DNA from: Ahniella affigens
GTDB taxonomy: Bacteria > Pseudomonadota > Gammaproteobacteria > Xanthomonadales > Ahniellaceae
Length of the DNA stretch: 64,000 bases
Reading direction: 5' to 3'
Assembly: GCF_003015185.1 (NCBI RefSeq)
Contig: NZ_CP027860.1
Span: forward strand, 4,144,501 to 4,208,500
The notes under the pieces are model-generated. The model was not told the origin of the DNA and did no database searches. It saw nothing but the letters and a program-made list of their open reading frames with translations. A program made the translations under genes and the position numbers. Numbering within the stretch: the first letter of the stretch is position 1; each line of letters begins with the position of its first letter. Positions 1-64,000 of the stretch are shown here, in pieces.

Positions 1-1190
1 AGAATCGGCATCAACAACACTGCCGTGGCAGTATTGCTGGCGATCTCCGACAACAACGTAATGCCGGCCACCACGCCCAGAATCAATGCCCACGTTGGCA
101 GCACCTTCAGCGCTGTCAGTTGATTGGCCAGCGCTGCCCCAAGCCCGGATTTTTCGAACGCCGTGGCCAGCGCAATGCCGCCCGCAAACAACAACAACGC
201 GCCCCAGGGAATGCGCTCGGCGGCCTGCCACGTGAGCAAGCGCTGGCCTCGACCATTGCTGACCAGCCCCATCAGGATCACGCCGAAAATCGCGATGCTG
301 GCGTCGTTGACCTTGAGCCCCACGCGGCCCGTCCAACCGCCATACGGCGTGGTTCGAAACACCCAGAGCAGAATCACCAGACCAAACAGGGCCAACACCC
401 GGCGCTCACCGGGCGACCACGCCCCAAGTGGCGGCAGGCTAGCTTTGGGCGAATCGCCTAGATGGCGGCCCAGCCAGAGGCACATCAATGGCACCATGAT
501 CAGGATGATCGGTATGCCAATCCGCATCCATTCGAAAAAGTCGAATTGCGTGCCTGTGGTCTCCTGATACACCTGCATGAATACGAGATTGGGCGGCGTG
601 CCAATCGGCGTGCCCCAGCCGCCGATGCTGGCGGCATACGCGATGGTCAAGATCAACGGCACGCGCAGCCGGGTGTCGGGATACGACGCGCAGATCGCCA
701 TGGCGACCGGCAACATCATCAGCGTTGCGGCGGTATTTGAGATCCACATGCTGATCGCCGCCGTCGCAAAGCCAAAGCCAAACAGCAGGCGCCGACCATT
801 GCGGCCGCCGAACAAATGCACCATCCACAGGGCCATCCGTCGATGGGCGCCGTTGGCCTCCAGCGCTGCGGCCAGCATGAATCCGCCCATCAGCAGCAGA
901 ATCAACTCATTGCCAACCGACTCCGCGACCTGCGCGGGCGTCAGCACACCGGCGGCTGGCAGCGCTGCCAATGGCAGCATCGACGTGAAGGCAGCCGGCA
1001 CCGGTTCGGTCAGCCACCAAATGGCGACCCACAACAATAGTCCTGATGTGATGGCCAGCGCAGACTGCTCCGGCCCGTTCCAAAGCCAGGCGGTCAGCGC
1101 CAGCCCGAGTGTCGGGCCCAGCACCAGGGCCAGCCGCTGAACCGTTGGGTTAGCTGCGGTTTCGGGGTCGCGCACATCCTGTTCATCCAT
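1..1190 (-). CDS. SLC13/DASS-family anion transporter, truncated by window start
   Basis: Multi-pass inner-membrane protein read from ATG at 1190 and still open at base 1, so at least 396 residues are seen and the C-terminus is missing. Two copies of the family's Ser-Asn-Thr signature are visible: WISNTAATLMMLPVA in the first half and EIASNTATAVLLMPI close to the edge. In SLC13 carriers these belong to the two inverted repeats that hold sodium and the anion. Long hydrophobic stretches alternate with short loops throughout. The substrate (dicarboxylate, citrate, sulfate) cannot be told from sequence. The gene is divergent from the histidine kinase starting at 1295, with about 100 bp between for both promoters. 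Family assignment is confident; substrate is open. Confidence 0.85.
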   Translation of the reverse strand, partial: MDEQDVRDPETAANPTVQRLALVLGPTLGLALTAWLWNGPEQSALAITSGLLLWVAIWWLTEPVPAAFTSMLPLAALPAAGVLTPAQVAESVGNELILLLMGGFMLAAALEANGAHRRMALWMVHLFGGRNGRRLLFGFGFATAAISMWISNTAATLMMLPVAMAICASYPDTRLRVPLILTIAYAASIGGWGTPIGTPPNLVFMQVYQETTGTQFDFFEWMRIGIPIILIMVPLMCLWLGRHLGDSPKASLPPLGAWSPGERRVLALFGLVILLWVFRTTPYGGWTGRVGLKVNDASIAIFGVILMGLVSNGRGQRLLTWQAAERIPWGALLLFAGGIALATAFEKSGLGAALANQLTALKVLPTWALILGVVAGITLLSEIASNTATAVLLMPI

Positions 1191-1294
1191 TTCCGGAACT
1201 CGGTCAAGGTTTTCGACATTGCCGGCGTGAAAGTCGCGCTGGCGCTTGGGACTTCCTTATACTCGCCGAACTGTCCAGGGGATACGAGACCCGC

Positions 1295-2254
1295 ATGAGC
1301 CCGTTGTCAGCCATCCTTGCACTGCTCAGCCTGATTTTGGCAGGCCTGGCAGCGTACTTGTTCGTGAAGCTCGGCAAGCAGCGCGCCGAACTCGCCTTGC
1401 TCGCCGAGGACGCGAAAAAGAAAGAAGCCTCGCAAGCCCAGGTCATGCACACCACCAAGCTGGCGTCGCTCGGCCAGATGATTGCCGGCGTCGCCCACGA
1501 GATCAACACCCCGCTTGGCTTTGTCAAAAGCAATGCCGAAGTGATTGGCGACCTTTTGACCGAGTACGAGCAAGCGGTCGCCAAATGCATGACGGGCGTC
1601 GACTTTCTGCTGAATGCCGATGCCGCCACATTCGAGCGCGCCAAAACCGCCGTGGCGCGGGTGCGCATGGAACTGGCAAACGCCAAGGGCTTGATCGAAG
1701 CACGCGAACTGCTGACCGATTCGGTTGACGGCCTGAAGCAGATGAGCGCGTTGGTGATCAACCTGAAGGGCTTTGCGCGGGTCGATCGCGATGGCATGGA
1801 CTTGGTCGATATCAACGAATGTGTGCAGAGCGCGCTGACCATTGCGAGCCACCAACTGCGGGATCGGGTCACCGTCACCCGCGAGTTGGCCAAGCTGCCC
1901 AAGGTGCGATGCATGCCATCGCAGATCAACCAGGTGTTTCTGAACCTGATCACCAATGCCGCCCAGGCGATGGGCGAGGAAGGCCGGCTGGCTGTGCGCT
2001 CGCGGGTGCTGACCGACACGATCGAGGTCAGTATCGAAGACAACGGCGCCGGGATTCCGGCCAACGTGCTCCCTAAGATTTTTGATCCGTTCTTTACGAC
2101 CAAGAAAGTGGGCGAAGGCACTGGTCTCGGCCTGTCAATTGTCCACAAGATTGTGCAGGGCCATGGCGGTACGATTCGTGTGAAGTCAGACGTCGGCAAG
2201 GGCACGACCTTTTTCGTCGAACTGCCAATCCAACAAAAAGAAGCCAGAAAATAA
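1295..2254 (+). CDS. Membrane-anchored sensor histidine kinase
   Basis: 319 residues. An N-terminal hydrophobic helix (about 3-24) is followed by a short coiled linker and no recognisable periplasmic sensor domain. The dimerisation H-box is AHEINTPLG with the phospho-accepting His at 68. The HATPase_c domain carries the N-box (about 217-221, NLITNAAQ), G1 EDNGAGIP (about 248-254), F-box FDPFFTTK and G2 GEGTGLGLS. A purine-rich AGGGGA lies about 12 bases upstream of the ATG. The gene is followed after 3 bp by a response regulator, its probable partner. The minimal sensor part suggests it reads a membrane or cytoplasmic cue, or works through another protein; the signal is unknown. Confidence 0.92.
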   Translation: MSPLSAILALLSLILAGLAAYLFVKLGKQRAELALLAEDAKKKEASQAQVMHTTKLASLGQMIAGVAHEINTPLGFVKSNAEVIGDLLTEYEQAVAKCMTGVDFLLNADAATFERAKTAVARVRMELANAKGLIEARELLTDSVDGLKQMSALVINLKGFARVDRDGMDLVDINECVQSALTIASHQLRDRVTVTRELAKLPKVRCMPSQINQVFLNLITNAAQAMGEEGRLAVRSRVLTDTIEVSIEDNGAGIPANVLPKIFDPFFTTKKVGEGTGLGLSIVHKIVQGHGGTIRVKSDVGKGTTFFVELPIQQKEARK

Positions 2255-2257
2255 GCC

Positions 2258-3217
2258 ATGGATGCCGCGACACCCCGCCCGCTCAGAGTCCTCTGCATCG
2301 ACGATGAGATGCGCATCTTGCGTGCGCTGAAGGCGCTGCTGCGTGAGCATGAAGTACACATCTGCAACGACCCCCGCCAGGCCATGCAAATGGCGCGCGA
2401 CTTCGATGTCGATGTCGTGGTCTGCGATCAGCGCATGCCGCAAATGCAAGGCATTGACGTGTTGCGCGAAATCAAGAACACGCATCCGCGCTCGTTACGT
2501 ATTTTGCTGACCGGCTATGCCGATCTCAAAGCGGTGCTCGGCTCCGTCAATGAGGGCGAGGTCTTTCGCTACGTCAACAAACCTTGGGAAAACGCCGAGA
2601 TCAAGGCCCTGGTGGCCGAAGCCGGACGGATTGCCCGCGAGGCCCCGCTGATTACCAACGAGCCGATCAGCGAACGCGAAGCCGAAGAGGCGCGCGGCCA
2701 GGTCGGCGTGTTAGTGCTCGAAGAAGACACCACCACCCAGGCCCGCCTGCGCGAGATCTTAGCGCCGCATTACCAGGTGCGCTTCGCGAACACGATTGAT
2801 CGCGCGCTGATGTTGCTGGAACAACACGAAACCGGCGTGCTGATCTCAGAAACCGAAACCAACAAGCAAGGCGATCTGACGCAGCTTCTGAAAGCCTTGA
2901 AGATGCACCACCCCTACATTTCGACGGTCGTGATCACCGAGCGTGCCAACGCGCAGATCGCGATGGAGCTGATCAACGAGGGCCAGGTCTATCGCATGCT
3001 GCTTAAGCCCGTGCGCATGGGCTCGGCGCGACTCAGTGTGGACTCAGCCATCAGCCGCTACTGGAAGTTGAAGCGTAACCCGCGAGCCGTGAAACGCTAC
3101 ACCCTCGGCAATGCCCCGAGTTTTGTCGAACAGTCGATCCCGGTCAGCGAGCAGTTGCTGACCCGCATCCGCAATCTGCCAACGCGGATTGTGGAGCTGA
3201 TGAAATTCAACGGCTGA
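2258..3217 (+). CDS. Two-receiver response regulator without DNA-binding domain
   Basis: 319 residues. Receiver 1 (about 9-125) is complete: acidic pair DDE (15-17), phospho-acceptor Asp57 in VVVCDQRMP, switch Thr85 in LLTGY, and Lys108 in YVNKPW. A second receiver-like domain (about 149-260) keeps the fold pattern (VLVLEED, VVITE, LLKPV), but the acceptor position reads VLISETETN, with Glu where Asp is expected. No HTH, GGDEF or HD domain follows; the last 50 residues are basic and unrecognised. It lies 3 bp after the kinase gene, so the two probably form a pair. Output may go through protein contacts rather than DNA binding; this is inference. Confidence 0.85.
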   Translation: MDAATPRPLRVLCIDDEMRILRALKALLREHEVHICNDPRQAMQMARDFDVDVVVCDQRMPQMQGIDVLREIKNTHPRSLRILLTGYADLKAVLGSVNEGEVFRYVNKPWENAEIKALVAEAGRIAREAPLITNEPISEREAEEARGQVGVLVLEEDTTTQARLREILAPHYQVRFANTIDRALMLLEQHETGVLISETETNKQGDLTQLLKALKMHHPYISTVVITERANAQIAMELINEGQVYRMLLKPVRMGSARLSVDSAISRYWKLKRNPRAVKRYTLGNAPSFVEQSIPVSEQLLTRIRNLPTRIVELMKFNG

Positions 3218-3247
3218 CCCCAGTCGCATCCCTACTCAGCCCCGTTG

Positions 3248-4087
3248 GTGAACGCTCCAACACTCAGCGATCCGTCCACCTGCCGGGCGCTGTTGATTGG
3301 CGCCAGCAGCGCGGTCGGCCGCGACCTAGGACCGCGTCTGGAGCGCCAAGGCTGGCAGTGCGACTATCGGGCGCGGCGCCCGTTGCCGGCGCCGAACTGG
3401 CAGGCATTCGATCTCGGCACGGATTCGAGCCAGCCCGAGCACTCGCTGTTGGTCTCGCTTGGTCCGCTGGACCTGTTCACCACATGGCTGATCCGCAACG
3501 CGCCGCGAGGCACGCGCCGCATTGTGGCGCTGAGCTCGATCAGCGCGCGGACCAAGCAGGAAGCGGCCCTGGCATTTGAGCGTGACGTGGCAGCGCGACT
3601 GCAGCTTGCCGAACGCGACTTGCAACGGTATTGCGAGCAAAAAGGGATTCACCTGTCGATTGTTCGGCTGAGCTTGGTCTGGGACGGGGAAACCGATCAG
3701 AACATCGCGCCGTTGCTAAGGCTCGCCAAGCGGTATCGGCTGTTGCTCAGACCCGCGAGCGAGGGCGGCTTGCGCAATCCGATCCATGCGGTCGATGTGG
3801 CGCGCTTTCTGGCGACGCTGGCGATTGCGCCGGAGGCCGAAACCCTGATCGAGATCGGCGGCCCCGAAACACTCAGCATGGCCGAAATCTGGCGTCGGGT
3901 CGCCCGGACGTCGGGCGCGCTGTGTTTGCCGATGCCGCAGCCGCTACTGCGGCTTGTGGCCGCACTTATCCCTGGCGCAGCAAACAAAATCCGGGGCACG
4001 CTGGCGCGCTGGCATTGCGATCAATTGGCCCCTGGCCTCACCGATTCGAAAGCCAGGGGCTTTTTGACTGCACGCGGCAGACCGTAG
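3248..4087 (+). CDS. NAD(P)-binding Rossmann-fold (atypical SDR/epimerase-like) protein
   Basis: About 279 residues. The N-terminus has a Rossmann nucleotide-binding loop (LIGASSAVGRDL), and later segments (IVALSSIS, HLSIVRLSLVW, RNPIHAVDVARFL, IEIGGPETLS) match the extended SDR / NmrA-like pattern of nucleoside-diphosphate-sugar epimerase relatives. The classical YxxxK catalytic pair is not evident, so it may be a non-catalytic or atypical reductase. I chose GTG at 3248; a TTG just before is equally in frame. It follows the regulator by 30 bp in the same direction and may be in its operon. The last 20 codons lie within a terminator-like hairpin (4027-4065), suggesting a recent C-terminal extension. 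Substrate unknown. Confidence 0.75.
   Translation: MNAPTLSDPSTCRALLIGASSAVGRDLGPRLERQGWQCDYRARRPLPAPNWQAFDLGTDSSQPEHSLLVSLGPLDLFTTWLIRNAPRGTRRIVALSSISARTKQEAALAFERDVAARLQLAERDLQRYCEQKGIHLSIVRLSLVWDGETDQNIAPLLRLAKRYRLLLRPASEGGLRNPIHAVDVARFLATLAIAPEAETLIEIGGPETLSMAEIWRRVARTSGALCLPMPQPLLRLVAALIPGAANKIRGTLARWHCDQLAPGLTDSKARGFLTARGRP
4027..4065 (+). terminator. Rho-independent terminator-like hairpin inside a gene's 3' end
   Basis: GGCCCCTGGC (4027-4036) pairs with GCCAGGGGC (4052-4060) and is followed by TTTTT. The structure lies inside the coding frame of the SDR-like gene, 22 bp before its stop codon. It would end the kinase-regulator-SDR operon before the convergent gene at 4178. Confidence 0.6.
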
Positions 4088-4177
4088 CGTTGGCAGAAGC
4101 CAACACTTAGTTCCTGAGCAAACCATGTCGAACCAGAAGCGGTTCAATCCCCCAAGTGTACTGCTCGCACAAACAAG

Positions 4178-5182
4178 TCAGTGCGGTGCGCGTGTGGCCC
4201 GCGTGACACGACTCAACCAGGCGACGATGTTCAGCGGATACTCTTTGCAGTGCGTCCACGGACCAATCGCTTCGGGCTGCTCGGCTTGACGCATCGCTCG
4301 AACATTGCTCGACGTAAAGTGATGAAACGTGCTGTCAACCACGATTCGGCCTTGGCTCGGATGATCAAAGCAATGGATGATAGGCTCGACTACCGGCACG
4401 TCATCAATCCCTTCCGCATCAAAGCCGCGACGTACGGTCCAGGCCACCATCTCGTAGCGCCCATGCTCGGGAACATCTTCGGCGGTGACGGAAACATCGT
4501 CATGGCTTGCACGCACCGGACGACACGTCCCCTCATGCATATGGTCCGGCAAATAGCCGATGCGACCAATCTCGCTATGGAAGCCGAGCGGATGCACCAG
4601 GGCATTGGACTTAACGCCTGAAGGCAGTACCCGATTGGCAAACCAGACAGGCTTTGGCGTCAGATCGGTATCCCGATTGCTGCCGTAGTCTGCCTTGCGT
4701 CCAAACAGCGGTGCCATCCCCGTCTCGGCACTGTAAGCCCCCGAGATGGCCGGCGGATAGCGGTCACTCTGCTCCCGTCGACGCCAGTAGCGCATGTGTC
4801 GGATTCGCGGGATGTCGCCGCACAATCCGCCACCAAGCGTTTCGTGATCGCCAGTCGCAAAAATGCCCAAACCCGACTGCATTCGCGCAAACAACGCAGC
4901 TTGAGCCGAGGGACCGAGACGGTCCTGGTCGTCCTGGACCTCCAAACCGCCGAATAGCCATAGTTGATCGATCTCGCGCCCGATGGCCAACGCGTCGGCC
5001 AGCCGATCGGTCCGCGAATTTCGATCCACCTTCAACGTGGTGACGGACACCGAGTGATGCTGACCGCCCGAGTCCCGAATCTCGGCGCCATTGAGGTGAT
5101 CGACGAGGTCTTGAAGCCCGAGGCGACTGTAGTCCATCGCCATGTCCGGCTCATAAACGAGGAGCAACTTAAGCGTGCGCAT
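4178..5182 (-). CDS. Uncharacterised protein, possibly amidotransferase/flavodoxin-like fold
   Basis: 334 residues from ATG at 5182, chosen because GGAAAG sits just upstream; a start at 5200 would add six residues. I do not recognise the family with certainty. The N-terminus (LKLLLVYEPD) and the segment QLWLFGGLEV look like alternating strands of an alpha/beta fold. GIFATGDHETLG recalls the turn of ThuA or class I glutamine amidotransferase-like domains, and GRIVVDSTFHHFT recalls ThuA-like relatives. No signal peptide or membrane segment is seen. It starts 2 bp after the stop of the 114-residue protein at 5185-5529, so the two are surely co-transcribed. Confidence 0.7.
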   Translation of the reverse strand: MRTLKLLLVYEPDMAMDYSRLGLQDLVDHLNGAEIRDSGGQHHSVSVTTLKVDRNSRTDRLADALAIGREIDQLWLFGGLEVQDDQDRLGPSAQAALFARMQSGLGIFATGDHETLGGGLCGDIPRIRHMRYWRRREQSDRYPPAISGAYSAETGMAPLFGRKADYGSNRDTDLTPKPVWFANRVLPSGVKSNALVHPLGFHSEIGRIGYLPDHMHEGTCRPVRASHDDVSVTAEDVPEHGRYEMVAWTVRRGFDAEGIDDVPVVEPIIHCFDHPSQGRIVVDSTFHHFTSSNVRAMRQAEQPEAIGPWTHCKEYPLNIVAWLSRVTRATRAPH

Positions 5183-5184
5183 GG

Positions 5185-5529
5185 TTACTTTCCAGTCCAA
5201 GTTCCGCCGCTGTCTTCGGAGCCGGTCTTCAACGACACAAACCCGATCAACGCGTCGTCAACGAGCCGGATGCCGATCGTCATGACGGTGTTGCCCGCCA
5301 CGTTGATAAAGGCCCTGATTTCGTCACGGGCAGGGTTCAGTGCAAGCTCGCGATCGAAGTCTGCTGCCGTGCCGGCATTGTCGTACTGGAAGCGCACCTG
5401 CACATGATCGGCGTCTGACCCTGGGGTAATCATCAGAGGCTGATTGATGTCGATGGTTTGTTTGCCGGGACCAGAGGTCGGATAGATGCTACAGACGTTG
5501 GTCAACGTCCAACTACGGGTGATGCTCAT
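5185..5529 (-). CDS. Small acidic hypothetical protein, first gene of a pair
   Basis: 114 residues from ATG at 5529, preceded by GGGAGAACAAT, a good ribosome-binding site; an in-frame start at 5550 has none. The sequence is rich in beta-type segments (MTIGIRLVDD, ALIGFVSLKT) with no cysteine cluster, membrane helix or known motif. Its stop codon is 2 bp before the start of the 334-residue unknown protein, so the pair probably forms a functional unit. No function can be assigned. Confidence 0.65.
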   Translation of the reverse strand: MSITRSWTLTNVCSIYPTSGPGKQTIDINQPLMITPGSDADHVQVRFQYDNAGTAADFDRELALNPARDEIRAFINVAGNTVMTIGIRLVDDALIGFVSLKTGSEDSGGTWTGK

Positions 5530-5849
5530 ATTGTTCTCCCTGTATGCCAAGCGTCATTGCTCGGCATACGGGAAGTGTCTTGAGCGCCCGGCTTCTCTCG
5601 CCCGACGAGTCATCGGCGCACAATGAGCGCGGCGTGATCGACACACTTCGTTTGTCTCTTGCGAAATGACGAGGGACCGTTAGACGCTAGTGCTGGCGCG
5701 TTCTTGGATTTAAAACATCTGAGCGTGTTTTGTGTACCACCGGATAGCGTTCGCAGCATCGAAGACGAATTGGCTTTGGCGCAGCGTTGGTTTGGGCTTT
5801 AACCGCCGACCAAGAGCATGCGACCTTGCCGAAATGACGGTTTAGGACA
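5530..5849. other. Intergenic region upstream of the unknown pair
   Basis: About 320 bp with no convincing ORF. It should hold the promoter of the minus-strand pair at 4178-5529, but I see no clear -35/-10 match. The REP-like array begins immediately after. Confidence 0.5.
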
Positions 5850-6115
5850 ATGGCTTTTTTGTAGGAGCGGCTTTAGCCGCGAATGGGACTTGCCGCAAGA
5901 TTGGTTCGGGCCTGAAGGCCCTCCTACAAAAAGCGAATGGGACTGGCCGCAAGATTGGTTCGGGCCTGAAGGCCCTCCCACAAAAGAGCGAATGGCTCTG
6001 GCCGCAAGATTGGTTCGGGCCTGAAGGCCCTCCTACAAAAAAGGCGAACAGGGCTTGCCGCAAGAATGGCTCGGGCATGAAGGCCCTCCCACAAAAAGCG
6101 ACGGGCCTTGCCGCC
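5850..6115. repeat. Tandem REP-like palindromic array
   Basis: A single unit GTAGGAGCGGCTTTAGCCGC (about 5871-5890) is followed by four units of 54-56 bp starting at 5880, 5934, 5989 and 6045, plus a partial one at 6099. Each unit holds the palindrome GGGCCTGAAGGCCC (unit 4 reads GGGCATGAAGGCCC), a CTCCTACAAAA or CTCCCACAAAA tail and a TTGCCGCAAGATTGG-type spacer. The first motif resembles the REP sequences common in pseudomonads and xanthomonads. The array lies directly downstream of the phosphorylase gene ending at 6125, where REPs can stabilise mRNA 3' ends. Long ORFs across it are repeat artefacts. Confidence 0.85.
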
Positions 6116-6124
6116 AGCGCTACC

Positions 6125-6871
6125 TTACTCGGCGGCGAGCAGCGCCTGAATGATTCGGGGCACTTGTGACGTGCACTCAGCCAGATTCGCAAAGATCTCG
6201 TCCAAGCTGATCTCGGCTTGATCGCCGCACCCCGCCGCCCAATTGGCGACCAACGCCATACAGGCGTACGCCATACCCAGTTCGCGGGCCAACGCCGCTT
6301 CTGGCATGCCGGTCATACCGACCAGATCAGAGCCGTCACGCTGCATGCGCGTGATTTCGGCGCGTGTCTCGAGGCGCGGACCTTGGGTCGCGCCATAACA
6401 ACCGCCATCGACGACAGCAACACCGGCGCGGGTTGCAGCAGCCAGCAGCAACTGACGAAGCGGGGCGGTGTAAGGCTCGGAAAAATCGATGTGCTCGACT
6501 TTCGCACCATCCACATCGCAGAAGCTGGTAAACCGTCCATGCGTGTAGTCGATGATTTGATCAGGAATTACGACAACCTTTGGGCCCATGTCAGCGCGAA
6601 TGCCGCCAACCGCATTGACGCCGATCACGCGGCGCGCGCCGAGCGCGTGCAACGCATGAACATTGGCACGGTAGTTGACTCGATGCGGCGGAATCGTGTG
6701 ACTCTCGCCATGACGTGCCAAAAAGCCGACGCGCTTGCCCGCCAACGTGCCGATGACGATATCGCCCGACGGCGCGCCATACGGCGTTTCGGGGCGCACG
6801 CGTTCGGTGACTTCCAGTCCTGGGAACTGATAGAGCCCCGTGCCGCCGATCACCGCCAAATCGAGACTCAT
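6125..6871 (-). CDS. S-methyl-5'-thioinosine phosphorylase (MTAP/PNP family)
   Basis: 248 residues of the trimeric nucleoside phosphorylase family 2: N-terminal AVIGGTGLY, ARHGESHTIPPHRVNYRANV (phosphate/ribose contacts), then GCYGATQGPRLETRAEI and GMTGMPEAALAREL near the purine site. The enzyme would cleave methylthioinosine (or methylthioadenosine) to hypoxanthine (or adenine) plus methylthioribose-1-phosphate. Pseudomonads use the inosine form. Its start overlaps the hpt stop by 4 bp; pairing with a hypoxanthine phosphoribosyltransferase favours the thioinosine specificity, since the released hypoxanthine would be salvaged next door. Last gene of the minus-strand operon, followed by the REP array. 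Confidence 0.88.
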   Translation of the reverse strand: MSLDLAVIGGTGLYQFPGLEVTERVRPETPYGAPSGDIVIGTLAGKRVGFLARHGESHTIPPHRVNYRANVHALHALGARRVIGVNAVGGIRADMGPKVVVIPDQIIDYTHGRFTSFCDVDGAKVEHIDFSEPYTAPLRQLLLAAATRAGVAVVDGGCYGATQGPRLETRAEITRMQRDGSDLVGMTGMPEAALARELGMAYACMALVANWAAGCGDQAEISLDEIFANLAECTSQVPRIIQALLAAE

Positions 6872-7425
6872 ACGCCATCCTTCAACGCGTAGATCGCCGG
6901 CAGATTCCGGCCGAGTTCGTAGTAGTCCATCCCGAAGCCGTACACGTAGCGATCCGGCACTTCAACACCGACGAAGTCCACATGCAGCCCGGGCACGCAA
7001 CGGCCATGGCGCTTCGCGCACAGCGCAGCGATGTTCACACGGCGCGCACCGGCCTCCTGGCAGCGCTGCACGATGGCCGACAGCGTTCTGCCCTCGTCCA
7101 AAATGTCATCGACGATCAACACGTCGCGGCCTTTCAGATCGAGCTTGGCCCACTTGCCCCAAGTGACTTCGTGACCAGACGTGCCGCTGCGATAGCGGGT
7201 GGCATGAATGCTGTCGAACACGCAGCGCGTTTGCAGGCTGAGCGACAAAAGCCCCGAGAACATCACGCCGCCATTCAGCACGGTCAAGAAGACTGGCGGC
7301 TGTTCGGCATCGGCGTAGAAGGCATCGATCTCCTGCGCGACGCGCTCAATGGCTGCCAGCAAGACCGAACGTGGATGAATCAAGTCGGATTGGGTCAAGG
7401 CCTTTTGCAGATTCGGCTCGGACAT
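6868..7425 (-). CDS. hpt: Hypoxanthine-guanine phosphoribosyltransferase
   Basis: 185 residues from ATG at 7425; a longer frame upstream runs into nagZ and is not expected. The PRPP-binding loop VLIVDDILDEGRTL is intact, VLNGGVMFSG forms the pyrophosphate loop and YVYGFGMDYYELGRNL the C-terminal purine-binding part. It converts hypoxanthine or guanine to IMP or GMP. It lies 8 bp after nagZ and overlaps the methylthioinosine phosphorylase gene by 4 bp (ATGA), consistent with translational coupling in a purine-salvage pair. Confidence 0.92.
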   Translation of the reverse strand: MSEPNLQKALTQSDLIHPRSVLLAAIERVAQEIDAFYADAEQPPVFLTVLNGGVMFSGLLSLSLQTRCVFDSIHATRYRSGTSGHEVTWGKWAKLDLKGRDVLIVDDILDEGRTLSAIVQRCQEAGARRVNIAALCAKRHGRCVPGLHVDFVGVEVPDRYVYGFGMDYYELGRNLPAIYALKDGV

Positions 7426-7433
7426 GGCAGCTC

Positions 7434-8423
7434 TCAAGCAATGGCCGCTTGCGCGGCAAGGTAGTCGGCAGACGCGGTCAGCGCGTCCCACTCTGGTTGC
7501 CGCCGGGCCAGCAGGCTGGCCAGGTCGGATCGGGATTTTAGCGCGCGATCGGTCGTCACGCGGACGGCTTCCGCCACCAGAGCCGCCGGACAGACCAACA
7601 CTAGGTCACAACCGGCGTCCAAGTGCGCGTCAATGCGCGCCTTGATGCCACCAGCGCTTTCCGCTGCGGCCATGCCGATGTCATCGCTGATCACGACACC
7701 CAGAAACCGGAACTGCTCACGAAGAATCTCTTTGATCCAGCGTGGGGAATAGCCGGCAGGCTCGGGTGCCACAGCGGGATAGCTGACATGCGCCATCATC
7801 ACCGCTTCGGCGCCTTGGGCGATCCCGGCGGTGAACGGATAGAGGTCTTGCTTCAGAATCTCGTCGAGTGACCGTGGGTCGATTGCGGCATCAAAGTGAG
7901 TGTCTTCGAGCACCGAACCATGGCCTGGGAAGTGCTTGATCGTCGCGGCCATTCCGGCGCGATGCATCCCGCGCACGTAGGCAGCGGCAAACGCAGCGAC
8001 GATCGCCGGGTCATTATGGAACGCGCGCTCGCCAATCGCGCGATTGCCGCGTTTCAAGTCGATGCATGGCGCGAAGCTCAGGTCCAACCCGAGCGCGAGC
8101 ATTTCGCTGGCCATCAGGAACGCGTGCTGTTCGGCATCGGCCAGTGCTTTGGCAGGATCGAGCTCATAGCGCGCACCAAACACCGACAACGGCGGCAGCG
8201 CGGTGAAGCCAGGCCGGAACCGTTGCACCGGGCCGCCCTCCTGATCGACGGCGATCAAGAAACCCGGGCCGGCTTCGGCGCGGATCTCGGCGATCAGCCG
8301 CGTGACTTGTTCGCGTGACTCGAAGTTGCGCGTAAACAGAATGACGCCGCCGACAGCCGGCGACTTCAAGAAGCCGCGCTCTTCGGGCAACAGTTCTTTG
8401 CCGGCCAGACCAATCATCAACAT
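7434..8423 (-). CDS. nagZ: Beta-N-acetylhexosaminidase NagZ (GH3)
   Basis: 329 residues, the usual length of single-domain cytosolic NagZ. Hallmarks are DQEGGPVQR, the KHFPGHGS loop with the catalytic-site His, and VVISDDIGM with the nucleophile Asp. The enzyme removes N-acetylglucosamine from 1,6-anhydromuropeptides during peptidoglycan recycling and so shapes AmpC induction signals where such systems exist. No signal peptide is present. The start overlaps the CYTH gene by 7 bp, implying coupling. Confidence 0.95.
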   Translation of the reverse strand: MLMIGLAGKELLPEERGFLKSPAVGGVILFTRNFESREQVTRLIAEIRAEAGPGFLIAVDQEGGPVQRFRPGFTALPPLSVFGARYELDPAKALADAEQHAFLMASEMLALGLDLSFAPCIDLKRGNRAIGERAFHNDPAIVAAFAAAYVRGMHRAGMAATIKHFPGHGSVLEDTHFDAAIDPRSLDEILKQDLYPFTAGIAQGAEAVMMAHVSYPAVAPEPAGYSPRWIKEILREQFRFLGVVISDDIGMAAAESAGGIKARIDAHLDAGCDLVLVCPAALVAEAVRVTTDRALKSRSDLASLLARRQPEWDALTASADYLAAQAAIA

Positions 8424-8917
8424 GACTGCAACTCCATGAGAATCGCTTCGCGATCAGGCCACATAGCAAACGCCTGCTCAGCCAAGGCGAGATTCAGATA
8501 ACGCCGTTCCAAAGACACTTCCCGGCCCAACCAAGCTGGCTTTGGATAAGCGGCCTCGGCCGATTCCAGTTCGACCTCGGCAACAATCAGACCTTGATTG
8601 TCACTCAGAAATTCGTCGATCTCGAACAAGACGTCGTCGAGCGCCACTAGGTGCCGGATTTTCTCGACGCGCTTGCCAGCGAGCTCGGCCATCAGCACGT
8701 TGGCATCGGCCACCGGAATGTCGTATTCGAACTCCAGGCGCTCGATACCCGTGCTCAGCGACTTGATGTTGAGCTTGGCCGACTCGCCCTCGATGCGCAC
8801 GCGCGTTGAACAGCGATCACCGCCCAGGTACGCCTGTGCCATGCGAATCGAGCGCGTGACGGCAGTGCGCCAAGCGTCGCCGATGATCAGAAACTTGCGT
8901 TCGATCTCGATACCCAT
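8417..8917 (-). CDS. CYTH-domain protein (inorganic triphosphatase / adenylate cyclase-like fold)
   Basis: 166 residues beginning with the family signature EIERKFL, followed by alternating charged strands (RVRIEGESAKLNIKS, ERLEFEYDIP, FEIDEF, LIVAEVEL, GREVS) that form the triphosphate tunnel. Small bacterial CYTH proteins of this size are mostly inorganic triphosphatases; cyclase or thiamine-triphosphatase activity cannot be excluded. It sits 9 bp after rlmD and overlaps nagZ by 7 bp. Confidence 0.88.
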   Translation of the reverse strand: MGIEIERKFLIIGDAWRTAVTRSIRMAQAYLGGDRCSTRVRIEGESAKLNIKSLSTGIERLEFEYDIPVADANVLMAELAGKRVEKIRHLVALDDVLFEIDEFLSDNQGLIVAEVELESAEAAYPKPAWLGREVSLERRYLNLALAEQAFAMWPDREAILMELQSC

Positions 8918-8926
8918 GACCCAGCC

Positions 8927-10312
8927 TCAACGCTCGAACACGGCGATCGACTCGACATGCGCCGTCTGCGGAAACATGTCCATGACCCCCGCTTTGCTGA
9001 GCTTGAAGCCGTGATCGCGGACGAGCATGCCGGCATCGCGGGCGAGCGAACCGGGGTGGCACGATACGTAGACAATGCGCTGCACCTTCTTGGTCGGGAA
9101 CCACTTGATGACGCCATCGGCACCAGCACGGGCCGGGTCGAGCAATATCTTGTCGTACTGCTGACGCGCCCATGGTGCATCGCGATGTTCCTGAATCAAA
9201 TCGGCGACCGCGAACTCGGTATTGTCGAGACCATTCGAGCGTGCGTTGTCGCGGGCCCGCTGCACAAGCGGCCCATCGCCCTCGACACCGACCACGTGTG
9301 CGGCCTTGCGCGCCAGTGGCAGCGTGAAGTTGCCGAGCCCGCAGAACAGGTCGAGGATATGATCGGTGGGTTGCGGGTCCAGCAGATCGAGCGCGTGACG
9401 AATCATGCGCGCATTGATATCGCCATTGACCTGAATGAAGTCCAGTGGCTGGAACTGATAGCGGAGCGAAAATTCGGGCACGTCAAAATACAGCTGCACG
9501 TCGGTCGGCTCGAGCGCGTAAACTGAGTCGATGCCCTTCGGTTGCAAGAACACCGCCACACCTTCGCGGCGCGCGTAGTCCTTCAGTTTTTGCACATCGC
9601 CCTCGCTCAACGGGTTCAGATGCCGGAACACGAAGGCGGCGATCTGATCGGCGTTCGCAAATTCAATCTGTGGAATGCTATCGGCAGCATCCATCGTACT
9701 GACCAACTCAGCGAGCTTGGGCAGCTGCGCACCAATCCTCGGCGCCACGACGTGGCATTCCTGAATGTCAGCGACAAACTTGCCATTGAGCTCGCGGAAC
9801 CCAACGAGCGCGCGCCCTTTCTTGCCGACATGGCGCACGGAGAAACGACCACGGCGGCGATACTGGAACGGATTCCCGGTCAATGCCGGCAACCAGGTTT
9901 CTGGCTCGACATGCCCAATGCGAGCAAAGTTCTCGCGCAGCGTGCGCTCCTTGGCCTGTATCTGATCCTCAGCCGGCAGATGCTGCAGCACGCAGCCTGC
10001 GCATTGCCCAAAGTGCGCACACTTCGGCGTAATTCGCTTGGGCGAAGCGACCAGCACTTCGAGCAGATGGGCCTCGTCGTACTGCCGATACGCCTCCGTC
10101 CGCTTCGCCCGCACCGTTTCGCCCGGCAATGCGCCGGTCACAAATACCGTCTTGCCTTGGTGCTTGCCCACGCCCCGCCCCTCATGCGAGAGGTCATGAA
10201 TCTCGAGTTCGATGGGCTCGGCAAACTGCGGGGATGGTCGACGTTGACGCACGATAAGGCCTGGAAACCGGAAAAAGACCGGTATTGTCCCATAGACGGG
10301 CGTCCGCGTCAC
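8927..10312 (-). CDS. rlmD: 23S rRNA (uracil-1939-C5)-methyltransferase RlmD
   Basis: Up to 461 residues. An N-terminal TRAM domain (about 30-85) is followed by the Fe-S cysteine cluster CAHFGQCAGCVLQH and a later QECHVV. The SAM domain has DLFCGLGNFTLPLA, the LDPARAGA motif and the catalytic Cys in YVSCHP. It methylates U1939 of 23S rRNA (E. coli numbering). The first 20 residues are not typical of the family, and GTG at 10252 is a plausible alternative start. First gene of the run rlmD-CYTH-nagZ-hpt-phosphorylase. Confidence 0.92.
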   Translation of the reverse strand: MTRTPVYGTIPVFFRFPGLIVRQRRPSPQFAEPIELEIHDLSHEGRGVGKHQGKTVFVTGALPGETVRAKRTEAYRQYDEAHLLEVLVASPKRITPKCAHFGQCAGCVLQHLPAEDQIQAKERTLRENFARIGHVEPETWLPALTGNPFQYRRRGRFSVRHVGKKGRALVGFRELNGKFVADIQECHVVAPRIGAQLPKLAELVSTMDAADSIPQIEFANADQIAAFVFRHLNPLSEGDVQKLKDYARREGVAVFLQPKGIDSVYALEPTDVQLYFDVPEFSLRYQFQPLDFIQVNGDINARMIRHALDLLDPQPTDHILDLFCGLGNFTLPLARKAAHVVGVEGDGPLVQRARDNARSNGLDNTEFAVADLIQEHRDAPWARQQYDKILLDPARAGADGVIKWFPTKKVQRIVYVSCHPGSLARDAGMLVRDHGFKLSKAGVMDMFPQTAHVESIAVFER

Positions 10313-10462
10313 AGCGCGTCAAGAATCACCCTTCAGGCCGGATGAGCATGCGCTTCTCGGCGCGCTCAAGCGGATTCACCTCGACCAGTCACGCTTGGCC
10401 TCTAGAGCCCGGCAGCGCCAGCTAGACGCCTGCTCTGCGATTGATCTCGTGCCAAAGCAAAA

Positions 10463-10490
10463 CCCCGGGACCAAGACGATCCCGGGGCGC
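10463..10490 (-). terminator. Terminator downstream of the RHS gene
   Basis: CCCCGGGA (10463-10470) and TCCCGGGG (10480-10487) form a perfect 8-bp stem with a 9-base loop. On the minus strand it is followed by TTTTGCTTT, as expected for an intrinsic terminator of the large gene ending at 10598. The surrounding 285 bp (10313-10597) hold no convincing gene. Confidence 0.75.
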
Positions 10491-10597
10491 GTATCAAACA
10501 CTTGGCGATATTCAATCACCAATGATGCGTCCTTGCTTTCGATATCTGCTTCGAACCCCAAAAGTGCGCTGCAAATTCGAACAAACTACCTTGCCAA

Positions 10598-13500
10598 TCA
10601 GTGGTGGTTGATGTTTGAAGTCGAACGACCCACTTCCTCCACAATCCCAGGCAGTCCAACATCCGGCCCTACCATCGGAACGAATCCAGTTGGCGAGTAG
10701 ACGAATTCAGGTAGCTCACTGGGCGCGACGGCACCGCGGTCTGCCACGCCATCGGCCAGATGACCAGGCAACTCCTGCTTTGGCGAACCGCCGACATCGC
10801 GACCGGGAAAGCCATGAGTTCGCCAGGTAGAAACCGGGCTCCCTGGTGTCACTACTAGCACGCTATTCTGGTACTTAACGGACGTTTGGTGCTCACTATT
10901 TATCCGGTAGGAGATGCAGCTACCGCCACAGGCCTTAAAGATCCAACCACTCCAGTTGCTCCAGGACGGCTGCAGCATTCGCACATGGCTCTTCAAATCC
11001 TTTAGCGCCGCTGACGTATTCGAGAACGCGTCACCCGGGCTGAGGCCATTTGCGTCGAAGCGGCCGAGCGGGTTGTTGATGGCATAGCCATAGGTACTGA
11101 TTCCGCCTTCCAACCCAATGGGATCACTCTCAACGTAGCGCCCCGTGATTGGCTCGTAATCGCGCATGTAGTTGTAGTTCAACTCCGTGTCTTGATCGTA
11201 CCACTGCCCTGGGAACCGAAGATTGAAGACCATTGCAGTACCGTCATTGTCAGGGTCCTCATTGGGCGGGGTTGCACCAAACGGCTCAGCCAGCAGGTCC
11301 CAGGACCACTTTGCTCCGACTGCGGTCATGACGCGGCGCGGCGTACCAAGATGATCGGTTTCAATCGCATGAATATTGCCTTCATAGATCAGTGACACCG
11401 GTAAGTCATCGACCCAGATGTACTCCACTAGGGGAGGTGACGATTGTTCACTGTACTCACCAATCAAACGACCGGACTCGTCAAAAACGAATTCGAAGGT
11501 CGCTTTGCCCTCGACGTTCCGTATCGTTCGCTCGCCCTTGAAGTTGTAATGAAACGTAGCCCTGGTCTCGCCATTCAGCGCCACCTCAGTCATGCGATTG
11601 TGGTCGCCATAACTGTAAGTGCTGCCAGACCGGGTGAAATAAGTCGGATGGGTCAGGTTGCCATTCGCATCGTACACTCGAACCGATCCAAGAGCCTCCT
11701 CTAGCCTATGTGAAGTCAACGGGTACGTGTAGGATTGATAGTCGCCCATTCCGTTCCACATGCTTAAGCGATCGCCGGTCGCGTCATATAGGTAGAAGCG
11801 ATTGTTAAAACCACTATTTGTTTTTTCAGTCAGGCGACTCAGCGCGTCGTAGCCATAGAAACGCTGCGTGGCGCCAGCAGAAATCGCAGAGATATTCCCA
11901 AGTTCATTGAGCGTATAGTCTGCCTGAAAACCGGTTGGTGACGACGAACTGATGTCATCGATCCAATAATTCTGGTCGTGTACTCTCGTCTGCGTCACGC
12001 CAGTTGCCCAAGTAATTCCCGACACTGGACCGAATGGCAAATGGCCCAGGTTGCTAACTAGCAATTGCTCGGTGGACTTGAATTCCCGCCAATAGACTGC
12101 GGTGACACGACCGGTGGCATCGCGCACATAGCGAACACGATTCCCGGAAGGGTATGTCACCGTATCGAGACGACCGGTTTTCGTGTACGTATAGCTCGTC
12201 GAGTACGTGGCGCTCAGACCGATCTGTGTCTTCGAAGCCACCCGACCAAACCTGTCATAGCAGTAGATCGTCGTTCCAGAAGCATCGGTCACCATACTCA
12301 AGAGACCAACCCCCTCGAAACCCGCGTAATTGCATTCGCCCGGGTCCACGTCGTACGTGTAGACCTCATTCAACGAAGAATCCGGGAACGACTTCGTCGA
12401 GAGGCGTCCCAGCTCATCGTAGACCATCGTTGCCGTCTTCATCCGAGCATCTGTCCGCGTCAATACGTTGCCTGCCGCGTCATGGACATTTACTGTTGTA
12501 CCAGCGTCTGGACTCTGCACCTGCTTGAGGTTGTCCAGACCGTCATAAACGTAGATCGTATCTAAGCCCTTTGGATCGGTTACCTTTCGAAGATTGTCGC
12601 GAGTGTCGTAAGCGTATTTCGTAACCGCATTGATGCCAGGCGTTGGGTTGGTCGTCTTGTTCTGCGTAACTTTCTTGAGCCGATTCAATTCATCAAAGTC
12701 ATCGTCAGTTACCCAACCAAATTGGTTCAAGTTACCCTTCGGTTCGGTCAGCTCGTTCAGATTTCCGTTCAAATCGAACGACTTGGTTGTCTTCTGCACG
12801 TCTACAGCGTCGAAGTCAGACGCTGCCGCAGAGGGGGCATTAATAATCGATCGAATGCGCGAGAAATAGTCAAACTGCGCACCTAGAAGACGCTTGATGT
12901 TGCCTTGGGCGTCTTTGGTGAGTTCTCTTTTATGATTGCCCATGGGGTCAAGTTCATAAACAATTTCGTTACCGAGGTTATCGAATACGCGCACGAGCCG
13001 ATGCGCAGTGTCGTAGACATACTCGAGGAAACTGCCATCCGGCTGGGTTACGCGCTCCACTGCACCATACGGCTTGTATGTCACGCTAGTCGTTTGATCA
13101 TTGCTCGAAGGTGTGCCGTCGGCATTGGCTCGGACCGCAGCCGCCCCGATACGACCAGAACTGTTGTACGTGTAATCAGTGATGACGCCTCGTGCATCTT
13201 GTACCCGAGTCAATCGCCCCGCTCTGTCATAGCGCAGATAGTTCGTGACATGCCCTAGTGCATTGGTAACGGACTTTAAATCACCATGCCGATAGTGGCA
13301 CGCCCCACCTAGCGAACTGCAGGTGGGATCATCGATACCATAGTAGGCAAACGTCGTTATGTCCGCCTCGTCGGTACGAGGGCCGTCGACACTCATCAGC
13401 CTACCCGTCGAGGGACAACCTGAACCCGGTTCGCCGCACTCTATGATGTAATGGGTCTGACGGACGCCAGCGGGCGCATCTGCCAATGAGCCACAAGCGT

Positions 13501-15385
13501 ATGACGTTGGGTTAGACAGCGCAGGGTCGTAAATGCAAGCAGCTCTGACATTGCCACGCGAGTCGTAGTCCCAGGCTCTGGTTTGCTCAAGTACGTTCTG
13601 GGCGTTGTAGTACCGCTTTTGCGTCGGCAACGGCAGCGTGGGATGCCAATCCGTTTGAATTGTACGCTTTGCTGCCTGCGTTGGCGGAAGAGCAACATCA
13701 GGGATACCTTCGATGCGCTGTGTCTCAAGGTTGCGGACCGGATCAAACAAAAACTGTGTCTCATTACCGTTGAAATCCTCGGTACTCAACAACTGGCCAG
13801 TCGAGCCGTCATGCGCGCGAGTCTTGAATTCGCCGCCGCAATCAGTACAACGCTTGTCAAGTTTCCAGAGGCGCCTGACGAAGCCCCGAGTTGATACCGT
13901 AATATTGGTGGCCTGCACGTCGGGCGTGTTTGCGGCCAACTGTAGCGCATTCTGCATTGTGACAACCCGATCCGACGTGACCCCGCTCGGAAAGTTGTAA
14001 GAAAAGCTGAACTGCGTCTTGGGGACACCATCAACCAAGATGGCTTGGGAGGCCACCCGCTTGTTATTGTCGTTCGAATATGCGTAAGCCACGTACTGAG
14101 TGTTGGACTCGTCTTTAATTCCGGTCAATCCAGACTCAAAGGTCGGGTCCTCATAAAGTAGTTCGCGAACGCCAGATGCCGACTGAATCTTTGTTACGAG
14201 CCCTGGATCCCACGAATCAATCACTGCAGACCGACCAGATAGATCAGAAATCGTGAAGCGCTTGCCATGGGCTTGCTGCCCGCCAGGAATTGGCCTGAGC
14301 AACTCATCAATGTCAATCATAACCGAGCGATTGTTCTGATCCGTGAGCAACACTGCATCGGTCTGCCATGCGACCTGGACACTGCGTCCATCTGGGTAGT
14401 TCACTGACTGAAGCCGACCTGTCGAGTCGAACAGCCACTCACTGAGATCCTGTTCTTTGATTCGATAGCCAGCGCCCACTTGGACTGCGGTCCGCCCTGA
14501 ATCCTTTGTGATATTGATTGACGTATACGTGCCGGAGCCATTGTTTTTCAGCATCACGGGTTCGTGACCGGCGATATACACGATCAGCGAATTCGCATCG
14601 TATGCGCGAACCCGCCTGTCGAATTCGAACCGCCAATAGTGGCCGATCAGACCGGTAGGGGCGCCAGGAGGCCACTGTCCATAGGCGCGATAGTGAATGC
14701 GCAGCAAGTCGCTAATGCCCAATCCGAGAAGCGTCGATTCAACATGAAGCTTCTCCCCTGATGACGGATCCACTTGATCGCCAACCAGTGGCGTGTCGCT
14801 TACGATTGACAAACAAGTGTTCGGGGGGGATGTCCAACCGTACGTGTCGCGGGGACAACCGAGGCCTGCCGTATACGCGATCCTAAACGTTTCAACCTTG
14901 TTCACTGCGTCGTCGTTGCACACGTTTCCTGTAGATTGATACCCATACGTGATCGTCTTCATAGTCTCTGACGCCGTGACGTAACCATTCTCGATTGTCG
15001 GCAGGTTGGCGGTGCAAGTGGGTGTGTTACCGGTCACGATCGGGCCAACTAAGCCACACCCTTCGAAAGTATGGGCATAGCTGGTCAACAACCAATTTGA
15101 TATGTCGTACCGCCAGGTATAAGGTGATGTTGGAAGCTTGAATGGCGGATCAATCAAGCCGGAACAGGCCCCCGACCAGACACCACCACCCGCTTCACAC
15201 ATTCGGCGATTGAGTACGTTTATGTTGCCGGGATTCGTACAGGAATTAAGTTGCCATTGTTCGTTGACCGGATAACTCACGTCACAGTAACTGTTGCCGG
15301 CAGGCAGTTGACCGCAGGTTACCTGGGCATGGACCTCGGGTAGCACCCCGAGGAGCACGCACATCACAAGCAATTTTCGTTTCAT
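10598..15385 (-). CDS. Large exported RHS/YD-repeat protein with variable C-terminal tip
   Basis: 1595 residues from ATG at 15385 (AAGAG 9 bases upstream; an ATG 9 bp earlier leaves no room for it). A clear Sec signal peptide (MKRKLLVMCVLLGVLPEVHA) precedes the mature chain. Many YD-type repeats follow (for example YTYNSSGRI, YVYDTAHRLVRVFDNLGN, YAYDTRDNLRKVTDPKG). The RHS-associated core ends with YNYMRDYEPITGRYVESDPIG and NPLGRFDANGLSPG. The last 147 residues form a tip I do not recognise. RHS shells usually enclose a toxic or adhesive tip; no small immunity-like gene follows. Base composition looks lower in GC than the housekeeping genes. Confidence 0.9.
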   Translation of the reverse strand: MKRKLLVMCVLLGVLPEVHAQVTCGQLPAGNSYCDVSYPVNEQWQLNSCTNPGNINVLNRRMCEAGGGVWSGACSGLIDPPFKLPTSPYTWRYDISNWLLTSYAHTFEGCGLVGPIVTGNTPTCTANLPTIENGYVTASETMKTITYGYQSTGNVCNDDAVNKVETFRIAYTAGLGCPRDTYGWTSPPNTCLSIVSDTPLVGDQVDPSSGEKLHVESTLLGLGISDLLRIHYRAYGQWPPGAPTGLIGHYWRFEFDRRVRAYDANSLIVYIAGHEPVMLKNNGSGTYTSINITKDSGRTAVQVGAGYRIKEQDLSEWLFDSTGRLQSVNYPDGRSVQVAWQTDAVLLTDQNNRSVMIDIDELLRPIPGGQQAHGKRFTISDLSGRSAVIDSWDPGLVTKIQSASGVRELLYEDPTFESGLTGIKDESNTQYVAYAYSNDNNKRVASQAILVDGVPKTQFSFSYNFPSGVTSDRVVTMQNALQLAANTPDVQATNITVSTRGFVRRLWKLDKRCTDCGGEFKTRAHDGSTGQLLSTEDFNGNETQFLFDPVRNLETQRIEGIPDVALPPTQAAKRTIQTDWHPTLPLPTQKRYYNAQNVLEQTRAWDYDSRGNVRAACIYDPALSNPTSYACGSLADAPAGVRQTHYIIECGEPGSGCPSTGRLMSVDGPRTDEADITTFAYYGIDDPTCSSLGGACHYRHGDLKSVTNALGHVTNYLRYDRAGRLTRVQDARGVITDYTYNSSGRIGAAAVRANADGTPSSNDQTTSVTYKPYGAVERVTQPDGSFLEYVYDTAHRLVRVFDNLGNEIVYELDPMGNHKRELTKDAQGNIKRLLGAQFDYFSRIRSIINAPSAAASDFDAVDVQKTTKSFDLNGNLNELTEPKGNLNQFGWVTDDDFDELNRLKKVTQNKTTNPTPGINAVTKYAYDTRDNLRKVTDPKGLDTIYVYDGLDNLKQVQSPDAGTTVNVHDAAGNVLTRTDARMKTATMVYDELGRLSTKSFPDSSLNEVYTYDVDPGECNYAGFEGVGLLSMVTDASGTTIYCYDRFGRVASKTQIGLSATYSTSYTYTKTGRLDTVTYPSGNRVRYVRDATGRVTAVYWREFKSTEQLLVSNLGHLPFGPVSGITWATGVTQTRVHDQNYWIDDISSSSPTGFQADYTLNELGNISAISAGATQRFYGYDALSRLTEKTNSGFNNRFYLYDATGDRLSMWNGMGDYQSYTYPLTSHRLEEALGSVRVYDANGNLTHPTYFTRSGSTYSYGDHNRMTEVALNGETRATFHYNFKGERTIRNVEGKATFEFVFDESGRLIGEYSEQSSPPLVEYIWVDDLPVSLIYEGNIHAIETDHLGTPRRVMTAVGAKWSWDLLAEPFGATPPNEDPDNDGTAMVFNLRFPGQWYDQDTELNYNYMRDYEPITGRYVESDPIGLEGGISTYGYAINNPLGRFDANGLSPGDAFSNTSAALKDLKSHVRMLQPSWSNWSGWIFKACGGSCISYRINSEHQTSVKYQNSVLVVTPGSPVSTWRTHGFPGRDVGGSPKQELPGHLADGVADRGAVAPSELPEFVYSPTGFVPMVGPDVGLPGIVEEVGRSTSNINHH

Positions 15386-15394
15386 GATAGTCAT

Positions 15395-16502
15395 CTCTTG
15401 ATTGGCCGCAGCCGAGCAAAGGGCAAGGCTCGCGTTTCCGCCCAGACATTAGTTGTGCTTACTTGCCAACTGGTAGCGAGACGCTTTTCGATTAGGCACC
15501 CGCCATTTTGGTTGCCACAAATCAACGCACGTCTTGGCTGGGCTTGGATCAAGATGGCTGATGATCTGTCGTTATTCTTTTAGTATCCGAATACAACTGT
15601 TCGAGTCCGCGAAGCGAATCTATCGCAATCCTTTCAGACCCGTGTGGCACGCTTTGCGCGGATGACTAGAATTCGTTTTCTCGCGAGAGAGTGATACAGC
15701 GATCCCTGTCAGTGCTTACGCGCCGACCCACTTCGATAGGCGTCGGCGCAGGCGCGAATGGCGCATCTTCAGCAGCATCGGTGCAAATTGATCATTACAG
15801 CGTACATCTGGACTGTTCACGCGGAAGGGCACAGGCGACATGGCAGGTGGCGAGGCAATCGACCGCCACCAAGACGCCGAATCGATGTCCGTTAACTCTT
15901 GCCCGCTGCATAGAGCGATTTCCGTCAACTCCAAACAAGTTCAAGACCACGTACGCCAACCCAACCGCGACAATCAAGCCATCGACGAATCGCTGCATGC
16001 AGCCAGAAATGCCGGACACGTACCAACTCGGACATTCGCTAATGCGACCGACGCTCGTCCGCAACTGGATGCCACGATCTCCCCGCTACGGGCGCCGCTC
16101 AACATGCCGCAAGCCCGCGAACGGGATTTTCCGCGAATTGCACCGATAGCGATGACTGCGTCTGCCGCTGTGTCCGGCGCTATGCGGCGTTGACCGCTCA
16201 CGAACAAGGGCAACGGGAGTTCCTGGACAAGCAAGGTACGCGCAATTCCAATACGCATCGTGCTATAGAGACACTGAACAGGTTGAAAGTCAGTGCGGGC
16301 AATGGTGGATGTTACTCGGACCGACTTTAGCGCATGGTTTTCTGGCCGCCGTTATGCTCCCAATCATGCTGGAGATGGTGAGCTCGTCCGCCGAGTACGA
16401 TGTTGATACTGTGGCGCCCGCGCGATTCGTTGCACGCATCCGAAGCGACCGTATCGCCGTCATTGCCGAGCTCACGTCGGCGCATTCGTGCGCGGACTAA
16501 GT
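15395..16502. other. 1.1 kb with no convincing gene
   Basis: Several frames stay open for 60-150 codons on both strands, but none has a good ribosome-binding site, family motif or consistent codon use. A minus-strand frame at 15795-16064 contains two hydrophobic stretches (FVDGLIVAVGLAYVVLNLFG and FGVLVAVDCLATCHVACALP), which might be remains of a small membrane protein. The RHS promoter should lie at the left end. I see no strong terminators or tRNA genes here. Confidence 0.5.
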
Positions 16503-16853
16503 TCATCCTGGCTTGTGCAACGCGTTAGGGCTTGCCTCTCGCTGTCGCAACTGTAGAACTAGAACGGTCGGGACGGTACTCAGCACAAGCGCGCCAAATG
16601 TAATGAGGAACCCGGCGACGGCAAGCACATAACGCACCGGAGCTTCTCGGGGCGACGGGTGACTTGAGAAGCCAGTCGTGTTGTGGGCGACGTAGAACGA
16701 CTTGGCCCAGGATGGCGGTTTTCGTGTGTTCCGGGAGGTGGTCAGCTGGGCAATCTGGTGGCTATCAAGCAGCGGGATCCAGAAGTCGAACAACCAACTG
16801 CAGACGGCAAGCAGCAGTAACTGATAGATCGATAGTGTCCTGACATTCATCAT
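16503..16853 (-). CDS. Small hypothetical membrane protein
   Basis: 116 residues from ATG at 16853, supported by GGGAG nine bases upstream. Two hydrophobic segments are clear, one near the N-terminus (IYQLLLLAVCSWLFDFWIP) and one in the C-terminal third (YVLAVAGFLITFGALVLSTV), separated by a polar Ser/His/Pro-rich loop. No family is recognised. It stands alone between a gene-poor stretch and a MITE-like element, so it may be a lineage-specific accessory gene. Confidence 0.55.
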   Translation of the reverse strand: MMNVRTLSIYQLLLLAVCSWLFDFWIPLLDSHQIAQLTTSRNTRKPPSWAKSFYVAHNTTGFSSHPSPREAPVRYVLAVAGFLITFGALVLSTVPTVLVLQLRQREASPNALHKPG

Positions 16854-17016
16854 TTGCAAATACTCCCAGACAACGTTGCAGGTTCCGAAGCAACTTGCGT
16901 CACGACAAGCGTCGCGACGAACAGTCCTGGTAGCGAGTGCCAGCTTTTCAGCACGCCACTCTTAAGAGCACCAGCGATACGCCATGCGCAAGGACATTTT
17001 TGACGAACTGAACACC

Positions 17017-17175
17017 TAGGGAGGGTCTGAATAAGTCCATCCTGGACTTTCAGACCCGCACTGAGTCCGGCACATGTCCGGACTCAGTGCTCCAGAATCA
17101 ACCACTTGCGTGCTTGATTCTGGGCGGGCCATCCATGGCCCGCATCGCCTCTGAACTTGTTCAGAGGCTCCTTAG
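17017..17175. mobile_element. MITE-like element, copy 1
   Basis: A body of about 151 bp (17021-17171) built of successive palindromes, including GAGTCCGGCACATGTCCGGACTC, GGGCCATCCATGGCCC and GCCTCTGAACTTGTTCAGAGGC. The ends GGAGGGTCTGAATAAG and CTTGTTCAGAGGCTCC are imperfect terminal inverted repeats. It is flanked by CTAG on the left and TTAG on the right. It has no coding capacity. An inverted, highly similar copy lies at 18102-18261. Confidence 0.75.
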
Positions 17176-17211
17176 CACAATGCGAATTGATACTCGCTCC
17201 TGGATGAAGCT

Positions 17212-17739
17212 TTAGCTGCAGATCATGCTGTAGACGAGGCTTCGGTTGGCGCCGCTGACGACGTCCTGAAAAACATGACAGACACCGTAAGCGCCCATAT
17301 TCAATGTCGAGGGTACCGCGCATTCGGGATTGATGGATTCCATTCGCTTTTGCGGTAAGTCCGCAACTTCGATCGACCGGTCCAAGCCAATCACGTACGT
17401 ATCGTGATGCAATCGGACATAGAGCCGTGTCCCGGCGATGGCCAGCGGCTCTGCATCGACCGGTGTCACCCAGGTTCGAAGTACCTCGCCCTCGGCATCA
17501 ACTTCATGCACCTGCTCGGGCTGCAACCGTGCGCCGGGTTCGTATTCGGGAATTCTATCGGTCTGAATGATGGCGACCTCGCCACAGGGATGGCCGTCCT
17601 GTTTGCCGACATACGATTCAGGCATTTCCTGCGTGCGGTTGATCCAAAGCGCAAATTCAGGAAAGTGTTTTTTCGCCGACGCGCACGAGAAGATCAGCGC
17701 GAGCATCAATCCACTGAATAGTCTGCTTGTGATTGCCAT
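17212..17739 (-). CDS. Putative lipoprotein of unknown function
   Basis: 175 residues from ATG at 17739. The N-terminus is a lipoprotein signal (LFSGLMLALIFSC) with a lipobox-like LIFSC-A; a longer frame to 17775 would put 12 polar residues before it and is unlikely. The mature part is mostly beta-type with segments such as EVAIIQTDRIPEY and LYVRLHHDTYVIGLDRSI, which could be part of a propeller-like fold. Cysteines at HPCGE, PECAV, VCHV and the C-terminal MICS could form disulfides. The gene is framed by two inverted MITE-like copies. Function unknown. Confidence 0.65.
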   Translation of the reverse strand: MAITSRLFSGLMLALIFSCASAKKHFPEFALWINRTQEMPESYVGKQDGHPCGEVAIIQTDRIPEYEPGARLQPEQVHEVDAEGEVLRTWVTPVDAEPLAIAGTRLYVRLHHDTYVIGLDRSIEVADLPQKRMESINPECAVPSTLNMGAYGVCHVFQDVVSGANRSLVYSMICS

Positions 17740-18101
17740 GAGGCTACGCACCGTTTGCGATGTTCGATCGGTCACTACCTGCCATCATGTATGGGGCCGA
17801 TGCACTACAGCGCACGCGGGCGACGCTCGTCAGTTTTTTGCCCTGTTCTCGACATCGGCGCGACAATTTTGCATCGGCATTTGCCATCATTTTTTGGCTG
17901 CGCCTTAGTTGTCAATGAGCTTCCGCAGCCCTTGATGTCTGCGCGAGTGATCAACGGCACAACCCCGCGGACAAGCAAGCCCGCACATTTCGGCTCAAGT
18001 GCTAACCCAGTGCCTGCGCGGCGTTGCTGAATTGAAGACCGAGGAATCATCCGACCGGGTCAGCGTCATCAAGCCGATACTGCGACGGGATCTGCCCGCA
18101 G
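17740..18101. other. Intergenic region between lipoprotein gene and MITE copy 2
   Basis: About 360 bp without a convincing gene; overlapping short frames lack start signals and motifs. It should hold the promoter of the lipoprotein gene. Confidence 0.4.
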
Positions 18102-18261
18102 CTAGGGAGCCTCTGAACAAGTTCAGAGGCGATTCGGGCCATGGATGGCCCGCCCAGAATCAAGCACGCAAGTGCTTGATTCTGTGGCAATGATTCCGGA
18201 CATGTGCCGGACTCATTGCAGGTCTGAAAGTCTAGGATGGGCTTGTTCAGACCCTCCCTAG
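18102..18261. mobile_element. MITE-like element, copy 2 (inverted)
   Basis: A body of 152 bp (18106-18257), with GGAGCCTCTGAACAAG at one end and CTTGTTCAGACCCTCC at the other as imperfect terminal inverted repeats. It is flanked on both sides by CTAG, consistent with a 4-bp target duplication. Its reverse complement matches copy 1 nearly base for base over the whole length. It has no coding capacity, so it would need a transposase supplied elsewhere. Confidence 0.78.
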
Positions 18262-18295
18262 GCGACTTGGGACGCCGTCGAGGCTTAGCGCCTGC

Positions 18296-19672
18296 TCAGC
18301 GCCCCGACTTCCGCACAATCAGCATCGCCAGTTCCAGCGACTGCTCGTAGTTCAGTCGCGGATCAACGGTGGACTTGTAGGCACGCGTCAGATCGATTTC
18401 CGACAGATCGCGGGCGCCACCCAGGCATTCGGTGACGTTGTCGCCCGTCAATTCCAAGTGCGCGCCGCCAAGATGCGTGCCGGCGGCCTGATGCAGGTCG
18501 AACGCACGGTCGAGTTCGGCGCGAATGTTGTCGAAGCGGCGGGTCTTGAAGCCGTTGCTGGTGCTTTCGGTATTGCCATGCATCGGGTCGCAGCTCCACA
18601 ACACATGCTTGCCTTCCTTGCGGACCGCTTCGAGTAGCGGAGGCAGCGCCGAGACAATCTTGTTCGCGCCCATACGGTGGATCAACATGAGCTTGCCGCG
18701 TTCGTTGTTCGGGTTCAGTGCGTCGATCACGTTCAGTAGTTGATCGACGGTCACGCTCGGGCCGATCTTCAGACCGATCGGGTTCTTGATGCCGCGGCAG
18801 TATTCGACGTGCGCGCCATCGAGAGCCGCCGTGCGCATACCGATCCACGGGAAATGCGTGGACAGATTGAAGAAGCCGGTCTGGCGCGGCACTTGCCGCG
18901 TGAGGGCTTGTTCGTAGTGCAGCAGCAGCGCCTCGTGCGACGTGTAGAAATCGACGCGCGAGAAATTGCCGATCGGGCCGGCCAGCGTTTCCATGAAGCG
19001 CACGGACTCGCCAATCTGCTCGACCATACGGCGATACTCGCGCGCCAGCGGCGAATGATCGACCCAGCCCAAATCCCAGTATTCAGGATGATGCAGGTCG
19101 GCAAAACCACCATCGATCAGCGCGCGTATGAAGTTGATCGTCATCGCTGAATGCGAGTGGCCCTTCAGCATGCGCTCCGGATCCGGCAGTCGCGCTTCCT
19201 TGGTGAATTCCGGTCCGTTGACGATATCGCCGCGGTAGCTCGGCAACTCGACGCCATCGCGCGTTTCGAGGTCGGCAGAGCGCGGTTTGGCATATTGGCC
19301 GGCAAATCGACCGACTCGGACGATCGGCAGCTTCAAGCCATGAATCAGCACCACGCTCATTTGCAGCAGCACTTTCAGACGGCTGGAGATCGTATTGGAG
19401 TCGCACTCGGCAAAACTCTCGGCGCAGTCGCCGCCTTGCAGAACGAAGCGCTTGCCCTCCTCCGCCTCGGCAAGCATTTGCCGGAGCGTGAGGATTTCCC
19501 ATGACGTAACCAAAGGCGGCATGCTGCGCAAGGTTTGAATGGCACTGGCGAGCTTGTCGGCATCCGGATAACTGGGCTGCTGCGTTGCTGGCTTCGCGAG
19601 CCAGCTGCCTGGGTGCCAGTCTTTTGGTCCGAGTTCGTGTTGACTACTTGCCATTGCCATCATGCCTTTCAT
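18296..19672 (-). CDS. Class II 3-deoxy-7-phosphoheptulonate (DAHP) synthase
   Basis: 458 residues, the normal size of the plant-type (AroA-II) enzyme. It condenses phosphoenolpyruvate and erythrose-4-phosphate in the first step of the shikimate pathway. Family stretches are RFVLQGGDCAESFAEC (with the metal-binding Cys), VRVGRFAGQYAKPRS, ESVRFMETLAGP, CRGIKNPIGLKIGPS and VLWSCDPMHGNT. ATG at 19672 is chosen because GAGGT lies just upstream. It has no pathway neighbour here; regulation is usually by aromatic amino acids but no leader peptide is visible. Confidence 0.93.
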   Translation of the reverse strand: MKGMMAMASSQHELGPKDWHPGSWLAKPATQQPSYPDADKLASAIQTLRSMPPLVTSWEILTLRQMLAEAEEGKRFVLQGGDCAESFAECDSNTISSRLKVLLQMSVVLIHGLKLPIVRVGRFAGQYAKPRSADLETRDGVELPSYRGDIVNGPEFTKEARLPDPERMLKGHSHSAMTINFIRALIDGGFADLHHPEYWDLGWVDHSPLAREYRRMVEQIGESVRFMETLAGPIGNFSRVDFYTSHEALLLHYEQALTRQVPRQTGFFNLSTHFPWIGMRTAALDGAHVEYCRGIKNPIGLKIGPSVTVDQLLNVIDALNPNNERGKLMLIHRMGANKIVSALPPLLEAVRKEGKHVLWSCDPMHGNTESTSNGFKTRRFDNIRAELDRAFDLHQAAGTHLGGAHLELTGDNVTECLGGARDLSEIDLTRAYKSTVDPRLNYEQSLELAMLIVRKSGR

Positions 19673-19727
19673 TGTGACCTCAAATCGCCAGCGCTTGCGC
19701 TGACTTCTATCTTCCTGAGCGGCTTGC

Positions 19728-20228
19728 TCAGACCTTTCCGGGTGCCTTGAAGGTGGCGTAGAGCGTCCAGCCCAGGAGCCCGATGAAACAGACGAGCGTC
19801 CAGGCCGGCATGCTCATGCCAAGGAAGGTCCAATCCACCTTCGCACATTCGCCGGAGCCGTTGAACACCATATCCAGGACTTTCTGTAGCGGAAATGACT
19901 TGTACATGTAAGCCAATCCGGGGCCGCAATCCGGGATCTGATCGGGCGGCAGATGCGTCATTCGAACGTGCCACGCGGAGACCGAACCACCGATGATGAG
20001 CGCCAGCGACGCCAGCGCTCCGTAGATTTTGCGTCCGAGATTGCGCGGGTTGTGGAGCCCACCAATCAGGAAGAACAACCCCGCGACCATGAACCCGATT
20101 CGTTGGAAAATGCAGAGCGGACAAGGATCTATGAACTTGACGTGCTCAACGTACAGGGCATAGCTGAGCAAACCAACACAGACCAGAAAGCCGGTCAGGA
20201 ACATCAGGCGGAAGGTGGGTTTTGGCAT
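19728..20228 (-). CDS. dsbB: Disulfide bond formation protein DsbB
   Basis: 166 residues with four hydrophobic segments. The first redox pair is CPLC in FIDPCPLCIFQR after TM1; the second periplasmic pair is the Cys of PDCGPG and that of GECAKV. It reoxidises DsbA and passes electrons to quinone in the inner membrane. The ATG at 20228 is chosen over an in-frame TTG at 20255. No dsbA is seen in the window. It lies 55 bp upstream of the DAHP synthase gene in the same direction. Confidence 0.93.
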   Translation of the reverse strand: MPKPTFRLMFLTGFLVCVGLLSYALYVEHVKFIDPCPLCIFQRIGFMVAGLFFLIGGLHNPRNLGRKIYGALASLALIIGGSVSAWHVRMTHLPPDQIPDCGPGLAYMYKSFPLQKVLDMVFNGSGECAKVDWTFLGMSMPAWTLVCFIGLLGWTLYATFKAPGKV

Positions 20229-20255
20229 GGCTGAAATCTCATGGGGAATGGTCAA

Positions 20256-21150
20256 TTATGACTGGACCGGTGGGCAACTGGTTCCAGAAAATCATATGAA
20301 TCGTGCTCCAGAGGCGCTGATCGGAGGGTGCCGCAAGCTAGGCTGCTGGTTGGCGGCCTTGCGGCACACGATGTGTGCATGTTGCTCGAGTCGGTATCAC
20401 TCAGCGCTCGCGTCTCCCGCAGCAATGCGCCTTCAGTCATCTGTAGGAGTCCAGCCGCCCCTTGGGTGCGCTGACTCGCGCATCAAATGATTGTCCCGAG
20501 CCGGAGGTTCCGCTCGGCCTACTCGCCTTTATGCCAGGGATACAGGCTGTGTGAAAACCGTCGGAGTTTGCGGCGCCACTTCAATTACCGTCATCCCGAC
20601 GAAACAGACCGTGTGGAAACAACGAAGGACTTGTTCGAGTAACCTAGCCGATCGGGTTCGGAAGCGATGATGATCGCAAATAGTGGGTCAGTTTGCCGCG
20701 AGCTTGAAACCCACCCCGGATCAAGTCCGGGGTGACGAGAGGTGGATTGGAACTCCTTGGGGAACCGATCCTTTCTAGCGTCTGAAGCAATGACTTTGCC
20801 TCGACGGACACTCTCGCGATTCGTCACCCCGGACTTGATCCGGGGTGGGTTTGAAGGTCTTGCAGCCGCACCGAGGCCATGTTGGAGCGCCAAATCTTGT
20901 CCTGCCCTAGAGTTTTCACACAGCTTGGAAAGTCGGGATGACGCCAACAGCGGCAGTCGCCTTGCGATGGCGGCAGACGCCATGAACGCAGGCGCCGATT
21001 CCAACCCGCCCTTCAAAACCCGTACGTAGGGGCAGACCCCTACGAATTGCGGAGGTTCCGTGGCTGCTGGCAAAACGGATGTGTCGTCGGTGTGCTGCAT
21101 CTCCAATGAATCGCTGCTCGGGCTTCGTGACTGAACCAAATTCGCGCAAC
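20256..21150. other. Gene-poor intergenic region with inverted repeats
   Basis: About 900 bp between dsbB and rplQ. No ORF here has a credible start and motif. The central 400 bp carry nested inverted repeats (separate entry); the rest shows nothing I can name. Confidence 0.5.
20545..20944. repeat. Nested inverted repeats with palindromic cores
   Basis: The inner pair is 20704-20738 and 20821-20856: each arm holds the palindrome CCCCGGATCAAGTCCGGGG, and the arms are inverted copies differing at one of about 35 positions. The outer pair comprises GCTGTGTGAAAAC (about 20546-20558) with its inverse GTTTTCACACAGC (about 20912-20924), and CGTCATCCCGAC (about 20589) with its inverse GTCGGGATGACG (about 20932). 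This resembles a pair of small repeats inserted back to back. No coding capacity. Confidence 0.7.
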
Positions 21151-21180
21151 AAAAAACCCCGGCGAGCCGGGGTTTTTTGC
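21149..21180 (-). terminator. Strong terminator of the alpha operon
   Basis: CCCCGGC and GCCGGGG form the stem (about 21157-21172), flanked by A6 and T6 tracts, so it can act in both directions. It follows rplQ and closes the long ribosomal protein run. Confidence 0.88.
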
Positions 21181-21214
21181 TTGGGTCCAAACTGTTGCCA
21201 GCTTGGAGACCAAC

Positions 21215-21598
21215 TTAGGCTTCAACGGCCTCAGCGATCTGCGGGCGGTCCACCAGCTCAACAAACGCCATCGGGGCGTTGTCGCCAGCGCGGAAGCCGC
21301 ACTTCAGGATGCGCAGATACCCACCTGGACGCTCGCGGTAACGCGGGCCGAGGTCGGTAAACAGCTTGCCGACAGCAGCCTTGTCACGAAGACGAGCGAA
21401 GGCGAGGCGACGATTCGCGACGCTATCGGTCTTGGCCAGGGTGATCAGCGGCTCGGCCACGCGACGCAGTTCCTTTGCCTTCGGCAAGGTGGTCTTGATG
21501 GCTTCGTGCACGATGATCGAGCTCGCCATGTTGCGGAACATCGCTTCACGGTGCGAGCTGGTACGGTTGAGTTTGCGTCCGGATTTCAGGTGGCGCAT
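21215..21598 (-). CDS. rplQ: 50S ribosomal protein L17
   Basis: 127 residues, full length, starting [12 protein letters not shown] with [15 protein letters not shown] and the IITHEAIKTT-like [18 protein letters not shown] segment typical of L17. The protein lies near the exit tunnel of the large subunit. Last gene of the alpha operon, 19 bp after rpoA and followed by the terminator at 21149-21180. Confidence 0.97.
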
Positions 21599-21617
21599 GA
21601 CATAGGTTCCTTAGGGC

Positions 21618-22613
21618 TTAACCCAGCATGCCATGCTGCACACCGGCCGGCGGCCAGTTATCCAGCTTCATGCCAAGCGAAAGGCCGCGCGAGGCGAGCA
21701 CTTCCTTGATTTCGGTGAGCGACTTCTTACCGAGGTTCGGGGTCTTGAGCAGTTCCACTTCGGTGCGCTGAACCAGATCACCGATGTAGTAGATGCTCTC
21801 GGCCTTGAGGCAGTTGGCCGAACGAACCGTCAGCTCCAGATCGTCGATCGGACGCAGCAGGATCGGATCGAAGCCTGCGGCAGCCGGCTTGGCAGCGCTG
21901 GTTTCGCGACGGGTGAAGTCGCCAAATACAGACAGCTGGTCGGCCAGGATGTCGGCGGCGCGGCGGACCGCGTCTTCGGCATCGATCGTGCCATTGGTTT
22001 CGATATCAAGAATCAGCTTGTCCAGGTCGGTGCGCTGCTCGACGCGGGCGTTGTCCACTTCGAAAGCGACGCGACGGATCGGGCTGAAGCTGGCATCCAG
22101 CTGCAGGCGGCCGATCGGGCGCGACTCTTCGTCCGGACGACGGCGCGAGGCCACCGGCTGGTAACCGACGCCGCGGCTGACACGGAGACGCATGGACAAG
22201 GTGATGTCCTTGGTCAGGTGGCAGATCACGTGGTCCGGGTTGATCACTTCGACCGAATGGTCGACTTTGATGTCGCCAGCCGTGACGACACCCGGGCCAC
22301 GCTTGGTCAGCGTCAGCAGGGTTTCGTCATGACCCTGCATGCGCAGCGCCACGTCTTTGAGGTTCAGGAGCACGTCAATGACGTCTTCCTGCAGACCTTC
22401 GAGCGTGGTGTACTCATGCAGAACGTTGTCGATTTCGACTTCGGTGATGGCAGCACCCGGGATGGACGAGAGCAACACGCGGCGAAGCGCGTTGCCCAGC
22501 GTATGGCCGAAACCGCGTTCAAGCGGCTCGACGAAAACGCGTGCGCGGTTGGCATTCAGCCGTTCGGCTGTAATACCGCGTGCACGCATGACATTGGTTG
22601 CAGTGGCAGCCAT
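21618..22613 (-). CDS. rpoA: RNA polymerase alpha subunit
   Basis: 331 residues. The N-terminal assembly domain includes [20 protein letters not shown] and the alpha-CTD includes [20 protein letters not shown] and [16 protein letters not shown], the surface that contacts UP elements and activators. Full length compared with E. coli (329). Transcribed with rpsM, rpsK, rpsD and rplQ; in enteric bacteria S4 represses this operon, but I see no obvious pseudoknot to confirm that here. Confidence 0.98.
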
Positions 22614-22632
22614 GGGTTTGGGGGCTCCAGGA

Positions 22633-23259
22633 TTACTTCGAGTACAACTCGACGATAAGGTTCTCGTTGATGTCGGCCGGCAGGTCGCCGCGATCCGGAG
22701 CAGCCTTCAGGCTACCCACCATCTTCTTCGCATCCACTTCCACCCAGCCAGGCGTCAGATCCATTTCCTGGTTCAGGGTCAGAGCTTCTTGAATGCGCAG
22801 CTGCTTCTTCGCGCGCTCAATGACGGCGACTTCATCGCCAGCCTTGACCTGATAGGACGGAACATTGACCGACTTGCCATTGACCGTGATCGCTTTGTGC
22901 GACACGAGCTGGCGAGCGGCAGCGCGGGTTACGGCGTAACCCATGCGATAAACGATATTGTCGAGACGGCATTCCAGAAGACGCAGCAGGTTTTCGCCCG
23001 TGGCGCCCTTCAGGTTCGATGCCTTCGAGTAGTACGTGCGGAACTGGCGCTCCAGCAAACCGTACATGCGCTTGACCTTTTGCTTCTCGCGCAACTGCAC
23101 GGCGTAATCGGACATTTTGCCCTTTTTCGCAGCGCCGTGCTGACCAGGCTTCTGGTCGAGTTTGCACTTCGAATCGATCGCCCGCGCTGGGCTCTTCAGG
23201 GACAGATCGGCGCCTTCGCGACGCGCCAACTTACAGGTAGGACCAAGATAACGTGCCAT
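22633..23259 (-). CDS. rpsD: 30S ribosomal protein S4
   Basis: 208 residues, starting [19 protein letters not shown]. The S4 RNA-binding domain covers about 98-160 ([35 protein letters not shown]). A primary 16S rRNA binder that nucleates 30S assembly and, in related bacteria, the translational repressor of the alpha operon. It sits between rpsK and rpoA with short gaps. Confidence 0.97.
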
Positions 23260-23269
23260 GATGGAATCC

Positions 23270-23671
<402 letters not shown>

Positions 23672-23691
23672 GATCGGTCATCCTCGCTCGG

Positions 23692-24048
23692 TTACTTCTT
23701 GATCGCCTTCCGAGGACCCTTGCGTGTGCGCGCATTGGTGCGCGTACGCTGGCCACGGAGCGGCAGACCACGACGGTGACGCAGGCCACGGTAGCAACCG
23801 AGATCCTGCAGACGCTTGATGCTGATGCCGACTTCACGGCGCAGGTCGCCTTCGACGGTGAACTTCGCCACTTCTTGGCGGAGTTTGTCGACTTGGGCTT
23901 CCGTCAGATCCTTGACCTTCGTCGCCGGGTTCACACCCGCCGAGTCACAGACTTTCTTCGAGCGGGACCGACCGATCCCATAAATACTTTGCAAACCGAT
24001 CCATGCATGCTTATGGACCGGGATGTTTACACCGGCAATACGCGCCAT
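23692..24048 (-). CDS. rpsM: 30S ribosomal protein S13
   Basis: 118 residues, starting [19 protein letters not shown] with the helix-turn [17 protein letters not shown] and the C-terminal [20 protein letters not shown]. It contacts the P-site tRNA and L5 across the subunit interface. First gene of the alpha operon; a likely promoter lies about 45 bp upstream. No rpmJ gene separates it from secY. Confidence 0.97.
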
Positions 24049-24089
24049 CGCGTCTTCTCCAAAACTGTTAGCGCAAAAGGGAACTAGCG

Positions 24090-24095
24090 ATTATA
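24090..24095 (-). promoter_or_regulatory. Probable promoter -10 of the alpha operon
   Basis: On the minus strand the sequence TGTGTATAAT is a perfect -10 hexamer with an extended-type TG upstream, 42 bases before the rpsM start. The -35 region is weak. It would let rpsM-rpsK-rpsD-rpoA-rplQ be transcribed apart from the spc operon. Confidence 0.5.
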
Positions 24096-24183
24096 CACAC
24101 AAAAGCTCAGCTTGGTAGCAGCGCAGCACACGCTGCCCTGCTCCCAGGCTGACTTCGGCACAGATCCATGTGCCCGGGAGGGG

Positions 24184-25548
24184 TTACTGGCCCGGTTTGA
24201 CCGAACCAGCCCTGCCGTAATTCTTCAGATTCGTTTTCTTCAGGAGGCTCTCGTACTGGCTCGAAACCAGGTGCGCCTGGACCTGCGCAGTGAAGTCCAT
24301 CAGGACCACTACGACGATCAGGAGCGACGTGCCACCAAAGTAGAACGGAACACCGAGCTTGGTCTGCAGCAAGGTCGGCAGCAAACACACTGCAACCAGA
24401 TACAGGGCACCAATGCCGGTCAAACGGGTCATGACGCCATCGATGTAGTCAGCCGTAGCCTTGCCCGGACGGATACCTGGAATCAGCGCACCCGACTTCT
24501 TCAGGTTCTCGGCGGTTTCGGCCGAGTTGAACACCATGGCGGTGTAGAAGAAGGCGAACAGCACGATCAACGCACCGAACACGAACATGTACAGCGGCTC
24601 ACCCGGGGTCAGCATGTTGCTGATCTCGCGCAGCACGCGCACTTCGGCAAAGGCACTACCCATGTTGGCGATCGTCGCCGGGAACATGATCAGGCTGGAT
24701 GCGAACACCGCCGGAATCACGCCGGACATGTTGAGCTTCAGTGGCAGATGCGAGCTCTGGTTCTGGTAGGCCCGCGAGCCCCCATTCCGGCGCGCGTAGT
24801 TCACCGTTATCCGGCGTTGACCACGCTCGACGAACACCACGAACCAGGTCACGCCCACCACCAGCGCAACAATGAACAGGCCAGTCAGAATATTCATCTG
24901 ACCGTCGCCCAGCTGCTGCAGCGTGCTGCCCACCGCCGCCGGAATACCCGCAACGATGCCCGCCAGAATGAGCAGCGAGATACCGTTACCCACACCGCGT
25001 TCAGTGATTTGCTCGCCGAGCCACATCAGGAACAGCGTTCCGGCAGTCAGGCCAATCACGGTGCTGACTACAAAGAACGTCCCCGGATTGACGACAACCT
25101 GCACACCGCCCTGCATGGTTTGAGCCTGCAAAGCCATACCGACACTCAATGACTGGAACACCGCCAAGGCGACCGTCAGCCAGCGCGTACGTTGGGTCAG
25201 GATCCGGCGACCGGACTCCCCTTCCTTGCGCAGCGCTTGCCAGCTCGGCAGCATGGTGGCCAGGAGTTGCACGATGATCGACGCAGAAATGTAGGGCACC
25301 ACGTTCAGGGCAAATACGCTCATGCGTTGCAGCGCGCCACCCGAGAACATGTTGAACAGGTCTAAGACCGTTCCCTTCTGCTGATCCATCAGCTGCATCA
25401 TGGCGACCGGATCGACACCAGGCACCGGCACGAATGTGCCCATGCGGTAGACGATCAAGGCCCCCAAGACGAACAGCAAACGCTGTTTCAGCTCGGATAG
25501 GTTTCCGAACTGCGACAACATGCCTTGCGCGGATTGGTTGTTAGCCAC
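24184..25548 (-). CDS. secY: Preprotein translocase subunit SecY
   Basis: 454 residues with about ten membrane helices. Conserved parts include the plug-region stretch FNMFSGGALQRMSVFALNVVP, YARRNGGSRAYQNQSSHLPLK in the cytosolic loop, and IPGIRPG near the C-terminal third. It forms the protein-conducting channel with SecE (encoded at 51193-51579) and SecG. Last gene of the spc operon, 3 bp after rplO. Confidence 0.97.
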   Translation of the reverse strand: MANNQSAQGMLSQFGNLSELKQRLLFVLGALIVYRMGTFVPVPGVDPVAMMQLMDQQKGTVLDLFNMFSGGALQRMSVFALNVVPYISASIIVQLLATMLPSWQALRKEGESGRRILTQRTRWLTVALAVFQSLSVGMALQAQTMQGGVQVVVNPGTFFVVSTVIGLTAGTLFLMWLGEQITERGVGNGISLLILAGIVAGIPAAVGSTLQQLGDGQMNILTGLFIVALVVGVTWFVVFVERGQRRITVNYARRNGGSRAYQNQSSHLPLKLNMSGVIPAVFASSLIMFPATIANMGSAFAEVRVLREISNMLTPGEPLYMFVFGALIVLFAFFYTAMVFNSAETAENLKKSGALIPGIRPGKATADYIDGVMTRLTGIGALYLVAVCLLPTLLQTKLGVPFYFGGTSLLIVVVVLMDFTAQVQAHLVSSQYESLLKKTNLKNYGRAGSVKPGQ

Positions 25549-25551
25549 GGA

Positions 25552-25986
25552 TTACTCCAGAGTGCCACCGGCGGCTTCGATTGCAGCCTTGGCGCCAGCC
25601 GTTGCTGCAATACCCTTCAGCTTGTAGGCGCGCGTGATCTCGCCTTTCTTGACCACACGAACCTTCTTGGCGCGCGGATCAATCAGGGCGGCATTGCGCA
25701 ACGCTTCGATATCGACCTGGGTGTCTTTCAGCTGTTCCAGCTGATACAGGCGAATTTCGGCGGTGTTTGCCTTCAGCTTGGAGCGGAAGCCGACCTTCGG
25801 CAGACGGCGCTGCAGCGGCATCTGACCGCCTTCGAAGCCGGGCTTGACCTTACCCTTACCGGTACGGGCGTACTGACCCTTGTGACCGCGACCGGCAGTT
25901 TTGCCGAGGCCAGAGCCGATACCGCGACCGACGCGGGTGCGCTCACGGCGTGCACCGGGAGCGGATTTGATAGTGTTGAGACGCAT
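25552..25986 (-). CDS. rplO: 50S ribosomal protein L15
   Basis: 144 residues, full length, with the Gly-rich N-terminal arm RVGRGIGSGLGKTAGRGHKG that threads into 23S rRNA and the typical FEGGQMPLQRRLPK. Late assembly protein. It lies between rpmD and secY. Confidence 0.97.
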   Translation of the reverse strand: MRLNTIKSAPGARRERTRVGRGIGSGLGKTAGRGHKGQYARTGKGKVKPGFEGGQMPLQRRLPKVGFRSKLKANTAEIRLYQLEQLKDTQVDIEALRNAALIDPRAKKVRVVKKGEITRAYKLKGIAATAGAKAAIEAAGGTLE

Positions 25987-25998
25987 GGTGAGTTCTCC

Positions 25999-26184
25999 TT
26001 AGCCTTCCACCGCGACGAGGTAGTTGACCTTATTGATCAGGCCACGCACCTGCGGGGAGTCTTTGAGTTCGCGCACGTCGTTGAGCTTGTTGAGGCCCAG
26101 CGCCCTGACGCATTGACGGTGCCGTTCCGGCGTGCTGTTCGGGCTCTTGACGAGACGAACCGTGATCATTTTCGGATTAGCCAT
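25999..26184 (-). CDS. rpmD: 50S ribosomal protein L30
   Basis: 61 residues from ATG at 26184, starting [20 protein letters not shown]; the frame extends further upstream but only this start fits the family. [15 protein letters not shown] and the C-terminal half match L30. It overlaps the end of rpsE by 8 bp, implying coupled translation. Confidence 0.95.
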
Positions 26185-26692
26185 TGCTGCCCACCAATTC
26201 TTCAAGTTTCTTGCCACGCATCGCGGCGATGTCGCCCGGTGCACGGATGGCTTGCAGGCCCTTGATGGTTGCGCGCACCAGATTGATCGGGTTGCGCGAA
26301 CCCACGGCCTTGGCCAGCACGTTCTTCACGCCGACCACTTCGAACACCGCGCGCATGGCGCCGCCGGCAATCACGCCGGTACCGTCCGAGGCAGGCTGCA
26401 TGAACACGCGCGCCGCACCATGGTTCGACTTGATCGCGTAGTGCAGGGTGCCATTCGTCAGCGGCACGCTGACCATGTTCTTGCGGGCGCGGTCCATCGC
26501 CTTGGCGATGGCGGCCGGCACTTCGCGGGCCTTGCCATATCCGAGACCGACTTTACCGTCGCCGTCGCCGACAACCGTCAGCGCGGTGAAGCTCATCTGG
26601 CGGCCACCTTTGACGGTCTTGGCCACACGATTGACGGCAATCAGCTTCTCTTGCAGGCCGTCGCTGTTTTCGCGTTCGTTGTTGTTGCTCAT
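26177..26692 (-). CDS. rpsE: 30S ribosomal protein S5
   Basis: 171 residues. The double-stranded RNA-binding domain starts [20 protein letters not shown], the loop [18 protein letters not shown] is intact, and the C-terminal domain holds [19 protein letters not shown]. The protein helps decoding fidelity and mRNA unwinding at the entry channel. Its stop codon lies inside the rpmD start. Confidence 0.97.
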
Positions 26693-26768
26693 TGCTCACC
26701 TTGAGGACCGAGCGGCGAGCCGCCCGGCTGAGTTGTTTACGGCCTTTGGCCGCTTGGAGTTGTAATAA

Positions 26769-27122
26769 TCAGAACTGCAGGCCGCCTTCACGAGCCGCAT
26801 CGGCCAGAGCCTTGATGCGACCGTGATAGAGGAAGCCCGAGCGGTCGAATGCGACCTTCTCAATGCCGGCTGCTTTGGCGCGAGCGGCAATGGCCTTGCC
26901 CACCGCAGCAGCGGCAGACAGGTTCTTGGTGCCCTTGACACCGTCCATAACGTCCTTCTGGAGCGTGTTGGCGGCGGCAACGACGGTTTCGCCATCAGCA
27001 GCGAAAACCTGGGCATACAAATGCTGACTCGTGCGATGCACCGACAGACGCGCCACCGCGAGATTGCGGATGTGCGAACGCGTGGCCTTGGCACGACGAA
27101 TACGGGATGTTCTCTTTTCCAT
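26769..27122 (-). CDS. rplR: 50S ribosomal protein L18
   Basis: 117 residues with [16 protein letters not shown] and the C-terminal [20 protein letters not shown], binding 5S rRNA with L5. Basic Arg-rich N-terminus as expected. Position between rplF and rpsE is standard. Confidence 0.97.
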
Positions 27123-27146
27123 GGTCTGTCTCCTGCGCTCCGCCGA

Positions 27147-27671
27147 TTAGGCTTTCTTGGCTTCTTTCAGCGTGATCTTCTCGCCAGCGTAACGGACACC
27201 CTTGCCCTTGTAAGGCTCTGGCGGACGGAACGCGCGGATCTTGGCGGCGGTCTCACCGACGCGCTGCTTGTCCGCACCCGAAATCAGGATTTCGGTCTGC
27301 GTCGGGGCAGCGAGGGTGATGCCTTCCGGGGCCTTGAACACAACCGGGTGCGAGAAGCCCAGGGTCAGATTCAGGTCCTTGCCCGCGAGGGCAGCGCGGT
27401 AGCCGACGCCGACCAGCTCAAGCTTGCGCTCATAGCCTGCCGACACACCGGTCACCATGTTGTTCAGCAGCGCACGCAGCGTGCCAGCCATGGCCGTGCT
27501 GTCGCCCTGGGCGGTCAGCTGGATCACACCGTTCTCGACCTTGACGTCGACATCGGTCGGACGCGCAATCGAGAGTGCACCCTTCGGGCCTTTCAACGCG
27601 ACTTTGTCGGCGCTGATCTGGCATTCCACGCCCTTCGGCAGGGCAATTGGTTTCTTCGCAACTCGTGACAT
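27147..27671 (-). CDS. rplF: 50S ribosomal protein L6
   Basis: 174 residues from ATG at 27671 ([16 protein letters not shown]); nine upstream codons in frame are not family-like. Two homologous domains are seen, the second with GFSHPVVF and the C-terminal motif [16 protein letters not shown]. It sits near the sarcin-ricin loop. Confidence 0.97.
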
Positions 27672-27682
27672 CGCAGCGCTCC

Positions 27683-28078
27683 TTAGGAAACGAGGCAAAT
27701 CACTTCGCCGCCCAGGCCTTTGGCACGGGCTTGAGCGTCAGTCATGACGCCTGCAGAAGTGGAGATGATGGAAATACCGAGACCGTTCAGCACCTTCGGC
27801 AGTTCGTCCTTGCCACGGTATTGACGCAGGCCCGGACGGCTGACGCGCTGAATGCGCTCAATGGCCGGACGGCCCATGTAGTAGCGCAAAGCGATTTCGA
27901 GTTCCTTCTTGCCTTCGTTGTCGCGCACGGCGACATCGTTGACATAGCCTTCGTTCTTCAGAACGCTGGCGATAGCGAGTTTGCTGTTCGAAGCCGCCAT
28001 CTTCACGCTCGCGCGGCCCATTGCCTGGGCGTTGCGAATTCGCGTGAACATGTCGGCGATTGGATCAGTCATGCTCAT
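27683..28078 (-). CDS. rpsH: 30S ribosomal protein S8
   Basis: 131 residues from ATG at 28078 ([18 protein letters not shown]); the frame is open far upstream through a 250-bp gap that does not encode family sequence. The C-terminal [10 protein letters not shown] and [18 protein letters not shown] are typical. S8 binds helix 21 of 16S rRNA and, in E. coli, represses the spc operon by binding its mRNA. Confidence 0.96.
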
Positions 28079-28331
28079 GGTTGAAGCTCCGTGAGGTAGC
28101 ACCGATATCCGGCACCAAATTGTGGTTGGGGATTCGGGAGGCCACAGGGCGAGCCCTGCTCCTGCCGACGGGTCCGACCCTTTAGGGGCCGGATTCCGGT
28201 TTCGGACGCCTAAACGGCGTTCGAGGGGGTTCTTTTTGCTGGCTGGCAAAGCGCCTGCCGGAAAAACGAACATGGCCGCCAGGGCATAGTGCCCTGACGG
28301 CCGGATTTCAAGAGCCAGCTACTATAGCAGA
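28079..28331 (-). promoter_or_regulatory. Unusually long rpsN-rpsH spacer with strong hairpin
   Basis: A 253-bp gap in an otherwise tight operon. A near-perfect 13-bp stem (28274-28286 with 28290-28302) lies 30 bp after rpsN, and on the minus strand TTTTT follows a few bases later. Further small inverted repeats occur towards rpsH. It may be an attenuator, a processing site or an S8 control site; the sequence alone does not decide. Confidence 0.5.
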
Positions 28332-28637
28332 TTACCAGCTGGCCTTGCGCAAGCCCGGGACGTCACCACGCATGGTGGCTTCGCGGAGCTTGTTGCGGCA
28401 GAGCTTGAACTTGCGATAAACGCCACGCGGACGACCGGAGAGTTCGCAGCGGTTACGCATACGGCTCGGGCTGGCGTCGCGCGGCAGCTTTTGCAGCTTG
28501 GCGATGGCTTCCATGCGGTCATCGAAGGAAATCTTCGGGTCCACCGAGATCTTCTTCAGTTCAGCGCGCTTGGCAGCGTACTTCTTGACGGTCTTCGCGC
28601 GCTTGACTTCGCGATTCACCATTGACTGTTTTGCCAT
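28332..28637 (-). CDS. rpsN: 30S ribosomal protein S14
   Basis: 101 residues, the long zinc-free form: the C-terminal part [17 protein letters not shown] has a single Cys rather than the CxxC pairs of the zinc form. Starts [15 protein letters not shown]. Followed by the unusual 253-bp spacer before rpsH. Confidence 0.96.
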
Positions 28638-28656
28638 GTCTCAATTACTCGCGAAA

Positions 28657-29196
28657 TCAGTTACGGAACGGGAAGCTGAAGCCTTCCAGCAGAGCTTTCG
28701 CTTCGGCATCGGAACGGGCGGTGGTGGTGATGGCAATGTCCATACCACGGATCGCGTCGATCGCGTCGAAGTTGATTTCTGGGAAGATGATCTGTTCCTT
28801 GATACCGAAGTTGTAGTTGCCCTTGCCATCGAAGGCGCGGCCACTGACACCGCGGAAGTCACGGACGCGCGGCAGCGCGATGGTGACGAGGCGGTCGAGG
28901 AACTCATACATGCGATGGCTGCGCAGCGTGACCTTGCAGCCGATCGGCCAACCGTCACGGATCTTGAAGGTTGCCACCGACTTTCTGGCCTTGGTCGAAA
29001 CCGGCTTCTGGCCGGCGATCTTGGTCATGTCGTCGAGGGCGTTCTCAAGAACCTTCTTGTTGGCGGCCGCTTCACCCACACCCATGTTCAGGGTGATTTT
29101 GGTGAGCTTCGGCACCTGCATCGGGTTCGTGTAGTTGAAGCGCTGCATCAACTTTGGAACGACGGTTTCTTTGTAGTGCTTTTCAAGGCGGGTCAT
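28657..29196 (-). CDS. rplE: 50S ribosomal protein L5
   Basis: 179 residues with [36 protein letters not shown] and the C-terminal [17 protein letters not shown]. Binds 5S rRNA and forms the central protuberance. Lies 10 bp after rplX and 19 bp before rpsN. Confidence 0.97.
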
Positions 29197-29206
29197 GGCT
29201 GCTACC

Positions 29207-29533
29207 TCAGACGTCGATCATCTCGCCCGACTTGCGGAATGCGCGAACGCGCACTTGCTTGCCTTCGGAGTTGGTCTTGGTCTTGATGCTGATGCGCTCG
29301 CCCTTGCCCGTTGCCGAGTTGAGCATTTGCACATTGGACTGGTGAATCGGCGCTTCGCGCTCGATGATGCCGCCCGGCTGGTTGGCCTGCGGATTCGGCT
29401 TGGTGTGACGCTTCACGAGCTTGATGCCCTGAACGAACACATTCTCGCCATCGACGCGGATGACCTCGCCCTTTTGGCCCTTTGCGGAGCCGGCGATTAC
29501 GACGACTTGGTCGCCTTTACGGATACGTTTCAT
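29207..29533 (-). CDS. rplX: 50S ribosomal protein L24
   Basis: 108 residues with an N-terminal KOW motif ([19 protein letters not shown] and GEVIRVD) and [14 protein letters not shown]. One of the first proteins to bind 23S rRNA. Standard place between rplN and rplE. Confidence 0.97.
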
Positions 29534-29543
29534 GTCGGGACCC

Positions 29544-29912
29544 TCAGAGCACTTCCGGCGCCAGGGACACGATCTTCATGAAGCGCTCGGAACGCAATTC
29601 ACGCGTTACCGGCCCGAAGATGCGCGTGCCGATCGGCTCGAGCTTGTTGTTGAGCAGCACGGCGGCGTTGCCATCGAAGCGGATCAGCGAACCGTCGGGA
29701 CGGCGCACACCCTTGCGGGTACGCACGACCACGGCGTCGTAGACTTCGCCCTTCTTGACTTTGCCACGCGGGATAGCGTCTTTGATCGAGACCTTGATGA
29801 TGTCGCCGATGCCGGCGTAGCGACGCTTGGAGCCGCCCAGCACCTTGATGCACATCAGTTCTTTGGCGCCCGAATTATCGGCGGCGGCCAGGTGGGATTG
29901 CATTTGAATCAT
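29544..29912 (-). CDS. rplN: 50S ribosomal protein L14
   Basis: 122 residues, full length: [19 protein letters not shown] at the start, [20 protein letters not shown] in the middle and [20 protein letters not shown] near the end. It forms part of the subunit interface and binds the silencing factor RsfS in other bacteria. First gene of the classical spc operon. Confidence 0.98.
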
Positions 29913-29924
29913 GGCAATTCTCCC

Positions 29925-30185
29925 TTAGCCGGCTCGCGCGACGATTTCGACGACGCGCCAGTTTTTGGTCTTGGACAGCGGCGCGCATTCAGCGAGCCGC
30001 ACGAGATCGCCTTCCTGGCACTCGTTGTTCTCGTCGTGCGCGTGCACCTTGGTGGAACGACGCAGGATCTTGCCGTACAGGTCGTGGGCGGCCTGACGCT
30101 CGAGCAGGACGGTGACCGTCTTCTGCATCTTGTTGCTGACAACGCGACCCTGGATCGTGCGCGTCTCTTTTTGATTTTCGCTCAT
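29925..30185 (-). CDS. rpsQ: 30S ribosomal protein S17
   Basis: 86 residues, OB fold, with [20 protein letters not shown] and [19 protein letters not shown]. Early 16S rRNA binder. Last gene of the S10 operon, 12 bp before rplN. Confidence 0.96.
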
Positions 30186-30195
30186 GACGCTGTCC

Positions 30196-30381
30196 TTACT
30201 TCTTCTGACCGAGCACGGTTTTGGCCCGGGCGACGTCCTTGCGGACCCGCTTGATCTGGTGCGTTTGCGTCAGCTGACCGCTGCCACGCTGCATGCGCAG
30301 GTTAAACTGCTCCTGACGCAGCTCAGCGATGTGGGCGCTGAGCTCCTGGGCACTCTTGGTTTTTAGTTCTTTGGTTTCCAT
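30196..30381 (-). CDS. rpmC: 50S ribosomal protein L29
   Basis: 61 residues, two helices, with [19 protein letters not shown] and the ending [17 protein letters not shown]. Sits at the exit tunnel near the trigger factor site. Its first base overlaps the rplP stop by one. Confidence 0.95.
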
Positions 30382-30794
30382 TAGCGCACCTGGCGAGTCA
30401 CAAACGTGGTACGGACCGACAGCTTCGCCGCGGCGAGGCGGAATGCCTCACGCGCCGTCGCTTCCGGCACACCTTCCATTTCGTACAGGACGCGACCCGG
30501 GGCGATCACTGCCACCCAGAACTCGACGTTACCCTTACCGCTACCCATACGAACTTCAATGGGCTTGCGGGTAATCGGCTTATCCGGAAACACTCGGATC
30601 CAGAGCTTGCCGCCGCGCTTGACGAAGCGGGAGATAGTACGACGAGCCGCCTCGATTTGGCGAGCGGTAATGTGGCCGTGGGTGGTGGCCTTCAGCCCGT
30701 ATTCACCAAAACTGACATTGGCGCCCACTTGGCTGAGACCGCGGTTGCGGCTCTTGTGGACCTTACGGTATTTGGTACGTGAAGGTTGCAACAT
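30381..30794 (-). CDS. rplP: 50S ribosomal protein L16
   Basis: 137 residues: [53 protein letters not shown] and [15 protein letters not shown], all typical. It helps position the A-site tRNA acceptor. The start is 3 bp after rpsC; it overlaps rpmC by one base. Confidence 0.97.
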
Positions 30795-30797
30795 GGC

Positions 30798-31553
<756 letters not shown>

Positions 31554-31565
31554 CGTATGCCTCGC

Positions 31566-31901
31566 TTAGCTCTTGGTACCGACGACCACAGTGATGTGGC
31601 TGGTGCGCTTCAGGATGCGCGACGCGCGGCCCTTGGCACGGGCGTACAGGCGTTTCAACACCGGACCTTCGTCAACGAAGATCTTGGTGACGCTCAGTTC
31701 GTCGATGTCCGCACCCTGGTTGTTTTCCGCATTCGCGATCGCAGAGTGCAGCACCTTGAACACGATGCCTGCAGCTTTCTTGTTGTGAAACTTCAGCACG
31801 CTTTCAGCGCGTGCCACCGGCAAGCCGCGAACAAGATCCGCCACCAGGCGGACCTTTTGCGGCGAGATGCGCGCGGTGCGCAGTACAGCTTTCGCTTCCA
31901 T
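31566..31901 (-). CDS. rplV: 50S ribosomal protein L22
   Basis: 111 residues with [20 protein letters not shown] and the tunnel-lining loop [20 protein letters not shown], where macrolide-resistance changes arise in other bacteria; none is evident. Standard place between rpsS and rpsC. Confidence 0.97.
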
Positions 31902-31912
31902 CGCGGTTCTCC

Positions 31913-32191
31913 TTACTTGCCAGCGGCTTTCTTATCGCCGCCGTGTGCTTTGAACGTACGGGTCACCGCAAACTCGCCGAGCTTGTGGCCAACCATGTTC
32001 TCGTTGACCAGCACCGGGACGTGCGCCTTGCCGTTGTGGACGGCAATGGTCATACCGACCATTTCCGGAATGATCATCGAGCGACGCGACCAGGTCTTGA
32101 TCGGGCGCTTGCTGTTCGCGGCCGCAGTGGCCTCGACTTTCTTCAGCAGGTGCAGGTCGATGAAGGGACCTTTCTTCAGTGAACGTGCCAT
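31913..32191 (-). CDS. rpsS: 30S ribosomal protein S19
   Basis: 92 residues: [40 protein letters not shown] and [20 protein letters not shown]. Forms the S13-S19 head complex near the A site. Lies 6 bp after rplB. Confidence 0.97.
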
Positions 32192-32197
32192 GGTCGA

Positions 32198-33025
32198 TTA
32201 ACCCCTACGATCGCGGACAATGAAGCGCTCAGTGCGCTTGTTCTTACGGGTCTTGTAACCCTTGGTCGGCATGCCCCATGGGGACACCGGATGCGGGTTA
32301 CCCTGGCCTGCGCGTGCTTCACCACCACCGTGCGGATGGTCAACCGGGTTCATCGCCGCACCGCGAACGGTCGGGCGAATACCACGCCAGCGCTGGGCAC
32401 CGGCCTTACCGATCTTGCGCAGGTTGTGCTCGTCGTTGCCGACTTCACCGATGGTGGCGCGGCAATCAACTGGCACCTTGCGCATTTCGCCGGAGCGAAG
32501 ACGCAGCGTGGCGTAACCCATTTCGCGAGCGACGAGCTGGACGGACGCACCGGCCGAGCGGGCCAGCTGCGCACCCTTGCCCGGGCGCAGTTCAATGCAG
32601 TGCACCTGCGTACCGACCGGGATGTTCCGGAGCGGCAGCGAGTTACCGACCTTGATCGGCGCATCCTTGCCGGCGATCAGCTGATCACCCACCTTGATGC
32701 CCTTCGGCGAGATGATGTAGCGACGTTCCCCGTCGACGTAGCACAGCAGAGCAATGTGAGCCGTGCGGTTCGGATCGTATTCGATCCGTTCCACGCGCGC
32801 CGGAATGCCTTCCTTGTCACGCTTGAAATCGACGACGCGATAGTTCTGCTTGTGACCACCGCCCTTGTGACGGGTGGTGATGCGGCCGTAATGGTTACGA
32901 CCACCGGTCTTGTTCTGCGACTCGGTCAGAGCCGCGAGCGGACCGCCCTTGTGCAAGCCTGGGGTCTTGACGGCCACCATTGAGCGGCGACCGGCAGAGG
33001 TTGGCTTAAATGTAATCAGTGCCAT
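32198..33025 (-). CDS. rplB: 50S ribosomal protein L2
   Basis: 275 residues, full length, with [20 protein letters not shown], the OB and SH3-like domains, and the conserved C-terminal loop [18 protein letters not shown] close to the peptidyl-transferase centre, containing the His associated with that activity in E. coli. Confidence 0.98.
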
Positions 33026-33036
33026 GTGTGTGGACC

Positions 33037-33333
33037 TCAGGGCTTGGCAATGACGTCGATCGACTGGCCGTCGGCAAGGCTGATGTACGCCTTGCGCAGG
33101 CCGGCGCGCTGACCGGAACGATTGCGGAACATCTTGTTCTTGCCCTTGACGTTGACGACGTTGACCGCCGTCACAGTGACCTTGAACAGTTCTTCAACCG
33201 CTTTCTTGACGTCCGTCTTGGTCGCCGTCTGGGCGACTTCGAAGACATACTGGTTGGCTGCTTCCTGCAGGCGCGCTGTCTTTTCAGAGATCAGCGGCGT
33301 GCGGAGCACTTGCAGCAGGCGTTCGTTACTCAT
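33037..33333 (-). CDS. rplW: 50S ribosomal protein L23
   Basis: 98 residues from ATG at 33333, which overlaps the rplD stop as ATGA and has GAGGAG upstream; an earlier GTG at 33342 would bury that site. Contains [19 protein letters not shown] and [20 protein letters not shown]. Docking site for trigger factor and SRP at the tunnel exit. Confidence 0.96.
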
Positions 33334-33938
33334 GCCAGCCACTCCTCAATTTTCTTCAGGGCGTCAACCGTGACCACGACATGCTCGGCGCGGATCAGAT
33401 CGACCGGATTCACGCTGGCAGTGTCGAGCACGGCCACGTGCGGCAGGTTGCGCGCAGCCAGGAACAGCGCTTCGGTACCGGTGTCGGTCACGATCAGCGT
33501 GCGACCCAGGCCGTAGCCGGCCAACTTGGCGGCGAGCAGCTTGGTCTTGGCAGCCTCGACATCGAACGCGTCGACGACTTTGAGGCGCTCTTGACGGTTC
33601 AGCTCGGCCAGGATCGTCGCGACTGCAGCGCGATACATCTTGCGGTTGACCTTTTGCTCAAAGCTCCGCGGACGGGCTGCGAACGCACGACCACCACCGA
33701 CGAAGATCGGGGCGCGGTAGTCACCGTGACGGGCGCCGCCACCCTTCTGCTTCTTGAACTTCTTGGTCGTACCGGACAAGTCGGAACGCGATTTCTGGGC
33801 CTTGGTACCCGCGCGACCGGCATTGCGGTAGGCGGTTACCACCTGGTGCACCAGATCTTCGGTGAACTCACGGCCAAAGATGGCGTCATTCAGAGTCACC
33901 GGCTTCTTGCTATCAAGCGTATTGATTTGCATGGCCAC
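33330..33938 (-). CDS. rplD: 50S ribosomal protein L4
   Basis: 202 residues with the extended tunnel loop ([20 protein letters not shown]) and the globular part ending [20 protein letters not shown]. In E. coli L4 also represses its own S10 operon through the rpsJ leader; here only about 60 bp separate tuf and rpsJ, so such a leader may be absent. Confidence 0.97.
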
Positions 33939-33941
33939 TCC

Positions 33942-34586
33942 TTACTTCGCCTTGGCTGCTGGGCGAACAACGACGTCGCCATTCTTGGCGCCCGGCACTG
34001 CTCCCTTGATCGCGATCAGCCCACGTTCGGCGTCAATGCGCACGACCGTCAGGTTGACTGCGGTCTGATTCACCGCACCCATGTGACCCGACATCTTCTT
34101 GCCGGGAAACACGCGACCCGGCGTCTGACGCTGGCCGATGGAACCCGGCGAGCGATGCGACAGCGAGTTACCGTGGGTGGCATCACCCATGGTGAAGTGG
34201 TGGCGCTTGATCGTGCCCTGGAAGCCCTTACCCTTGGTGACGCCAGCGACATCGACCATCTGACCGACGGCAAACAGCTCGTCGACCTTGATCTCGTTGC
34301 CCACCGCGTACTTCGAGATCTCTGCGTCAGCGACGCGGAACTCCCACAGGCCGCGACCCGCCTCGACCTGCGCTTTCGCGTAGTGGCCAGCGGTCGGTTT
34401 GTCGATCAGCGAGGCGCGCTTTTTGCCCGCCGTCACTTGGATGGCGGTGTAGCCGTCCGTTTCTTTGGTCTTCACTTGGGTCACGCGGTTCGGCGAGGCT
34501 TCAATCAGCGTCACCGGGACCGACTCACCCGCGTCGGTGAAGACGCGTGTCATGCCGCATTTGCGGCCAACTAGTCCGATACTCAT
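33942..34586 (-). CDS. rplC: 50S ribosomal protein L3
   Basis: 214 residues, starting [20 protein letters not shown], with [17 protein letters not shown] and the central loop [20 protein letters not shown] that reaches to the peptidyl-transferase centre. Lies 22 bp after rpsJ. Confidence 0.97.
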
Positions 34587-34608
34587 TTTTCTGTCCTGTT
34601 ACGGCGCT

Positions 34609-34920
34609 TTAATACAACTTGATCTGGACATCCACGCCAGCGGCGAGATCAAGTTTCATCAGCGCATCTACGGTCTTGTCGTTGGGGTCAACGATATCGA
34701 GAACGCGTTTGTGGGTACGGGTCTCGTACTGATCACGTGCGTCCTTATCGGCATGCGGCGACACCAGAATGGTGTAGCGCTCGATCTTGGTCGGAAGCGG
34801 AATCGGACCGTGCACTTGCGCGCCGGTACGCTTCGCGGTTTCGACGATTTCGCTGGCGGACTTATCGATCAGGCGATGATCGTAAGCTTTCAGACGAATA
34901 CGAATTTTCTGGTCTGCCAT
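34609..34920 (-). CDS. rpsJ: 30S ribosomal protein S10 (NusE)
   Basis: 103 residues from ATG at 34920 ([19 protein letters not shown]); the frame runs 12 codons further but without family match. Contains [19 protein letters not shown]. Besides its place in the 30S head it partners NusB in antitermination and binds NusG. First gene of the S10 operon, 61 bp after tuf. Confidence 0.97.
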
Positions 34921-34941
34921 GTGCCAATTCCTTGGTTCGGA

Positions 34942-34965
34942 ACACGGGGCGCGCACACCCCGTGT
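34942..34965 (-). terminator. Hairpin between tuf and rpsJ
   Basis: ACACGGGG (34942-34949) pairs perfectly with CCCCGTGT (34958-34965). There is no U-tract beyond it, so it may be a processing or attenuation element rather than a full terminator. Confidence 0.45.
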
Positions 34966-34981
34966 CGCTCGTTAATGTTTA

Positions 34982-36172
34982 TTACTTGATGATCTTGGCG
35001 ACGACGCCGGCACCGACGGTGCGGCCACCTTCACGGATCGCAAAGCGCAGGCCTTCGTCCATCGCGACCGGCACAATCAGCTGCACCTTGATCTTGATGT
35101 TGTCGCCCGGCATCACCATCTCGACGCCTTCCGGCAGTTCGCACGAACCGGTCACGTCTGTCGTACGGAAGTAGAACTGCGGACGGTAGCCCTTGAAGAA
35201 CGGCGTATGACGGCCACCCTCGTCCTTCGACAGCACGTAGATCTCGGCTTCGAAGTCCGTGTGCGGCGTGATCGAACCTGGCTTGCACAGCACCTGGCCG
35301 CGCTCCACGTCATCACGCTTCGTGCCGCGCAGCAGCAGACCGGCGTTGTCGCCTGCCTGACCCTGGTCGAGCAACTTGCGGAACATTTCCACGCCCGTGA
35401 CCGTCGTCTTCTGCGTCGGACGGATACCGACGATTTCGATTTCGTCGCCCACCTTGATGATGCCGCGCTCAATACGACCCGTCACCACCGTGCCGCGACC
35501 CGAGATCGAGAACACGTCTTCGACCGGCATCAGGAACGGCTTGTCGACGTCACGCTTCGGCTCCGGAATGTACGTATCCAGCGCGTCCACCAGCTTGATG
35601 ATCGCCGGCACGCCGATTTCGCTCTGGTCGCCTTCCAGCGCCTTCAGGGCCGAACCCTTGATGATCGGGGTGTCGTCGCCTGGGAAGTTGTACTTCGACA
35701 GCAGTTCACGGACTTCCATTTCGACCAGCTCGAGCAGCTCGGCGTCGTCGACCATGTCAGCCTTGTTCATGAACACCACGATGTACGGCACACCGACCTG
35801 GCGAGCCAGCAGGATGTGCTCACGCGTCTGCGGCATCGGGCCGTCAGCGGCCGAGCACACCAGAATCGCGCCGTCCATCTGCGCCGCACCCGTGATCATG
35901 TTCTTCACGTAGTCGGCGTGGCCCGGGCAGTCCACGTGCGCGTAGTGACGCGTCGGGCTTTCGTACTCAACGTGCGCCGTCGAAATCGTAATACCGCGCG
36001 CCTTCTCTTCCGGCGCTGCGTCGATCTGATCGTACGCCTTGAATTCGCCACCGAAACGCTCTGCGCCAACCTTCGTCAGCGCCGCCGTCAGCGTCGTCTT
36101 GCCGTGGTCAACGTGACCGATCGTGCCGACGTTTACGTGCGGCTTGGTGCGCTCAAATTTACCTTTTGCCAT
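34982..36172 (-). CDS. tuf: Elongation factor Tu (copy in the str operon)
   Basis: 396 residues. GTPase motifs are [10 protein letters not shown] (P-loop), DCPGHADYV (switch II) and NKADMV; effector region [12 protein letters not shown]. The protein delivers aminoacyl-tRNA to the ribosome. The protein is identical to that of the second copy at 51783-52973, with only about six synonymous base differences, all in the first third of the gene. Last gene of rpsL-rpsG-fusA-tuf. Confidence 0.98.
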
Positions 36173-36203
36173 GACTGCAAAACCTCAAAAAAATGCTGTT
36201 GGA

Positions 36204-38297
<2,094 letters not shown>

Positions 38298-38309
38298 GAT
38301 CTCTCTCGC

Positions 38310-38777
38310 TTACCAACGGTAATGCGCAAACGCCTTATTGGCGTCGGCCATACGGTGGGTTTCTTCGCGCTTCTTGACCGCGCCACCGCGGTTTTCGGCA
38401 GCGTCGATCAGCTCGCCAGCGAGCTTGCGCGGCATGGAGGTCTCACCGCGCTTGCGCGCAGCTTCGATCGTCCAGCGCATGGCAAGTGCCAGACGACGGG
38501 CTGGGCGGACTTCGACCGGCACCTGATACGTGGCACCACCGACGCGACGAGACTTGACCTCGACTGCCGGAGCGACGTTGTTCAGGGCCTTCTCGACCAG
38601 GTTGATCGAATCGGCGTTCTTTTCGCCGATCACGTCGAGCGCACCGTAGACGATGCCTTCGGCGACCGATTTCTTACCGCTCTTCATCACCATATTGATG
38701 AAGCGAGCGATCATTTCACTGCCATGCTTGGGGTCAGCAATGACAGCGCGTTGTGGAGTAGAGCCTTTACGCGACAT
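38310..38777 (-). CDS. rpsG: 30S ribosomal protein S7
   Basis: 155 residues with [19 protein letters not shown]-like [39 protein letters not shown] and the C-terminal [20 protein letters not shown]. Nucleates the 30S head. Also the autoregulator of the str operon in E. coli; the rpsL-rpsG gap here is only 23 bp. Confidence 0.97.
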
Positions 38778-38800
38778 AGCGAATGCCTTGATTCAGAGAA

Positions 38801-39175
38801 TTAGCTTTTCGGGCGCTTGGCGCCGTACTTGGAACGACTTTGGCGGCGCTTGGCAACGCCAGAGGCGTCCAACGAGCCACGCACCGTGTGATAGCGCACG
38901 CCCGGCAGGTCTTTAACGCGACCGCCGCGGATGAGCACCACAGAGTGTTCCTGGAGATTGTGACCTTCGCCGCCGATATAGCTGATCACCTCGAAGCCAT
39001 TGGTCAAACGGACCTTGGCAACCTTACGAAGGGCCGAGTTCGGCTTCTTCGGGGTGGTCGTGTACACGCGCGTGCAAACACCACGGCGTTGCGGGCACTT
39101 CGCGAGCGCCGGAGAGGCACTCTTGTAGGTCTTCGGGCTGCGCGCGCGGCGCACCAGCTGATTGATCGTCGACAT
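38801..39175 (-). CDS. rpsL: 30S ribosomal protein S12
   Basis: 124 residues from ATG at 39175 ([14 protein letters not shown]). The streptomycin-contact lysines are both wild type ([11 protein letters not shown] and [17 protein letters not shown]), so no resistance substitution is present. Decoding-centre protein. First gene of the str operon, with its own promoter and a hairpin-bearing leader upstream. Confidence 0.97.
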
Positions 39176-39204
39176 ATTTTCAAAGAGTCCTGAGAAACGA
39201 AATG

Positions 39205-39230
39205 ACAGGCCAGCACTAGCTGGCCTGTCA
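39205..39230 (-). promoter_or_regulatory. Leader hairpin of the str operon mRNA
   Basis: GACAGGCCAGC and GCTGGCCTGTC form an 11-bp stem with a 4-base loop. It lies right after the expected transcription start and 30 bp before rpsL. No U-run follows on the minus strand, so it is more likely a stability or control element than a terminator. Confidence 0.55.
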
Positions 39231-39238
39231 GCTTTGAG

Positions 39239-39268
39239 ACTGTAGCAGGCGCGCAACGATTCCGTCAA
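39239..39268 (-). promoter_or_regulatory. Sigma-70 promoter of the rpsL-rpsG-fusA-tuf operon
   Basis: On the minus strand TTGACG (39268-39263) and TACAGT (39244-39239) are spaced by 18 bp. It follows two terminators behind rpoC and precedes the leader hairpin, giving the str operon its own start. Confidence 0.65.
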
Positions 39269-39296
39269 CGCACACTGCGCTGCATCCATGCACCCG

Positions 39297-39350
39297 AAAA
39301 CGAGGCTCATCCTAAGCCTCATTTCGATTTAAAAACGCCTACTTAGGCGT
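39297..39350 (-). terminator. Tandem terminators of the rpoBC operon
   Basis: The first hairpin, ACGCCTA/AGGCGT with TTTTT (39331-39350), includes the rpoC stop codon in its loop region. The second, GAGGCTTAGGATGAGCCTC followed by GTTTT (39297-39320), comes 10 bases later. Together they separate rpoC from the str operon. Confidence 0.7.
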
Positions 39351-42300
39351 CATCTACACCAGAATCGTCGGCCAGTGGTTCAGCAAAGGTCACCCCGCCA
39401 CCACCACCAAACGAATTCATCTCGGCTTCAGTTAAACCGGCATTGGCTGCACGCCGTTTCGCGTGATACGCCAAGCCTGTACCGGCCGGAATTAGACGAC
39501 CAACAATAACGTTTTCTTTCAGACCGCGCAAGGTGTCGCGGGTACCGCGGACCGACGCTTCTGTCAACACACGTGTCGTTTCCTGGAACGAGGCGGCCGA
39601 GATGAACGATTCGGTTGCCAGCGAAGCCTTGGTGATGCCGAGCAGGATCGGGTCGAAGGTGGCCGTACGCTCGTTACGGTTCCGGGCCCGGTTGTTCTCC
39701 TCGATCACGCGCACGCGGTCGATCTGTTCGCCACGCAGGTAACGGGTGTCACCGCCATCGGTGACCTCGATCTTGCGCAGCATCTGCCGGACGATCACTT
39801 CAATGTGCTTGTCATTGATCTTCACGCCCTGCAGGCGATACACGTCCTGGATTTCCTTGGTCAGGTACGAAGCCAGAGGCTCCACACCCAGGAGACGCAG
39901 GATGTCGTGTGGGTTCGGCTCACCGTCCACGACGGTTTCGCCCTTCGTCACGTGTTCACCTTCGAACACGATGACCTGACGCCACTTCGGAATCAGTTCC
40001 TCGTAGGCGGTGCCGTCCTTGTCCGTGATGACCAGGCGCTGCTTACCCTTCGTGTCCTTGCCGAAACTGACCACGCCGGTGACTTCGGCCAGGATGGCTG
40101 GTTCCTTCGGCTTGCGCGCTTCGAACAAGTCGGCAACGCGCGGCAGACCACCGGTGATGTCGCGGGTCTTGGACGTTTCCTGCGGGATACGGGCCACCAC
40201 GTCACCCACGCCGACCGTCGCACCGGCCTGCAGCGAGATAATGGCACCTGGCGGCAGGAAGTACTGCGCCGGCACGTCGGTGCCTGGCAGCTTCAGTTCC
40301 TTGCCCTTCTTGTCTTCAATGCGGACGGTTGGGCGCAGATCCTTGGCCTGCGGACCACGACGCTTCGGATCGGTCACGACGGCCGACTGCAAACCCGTCA
40401 GGTCGTCGACCTGTTCTTGCACGGTGATGCCGTCGATGAAGTCGTTAAATCGGATCACACCGGCAACTTCGGACACGATCGGATGGGTATGCGGATCCCA
40501 GTTCGCGACGGTCTGACCCGCCTTAACCGGTTCGCCTTCCTTGACCGAAATCGTTGCACCGTATGGCACGCGATAACGTTCGCGCTCACGACCATGAGCA
40601 TCGATCACCGACAGTTCGCCGGAGCGGGACACGGCGACCAAATGGCCTTGGGCGTGCACAACCGTCTTCATGTTGCTGAAGCGGAGCGAACCCGCAGTCT
40701 TGGCCTGCACGTTGTCGACCGCCGCAGCACGAGAGGCCGCGCCACCGATGTGGAACGTACGCATGGTCAGCTGGGTACCCGGCTCACCGATCGACTGCGC
40801 GGCAATGACGCCGACCGCTTCGCCGTTGTTGACCAGGTGACCGCGAGCGAGGTCGCGACCATAGCAACGGGCGCAGACACCGAAGCGAGCTTCGCAGCTG
40901 ATCGCGGAGCGGACCTGGACGGTCTGCACACCAGCGGCTTCGAGTTCGTCCACCAGCTTTTCATCGAGCAGCGTGTTGCGAGCGATGAACGGCTTGCTGT
41001 CGTCGCTGCCGAGGTAGATATCCTCAGCGACCACACGACCGAGCACGCGGTCACGCAGCGCTTCGACCACGTCGCCACCTTCGACAATCGCCGTCATCGT
41101 CAGACCACCGATCGTGCCGCAGTCGAGCTCGGTCACCACCATGTCCTGCGCAACGTCGACCAGACGACGGGTCAGGTAACCCGAGTTCGCGGTCTTCAAG
41201 GCGGTATCGGCCAAGCCCTTACGCGCACCGTGGGTCGAGATGAAGTACTGGAGGACGTCGAGGCCTTCACGGAAGTTCGCCTTAATCGGCGTTTCGATGA
41301 TGGAGCCGTCCGGACGCGCCATCAGGCCGCGCATACCAGCGAGCTGACGAATCTGGGCTGCGGAACCGCGGGCGCCCGAGTCGGCCATGATGTAGATCGA
41401 GTTCATCGACTTCTGTTCGACGATGTCACCCTTGGCATTGGCGACCTTGTCGGTACCAATACCCTTCATCATCGCCTGAGCGACTTGTTCGTTCGTACGC
41501 GACCAGATGTCGACGACCTTGTTGTAGCGCTCGCCAGACGTCACGAGACCAGACGCGAACTGCTCCTGGATTTCGATCTGTTCCTTCTCGGCTGCCGCCA
41601 AAATTGCGGCCTTCTCACCCGGGATCGTCATGTCGTCGATACCGATCGACACGCCCGCGCGGGTGGCGTAGGCAAAGCCCGTGTACATCAGTTGGTCGGC
41701 GAACACGACGGTGTCCTTCAGACCCAGCGAGCGGTAGCAGGCGTTGATCAGGCGCGAGATGTTCTTCTTCGTCAGATCCTGGTTGACCAGAGCGAACGGC
41801 AGACCAGCCGGCAGAATTTCGGCGAGCAGCGAGCGACCAATCGTGGTGTCCACGATCGACGTCTTCTGCGTGCGCTTCTTTTCGGCGTCGATCACGGTTT
41901 CGGTCAGGCGGACCTTGACCTTCGCATGCAACGCGACGGCGCGGTTGTCGTAGGCGCGCTTCACTTCGGCGATGTTCGCGAACACCATGCCCTCGCCCTT
42001 GGCGTTCACCAATTCGCGGGTCATGTAGTAGAGGCCCAACACGACGTCCTGCGTCGGCACAATGATCGGATCACCGTTGGCCGGCGACAGAATGTTGTTC
42101 GACGACATCATCAACGCGCGGGCTTCGAGCTGCGCTTCGATCGACAGCGGCACGTGCACGGCCATCTGGTCACCGTCGAAGTCGGCGTTGAACGCCGTAC
42201 AGACGAGCGGATGCAGCTGGATCGCCTTGCCTTCGATCAGTACGGGCTCAAACGCCTGAATGCCGAGACGGTGCAGCGTCGGGGCGCGGTTCAAGAGCAC

Positions 42301-43560
42301 CGGATGTTCGCGGATGACTTCTTCCAGAATGTCCCAGACTTCGGCCGATTCGCGCTCAACGAGCTTCTTGGCGGCCTTGATCGTCGTGGCGAGACCACGG
42401 CGCTGCAGCTTCGAGAAGATGAACGGCTTGAACAGTTCGAGCGCCATTTTCTTTGGCAGACCGCACTCATGCAGCTTCAGCGTCGGACCGACCACGATGA
42501 CCGAACGGCCCGAGTAGTCGACGCGCTTGCCGAGCAGGTTCTGACGGAAGCGACCCTGCTTGCCCTTGATCATGTCGGCCAAGGACTTCAGCGGGCGCTT
42601 GTTGGTGCCGGTGATGGCGCGGCCACGGCGGCCGTTGTCCATCAGCGCGTCCACCGATTCTTGCAACATGCGCTTTTCGTTGCGCACGATGATGTCCGGA
42701 GCATTGAGCTCCAACAGGCGCTTCAAGCGGTTGTTGCGGTTGATCACGCGGCGGTACAGATCGTTAAGATCGGACGTCGCAAAGCGGCCGCCATCGAGCG
42801 GCACCAGCGGACGCAGATCCGGCGGCAGCACGGGCAGCACGGTCATGACCATCCATTCCGGACGGTTGCCCGATTCCAGGAAGCTCTCCATCAACTTGAT
42901 GCGCTTCGACAGGCGCTTCAGCTTCGTTTCCGAGCTGGTGCTGCCCATCTCTTCGCGGAGCTTCACGAGTTCGGCGTTCAGGTCGATCGTGCGCAGCAGT
43001 TCGTGCACGGCTTCGGCACCCATGCGGGCATCGAATTCATCGCCATGCTCTTCCACCGCTTGCAGATACTGTTCTTCGCCGAGGATCTGGCCGCGATCAA
43101 GCGGGGTCAGACCCGGGTCAATGACGACATAGGCTTCGAAGTACAGGATGCGTTCGATGTCACGCAGCGTCATGTCGAGCATGAGGCCGATGCGCGATGG
43201 CAGCGACTTCAGGAACCAGATGTGCGCGACCGGGCTGGCCAGCTCAATGTGGCCCATGCGCTCGCGCCGCACCTTGGCAAGCGTGACTTCGGTGCCGCAC
43301 TTTTCGCAGACCACGCCACGATGCTTCATGCGCTTGTACTTGCCGCACAGGCATTCGTAGTCCTTGATCGGCCCGAAGATGGCGGCGCAGAACAGGCCAT
43401 CACGCTCCGGCTTGAAGGTACGGTAGTTGATCGTTTCCGGCTTCTTCACTTCACCAAACGACCACGAACGAATCAGGTCGGGCGAAGCGAGTCCAATACG
43501 GATCGAATCGAAATCCAGCGACTGGCGCTGCTGGTTGAACAGGTTCAAGAGATCTTTCAT
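39343..43560 (-). CDS. rpoC: RNA polymerase beta' subunit
   Basis: 1405 residues. N-terminal zinc-binding cysteines are in [20 protein letters not shown]; the catalytic magnesium loop is [12 protein letters not shown]; the second zinc site includes [16 protein letters not shown]; the bridge helix and trigger loop regions ([20 protein letters not shown]) are intact. Full length compared with E. coli (1407). Lies 21 bp after rpoB. The stop codon sits in a terminator hairpin. Confidence 0.98.
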
Positions 43561-43581
43561 GTCATTCGACTCCGATTCCGA

Positions 43582-47742
<4,161 letters not shown>

Positions 47743-47926
47743 GGTTGCGCTACCACCCTTGGTTGTTGGATGCGATGCCAGCTGCACCGCACCAGATGAA
47801 AATTCGATCTCGGATCCGCCGGTTGGCGCATACGACATCGAACTTCGGGACCTGAACCAGACATTGTGCGGTCTGGAACCTGGACCCAGGCTGAGCGGCT
47901 GATCAGCCGCCCGCTACGAAGCACGA

Positions 47927-47956
47927 CAAGGCCGGGGACCGAAGTCCCCAGCCTTG
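47927..47956 (-). terminator. rplL-rpoB attenuator-like hairpin
   Basis: CAAGGCCGGGGAC and GTCCCCAGCCTTG form a long stem around GAA, with one mismatch, in the 250-bp gap between rplL and rpoB. There is no strong U-run. In E. coli a partial terminator at this place sets the ratio of ribosomal protein to polymerase synthesis; the same role is inferred here. Confidence 0.6.
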
Positions 47957-47993
47957 CTGAAGCCCGAGAAATTCCCGAGCCAACGATGCGGCC

Positions 47994-48368
<375 letters not shown>

Positions 48369-48418
48369 TTCTAATTACCTCTGGAAAATATTTCTGAATC
48401 GGTTTGTTGATCGATTGA

Positions 48419-48943
48419 TCAGGCAGCCGGGGCTTCGACGGCGGCTTCCGCTGGGGCGTTGTCCTTCTCGGCGTAAGCCTTGAGAACGCGCGCGACGCGG
48501 GTGGCCGGTTCGACGAGGACGCTGAGCAGCATCGACAGGGCCTGATCGCGCGTCGGCAGGGAAGCCAGAACTTCGACGTGCGAAGCTGGATACGCCTTGC
48601 CGCCCACGGCGACGACCTTTGCCTTGAGCTTGTCATTCCCCTTGGCGAATTCCTTGATCAGACGCCCGGCAGCGCCGGGTTCTTCCATCGAAAACGCATA
48701 CATCAGCGGACCGGCGAGTTCATCTTTGATGACTTCGTATTCGGTACCGACGACAGCACGGGAAGCCAGCGTGTTCTTGACGACTTTCAGGAACACGCCC
48801 GATTCACGGGCCTTCTTGCGCATCGCCGTCATGCTGGAGACGGTGGTGCCTGCGTATTCAACAGCGACCAGGGAGTGGGCTTTCTTAGCCACTTCCGCCA
48901 ATTCGGCTACGACTTCTTGCTTCTGAGCCAGATTGAGAGCCAT
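48419..48943 (-). CDS. rplJ: 50S ribosomal protein L10
   Basis: 174 residues from ATG at 48943 ([19 protein letters not shown]), preceded by GGAGGAG; upstream codons in frame belong to the leader. C-terminal helix for L12 dimers is present, followed by an Ala/Glu tail. Stalk base protein and, in many bacteria, repressor of its own leader. Confidence 0.97.
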
Positions 48944-49216
48944 TACACTCCTCCAATTGATTGCCGCAAGCGGCTCCTGCCGCGAGCGGGGTGAAGCAGC
49001 GTCCATCCTTTGACGCCGGGGACCACATGGTCCCGGTGGTGGCCGTTCCAGAGAAAATCTGAATGTCGGCACCATCTACGCAGGTGCGATTAAGTGGATC
49101 TGCGTTCGGATCAGCGGCGATTCCGTGCCACTTCAAGCATCCCTGCCCGACGCTGCCGTGCTCGATCCACACCTGCGGTCTTTGATGGCCGAGCCCCAAT
49201 GTGGGACTCCGCCTTC
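48944..49216 (-). promoter_or_regulatory. Long rplJ leader (probable L10 autoregulatory leader)
   Basis: Over 270 bp without a gene between the rplA terminator and rplJ. It contains a perfect hairpin (CCGGGGACCAC and its partner around 49015-49040) and ends in a strong ribosome-binding site. The position is that of the L10-L7/L12 leader of gammaproteobacteria; assignment rests on position, not on a matched kink-turn. Confidence 0.5.
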
Positions 49217-49249
49217 AAAAATGTGCCGGATGCCGAGGCTGGCATCCGG
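49217..49249 (-). terminator. Terminator after rplA
   Basis: CCGGATGCC and GGCATCCGG (49226-49249) form a 9-bp stem with a 6-base loop. On the minus strand CACATTTTTG follows. It would end or attenuate rplKA transcription before the rplJL unit. Confidence 0.65.
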
Positions 49250-49264
49250 GCTTTGTGATTGGTC

Positions 49265-49969
49265 TTACTTCGCGAGGCTCAGCGTGGCCTGGTCGACGAT
49301 CACGCCAATGCCCATCGTGCTGGACAGCGAGATCTTGACCAGATACTGGCCTTTGGCCGTCTGCGGCTTGGCCTTGACCACGTCGTTCAGCAGCGCGTGC
49401 AGGTTGCCCTTCAGCGCTTCAGCGTCGAAGTTGGCCTTGCCGATCGTGCAGTGAATGATGCCGGCCTTGTCATTGCGATAACGCACCTGACCTGCTTTGG
49501 CATTCTTCACGGCGGTGACGACATCAGCCGTCACGGTGCCGACCTTCGGGTTCGGCATCAGGCCGCGCGGGCCGAGCAACTGACCGAGCTTACCGACGAC
49601 GCGCATGGCGTCTGGCGTTGCGATGACCACACCGTAGTTCAGATCGCCGCCCTGCATCTTCTCGGCGAGATCGTCCATACCGACGATGTCAGCGCCAGCC
49701 GCCTTGGCAGCTTCAGCCTTTTCGCCAGCCGGGCAGAACACGGCCACGCGGACGGTCTTGCCGGTGCCGTTTGGCAGCACGGTCGAGCCGCGCACGCCCT
49801 GGTCCGACTTCTTCGCATCGATGCCGAGACGAATCGCCACGTCAACGGATTCGTTGAACTTGGCCTTGGCGTTCTGCTTGATGATCTTGATTGCTTCGTC
49901 AATGTTGTAGGCCTTGCCCGGCACCACGGTGTTGACGATTGAACGGTAACGCTTACCCAAAGTTGCCAT
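49265..49969 (-). CDS. rplA: 50S ribosomal protein L1
   Basis: 234 residues with [39 protein letters not shown] and the C-terminal [13 protein letters not shown]. It forms the mobile L1 stalk at the E site and commonly represses its own rplKA mRNA. Lies 3 bp after rplK. Confidence 0.98.
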
Positions 49970-49972
49970 GAT

Positions 49973-50401
49973 TTAGCCCTCCACCACCAGACCCATGCTG
50001 CGCGCGCTGCCCGCAATCGTGCGGACGGCGGCGTCGAGCGACGCTGCTGTAAGATCCGGCTCTTTGGCCTTGGCGATCTCTTCCAGCTGCTTGCGCGTCA
50101 CCTTGCCGACTTTTTCCGTATTCGGGCGCTTCGAGCCCGACTGGATACCGGTGGCCTTCTTCAGCAGAATCGTGGCCGGCGGCGTCTTAGTGACGAACGT
50201 GAACGTACGGTCCGAATACGCGGTGATGACCACCGGAATCGGCATGCCTGGCTCCATCTTGGACGTCACTGCATTGAACTGCTTGCAGAATTCCATGATG
50301 TTCAGACCGCGTTGACCGAGCGCCGGACCGACCGGCGGGCTCGGATTGGCTTGCCCGGCTTTCACCTGCAGCTTGATATAGCCAACTACCTTCTTTGCCA
50401 T
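49973..50401 (-). CDS. rplK: 50S ribosomal protein L11
   Basis: 142 residues: [38 protein letters not shown] with the proline-rich N-domain, and the RNA-binding C-domain ending [15 protein letters not shown]. Needed at the GTPase centre and for RelA activation. A 220-bp leader separates it from nusG. Confidence 0.98.
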
Positions 50402-50470
50402 GTTGAGGACTCCTGGAGTGATGGCGTCTGCACACCGTTGCCGGCTGCGGGACTTCTCCCTTGGGGATGA

Positions 50471-50498
50471 ACAGGAAGGTCAATGACCTTCCACCTGT
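50471..50498 (-). terminator. Hairpin in the nusG-rplK spacer
   Basis: GGAAGGTCA and TGACCTTCC form a perfect stem extended by ACAG/CTGT with a bulge. It may attenuate or process the mRNA between nusG and rplK; no U-run follows. Confidence 0.4.
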
Positions 50499-50622
50499 TA
50501 AAACTGTCGCACCAATAGGCGCACTAGGCGCCTAATGGAATAACCGAGCCCGACAGTATGCCGGGCCCGGCTTAGAGTACTTGCACCAAACGCCGCGCCA
50601 GGGTTTGCCCCCGTCGCAGACC

Positions 50623-51183
50623 TCAGGCTTTTTCGACCTGACCGAACTCGAGCTCCACCGGTGTCGAGCGACCGAAGATCAACACGGCCACGCGCAGACG
50701 GCTCTTCTCGTAATTGACTTCTTCGACCGTGCCGTTGAAATCGTTGAATGGGCCTTCGGTAACGCGGACCAGTTCGCCCGGCTCGAACAGAATCTTCGGA
50801 CGCGGCTTGTCGGCGCCGTCCTGAACACGCTGCAGAATGATCTCGGCCTCAGAGTCCTTGATCGGCAACGGCCGCTCGGCAGTACCGCCGATAAAGCCCA
50901 TGACCTTGGGGGTTTCCTTGATCAAGTGCCAGCATTCGTCGTCGATCCGAATGGCCTTGGCATCCAGGTTCGTTTCGATTTGTACCAGCACATAACCCGG
51001 AAAGAACTTTCGCTCACTCCTGCGCTTCTGGCCGCTGCGCATTTCCACGACTTCTTCGCTCGGCACCAGAACCTCGCCGAACTTTTCCTGCATACCGGCG
51101 CGCTCAATACGCTCTTTCAAGGAGCGAGCGACTTTGTTTTCAAAGCCGGAGTAGGCGTGAACGACGTACCAACGCTTGGCCAT
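50623..51183 (-). CDS. nusG: Transcription termination/antitermination factor NusG
   Basis: 186 residues. NGN domain: [51 protein letters not shown] domain: [20 protein letters not shown]. It tethers RNA polymerase to Rho or to ribosomal S10. Lies 9 bp after secE, the usual arrangement. Confidence 0.98.
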
Positions 51184-51192
51184 AACTGTTCC

Positions 51193-51579
51193 TCAGCGGC
51201 TGCCGCCGTAAATGATGTCGAGGAACACCCAGCTGAGCAGCGAGTCAAATAAAAACAGCAGGATGCCGATGATCGCGATCATGGCGAAGACGATCCACGT
51301 GGTCTGCCAGCTCTCCTTGCGGGTCGGCCAGGTGACCTTCCGCATTTCGAAGTGCGACTCGATCACGTATTCGCGCAGCGCCGGACCAAAGTTCGAGAAC
51401 CACACCACCGCCGCCGCCGCTGCGAAGCCGACAATCAGGCCGAGCAAGCGCAACCAGATATTGAACTTATCCGAGAGCAGCGCGAAGGCGATACAGGCGC
51501 CCACTGCGATGGCAATCGATAAGCCAAGTTTGGCCTTGTCGACGTTGGAGTATGTTTTAGATTCAACGACTGCATTCAT
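51193..51579 (-). CDS. secE: Preprotein translocase subunit SecE
   Basis: 128 residues from ATG at 51579; the frame extends upstream through the tRNA-Trp gene and cannot be coding there. Three hydrophobic segments as in E. coli, with the conserved amphipathic helix EMRKVTWPTRKESWQTTW before the last one. Stabilises SecY. Directly follows tRNA-Trp and precedes nusG. Confidence 0.96.
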   Translation of the reverse strand: MNAVVESKTYSNVDKAKLGLSIAIAVGACIAFALLSDKFNIWLRLLGLIVGFAAAAAVVWFSNFGPALREYVIESHFEMRKVTWPTRKESWQTTWIVFAMIAIIGILLFLFDSLLSWVFLDIIYGGSR

Positions 51580-51611
51580 AATGGCACTGCGCCCGCAGTG
51601 AAGGTTTAAGG

Positions 51612-51687
<76 letters not shown>

Positions 51688-51702
51688 AAGGCTTAAACCG
51701 AC

Positions 51703-51774
51703 ACGGACGGCGGGCCTGTGCCCGCCATCCGTATTGTGGATTGTTTGCCTACCCAAGCCAAGAGGCCTGGGTAG
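51703..51774 (-). terminator. Two hairpins between tuf and tRNA-Trp
   Basis: CTACCCAAGCCAAGAGGCCTGGGTAG (51749-51774) is a stem of about ten pairs right behind tuf. GGACGGCGGGC and GCCCGCCATCC (about 51706-51731) form a second one just before tRNA-Trp. Neither is followed by a long U-run, so they may be processing sites or partial terminators. Confidence 0.5.
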
Positions 51775-51782
51775 ACGCGTTG

Positions 51783-52973
51783 TTACTTGATGATCTTGGC
51801 GACGACGCCGGCACCGACGGTGCGGCCACCTTCACGGATCGCAAAGCGCAGGCCTTCGTCCATCGCGACCGGCACAATCAGCTGCACCTTGATCTTGATG
51901 TTGTCGCCCGGCATCACCATCTCGACGCCTTCCGGCAGTTCGCACGAACCGGTCACGTCTGTCGTACGGAAGTAGAACTGCGGACGGTAGCCCTTGAAGA
52001 ACGGCGTATGACGGCCACCCTCGTCCTTCGACAGCACGTAGATCTCGGCTTCGAAGTCCGTGTGCGGCGTGATCGAACCTGGCTTGCACAGCACCTGGCC
52101 GCGCTCCACGTCATCACGCTTCGTGCCGCGCAGCAGCAGACCGGCGTTGTCGCCTGCCTGACCCTGGTCGAGCAACTTGCGGAACATTTCCACGCCCGTG
52201 ACCGTCGTCTTCTGCGTCGGACGGATACCGACGATTTCGATTTCGTCGCCCACCTTGATGATGCCGCGCTCAATACGACCCGTCACCACCGTGCCGCGAC
52301 CCGAGATCGAGAACACGTCTTCGACCGGCATCAGGAACGGCTTGTCGACGTCACGCTTCGGCTCCGGAATGTACGTATCCAGCGCGTCCACCAGCTTGAT
52401 GATCGCCGGCACGCCGATTTCGCTCTGGTCGCCTTCCAGCGCCTTCAGGGCCGAACCCTTGATGATCGGGGTGTCGTCGCCTGGGAAGTTGTACTTCGAC
52501 AGCAGTTCACGGACTTCCATTTCGACCAGCTCGAGCAGCTCGGCGTCGTCGACCATGTCAGCCTTGTTCATGAACACCACGATGTACGGCACACCGACCT
52601 GGCGAGCCAGCAGGATGTGCTCACGCGTCTGCGGCATCGGGCCGTCAGCAGCCGAGCACACCAGAATCGCGCCGTCCATCTGCGCCGCACCCGTGATCAT
52701 GTTCTTCACGTAGTCGGCGTGGCCTGGGCAGTCCACGTGCGCGTAGTGACGCGTCGGGCTTTCGTACTCAACGTGCGCCGTCGAGATCGTAATACCGCGC
52801 GCCTTCTCTTCCGGCGCTGCGTCGATCTGATCGTACGCCTTGAATTCGCCACCGAAACGCTCTGCGCCAACCTTCGTCAGCGCCGCCGTCAGCGTCGTCT
52901 TGCCGTGGTCAACGTGACCGATCGTGCCGACGTTCACGTGCGGCTTGGTGCGCTCGAATTTACCCTTTGCCAT
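51783..52973 (-). CDS. tuf: Elongation factor Tu (copy in the tRNA operon)
   Basis: 396 residues, protein identical to the copy at 34982-36172. The nucleotide sequences agree over the last 860 bases of the gene without a single difference, and differ at about six synonymous positions near the 5' end. Co-transcribed with tRNA-Tyr, tRNA-Gly and tRNA-Thr, the tufB arrangement of E. coli. P-loop [10 protein letters not shown] and NKADMV as in the other copy. Confidence 0.98.
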
Positions 52974-53012
52974 GACGGACTCCGAACATATTCAAGGTGA
53001 TAAGTAAGAAAA

Positions 53013-53088
53013 TGGTGCTCACGACTGGAATCGAACCAGCGACCTCCTCCTTACCAAGGAGGTGCTCTACCGACTGAGCTACGTGAGC
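53013..53088 (-). tRNA. tRNA-Thr (GGT)
   Basis: 76 bases with encoded CCA. Acceptor stem GCTCACG/CGTGAGC, anticodon loop TTGGTAA (anticodon GGT), T loop GGTTCGATTCC. Lies 40 bp before tuf. Confidence 0.97.
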
Positions 53089-53105
53089 ACAGAAACCTGC
53101 GAAAA

Positions 53106-53146
53106 CAAAGCACTGGAGACTGCTAAACCAGGGCTTCAGTGCTTTG
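53106..53146 (-). other. Stem-loop between tRNA-Gly and tRNA-Thr
   Basis: CAAAGCACTG and CAGTGCTTTG form a perfect 10-bp stem around a 21-base loop in the 121-bp spacer, 18 bases upstream of tRNA-Thr in the transcript. Probably a processing signal in the polycistronic tRNA transcript. Confidence 0.5.
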
Positions 53147-53209
53147 CTTTCCGACTGCTGATGCTGCGACTTCTAAATTGTTGCCCAACTATTCGGCCCT
53201 GCTACTCAA

Positions 53210-53283
<74 letters not shown>

Positions 53284-53346
53284 GATTTTGAAGCTTCTTA
53301 CCGCAAAATCTTAAGTACGCAAATTCAACACTGGGCAATATCGAAC

Positions 53347-53644
53347 TTGGTGGAGGGAGGTGGATGACTCCAGGCATTCTGCCTGTCGCCCTCCGGGCCA
53401 TCCTTCGGATGTTCCGGCCTGCTACGCAGTCCGGTCGAACCGAATGTGTTTGCCGGTGGTTCGAATCCACCTTCCAAACACTGATACAAATTTTGTTGGT
53501 GGAGGGAGGTGGATGACTCCAGGCATTCTGCCTGTCGCCCTCCGGGCCATCCTTCGGATGTTCCGGCCTGCTACGCAGTCCGGTCGAACCGAATGTGTTT
53601 GCCGGTGGTTCGAATCCACCTTCCAAACACTGATACAAATTTTG
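53347..53644 (-). repeat. Two identical 149-bp tandem repeats behind tRNA-Tyr, each with the tRNA 3' end
   Basis: Units 53347-53495 and 53496-53644 are identical by eye over all 149 bases. In transcript order the array follows tRNA-Tyr directly. Each unit ends with ATCCACCTCCCTCCACCA, the last 18 bases of tRNA-Tyr including CCA. Each also contains GGTGGATTCGAACCACC, a hairpin equal to the reverse complement of the tRNA's T arm. The architecture matches the tandem repeats behind tyrT in E. coli (rtT RNA), with a shorter unit. The unit length is not a multiple of three, so open frames across it change from unit to unit. Confidence 0.85.
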
Positions 53645-53645
53645 T

Positions 53646-53731
53646 TGGTGGAGGGAGGTGGATTCGAACCACCGAAGTCGTGCGACAGCTGATTTACAGT
53701 CAGCCCCCTTTGGCCACTTGGGTATCCCTCC
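53646..53731 (-). tRNA. tRNA-Tyr (GTA)
   Basis: 86 bases, class II with long variable arm, encoded CCA. Acceptor stem GGAGGGA/TCCCTCC, anticodon loop TGTAAA region with anticodon GTA, T arm GGTGGTTCGAATCCACC. First gene of the tRNA-tuf operon, directly behind a strong promoter; its 3' end is duplicated in the repeats that follow. Confidence 0.97.
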
Positions 53732-53743
53732 ACGGAGCCGCGC

Positions 53744-53772
53744 ATTCTGACGAGCCCCCTACGGAGTGTCAA
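53744..53772 (-). promoter_or_regulatory. Strong promoter of the tRNA-Tyr/Gly/Thr-tuf operon
   Basis: On the minus strand TTGACA (53772-53767) and CAGAAT (53749-53744) are spaced by exactly 17 bp. A GC-rich discriminator (GCGCGG) follows, as in stringently controlled stable-RNA promoters. The start site falls a few bases before tRNA-Tyr. Confidence 0.85.
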
Positions 53773-53816
53773 GCGCTTGCCGTGAAATTTTCCGATTTTT
53801 GGCTCGGATTTTGGTC

Positions 53817-55712
53817 TCAGGCGGCGACCGGACGCACACCCTCGGCGGCAAATCGTTGCTGGATCGCCGCCAACACCCCAGGACCATCCAGACCCACGCT
53901 CGCGAGCATGTCCTCGCGCGACATGTGCTCCAGATAGCTGTCTGGCAAACCGAGGTTCAGCACCGGCACGGTCAGGCCGTGCGCCTGCAAAAGCTCGAGC
54001 ACGGCACTGCCAGCACCGCCCATGATGGCGTTATCTTCCAGCGTGACGAGTCCGGCGTGACTCCGCGCGACCTCCAGAATCAATTCGGCATCGAGCGGCT
54101 TGATGAAACGCATGTTGACCACGGTCGCACCCAGCTTGTCGCCAACTTCCTGCGCGACCGGCAACAACGCACCAAAGGCAAGCAACGCCAGGCCGCGACC
54201 TTTTCGACGCACTTCGGCCTTGCCAATCGGCAAGGTCGTGAGCTCGGACTGGATCGCCACGCCGGTGCCACCGCCACGCGGATATCGCACGGCCGCGGGA
54301 CCGGCGAAGTGAAATCCGGTACTCAGCATCTGACGGCATTCGTTCTCGTCTGCCGGCGCCATAATCACCATGTTCGGGATACAGCGCAGAAAACTCAAAT
54401 CGAAGCTACCGGCATGGGTTGCGCCATCTGGGCCAACAACCCCACCACGATCGATCGCAAACAGCACGTCGAGATTCTGTAGCGCCACGTCGTGGATCAG
54501 CTGATCATAGGCGCGCTGCAGAAAACTTGAGTAGATCGCGACCACGGGCTTGCCGCCCTCACATGCCATGCCGGCCGCGAGTGTCACCGCATGCTGTTCG
54601 GCAATAGCAACGTCAAAGTAGCGCTCGGGGAACTCCTTTGAAAACCGCACCAAGCCCGACCCCTCGCGCATCGCGGGCGTAATGCCCAGGAGCCGCGAAT
54701 CCGCTGCGGCCATATCGCAGAGCCAATCGCCAAACACTTGCGTGTAGCTCGGCTTGCCGCCACCGGACTTTTGCTTCATTCCAACCGCCGGATCAAACGG
54801 CGTGACGGCGTGGTAGCCGATCTGATCTTCCTCCGCCAGTTCGTAGCCCTTGCCCTTGGTGGTAATCACGTGCAGCAGCTGCGGGCCCTTCAGCGTCTTC
54901 AGCGTCTTCAAGACCTGCAGCAACGCCGGCAGATCATGGCCGTCAATCGGACCGGAGTAGTGAAAACCCATTTCCTCAAACAGCGTTGAGGGCACGAACA
55001 TCCCCTTGGCATGCTCCTCCCAACGCTTCAGGAACCGCGCGAGCGGATTGCCGCGACCGACCAGCCGCTTGCCCCCTTCGCGGAGTGCGTTCATGGTGTC
55101 GCTGGCCATCATCCGGCCCAGCATCTTGGTCAGGCCGCCGACGTTTTCCGAAATCGACATCCGATTGTCGTTCAGGATCACCAGCATATCCGGGTGCGGG
55201 TCCATGCCGCCGGCGTGATTCAGCGCTTCGTACGCCATACCCGCCGTCATCGCGCCGTCGCCAATCACGGCCACCACGCGCCGCGGATCGTTGGCACGGG
55301 CATTCGCAATAGCCATGCCGAGGGCAGCCGAAATCGACGTGGAGGAGTGCCCCACGCCAAAGGCGTCAAACGGGCTCTCTTCGCGGCGCGGGAAAGGCGC
55401 CAAACCGCCCTTCTGCTTGATCGTCCGAATGTGATCGCGGCGACCGGTCAGAATCTTGTGTGGGTAACACTGATGGCCGACATCCCAAACCAGACGGTCA
55501 CTGGGCGTGTCGTACAGATAATGCAATGCCACGGTCAGCTCGACCACGCCCAGGCCGGCACCGAAGTGCCCGCCCACCTGCGCGACCTCTTGAATCAGAT
55601 AGTCGCGTAGTTCCTGCGCCACCACCGGAAGATCGGATTCGGCCAGCAGTTTGAGCTCTGCTGGCGAACCAATCTTGGACAGGAACGGATATCTTTCAGC
55701 GGAAATAGTCAT
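53817..55712 (-). CDS. dxs: 1-deoxy-D-xylulose-5-phosphate synthase
   Basis: 631 residues from ATG at 55712 ([17 protein letters not shown]); 23 upstream codons in frame lack family match. Thiamine diphosphate-binding parts are [34 protein letters not shown] and [13 protein letters not shown]; the transketolase-type pyrimidine domain contains [19 protein letters not shown]. First enzyme of the MEP pathway, joining pyruvate and glyceraldehyde-3-phosphate. It ends 45 bp before the tRNA-Tyr promoter and shares direction with it. Confidence 0.97.
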
Positions 55713-56139
55713 TGGCACATTGTCATGACCTGTTGCCGAGCCTGCAAGCAAGTGTCGCGCGTTCGCCCCCGCTGTCGGCAATTTGTCACGTGGCAGCCAT
55801 CACTCGACAGGCCACCGCAGGTTCAAAAATTTGTTAAAGAATCATCCGTTCGATCGATCCGAGGGCTGAATAATTGTGGCTGCCGCCCCCGACCCTGAAC
55901 CCCGAATTTCCTGAATGGCGGACTTGGCGCGGCCTCCCAGCGCCCCATTGAAGACCGCTGCGACGTGGCGTTTCGCTCGGCGGCCCGATCGATCAAAGCT
56001 CATACAATCAATATCTTAAGCCGCGAACTGAAGCCGTCCCTCTTGGAACTGATTCGCATTCATCAGGGCATCAGATCGTCTCACCGCCTATTGCGAAAGT
56101 CCCCGAATGGGCGGCATCACCGCAATCGACTTTGTCTGT
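55713..56139. other. Divergent intergenic region dxs / TonB-domain gene
   Basis: About 430 bp with no convincing ORF, tRNA or repeat. It should carry the dxs promoter on the minus strand, which I cannot pin down. Confidence 0.4.
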
Positions 56140-56147
56140 GATTTGCC

Positions 56148-56175
56148 GTGCAAGTCTGAAATCCGTTCTTATAAT
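56148..56175 (+). promoter_or_regulatory. Probable promoter of the TonB-domain lipoprotein gene
   Basis: A perfect TATAAT at 56170-56175; the best -35 at a 16-bp spacing is the weak GTGCAA, while TTGCCG lies 21 bp away. The leader to the ATG at 56263 would be about 80 bases. Confidence 0.45.
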
Positions 56176-56262
56176 GTCGGCGTCCCGTGACTTCCGTCAC
56201 GATCCTGCATCAGGGAAGATCAGGCAACGTCACCCGCCCCCCCGACCGTCCGAGACCAAACA

Positions 56263-57204
56263 ATGCCGACGATCACTCGAAAACTCTTGCCCGCAGCCCT
56301 CATTGCCGTGGCCGCTCTGACTGCATGCGGGAAAAAGGAAGCCGAGCAGGCTGCGCCGCAACAAGCGGCCGGTCCCGAAGCCGGGGCGAGCCCGCAAGCC
56401 GCGCCGGCCAACGCCACCAAGTCCGTGGAGCAACTGCTGGCCGACGCCCGCCGCGCCGACGCCGAGAACCGCACGCTCGCCCCGCCGGGCAATAACGCCA
56501 TGGAGTACTACCTGGCCGTCCTGGCCCAGGAACCCCAGAACGACCGCGCCGTCAGCGCACTGATCGACCTGTTTCCGCTCGGCGCCACCCAGGCTGAATC
56601 GGAAATCGCCGATCGCAACATGGACGAGGCCCAGCGCATCGTGGACTTGCTCGACCGGGCCAATCCGGACTCCTACTCGGTGTCCCGGCTGAAGTCCAAG
56701 CTGAACGCCGCACGCACGCAGATTCAGCGCGAGGAAGAACGCCGCCTGGCTCAGGAAGCGGAAGCCACGCGTCGCGCCCAAGCCGCTGCCGAACCCGCCC
56801 CCGCGCCGGCGACCACGCAGCCAGTTGCCAGCGCGACGCGGCCAGCGTCAACCCCGGAACCCAGCACGACGACGCCACCTCCCGCCGCGCAGCCAACGCC
56901 TGAACCCGAACCGGCCAAACCAGTGCTACCGTCTCGTGATGCCGTGTTGGTCCGCACCGTTCGCCCGAGTTATCCGCCGAAGGCGGCCCGCGCCCGCCAG
57001 GAGGGCTGGGTGGAAGTCCAGTTCACGGTTGGCGCCGATGGCAAAGTCGCGGACGTCAAAGTCGTTCGGGGCGATCCCGCACGCGTGTTTGACCGTGAAG
57101 CCATTCGCGCCGTCCAGCAGTGGGAGTTCCAGCCGGCCATCCGTGACGGTCAGCCAGCAGCCATGAACATGACGCGCCGAATCGAGTTCAAGCTCGGCGG
57201 TTGA
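56263..57204 (+). CDS. Lipoprotein with C-terminal TonB domain
   Basis: 313 residues. A lipoprotein signal ends in the lipobox LTACGKK (Cys about 22). A helical, TPR-like part (about 55-165, EYYLAVLAQEPQNDRAVSAL) is followed by a charged coil, a Pro/Ala/Thr-rich linker (about 180-222) and a TonB_C domain (about 225-313: VLVRTVRPSYPPKAARARQE, GWVEVQFTV, FDREAIRAVQQWEFQPA). Unlike classical TonB there is no uncleaved N-terminal anchor and no ExbB/ExbD gene nearby, so it may be an envelope structural protein rather than an energy transducer. Confidence 0.85.
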   Translation: MPTITRKLLPAALIAVAALTACGKKEAEQAAPQQAAGPEAGASPQAAPANATKSVEQLLADARRADAENRTLAPPGNNAMEYYLAVLAQEPQNDRAVSALIDLFPLGATQAESEIADRNMDEAQRIVDLLDRANPDSYSVSRLKSKLNAARTQIQREEERRLAQEAEATRRAQAAAEPAPAPATTQPVASATRPASTPEPSTTTPPPAAQPTPEPEPAKPVLPSRDAVLVRTVRPSYPPKAARARQEGWVEVQFTVGADGKVADVKVVRGDPARVFDREAIRAVQQWEFQPAIRDGQPAAMNMTRRIEFKLGG

Positions 57205-57260
57205 TCCGCGGCCGCACATCCGGACTTGACCGGAAGGCAGCAAACTCGCGATAAGGAGAA

Positions 57261-57285
57261 CCGCGCTTCGGCGCGGTTTTTCGTT
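57261..57285 (+). terminator. Terminator after the TonB-domain gene
   Basis: CCGCGC-TTCG-GCGCGG is a stable tetraloop hairpin followed by TTTTT. It lies between the TonB-domain gene and the HPt gene and overlaps the latter's expected leader. Confidence 0.85.
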
Positions 57286-57299
57286 TTCGGATGCCATGC

Positions 57300-57626
57300 A
57301 TGAACAAACCAGATTTCCAGGCTGCAATCGCCGCTCTGACCGCCAAATTTGCTGCCTCCTTGCCGGAGAAACGCCAAGCCTTGGAATCGGCGTTTTCGCT
57401 ATGGATTGCCGAGCGCGACCAGAACGCGCTGAAGGACGTCATCGGTGTCGCCCACAAGCTCGCGGGTTCGGGCGGCAGTTATGGTTTTGACGCCTTGGGC
57501 CAGGCCGCCCGCGATCTGGAAACCCAGGTGCGCAGTTGGCCAGACCTGAATCCTCCTGATGCGGCAGCGGCCCTGGAAACCGAACGACTCTTTGCGGTAC
57601 TGCTACGGCAATTCCCGCCAGCCTGA
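57300..57626 (+). CDS. Orphan histidine phosphotransfer (HPt) domain protein
   Basis: About 108 residues; an ATG three codons earlier (57291) is equally possible. The HPt signature AHKLAGSGGSYGF carries the phospho-accepting His (about residue 52). The four-helix pattern is otherwise simple, with no other domain. It would relay phosphate between a hybrid kinase and a regulator. No kinase or receiver gene lies within 50 kb on this side, so its partners are elsewhere. Confidence 0.85.
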   Translation: MNKPDFQAAIAALTAKFAASLPEKRQALESAFSLWIAERDQNALKDVIGVAHKLAGSGGSYGFDALGQAARDLETQVRSWPDLNPPDAAAALETERLFAVLLRQFPPA

Positions 57627-57820
57627 TCGCTCACAACACAACCACCTGATCTGCAAAGCATTTTTTTGCACCGAGACCAGCTGGTCGGCACCGCCGGCCT
57701 GGGCTTGCGGCCGGCGGTCGGCTATTCTCCGCCCGTTTTTGGCACGCCGCCGCACTGGGAATATCCTCCGTTCGGTCATCGTTTCTGGGCCAATTGGCGC
57801 ATTGAGAGAACCACATTCCT

Positions 57821-58732
57821 ATGAGCATGATTCGTTTGATCGGCGCCCCGACCGATATCGGTGCAGGCCACCGCGGCGCCTCGATGGGCCCTGAAGCCCT
57901 GCGTGTTGCCGGGATTGTTGAAGCACTGCGCGACCGCGGCATGGCGGTCGAGGATTTGGGCAATCTGTCCGGGCCAATGAACCCATGGAAACCACCGGTC
58001 AACGGTTATCGACATCTGCCGCAGGTCGTCGAGTGGAATCGCGCTGTCTACAACGCCGTGCGCGAAGCGCTCGGTGAGGCCAGGCTCCCGGTACTGCTGG
58101 GCGGCGATCACTGCCTTGGCCTCGGCTCGATCGCGGCTGTTGCCGATCACTGTCGTTTGCATGGCAAGAAGCTCCTGATTTTGTGGCTGGACGCCCACGC
58201 CGACTTCAATACGAACCAGATCACGCCGAGCGGCAACGTGCATGGTATGCCGGTCGCGTGCTTATGCGGCATTGGCCCGCCCGAACTGACGCAGATCGGC
58301 GATCACTGCCCGGCAATCCAACCTGAGCAGATTCGCCAGATCGGCATCCGCTCGGTGGATGCCGGCGAGAAACGCCTAGTACACGAGATGAAACTCGACA
58401 TCTACGACATGCGTTATATCGATGAGATCGGTATTAAGCGAGCGATGGAAGAGGCGTTGTCGGACCTGGATGACAACACTCATTTGCACGTCAGTTTCGA
58501 TGTCGATTTTCTCGACCCCGAAATCGCCCCGGGCGTCGGTACAACGGTGCCGGGCGGCCCCAATTACCGCGAGGCGCAGTTGGTTATGGAGATGATTGCC
58601 GATACCAATCGCATGGCGTCGCTTGATATCGTCGAACTGAACCCGGCTTACGACGATCACAACCGCACGGCACGGCTGGCGGTCGATCTGGTCGAAAGCC
58701 TGTTTGGCAAGTCCACGCTGATGAGGCTCTAG
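57821..58732 (+). CDS. rocF: Arginase (ureohydrolase family)
   Basis: 303 residues. The binuclear manganese site is complete: GGDHCLGLGS, LDAHADFNT and SFDVDFLDP. Early DIGAGHRGASMGPEALR and the C-terminal LDIVELNPAYDDHNRTARLA are typical of arginase rather than agmatinase. It splits arginine to ornithine and urea. The hydrolase gene follows after 2 bp in the same direction, so they may be co-transcribed though the link is unclear. Confidence 0.93.
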   Translation: MSMIRLIGAPTDIGAGHRGASMGPEALRVAGIVEALRDRGMAVEDLGNLSGPMNPWKPPVNGYRHLPQVVEWNRAVYNAVREALGEARLPVLLGGDHCLGLGSIAAVADHCRLHGKKLLILWLDAHADFNTNQITPSGNVHGMPVACLCGIGPPELTQIGDHCPAIQPEQIRQIGIRSVDAGEKRLVHEMKLDIYDMRYIDEIGIKRAMEEALSDLDDNTHLHVSFDVDFLDPEIAPGVGTTVPGGPNYREAQLVMEMIADTNRMASLDIVELNPAYDDHNRTARLAVDLVESLFGKSTLMRL

Positions 58733-58734
58733 CA

Positions 58735-60906
58735 ATGAACGCGCTCGGTCGCCTGCTCCGCGGTATCGCCTGCCTTTGCTGGTTGATCGCGGTGCCAGCA
58801 ACCGCGAGCACCGAATATCGTGAGCGCTTGCCAAGCGGCGCCTATATCCGCATCGAAGTACCCGATGGTTGGCAACCAGGCGATGCATTGGTGCTGTTCC
58901 AGCATGGTTTCAACCTGGAATTCGACGACGACCCAGGGCTTGGACCTTGGCGCGATCGCCTATTGTCCGAAGGCTATGCCGTTGCCGCCAGCGGCTATCG
59001 CATGGCGGGTTGGGCGTTGTTCAGTGCCGTCGACGACAATCGCGATTTGCTGAATGCATTCACGCAGCGATTTGGCGCGCCTGGCGATTTGATCAGCATG
59101 GGCGGCTCGATGGGCGGGCTCATTGCCTTGCGCCTGGCCGAAAGCCCGGGCTTTGAGCGGATTCGCGGCGTGCTGTCGGTATGCCCGCCTGCGGCCGGCG
59201 CGCGCAGTTGGGACACTGCGGTTGATCTGCGCATGGCCTACGATGCGGTCTGTGCCGGCGTGGGTGGCGGCGAGTTGCCGCGTAGCGACGGGCCACTGCC
59301 GTGGGTATTCGAACGCGATCAGATCCCGAATGATGTAGGCGACCTGCTGAACTCCGGAGCGGTGATTCGCACGCTGGCGCGCGTCACGCAATGCACGGGC
59401 GTGACCTTGCCACCACTGCTTCGCTCAAACGGTCAGCGCGCGCGCTTGGCGCGCCTGATGGCGTTTGGCAAGTTCGAGAGTGAGGATTTTTTCATCACCA
59501 ACATCGGCTACGCGACGTTCGCGATGAGCGATTTGATTCGTGATCCGTTAAAGCTCAATGGCGGCAATCCGTTCACCACCAGCGGTGTCGACTACACTGA
59601 TGCCGGCATCAACAGCGCGGTACCGCGATTTCAAGCCGATGCCTGGGCCCGCCAGCAATTGCACCGTGTGTCCGACCTGACGGGCGCGATACCCGCATCC
59701 ACGCGCGTGGTGCTGCTCCACACGTCGCGCGATGAGCTCGTACGACCGTCGCATCAGCGCTTTCTGGACGAAAACGGTGACTATCGAACCGTGGTGCAAG
59801 GACTCGGCGAAATCCGCCAACTGTTTCGCGCGCTGGTTCGCGAGGAAGTTAGCAGCCACTGCGGCTTCAGTGCGCCGGAACTGGATGCGGCATGGGTCAC
59901 GTTGAAGCAGTCGATGAATGGCGCCCAGGTCAAGACCACGGACTTCCAGCAAGCCTGCACCGCCTCGCAACAGGCCGGCAACGCCGGCGCCTGTCGCGTT
60001 CCCGGGGAGCCCACCATTACGGAGACGGTGGACGAGACCATGCGGCCGCGCCCCAACCAACTGGAGGCCGAAACCAGCGCGCGCAACGCCGGCATTTGGT
60101 TTGATCCGAATCTGGTCGGCGAAGGGTTTTATGTTGAACCCTTGCCAGACAATCAGGCGATCGTCAGCGGCTATAGCTATCCCGCTCTCGGCGATGGCGG
60201 CGAGCAGCTTTGGTGGGTCGGGCTCGGTCGGATCGACGGCAATGGCATTAGCGTGCCGGATATCGCCTTGTACCGTGGCCCACGCTTTCAGAACTTTCAG
60301 ACCGGTGACCTTCGCGCACAAGGCTTCGGATCTGCCGAACTTTTGTTCAAGAACCGGAGCAGCGCCGAGATCCGACTCACCGTTCCGGGTCGCTATGGAT
60401 CGCCTAATCGCAGTTTGTCGCGCCTCACCGAACACGCCGAGTACACCGGTCCGGTCATCTTGCCGATCCCGAATGTCCAGTCGTTTTCGCTTGCAGGAAT
60501 CTACGTCGCACCATCGCGCAGCGGCGAAGGCCTGATTCTGCATCACATGCCAGTGCAGAATGGCAACAACGTCCAGCAGCGGGATTTCCTGATTTGGTAC
60601 ACCTTCGACATTGAGGGCGACCCGATGTGGCTGGTCGGCGAACGCGACCAACCCATGGGCATGGGCCCTGGATTGGGCATCAACCGCTATCACTTCAGTC
60701 TGGGCCGCCCCGTCGGGACCTTTTATCCACCGAACTTCAATCCCGGACAGATCCAAACCCAGCCGTTTGGGACCGTCGAGTTGGAGAACACCAGTTGCAG
60801 CCAGATGCGTGTGCGCTTTGATGCCCGCGCGGGCGGTTTTGGTCAGGGCGAGTTTTTGGCCGATCGGGTGACCGCGACGCGCAACAGTCCGTGCGTTTGG
60901 GACTAA
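58735..60906 (+). CDS. Secreted alpha/beta-hydrolase with two C-terminal repeat domains
   Basis: 723 residues. Signal peptide of about 25 residues. The hydrolase domain (about 28-390) has the oxyanion strand VLFQHGFN and the nucleophile elbow SMGGSMGG with Ser125. The C-terminal half has two related domains (about 448-560 and 583-723) sharing the pattern AGIW/Y..P...GEGF/L followed by an aromatic strand ending in LWWVG or MWLVG. Such modules are frequent in exported proteins of this bacterial order. Substrate unknown (ester or peptide). Lies 2 bp after rocF. Confidence 0.8.
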   Translation: MNALGRLLRGIACLCWLIAVPATASTEYRERLPSGAYIRIEVPDGWQPGDALVLFQHGFNLEFDDDPGLGPWRDRLLSEGYAVAASGYRMAGWALFSAVDDNRDLLNAFTQRFGAPGDLISMGGSMGGLIALRLAESPGFERIRGVLSVCPPAAGARSWDTAVDLRMAYDAVCAGVGGGELPRSDGPLPWVFERDQIPNDVGDLLNSGAVIRTLARVTQCTGVTLPPLLRSNGQRARLARLMAFGKFESEDFFITNIGYATFAMSDLIRDPLKLNGGNPFTTSGVDYTDAGINSAVPRFQADAWARQQLHRVSDLTGAIPASTRVVLLHTSRDELVRPSHQRFLDENGDYRTVVQGLGEIRQLFRALVREEVSSHCGFSAPELDAAWVTLKQSMNGAQVKTTDFQQACTASQQAGNAGACRVPGEPTITETVDETMRPRPNQLEAETSARNAGIWFDPNLVGEGFYVEPLPDNQAIVSGYSYPALGDGGEQLWWVGLGRIDGNGISVPDIALYRGPRFQNFQTGDLRAQGFGSAELLFKNRSSAEIRLTVPGRYGSPNRSLSRLTEHAEYTGPVILPIPNVQSFSLAGIYVAPSRSGEGLILHHMPVQNGNNVQQRDFLIWYTFDIEGDPMWLVGERDQPMGMGPGLGINRYHFSLGRPVGTFYPPNFNPGQIQTQPFGTVELENTSCSQMRVRFDARAGGFGQGEFLADRVTATRNSPCVWD

Positions 60907-60980
60907 GGGCGGCAAGCCGCACAGACCCACGTCGCGGCACCCCGCACGTGGTCCGGATGGCGGCTCAAGGCACCTTGCAG

Positions 60981-62414
60981 CTACTCGAAGCTGTTCGAAA
61001 ACACGCCCTCATCGCGCCAACGCAGCAACATCAGTTTGCGGATCGGGGTGTCGGTATTTTCCAAGTTGGCGGTACCGGCCAGCACGAGTCCGCCCTGGTC
61101 TTCGATCAGCGCCTTGGGTAGATCATGCCCAATTCCAGGACCACCCAGATCGATCCCGCGCCGGGAAAATCCTGCGAGATTGAAGCGTGCATCGCGTTCT
61201 CCGGAAGGCAGATAGCGGACCACCCCAAAGTCGGCGCTGGTGCCATCGGCACCGCCCACTGCCACCGCCATGACCAAGCGATCAGCACTGTCCACCAGAC
61301 AGTCGCGAACCGTTGACATCGGCAACACATCGATCAAAGGCTGCACGAGGCGACCACCCTGACTGAAGCCCGGATCCAGCATACCGGCCGTATCCAGTCG
61401 TGCCACAGTCATGACCGTCTTGCCGTTGTCATTCTGCTGCCGAATAAAACCGCAATGATAAATTCGGCCTTGACTATCGATTGCGCCGCCTACCGGAAAC
61501 TCCTGCGCACCGGGAATCGCGTGCAGATTGGCAAAGCTGAAGATCGCATAGCCGCCCACACCAAAGCTCGGATCAAGGTGACCATTCGGATCCAATTTGG
61601 CCACAAACGACATCGCGAACTGGTTGCTGCCGAACACGTAGATGGAACCATCATTTGTCGTCACGGCGCTTCGCGGGGTGCACCAATCGCAGTTCGCAGG
61701 CTTGATGAGCGTGTAGCCAAGCCCGCCGTCGCCATAGCTGAAATCCTGCGCGCCATTGGCGGTGAGCTTGTAGACAAAGGCCGACCAATCGATTCCGGGT
61801 GCCGGGTCATCCTCGATTTGTCCGGTGATCAAAATGCCACCGTTGCTCAACGTATCGACATCCATGACGCGCTCAGTCTCACCTTCGACAATGCCGATGA
61901 CAGGATTCGCGCAACCGTCCTCGTCAAACGTGGTATCCAAACTGCCGGCAGCGTTGTAGCGGCAAACATTGACGACTGCCGGAAACAGTTGGTTCTGCAG
62001 ATCGTTTCGCGCGCCGAAGATCAACGTCTTGCCTTCTGACGTAAAGACCAGACCAGCAGGTTGGTAGTCGAAGTTCGGATCGGGCACGGCGGGCACGACC
62101 TTGCCATCGCCGCTGAAGCTCAAGTCCGCCGTCCCATCGGCGTTAAAACGTGCCAGACCATGCCGGAAACGCCGAATCCCCCCAACCGGCACCGCGACAC
62201 GTGCCGCCAACAGCAACTTGCCGTTGCCGAGTCGACGCAGGCCCACGGTGTCATCAAAGGCGTTGGCCATCAGGTTGAAATCGACACTGGCAGTACCGGC
62301 GTCCGTGCCGCCGAACGCGGGATCAGGCAATCCCTCCAATAGCTGCGCGCTGGCAGACCCAACAACCAGCGTTGTGGCGAGCAGAACAGTAGCTTTCAAA
62401 CATCGAACGACCAT
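60981..62414 (-). CDS. Secreted delta-60-repeat protein
   Basis: 477 residues from ATG at 62414, with GGAG about ten bases upstream. Signal peptide ends at GSASA. At least six delta-60 repeats are seen, each of the type ARFNADGTADLSFSGDGKV, CRYNAAGSLDTTFDEDG, AKLDPNGHLDPSFGVGGYA, ARLDTAGMLDPGFSQGGRL, together expected to form a beta-propeller or solenoid. The protein ends in RWRDEGVFSNSFE, a short acidic-aromatic tail that recalls tails of other exported proteins in this group. Convergent with the hydrolase gene. Function unknown; probably surface or extracellular. Confidence 0.85.
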   Translation of the reverse strand: MVVRCLKATVLLATTLVVGSASAQLLEGLPDPAFGGTDAGTASVDFNLMANAFDDTVGLRRLGNGKLLLAARVAVPVGGIRRFRHGLARFNADGTADLSFSGDGKVVPAVPDPNFDYQPAGLVFTSEGKTLIFGARNDLQNQLFPAVVNVCRYNAAGSLDTTFDEDGCANPVIGIVEGETERVMDVDTLSNGGILITGQIEDDPAPGIDWSAFVYKLTANGAQDFSYGDGGLGYTLIKPANCDWCTPRSAVTTNDGSIYVFGSNQFAMSFVAKLDPNGHLDPSFGVGGYAIFSFANLHAIPGAQEFPVGGAIDSQGRIYHCGFIRQQNDNGKTVMTVARLDTAGMLDPGFSQGGRLVQPLIDVLPMSTVRDCLVDSADRLVMAVAVGGADGTSADFGVVRYLPSGERDARFNLAGFSRRGIDLGGPGIGHDLPKALIEDQGGLVLAGTANLENTDTPIRKLMLLRWRDEGVFSNSFE

Positions 62415-62668
62415 GAGCGGATTCTCCAGGAGGTGATCCGCAGTACGGATTAATCGAGCCAAAAGGATCACGTGTGCGACCTGGCCAAAAGTCCGGGGCC
62501 TGATCGATCACCGCCTGCAAAAGCGCGCCAGGATTAGTGCGATCCAGCAAAACATCCCGAATGACCGATAGGATTCGGTGACCAAGCGTGGGTGGTGAGC
62601 GACCACTCGCCATTCGGCGCTACGATGCGGAAGATGGCCCCACACCAACCCATTCGGAATCCGGCACT

Positions 62669-63208
62669 GTGTTCGTAGTCTTCATCCATGGCCCCGCAGC
62701 GGCGGGCAAACACACCATTGCACAGGCGCTAAGCGGTCGCACCGGCTTGCCCCTGTTCCACAATCACTTGGCAGTCGACGCAGCACTGAGTCTGTTCGAG
62801 TTCGGTTCGCCCGGGTTCAAGGCCATGCGGGAAGTGATCTGGAAGACGGCCTTCACGGAAGCCGCCGCCGCCGGACGCTCATTCATTTTCACGTTTCATC
62901 CCGAGGCCTCGGTCGCGCCGGACCTGATCCAGTCATTGCAGGATTCGATCACGACAACCGGCGGCAGCGTCTGGTACGTGGCGCTGTCTTGCTCAAGGAC
63001 GGCCATTCTGGATCGGATCGGCAACGACAGCCGTCGCAAGTTCGGCAAACTCACTGACGCCAACTTCTATCTGACTCTGGAACAACAAGGTGCCTTTGCG
63101 TTTCCAGACCTGCCATCACCGTGGCTGGAGATTGATACCGAACAAGTCGATCCTGAGACCGCAGCCGCATCCATTGAATCCGCCTTGCGCAACGAGAACA
63201 TGACGTAG
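62669..63208 (+). CDS. P-loop NTPase / small-molecule kinase-like protein
   Basis: 179 residues from GTG at 62669; another GTG at 62588 would add 27 polar residues. The P-loop reads FIHGPAAAGKHTIA, so the usual Ser/Thr after Lys is His followed by Thr. Then PLFHNHLAVD and a mixed alpha/beta domain follow, as in shikimate- or gluconate-kinase-like families. The substrate is unknown. It stands alone between the delta-60 gene and the unknown gene at the window end. Confidence 0.75.
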   Translation: MFVVFIHGPAAAGKHTIAQALSGRTGLPLFHNHLAVDAALSLFEFGSPGFKAMREVIWKTAFTEAAAAGRSFIFTFHPEASVAPDLIQSLQDSITTTGGSVWYVALSCSRTAILDRIGNDSRRKFGKLTDANFYLTLEQQGAFAFPDLPSPWLEIDTEQVDPETAAASIESALRNENMT

Positions 63209-63370
63209 TTGCAAGGATCGCGAATCGCCACGGACCATCATATGCGCGAATAGGCGCAACGACTGGCTGATGCGCCTTGAACGGCGCGAGTTGCTTGGCA
63301 TCAGGATCGAATCGGATTGCATCAGCGCGAACACCCGATCAAGCGACGCTCGGCTTGGCCACGAACTGGC

Positions 63371-64000
63371 CTATTGCGAATCGGGGACGCACGTCTTGCC
63401 GATATAGGGACCAAATACGCCGCTGGCGAAATTCCGAGGCGGCTGATTGCGATAGATCTGCGCGTACCGTGCTGCTTCCGCACGTGCAGCGGCGATCTGG
63501 GCGGGACTCATCGTCGCCATCAATCGGCTCGTGGTGTCGTTAATGCCAGCATTGGTGCTGCCGTCAGAGAAGGCTTTGAGCGCCAAGCCGGCGGCCACCG
63601 CGACGATGGGATCGGCCTCAATCTTGAGCGCGCCAGCTACCGTGGCAATTTCCCCGCGCGCATGGGCATGATAAAGCCCGAATAGCGCGGTGGGCTCGCC
63701 TTCATTGGCGGCGCGCGTGAGCATTCCGAGTGCCTCATTGTTGAACGCGGCCATCGTATCTGCGTCAGCCAAAGTCAGTGTCTCGGGGAAAGGCGGTGCC
63801 TGGCCGAATCGCGCCATCGAACGCAAGTCGCCAAGACGTGCCGCCTGCAACATTCGGTCGGCTGATTGCTGCAGATAGCGACTTGGCAGATCTTTGCATA
63901 CGGGCTCGGCACGCGTCTGCCATTGGCCGATCTCCTGCAATAGTTTGATGACTTGCTTTTCCTGCCGAGATCCCGGCGGCGCCTTTGCAGCCGCTTCTTC
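63371..64000 (-). CDS. Hypothetical protein, N-terminus beyond window end
   Basis: The frame is open from the stop at 63371 to the last base, so at least 209 residues are seen and the start is missing. The visible part begins with a Glu/Ala/Lys-rich stretch, then helical repeats of the Sel1 type (MLTRAANEGEPTALFGLYHAHARGEI), and ends FGPYIGKTCVPDSQ. Cysteines near both ends could pair. No enzyme motif is visible. Possibly a Sel1/TPR-like envelope protein. Confidence 0.6.
   Translation of the reverse strand, partial: EEAAAKAPPGSRQEKQVIKLLQEIGQWQTRAEPVCKDLPSRYLQQSADRMLQAARLGDLRSMARFGQAPPFPETLTLADADTMAAFNNEALGMLTRAANEGEPTALFGLYHAHARGEIATVAGALKIEADPIVAVAAGLALKAFSDGSTNAGINDTTSRLMATMSPAQIAAARAEAARYAQIYRNQPPRNFASGVFGPYIGKTCVPDSQ

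Follow-up and report, generated by a model that had tools for sequence, protein, structure and literature searches.

The rtT RNA of Escherichia coli, reportedly known since 1991, has mostly been described from one tRNA operon. In this tyrT locus, RtT (RF00391) occurs as tandem units that lie behind tRNA-Tyr and end with the tRNA 3' end, including CCA. According to the respective reports, rtT is a variable tandem repeat of 175 bp in Salmonella (PMC2658671), a tRNA-Tyr copy and RtT are lost in one E. coli strain (PMC12584984), RtT RNA is up-regulated in the cold in Thioalkalivibrio (PMC8092127), and enterobacterial attenuator candidates similar to rtT belong to BIMEs (PMC2965389). Both the RtT family itself and, from PMC4986893, its proximity to non-Tyr tRNAs are already known: Arrc20 and Arrc21 of Actinobacillus pleuropneumoniae are Rfam RtT members that lie upstream of tRNA-Asn and tRNA-Lys genes and give Northern signals.

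An arrangement like that of E. coli tyrT is found in the window, i.e., the whole 64,000-nt stretch of Ahniella affigens DNA that was analyzed here. Downstream of tRNA-Tyr, the minus strand bears two direct repeats of 149 nt each, 100% identical according to Tandem Repeats Finder and a repeat finder (Table 1), and the 3' end of tRNA-Tyr plus one base makes up a third, incomplete copy (53645-53663). Both units are closed by ATCCACCTCCCTCCACCA, the final 18 nt of tRNA-Tyr, and each harbors a 22-nt inverted copy of the T-arm with 95% complementarity, as located by an inverted-repeat search. A preliminary description, made from the sequence alone, had reported two identical 149-bp units, unit ends that reproduce the last 18 tRNA bases with CCA and a reverse-complement T-arm copy per unit, and all three features are confirmed (units at 53347-53495 and 53496-53644; tails with 18/18 identity). 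The identity of the units, like the variable copy number in other genomes, agrees with its proposal that they were recently duplicated or are subject to gene conversion. The 178-bp unit length that it gave for E. coli agrees with the spacing of 178 and 179 nt in an annotated E. coli locus (L035), and the window units differ from the E. coli units (178-179 nt) in being 149 nt long. They also differ in lying inside a tRNA-Tyr/Gly/Thr/tuf cluster and in scoring under the Rfam cut-off. The position between tRNA-Tyr and tRNA-Gly, which the preliminary description had set apart from E. coli, is real in this genome but not special to it, as it recurs in relatives.

The minus strand carries, in order, a promoter-like site that ends 12 nt upstream of tRNA-Tyr, tRNA-Tyr, units 1 and 2, tRNA-Gly, tRNA-Thr and an ORF that reads as EF-Tu. 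A consensus scan of the minus strand of 52900-54000, including the tRNA-Tyr spacer, detected no terminator-like site. Given this promoter-like site and the lack of a terminator-like site in the scan, the units are likely to be co-transcribed with tRNA-Tyr. Elsewhere in the window (5879-6114), a 54-nt unit with a GGGCCTGAAGGCCC hairpin is repeated in tandem in about four copies.

Table 1. Coordinates of the features of the tRNA-Tyr repeat locus in the window
Feature	Position	Strand	Basis
Sigma-70-like promoter candidate, TTGACA-17-CAGAAT	53744..53772	-	consensus scan only, 10/12 matches; shuffles average 0.4
tRNA-Tyr(GTA), host gene; last 18 nt = 53663-53646	53646..53731	-	ARAGORN and Rfam tRNA
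Repeat unit 1, 149 nt, transcribed first	53496..53644	-	identical direct repeat; RtT 39.1 bits
Unit 1 inverted T-arm copy AGGTGGATTCGAACC, 5' strand of predicted closing helix P1 and of P2	53607..53621	-	inverted repeats, folds
Unit 1 GGTTCGA, T-loop copy, 3' strand of predicted P2	53584..53590	-	sequence
Unit 1 core, 69 nt, four predicted hairpins	53515..53583	-	fold
Unit 1 tail with CCA, copy of the last 18 nt of tRNA-Tyr	53497..53514	-	18/18 identical
Repeat unit 2, 149 nt	53347..53495	-	100% identical to unit 1; RtT 39.1 bits
Unit 2 core	53366..53434	-	identical to unit 1 core
Unit 2 tail with CCA	53348..53365	-	repeat comparison
tRNA-Gly(TCC), next cluster gene	53210..53283	-	tRNA search
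tRNA-Thr(GGT), next after tRNA-Gly	53013..53088	-	tRNA search
EF-Tu (tuf) ORF, end of tRNA-tuf cluster, 396 aa	51783..52973	-	named by eye from sequence

Are the window units genuine relatives of E. coli rtT? The Rfam covariance search that the preliminary description had proposed returned a match to both units from end to end of the RtT model (RF00391, positions 1-130; cmscan), but its score of 39.1 bits lies below the curated cut-off of 45. Scanned within 5.5 kb, the match had an E-value of 4.3e-5, and within 401 bases, one of 3.2e-6. The cut-off is passed by three relatives that carry the element at the same tRNA-Tyr/Gly site (L007, 60.7 bits; L010, 50.2; L014, 46.8). We also built a model, R1, from 42 units that included no E. 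coli copy (none with the E. coli tRNA-Tyr tail). In L035, R1 scored 68-70 bits on each of the three annotated RtT sRNAs, and it scored 63-70 bits on four annotated copies of a second E. coli locus (L036), in each case with an E-value of at most 3e-12 and over model positions 1-128. Window unit 1, itself one of the 42 members of R1, scored 87.9 bits at 53497-53627. Because a model made without E. coli copies strongly finds E. coli RtT, the window units, as judged by these model matches, are RtT-family relatives despite their sub-cut-off Rfam score, and the rtT likeness asserted in the preliminary description is supported by both searches. HPnc0260 and mir-family Rfam matches near the locus were below cut-off and were taken as chance.

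The element is by no means confined to tRNA-Tyr. We placed 120 RtT matches from 80 genomes, mostly one per array and not every listed place. A tRNA was present upstream within the fetched piece in 103 of them, in 89 cases within 60 nt of the match, and 17 had no upstream tRNA in the piece. The hosts of the 103 were tRNA-Ser (56), Gln (21), Tyr (15), Arg (5), Glu (4) and Val (1), with one unassigned, and R1 added Asp, Lys, Pro and Met. The preliminary description had reported the repeats behind tRNA-Tyr; the element is not a tRNA-Tyr feature, with 88 of the 103 matches preceded by another tRNA. The unit tail was identical to the last 18 nt of the host tRNA (18/18) in 76 of the 103 and reached at least 16/18 in 88, leaving 15 with tails under 16/18. 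In the window genome, R1 located further arrays behind tRNA-Ser(gct), tRNA-Gln(ctg), tRNA-Ser(cga), where cores are interrupted, and tmRNA (Rfam tmRNA, 192.7 bits).

Several loci deviate from this simple layout. The split cores at some tRNA-Ser loci of the window genome contain an insert of about 200 bp, by eye (L212:683-942 and 1109-1368). L212 has two copies with 99% identity and L210 (minus strand) has similar ones; the insert appears by eye to be an insertion inside the RtT element that was multiplied along with it. The interval from the tRNA-Ser(cga) array to tmRNA also holds a distinct tandem repeat with a 105-nt unit (L212:1477-1791; three copies, the other two being 93% and 63% identical to the first). 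When ten RtT matches without a tRNA were inspected in longer stretches, six were still tRNA-less, and four of these six lie behind a displaced tRNA 3' end. In the other two (L255:638-774 and L257:3833-3947), the core sits in the T-loop of what we take to be the 3' half of a tRNA-Lys; no complete tRNA was found near either half, and the two genomes belong to different families. In a predicted viral contig (IMG/VR; L178:9960-10760), a displaced tRNA-Ser 3' half is followed by four RtT units. This single viral-contig match, showing one pattern, does not argue for phage carriage, as it looks like the edge of an element integrated into a tRNA, with the contig ending in host DNA.

Comparison of the units reveals a common anatomy: a spacer, an inverted copy of the host T-arm and part of the acceptor strand, a loop, GGTTCGA, the core and a tail that runs from ATCC to CCA. 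Because the core is flanked by TTCGA and ATCC, it lies between two T-loop halves, and the alignments thus place it where the T-loop would be. In one genome (G230), the stretch from GGTTCGAC to AGTAATCC is almost the same in the tRNA-Gln and tRNA-Val units; the sequences on its two sides differ, each unit there matching its own tRNA (tails 18/18 for Gln and 17/18 for Val). In the window genome, the tRNA-Ser(gct) and tmRNA cores agree at 68 of 82 aligned positions. The former is flanked by GGTTCGA and ATCCCTC and the latter by GGGTTCA and ATTCCCGC, i.e., the T-loop type of tmRNA itself; the tails of the tmRNA units match over approximately 8 nt and then diverge.

The arms usually match the local host gene, as judged by complementarity. 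Across 85 units, the inverted strand scored 9.35 on average against its own tail and 6.83 (sd 0.15) against permuted tails, with none of 2000 permutations as good; the own-tail score exceeded the mean for foreign tails in 76 units and not in nine. This set excludes 32 of the 120 matches, which had no upstream tRNA or a tail below 16/18, and three more without a recognizable GGTTCGA. The 3' ends of tRNAs with a tail copy (n=126) were complementary to the next 160 nt (9.19 vs 7.17 shuffled), tRNAs without a tail copy (n=123) lacked such downstream complementarity (7.18 vs 7.16), and ten in-between tRNAs gave 7.90 vs 6.74; tRNAs without CCA or with less than 160 nt downstream were excluded from this control. 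At tail position 6, all four Watson-Crick orientations were found.

The predicted closing helix P1 covaries across relatives. In an alignment of 42 units (A2), covariation reached 0.379, compared with 0.157 when shuffled (0/500) and at most 0.145 when slid; 25 of the 35 pairs changed on both sides somewhere, and P2 was 99% paired across the 42 units. P1 pairing and covariation in A2 are inflated, as units were picked for P1 pairs (77 of the 85 had at least 9 of 14 P1 positions paired, and the 42 with a mostly regular linker were used) and the structure was read by eye from the same sequences. The own-tail permutation, the tail-position orientations and the downstream-complementarity control were not chosen for P1, and core helices 3 and 5, which lie outside the selection of A2, vary on both sides at all 12 pairs. 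A first alignment (A1), in which RNAalifold found only nine pairs, was replaced by trimmed units and a hand-named structure. Among departures from Watson-Crick pairing, read on the transcript strand, G-U is preferred to A-C (odds ratio 2.5, p 0.006, in rows that are not independent and from G+C-rich genomes): opposite a tail T there are 59 G and 32 others, and opposite a tail C, 29 A and 40 others. The commonest linker is GAGAACC (22 of the 85 units), and the exact T-arm reverse complement, TCGAACC, which the window units carry, occurs in 13. A tandem GA motif is mentioned for RtT in one report (PMC7657543); if this means GA ahead of GAACC opposite GA behind GGTTC, the window unit, which has TC there, lacks it, and 22 of the 85 units carry it as GAGAACC.

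Secondary structure predictions for the window locus give a less uniform picture. A single unit (150 nt) folds at -59.1 kcal/mol (z -3.57; 0/200 shuffles as good). When the 131-nt piece matched by R1 was folded freely, P1, P2 and four hairpins were predicted, with P1 pair probabilities of 0.82-0.98. In the full 150-nt unit, another fold, with the inverted T-arm paired internally, is favored by 1.1 kcal/mol (-59.1 vs -58.0 with P1 and P2 held), and P1 has a probability of 0.32-0.48. In the free fold of tRNA-Tyr together with both units, inverted strand 1 pairs with the tRNA 3' end (0.77) over its own tail (0.13), and inverted strand 2 pairs with the tail of unit 1 (0.48) and not its own (0.00). 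When the cloverleaf was constrained, no P1 formed, and each inverted strand paired with the other one (0.99). In these models, P1 is therefore backed by covariation in relatives and not by equilibrium prediction for the window locus.

How does the element reach different host genes? Core likeness had a median of 54 between units of the same genome behind tRNAs for different amino acids (17 pairs), and was 42 for the same genome and amino acid (5 pairs) and 26 for the same tRNA in different genomes (514 pairs). On average, a core thus resembles those behind other host genes of its own genome more closely than those of other genomes. Unlike pairs within a genome also exist (e.g. Ser/Gln of G413, 25), and the tRNA-Tyr core of the window is not close to the other cores of its genome (45/93, 49/81 and 45/87 positions). 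At L017:1400-1800, a full-length tRNA-Ser(gct) duplicate with an RtT core in its T-loop precedes an intact copy. This locus provides no proof of direct insertion into a working tRNA, given that a deletion between T-arms could give the same picture. A Y1 (RAYT) transposase was rejected as the mover, since it does not track R1 matches: among 200 genomes of the order, it occurs in 71 of 145 with and 23 of 55 without R1 matches (Fisher p 0.43; one R1-positive genome counted as negative).

In many relatives, the tRNA and the unit are separated by a terminator-like hairpin, from which the inverted copy extends back across CCA and the acceptor strand; units behind such a hairpin may be little transcribed. 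When the host 3' end, spacer and inverted strand were folded alone, at least eight pairs formed with the sequence after CCA in 74 of 76 first units, and at least six of the first 11 nt after CCA paired further downstream in 42 of 76. In the window genome, the arms of tRNA-Ser(cga), tRNA-Ser(gct) and tRNA-Gln(ctg) match at 28/28, 28/29 and 28/29 positions, respectively, through the terminator-like hairpin. Such long arms favor a copying process at the hairpin, which may proceed by template switching or self-primed synthesis.

The distribution of the element is broad and patchy. At an E-value of 1e-3, matches to the Rfam RtT model occurred in 3 of 10 family genomes, in 37 of the 200 genomes for the order and in 52 of the 276 for the class; its cut-off was passed in 10 of the 200 and 18 of the 276. 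At the same E-value and with weak matches included, R1 matched 146 of the 200 genomes and 63 of 73 sampled genera of the order, and at 1e-4, it matched 54 of 299 genomes of the phylum, with E-values that are rough owing to a short calibration. These counts suggest that the current Rfam RtT model misses many copies. R1 may also be catching REP/BIME-like hairpin arrays, and several of the phylum matches cover only model positions ~14-111. For the best-scoring R1 matches of the order, 40 further loci were fetched; a tRNA lies upstream in 35, and the tail agrees at 15/18 or more in 25 of those 35. All 19 R1 loci from the phylum survey have a tRNA upstream, with a tail of 18/18 in 14, and nine of the 19 belong to a single family (f190) outside the class.

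Unit number, which the preliminary description had suggested comparing between genomes, is variable. A pattern with the tRNA-Tyr tail of the window was found in 24 stretches of named genomes with one to three matches each (by the pattern alone, neighbors aside), including Luteimonas, Pseudoxanthomonas, Dokdonella, Rhodanobacter, Xanthomonas and Thermomonas as well as Thalassotalea and a Porticoccaceae bin. This range hints at a place of the window within the Xanthomonadales/Lysobacterales. Within one genus (g14), one core was matched in 25 of 30 genomes (13 of 15 near-complete ones) at one to six places each, with many short partial matches. An rtT unit is present in 4655 of 5426 E. coli genomes at one to nine places each (median 2). 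In E. coli ES4 (L036:1501-2414), one RtT unit lies between both tRNA-Tyr genes and three lie behind them, reflecting array rearrangement within E. coli.

On balance, we propose that the window units belong to a co-transcribed, structured RNA element of the RtT family that passes from one tRNA 3' end to another, has arms fitted to each host and varies in copy number, a reading that we hold with moderate confidence. The inverted copy would pair with its own tail (P1) and GAACC with GGTTC (P2), yielding a multi-branched RNA with a 3' CCA. The element would spread between tRNA 3' ends, and tandem arrays would grow by recombination through the repeated 18-mer. Its tolerance may stem from the inverted strand and the tail pairing with one another while the tRNA folds and matures first, although the equilibrium fold of the locus does not show this. 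Processing of tRNA 3' ends at CCA could then free the unit as a small RNA. Any putative benefit to the cell would be secondary in this genome; a 1991 E. coli report is said to describe a stringent-response effect of rtT.

The repeats might instead be a DNA parasite or by-product, in which the arms are complementary by mutation and not by selection and the RNA is inert. Quasi-palindrome correction (template switching at hairpins) would adapt the inverted strand to the tail, and the tail would be kept in line with the tRNA by gene conversion. The 28-29-nt arms that run through a terminator-like hairpin at three loci of the window genome are in keeping with such a process, as are the downstream partners predicted for six or more of the 11 nt that follow CCA (42 of 76 first units), the patchy presence (37 of 200 genomes by Rfam, 146 of 200 by R1), the variable tandem number and a predicted fold of the whole window locus that does not favor P1. 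Because of these locus folds, we hold the structured RNA proposal less firmly and give more weight to a DNA-level origin, which we nonetheless regard as rather unlikely. The strand-specific preference for G-U over A-C speaks against it, albeit in non-independent rows from G+C-rich genomes, the commonest linker (GAGAACC, 22/85) is not the exact T-arm reverse complement (TCGAACC, 13/85), and core hairpins unrelated to the tRNA covary too.

Two further explanations account for less of the evidence. The unit could be a switch of tRNA 3' processing or transcription, in which the 3' end of a read-through tRNA is tied up by the inverted strand, alone or together with a terminator hairpin, and is set free again by the tail copy, so that the unit would set the amount of tRNA and tuf mRNA. 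Mutually exclusive pairings are indeed predicted for the same inverted strand, the host 3' end forms at least eight pairs with downstream sequence in 74 of 76 first units (when only spacer and inverted strand are included), and the window unit sits between genes of a tRNA-tuf cluster. A needed control of essential tRNAs would not be expected to be as patchy as the element is in the order and within one genus (25/30 genomes; 13/15 near-complete), the host tRNAs are many and unrelated, and the consensus scan found no terminator in the window spacer, which together make a switch improbable. That the repeats are no more than degenerate tandem copies of a tRNA 3' end, unrelated to rtT, is scarcely credible: the missed Rfam cut-off (39.1 of 45 bits) would be in line with it, but the RtT match runs end to end, the core hairpins are conserved, and the idea is contradicted by covariation in 42 units and by the R1 matches on E. 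coli RtT.

The proposed RNA element could be part of something larger. RtT would then be a class of mobile, non-autonomous RNA elements whose target is the T-loop of tRNA-like genes, including tmRNA, and which copy the host 3' end forwards and backwards on arrival, for example by self-primed reverse transcription from the host's terminator hairpin. We consider this extension doubtful. If it is true, every insertion regenerates an intact tRNA with arms tailored to the host, and E. coli rtT RNA is one visible member of a family found in most genera of the order and beyond. Irrespective of the route of spread, the clear architecture, with a core in the T-loop and arms that follow the host, makes three questions testable: how an element can pass from one tRNA gene to another and leave both functional, whether tRNA-tail mimics with a CCA end are competitors for tRNA enzymes, and why tRNA arrays expand and contract.

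A search of the openly licensed literature did not turn up RtT as a tRNA-general, host-tailored family, nor any account of its place in the T-loop, of arms that match the host, of spread within a genome or of a tmRNA host. Among known systems, integrative elements that use tRNA 3' ends as att sites resemble RtT in their direct tRNA 3'-end repeat, which here spans 18 nt from T-loop to CCA. Unlike these elements, the 149-nt unit is too short for an integrase gene, and we know of no att site of which an inverted host-matching arm is part. REP/BIME sequences and RAYT-mobilized REPINs are, like RtT, short hairpin-rich repeats dispersed in gammaproteobacteria, whereas the examined RtT copies are tied to tRNA 3' ends, have host-specific arms and show no co-occurrence with Y1. 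Arrc20 and Arrc21 are likewise Rfam RtT members that adjoin tRNA genes, in their case other than that for Tyr, and differ in neighbors and lineage; the passages on them mention no tail, inverted strand or T-loop position (PMC4986893). In comparison with E. coli tyrT, where the host is tRNA-Tyr, the wider RtT family is hosted by many tRNAs and tmRNA. With matches in 63 of 73 sampled genera of the order by R1, verified loci outside the class and hosts from ten tRNA amino-acid families plus tmRNA, our results suggest that RtT is a widespread element.
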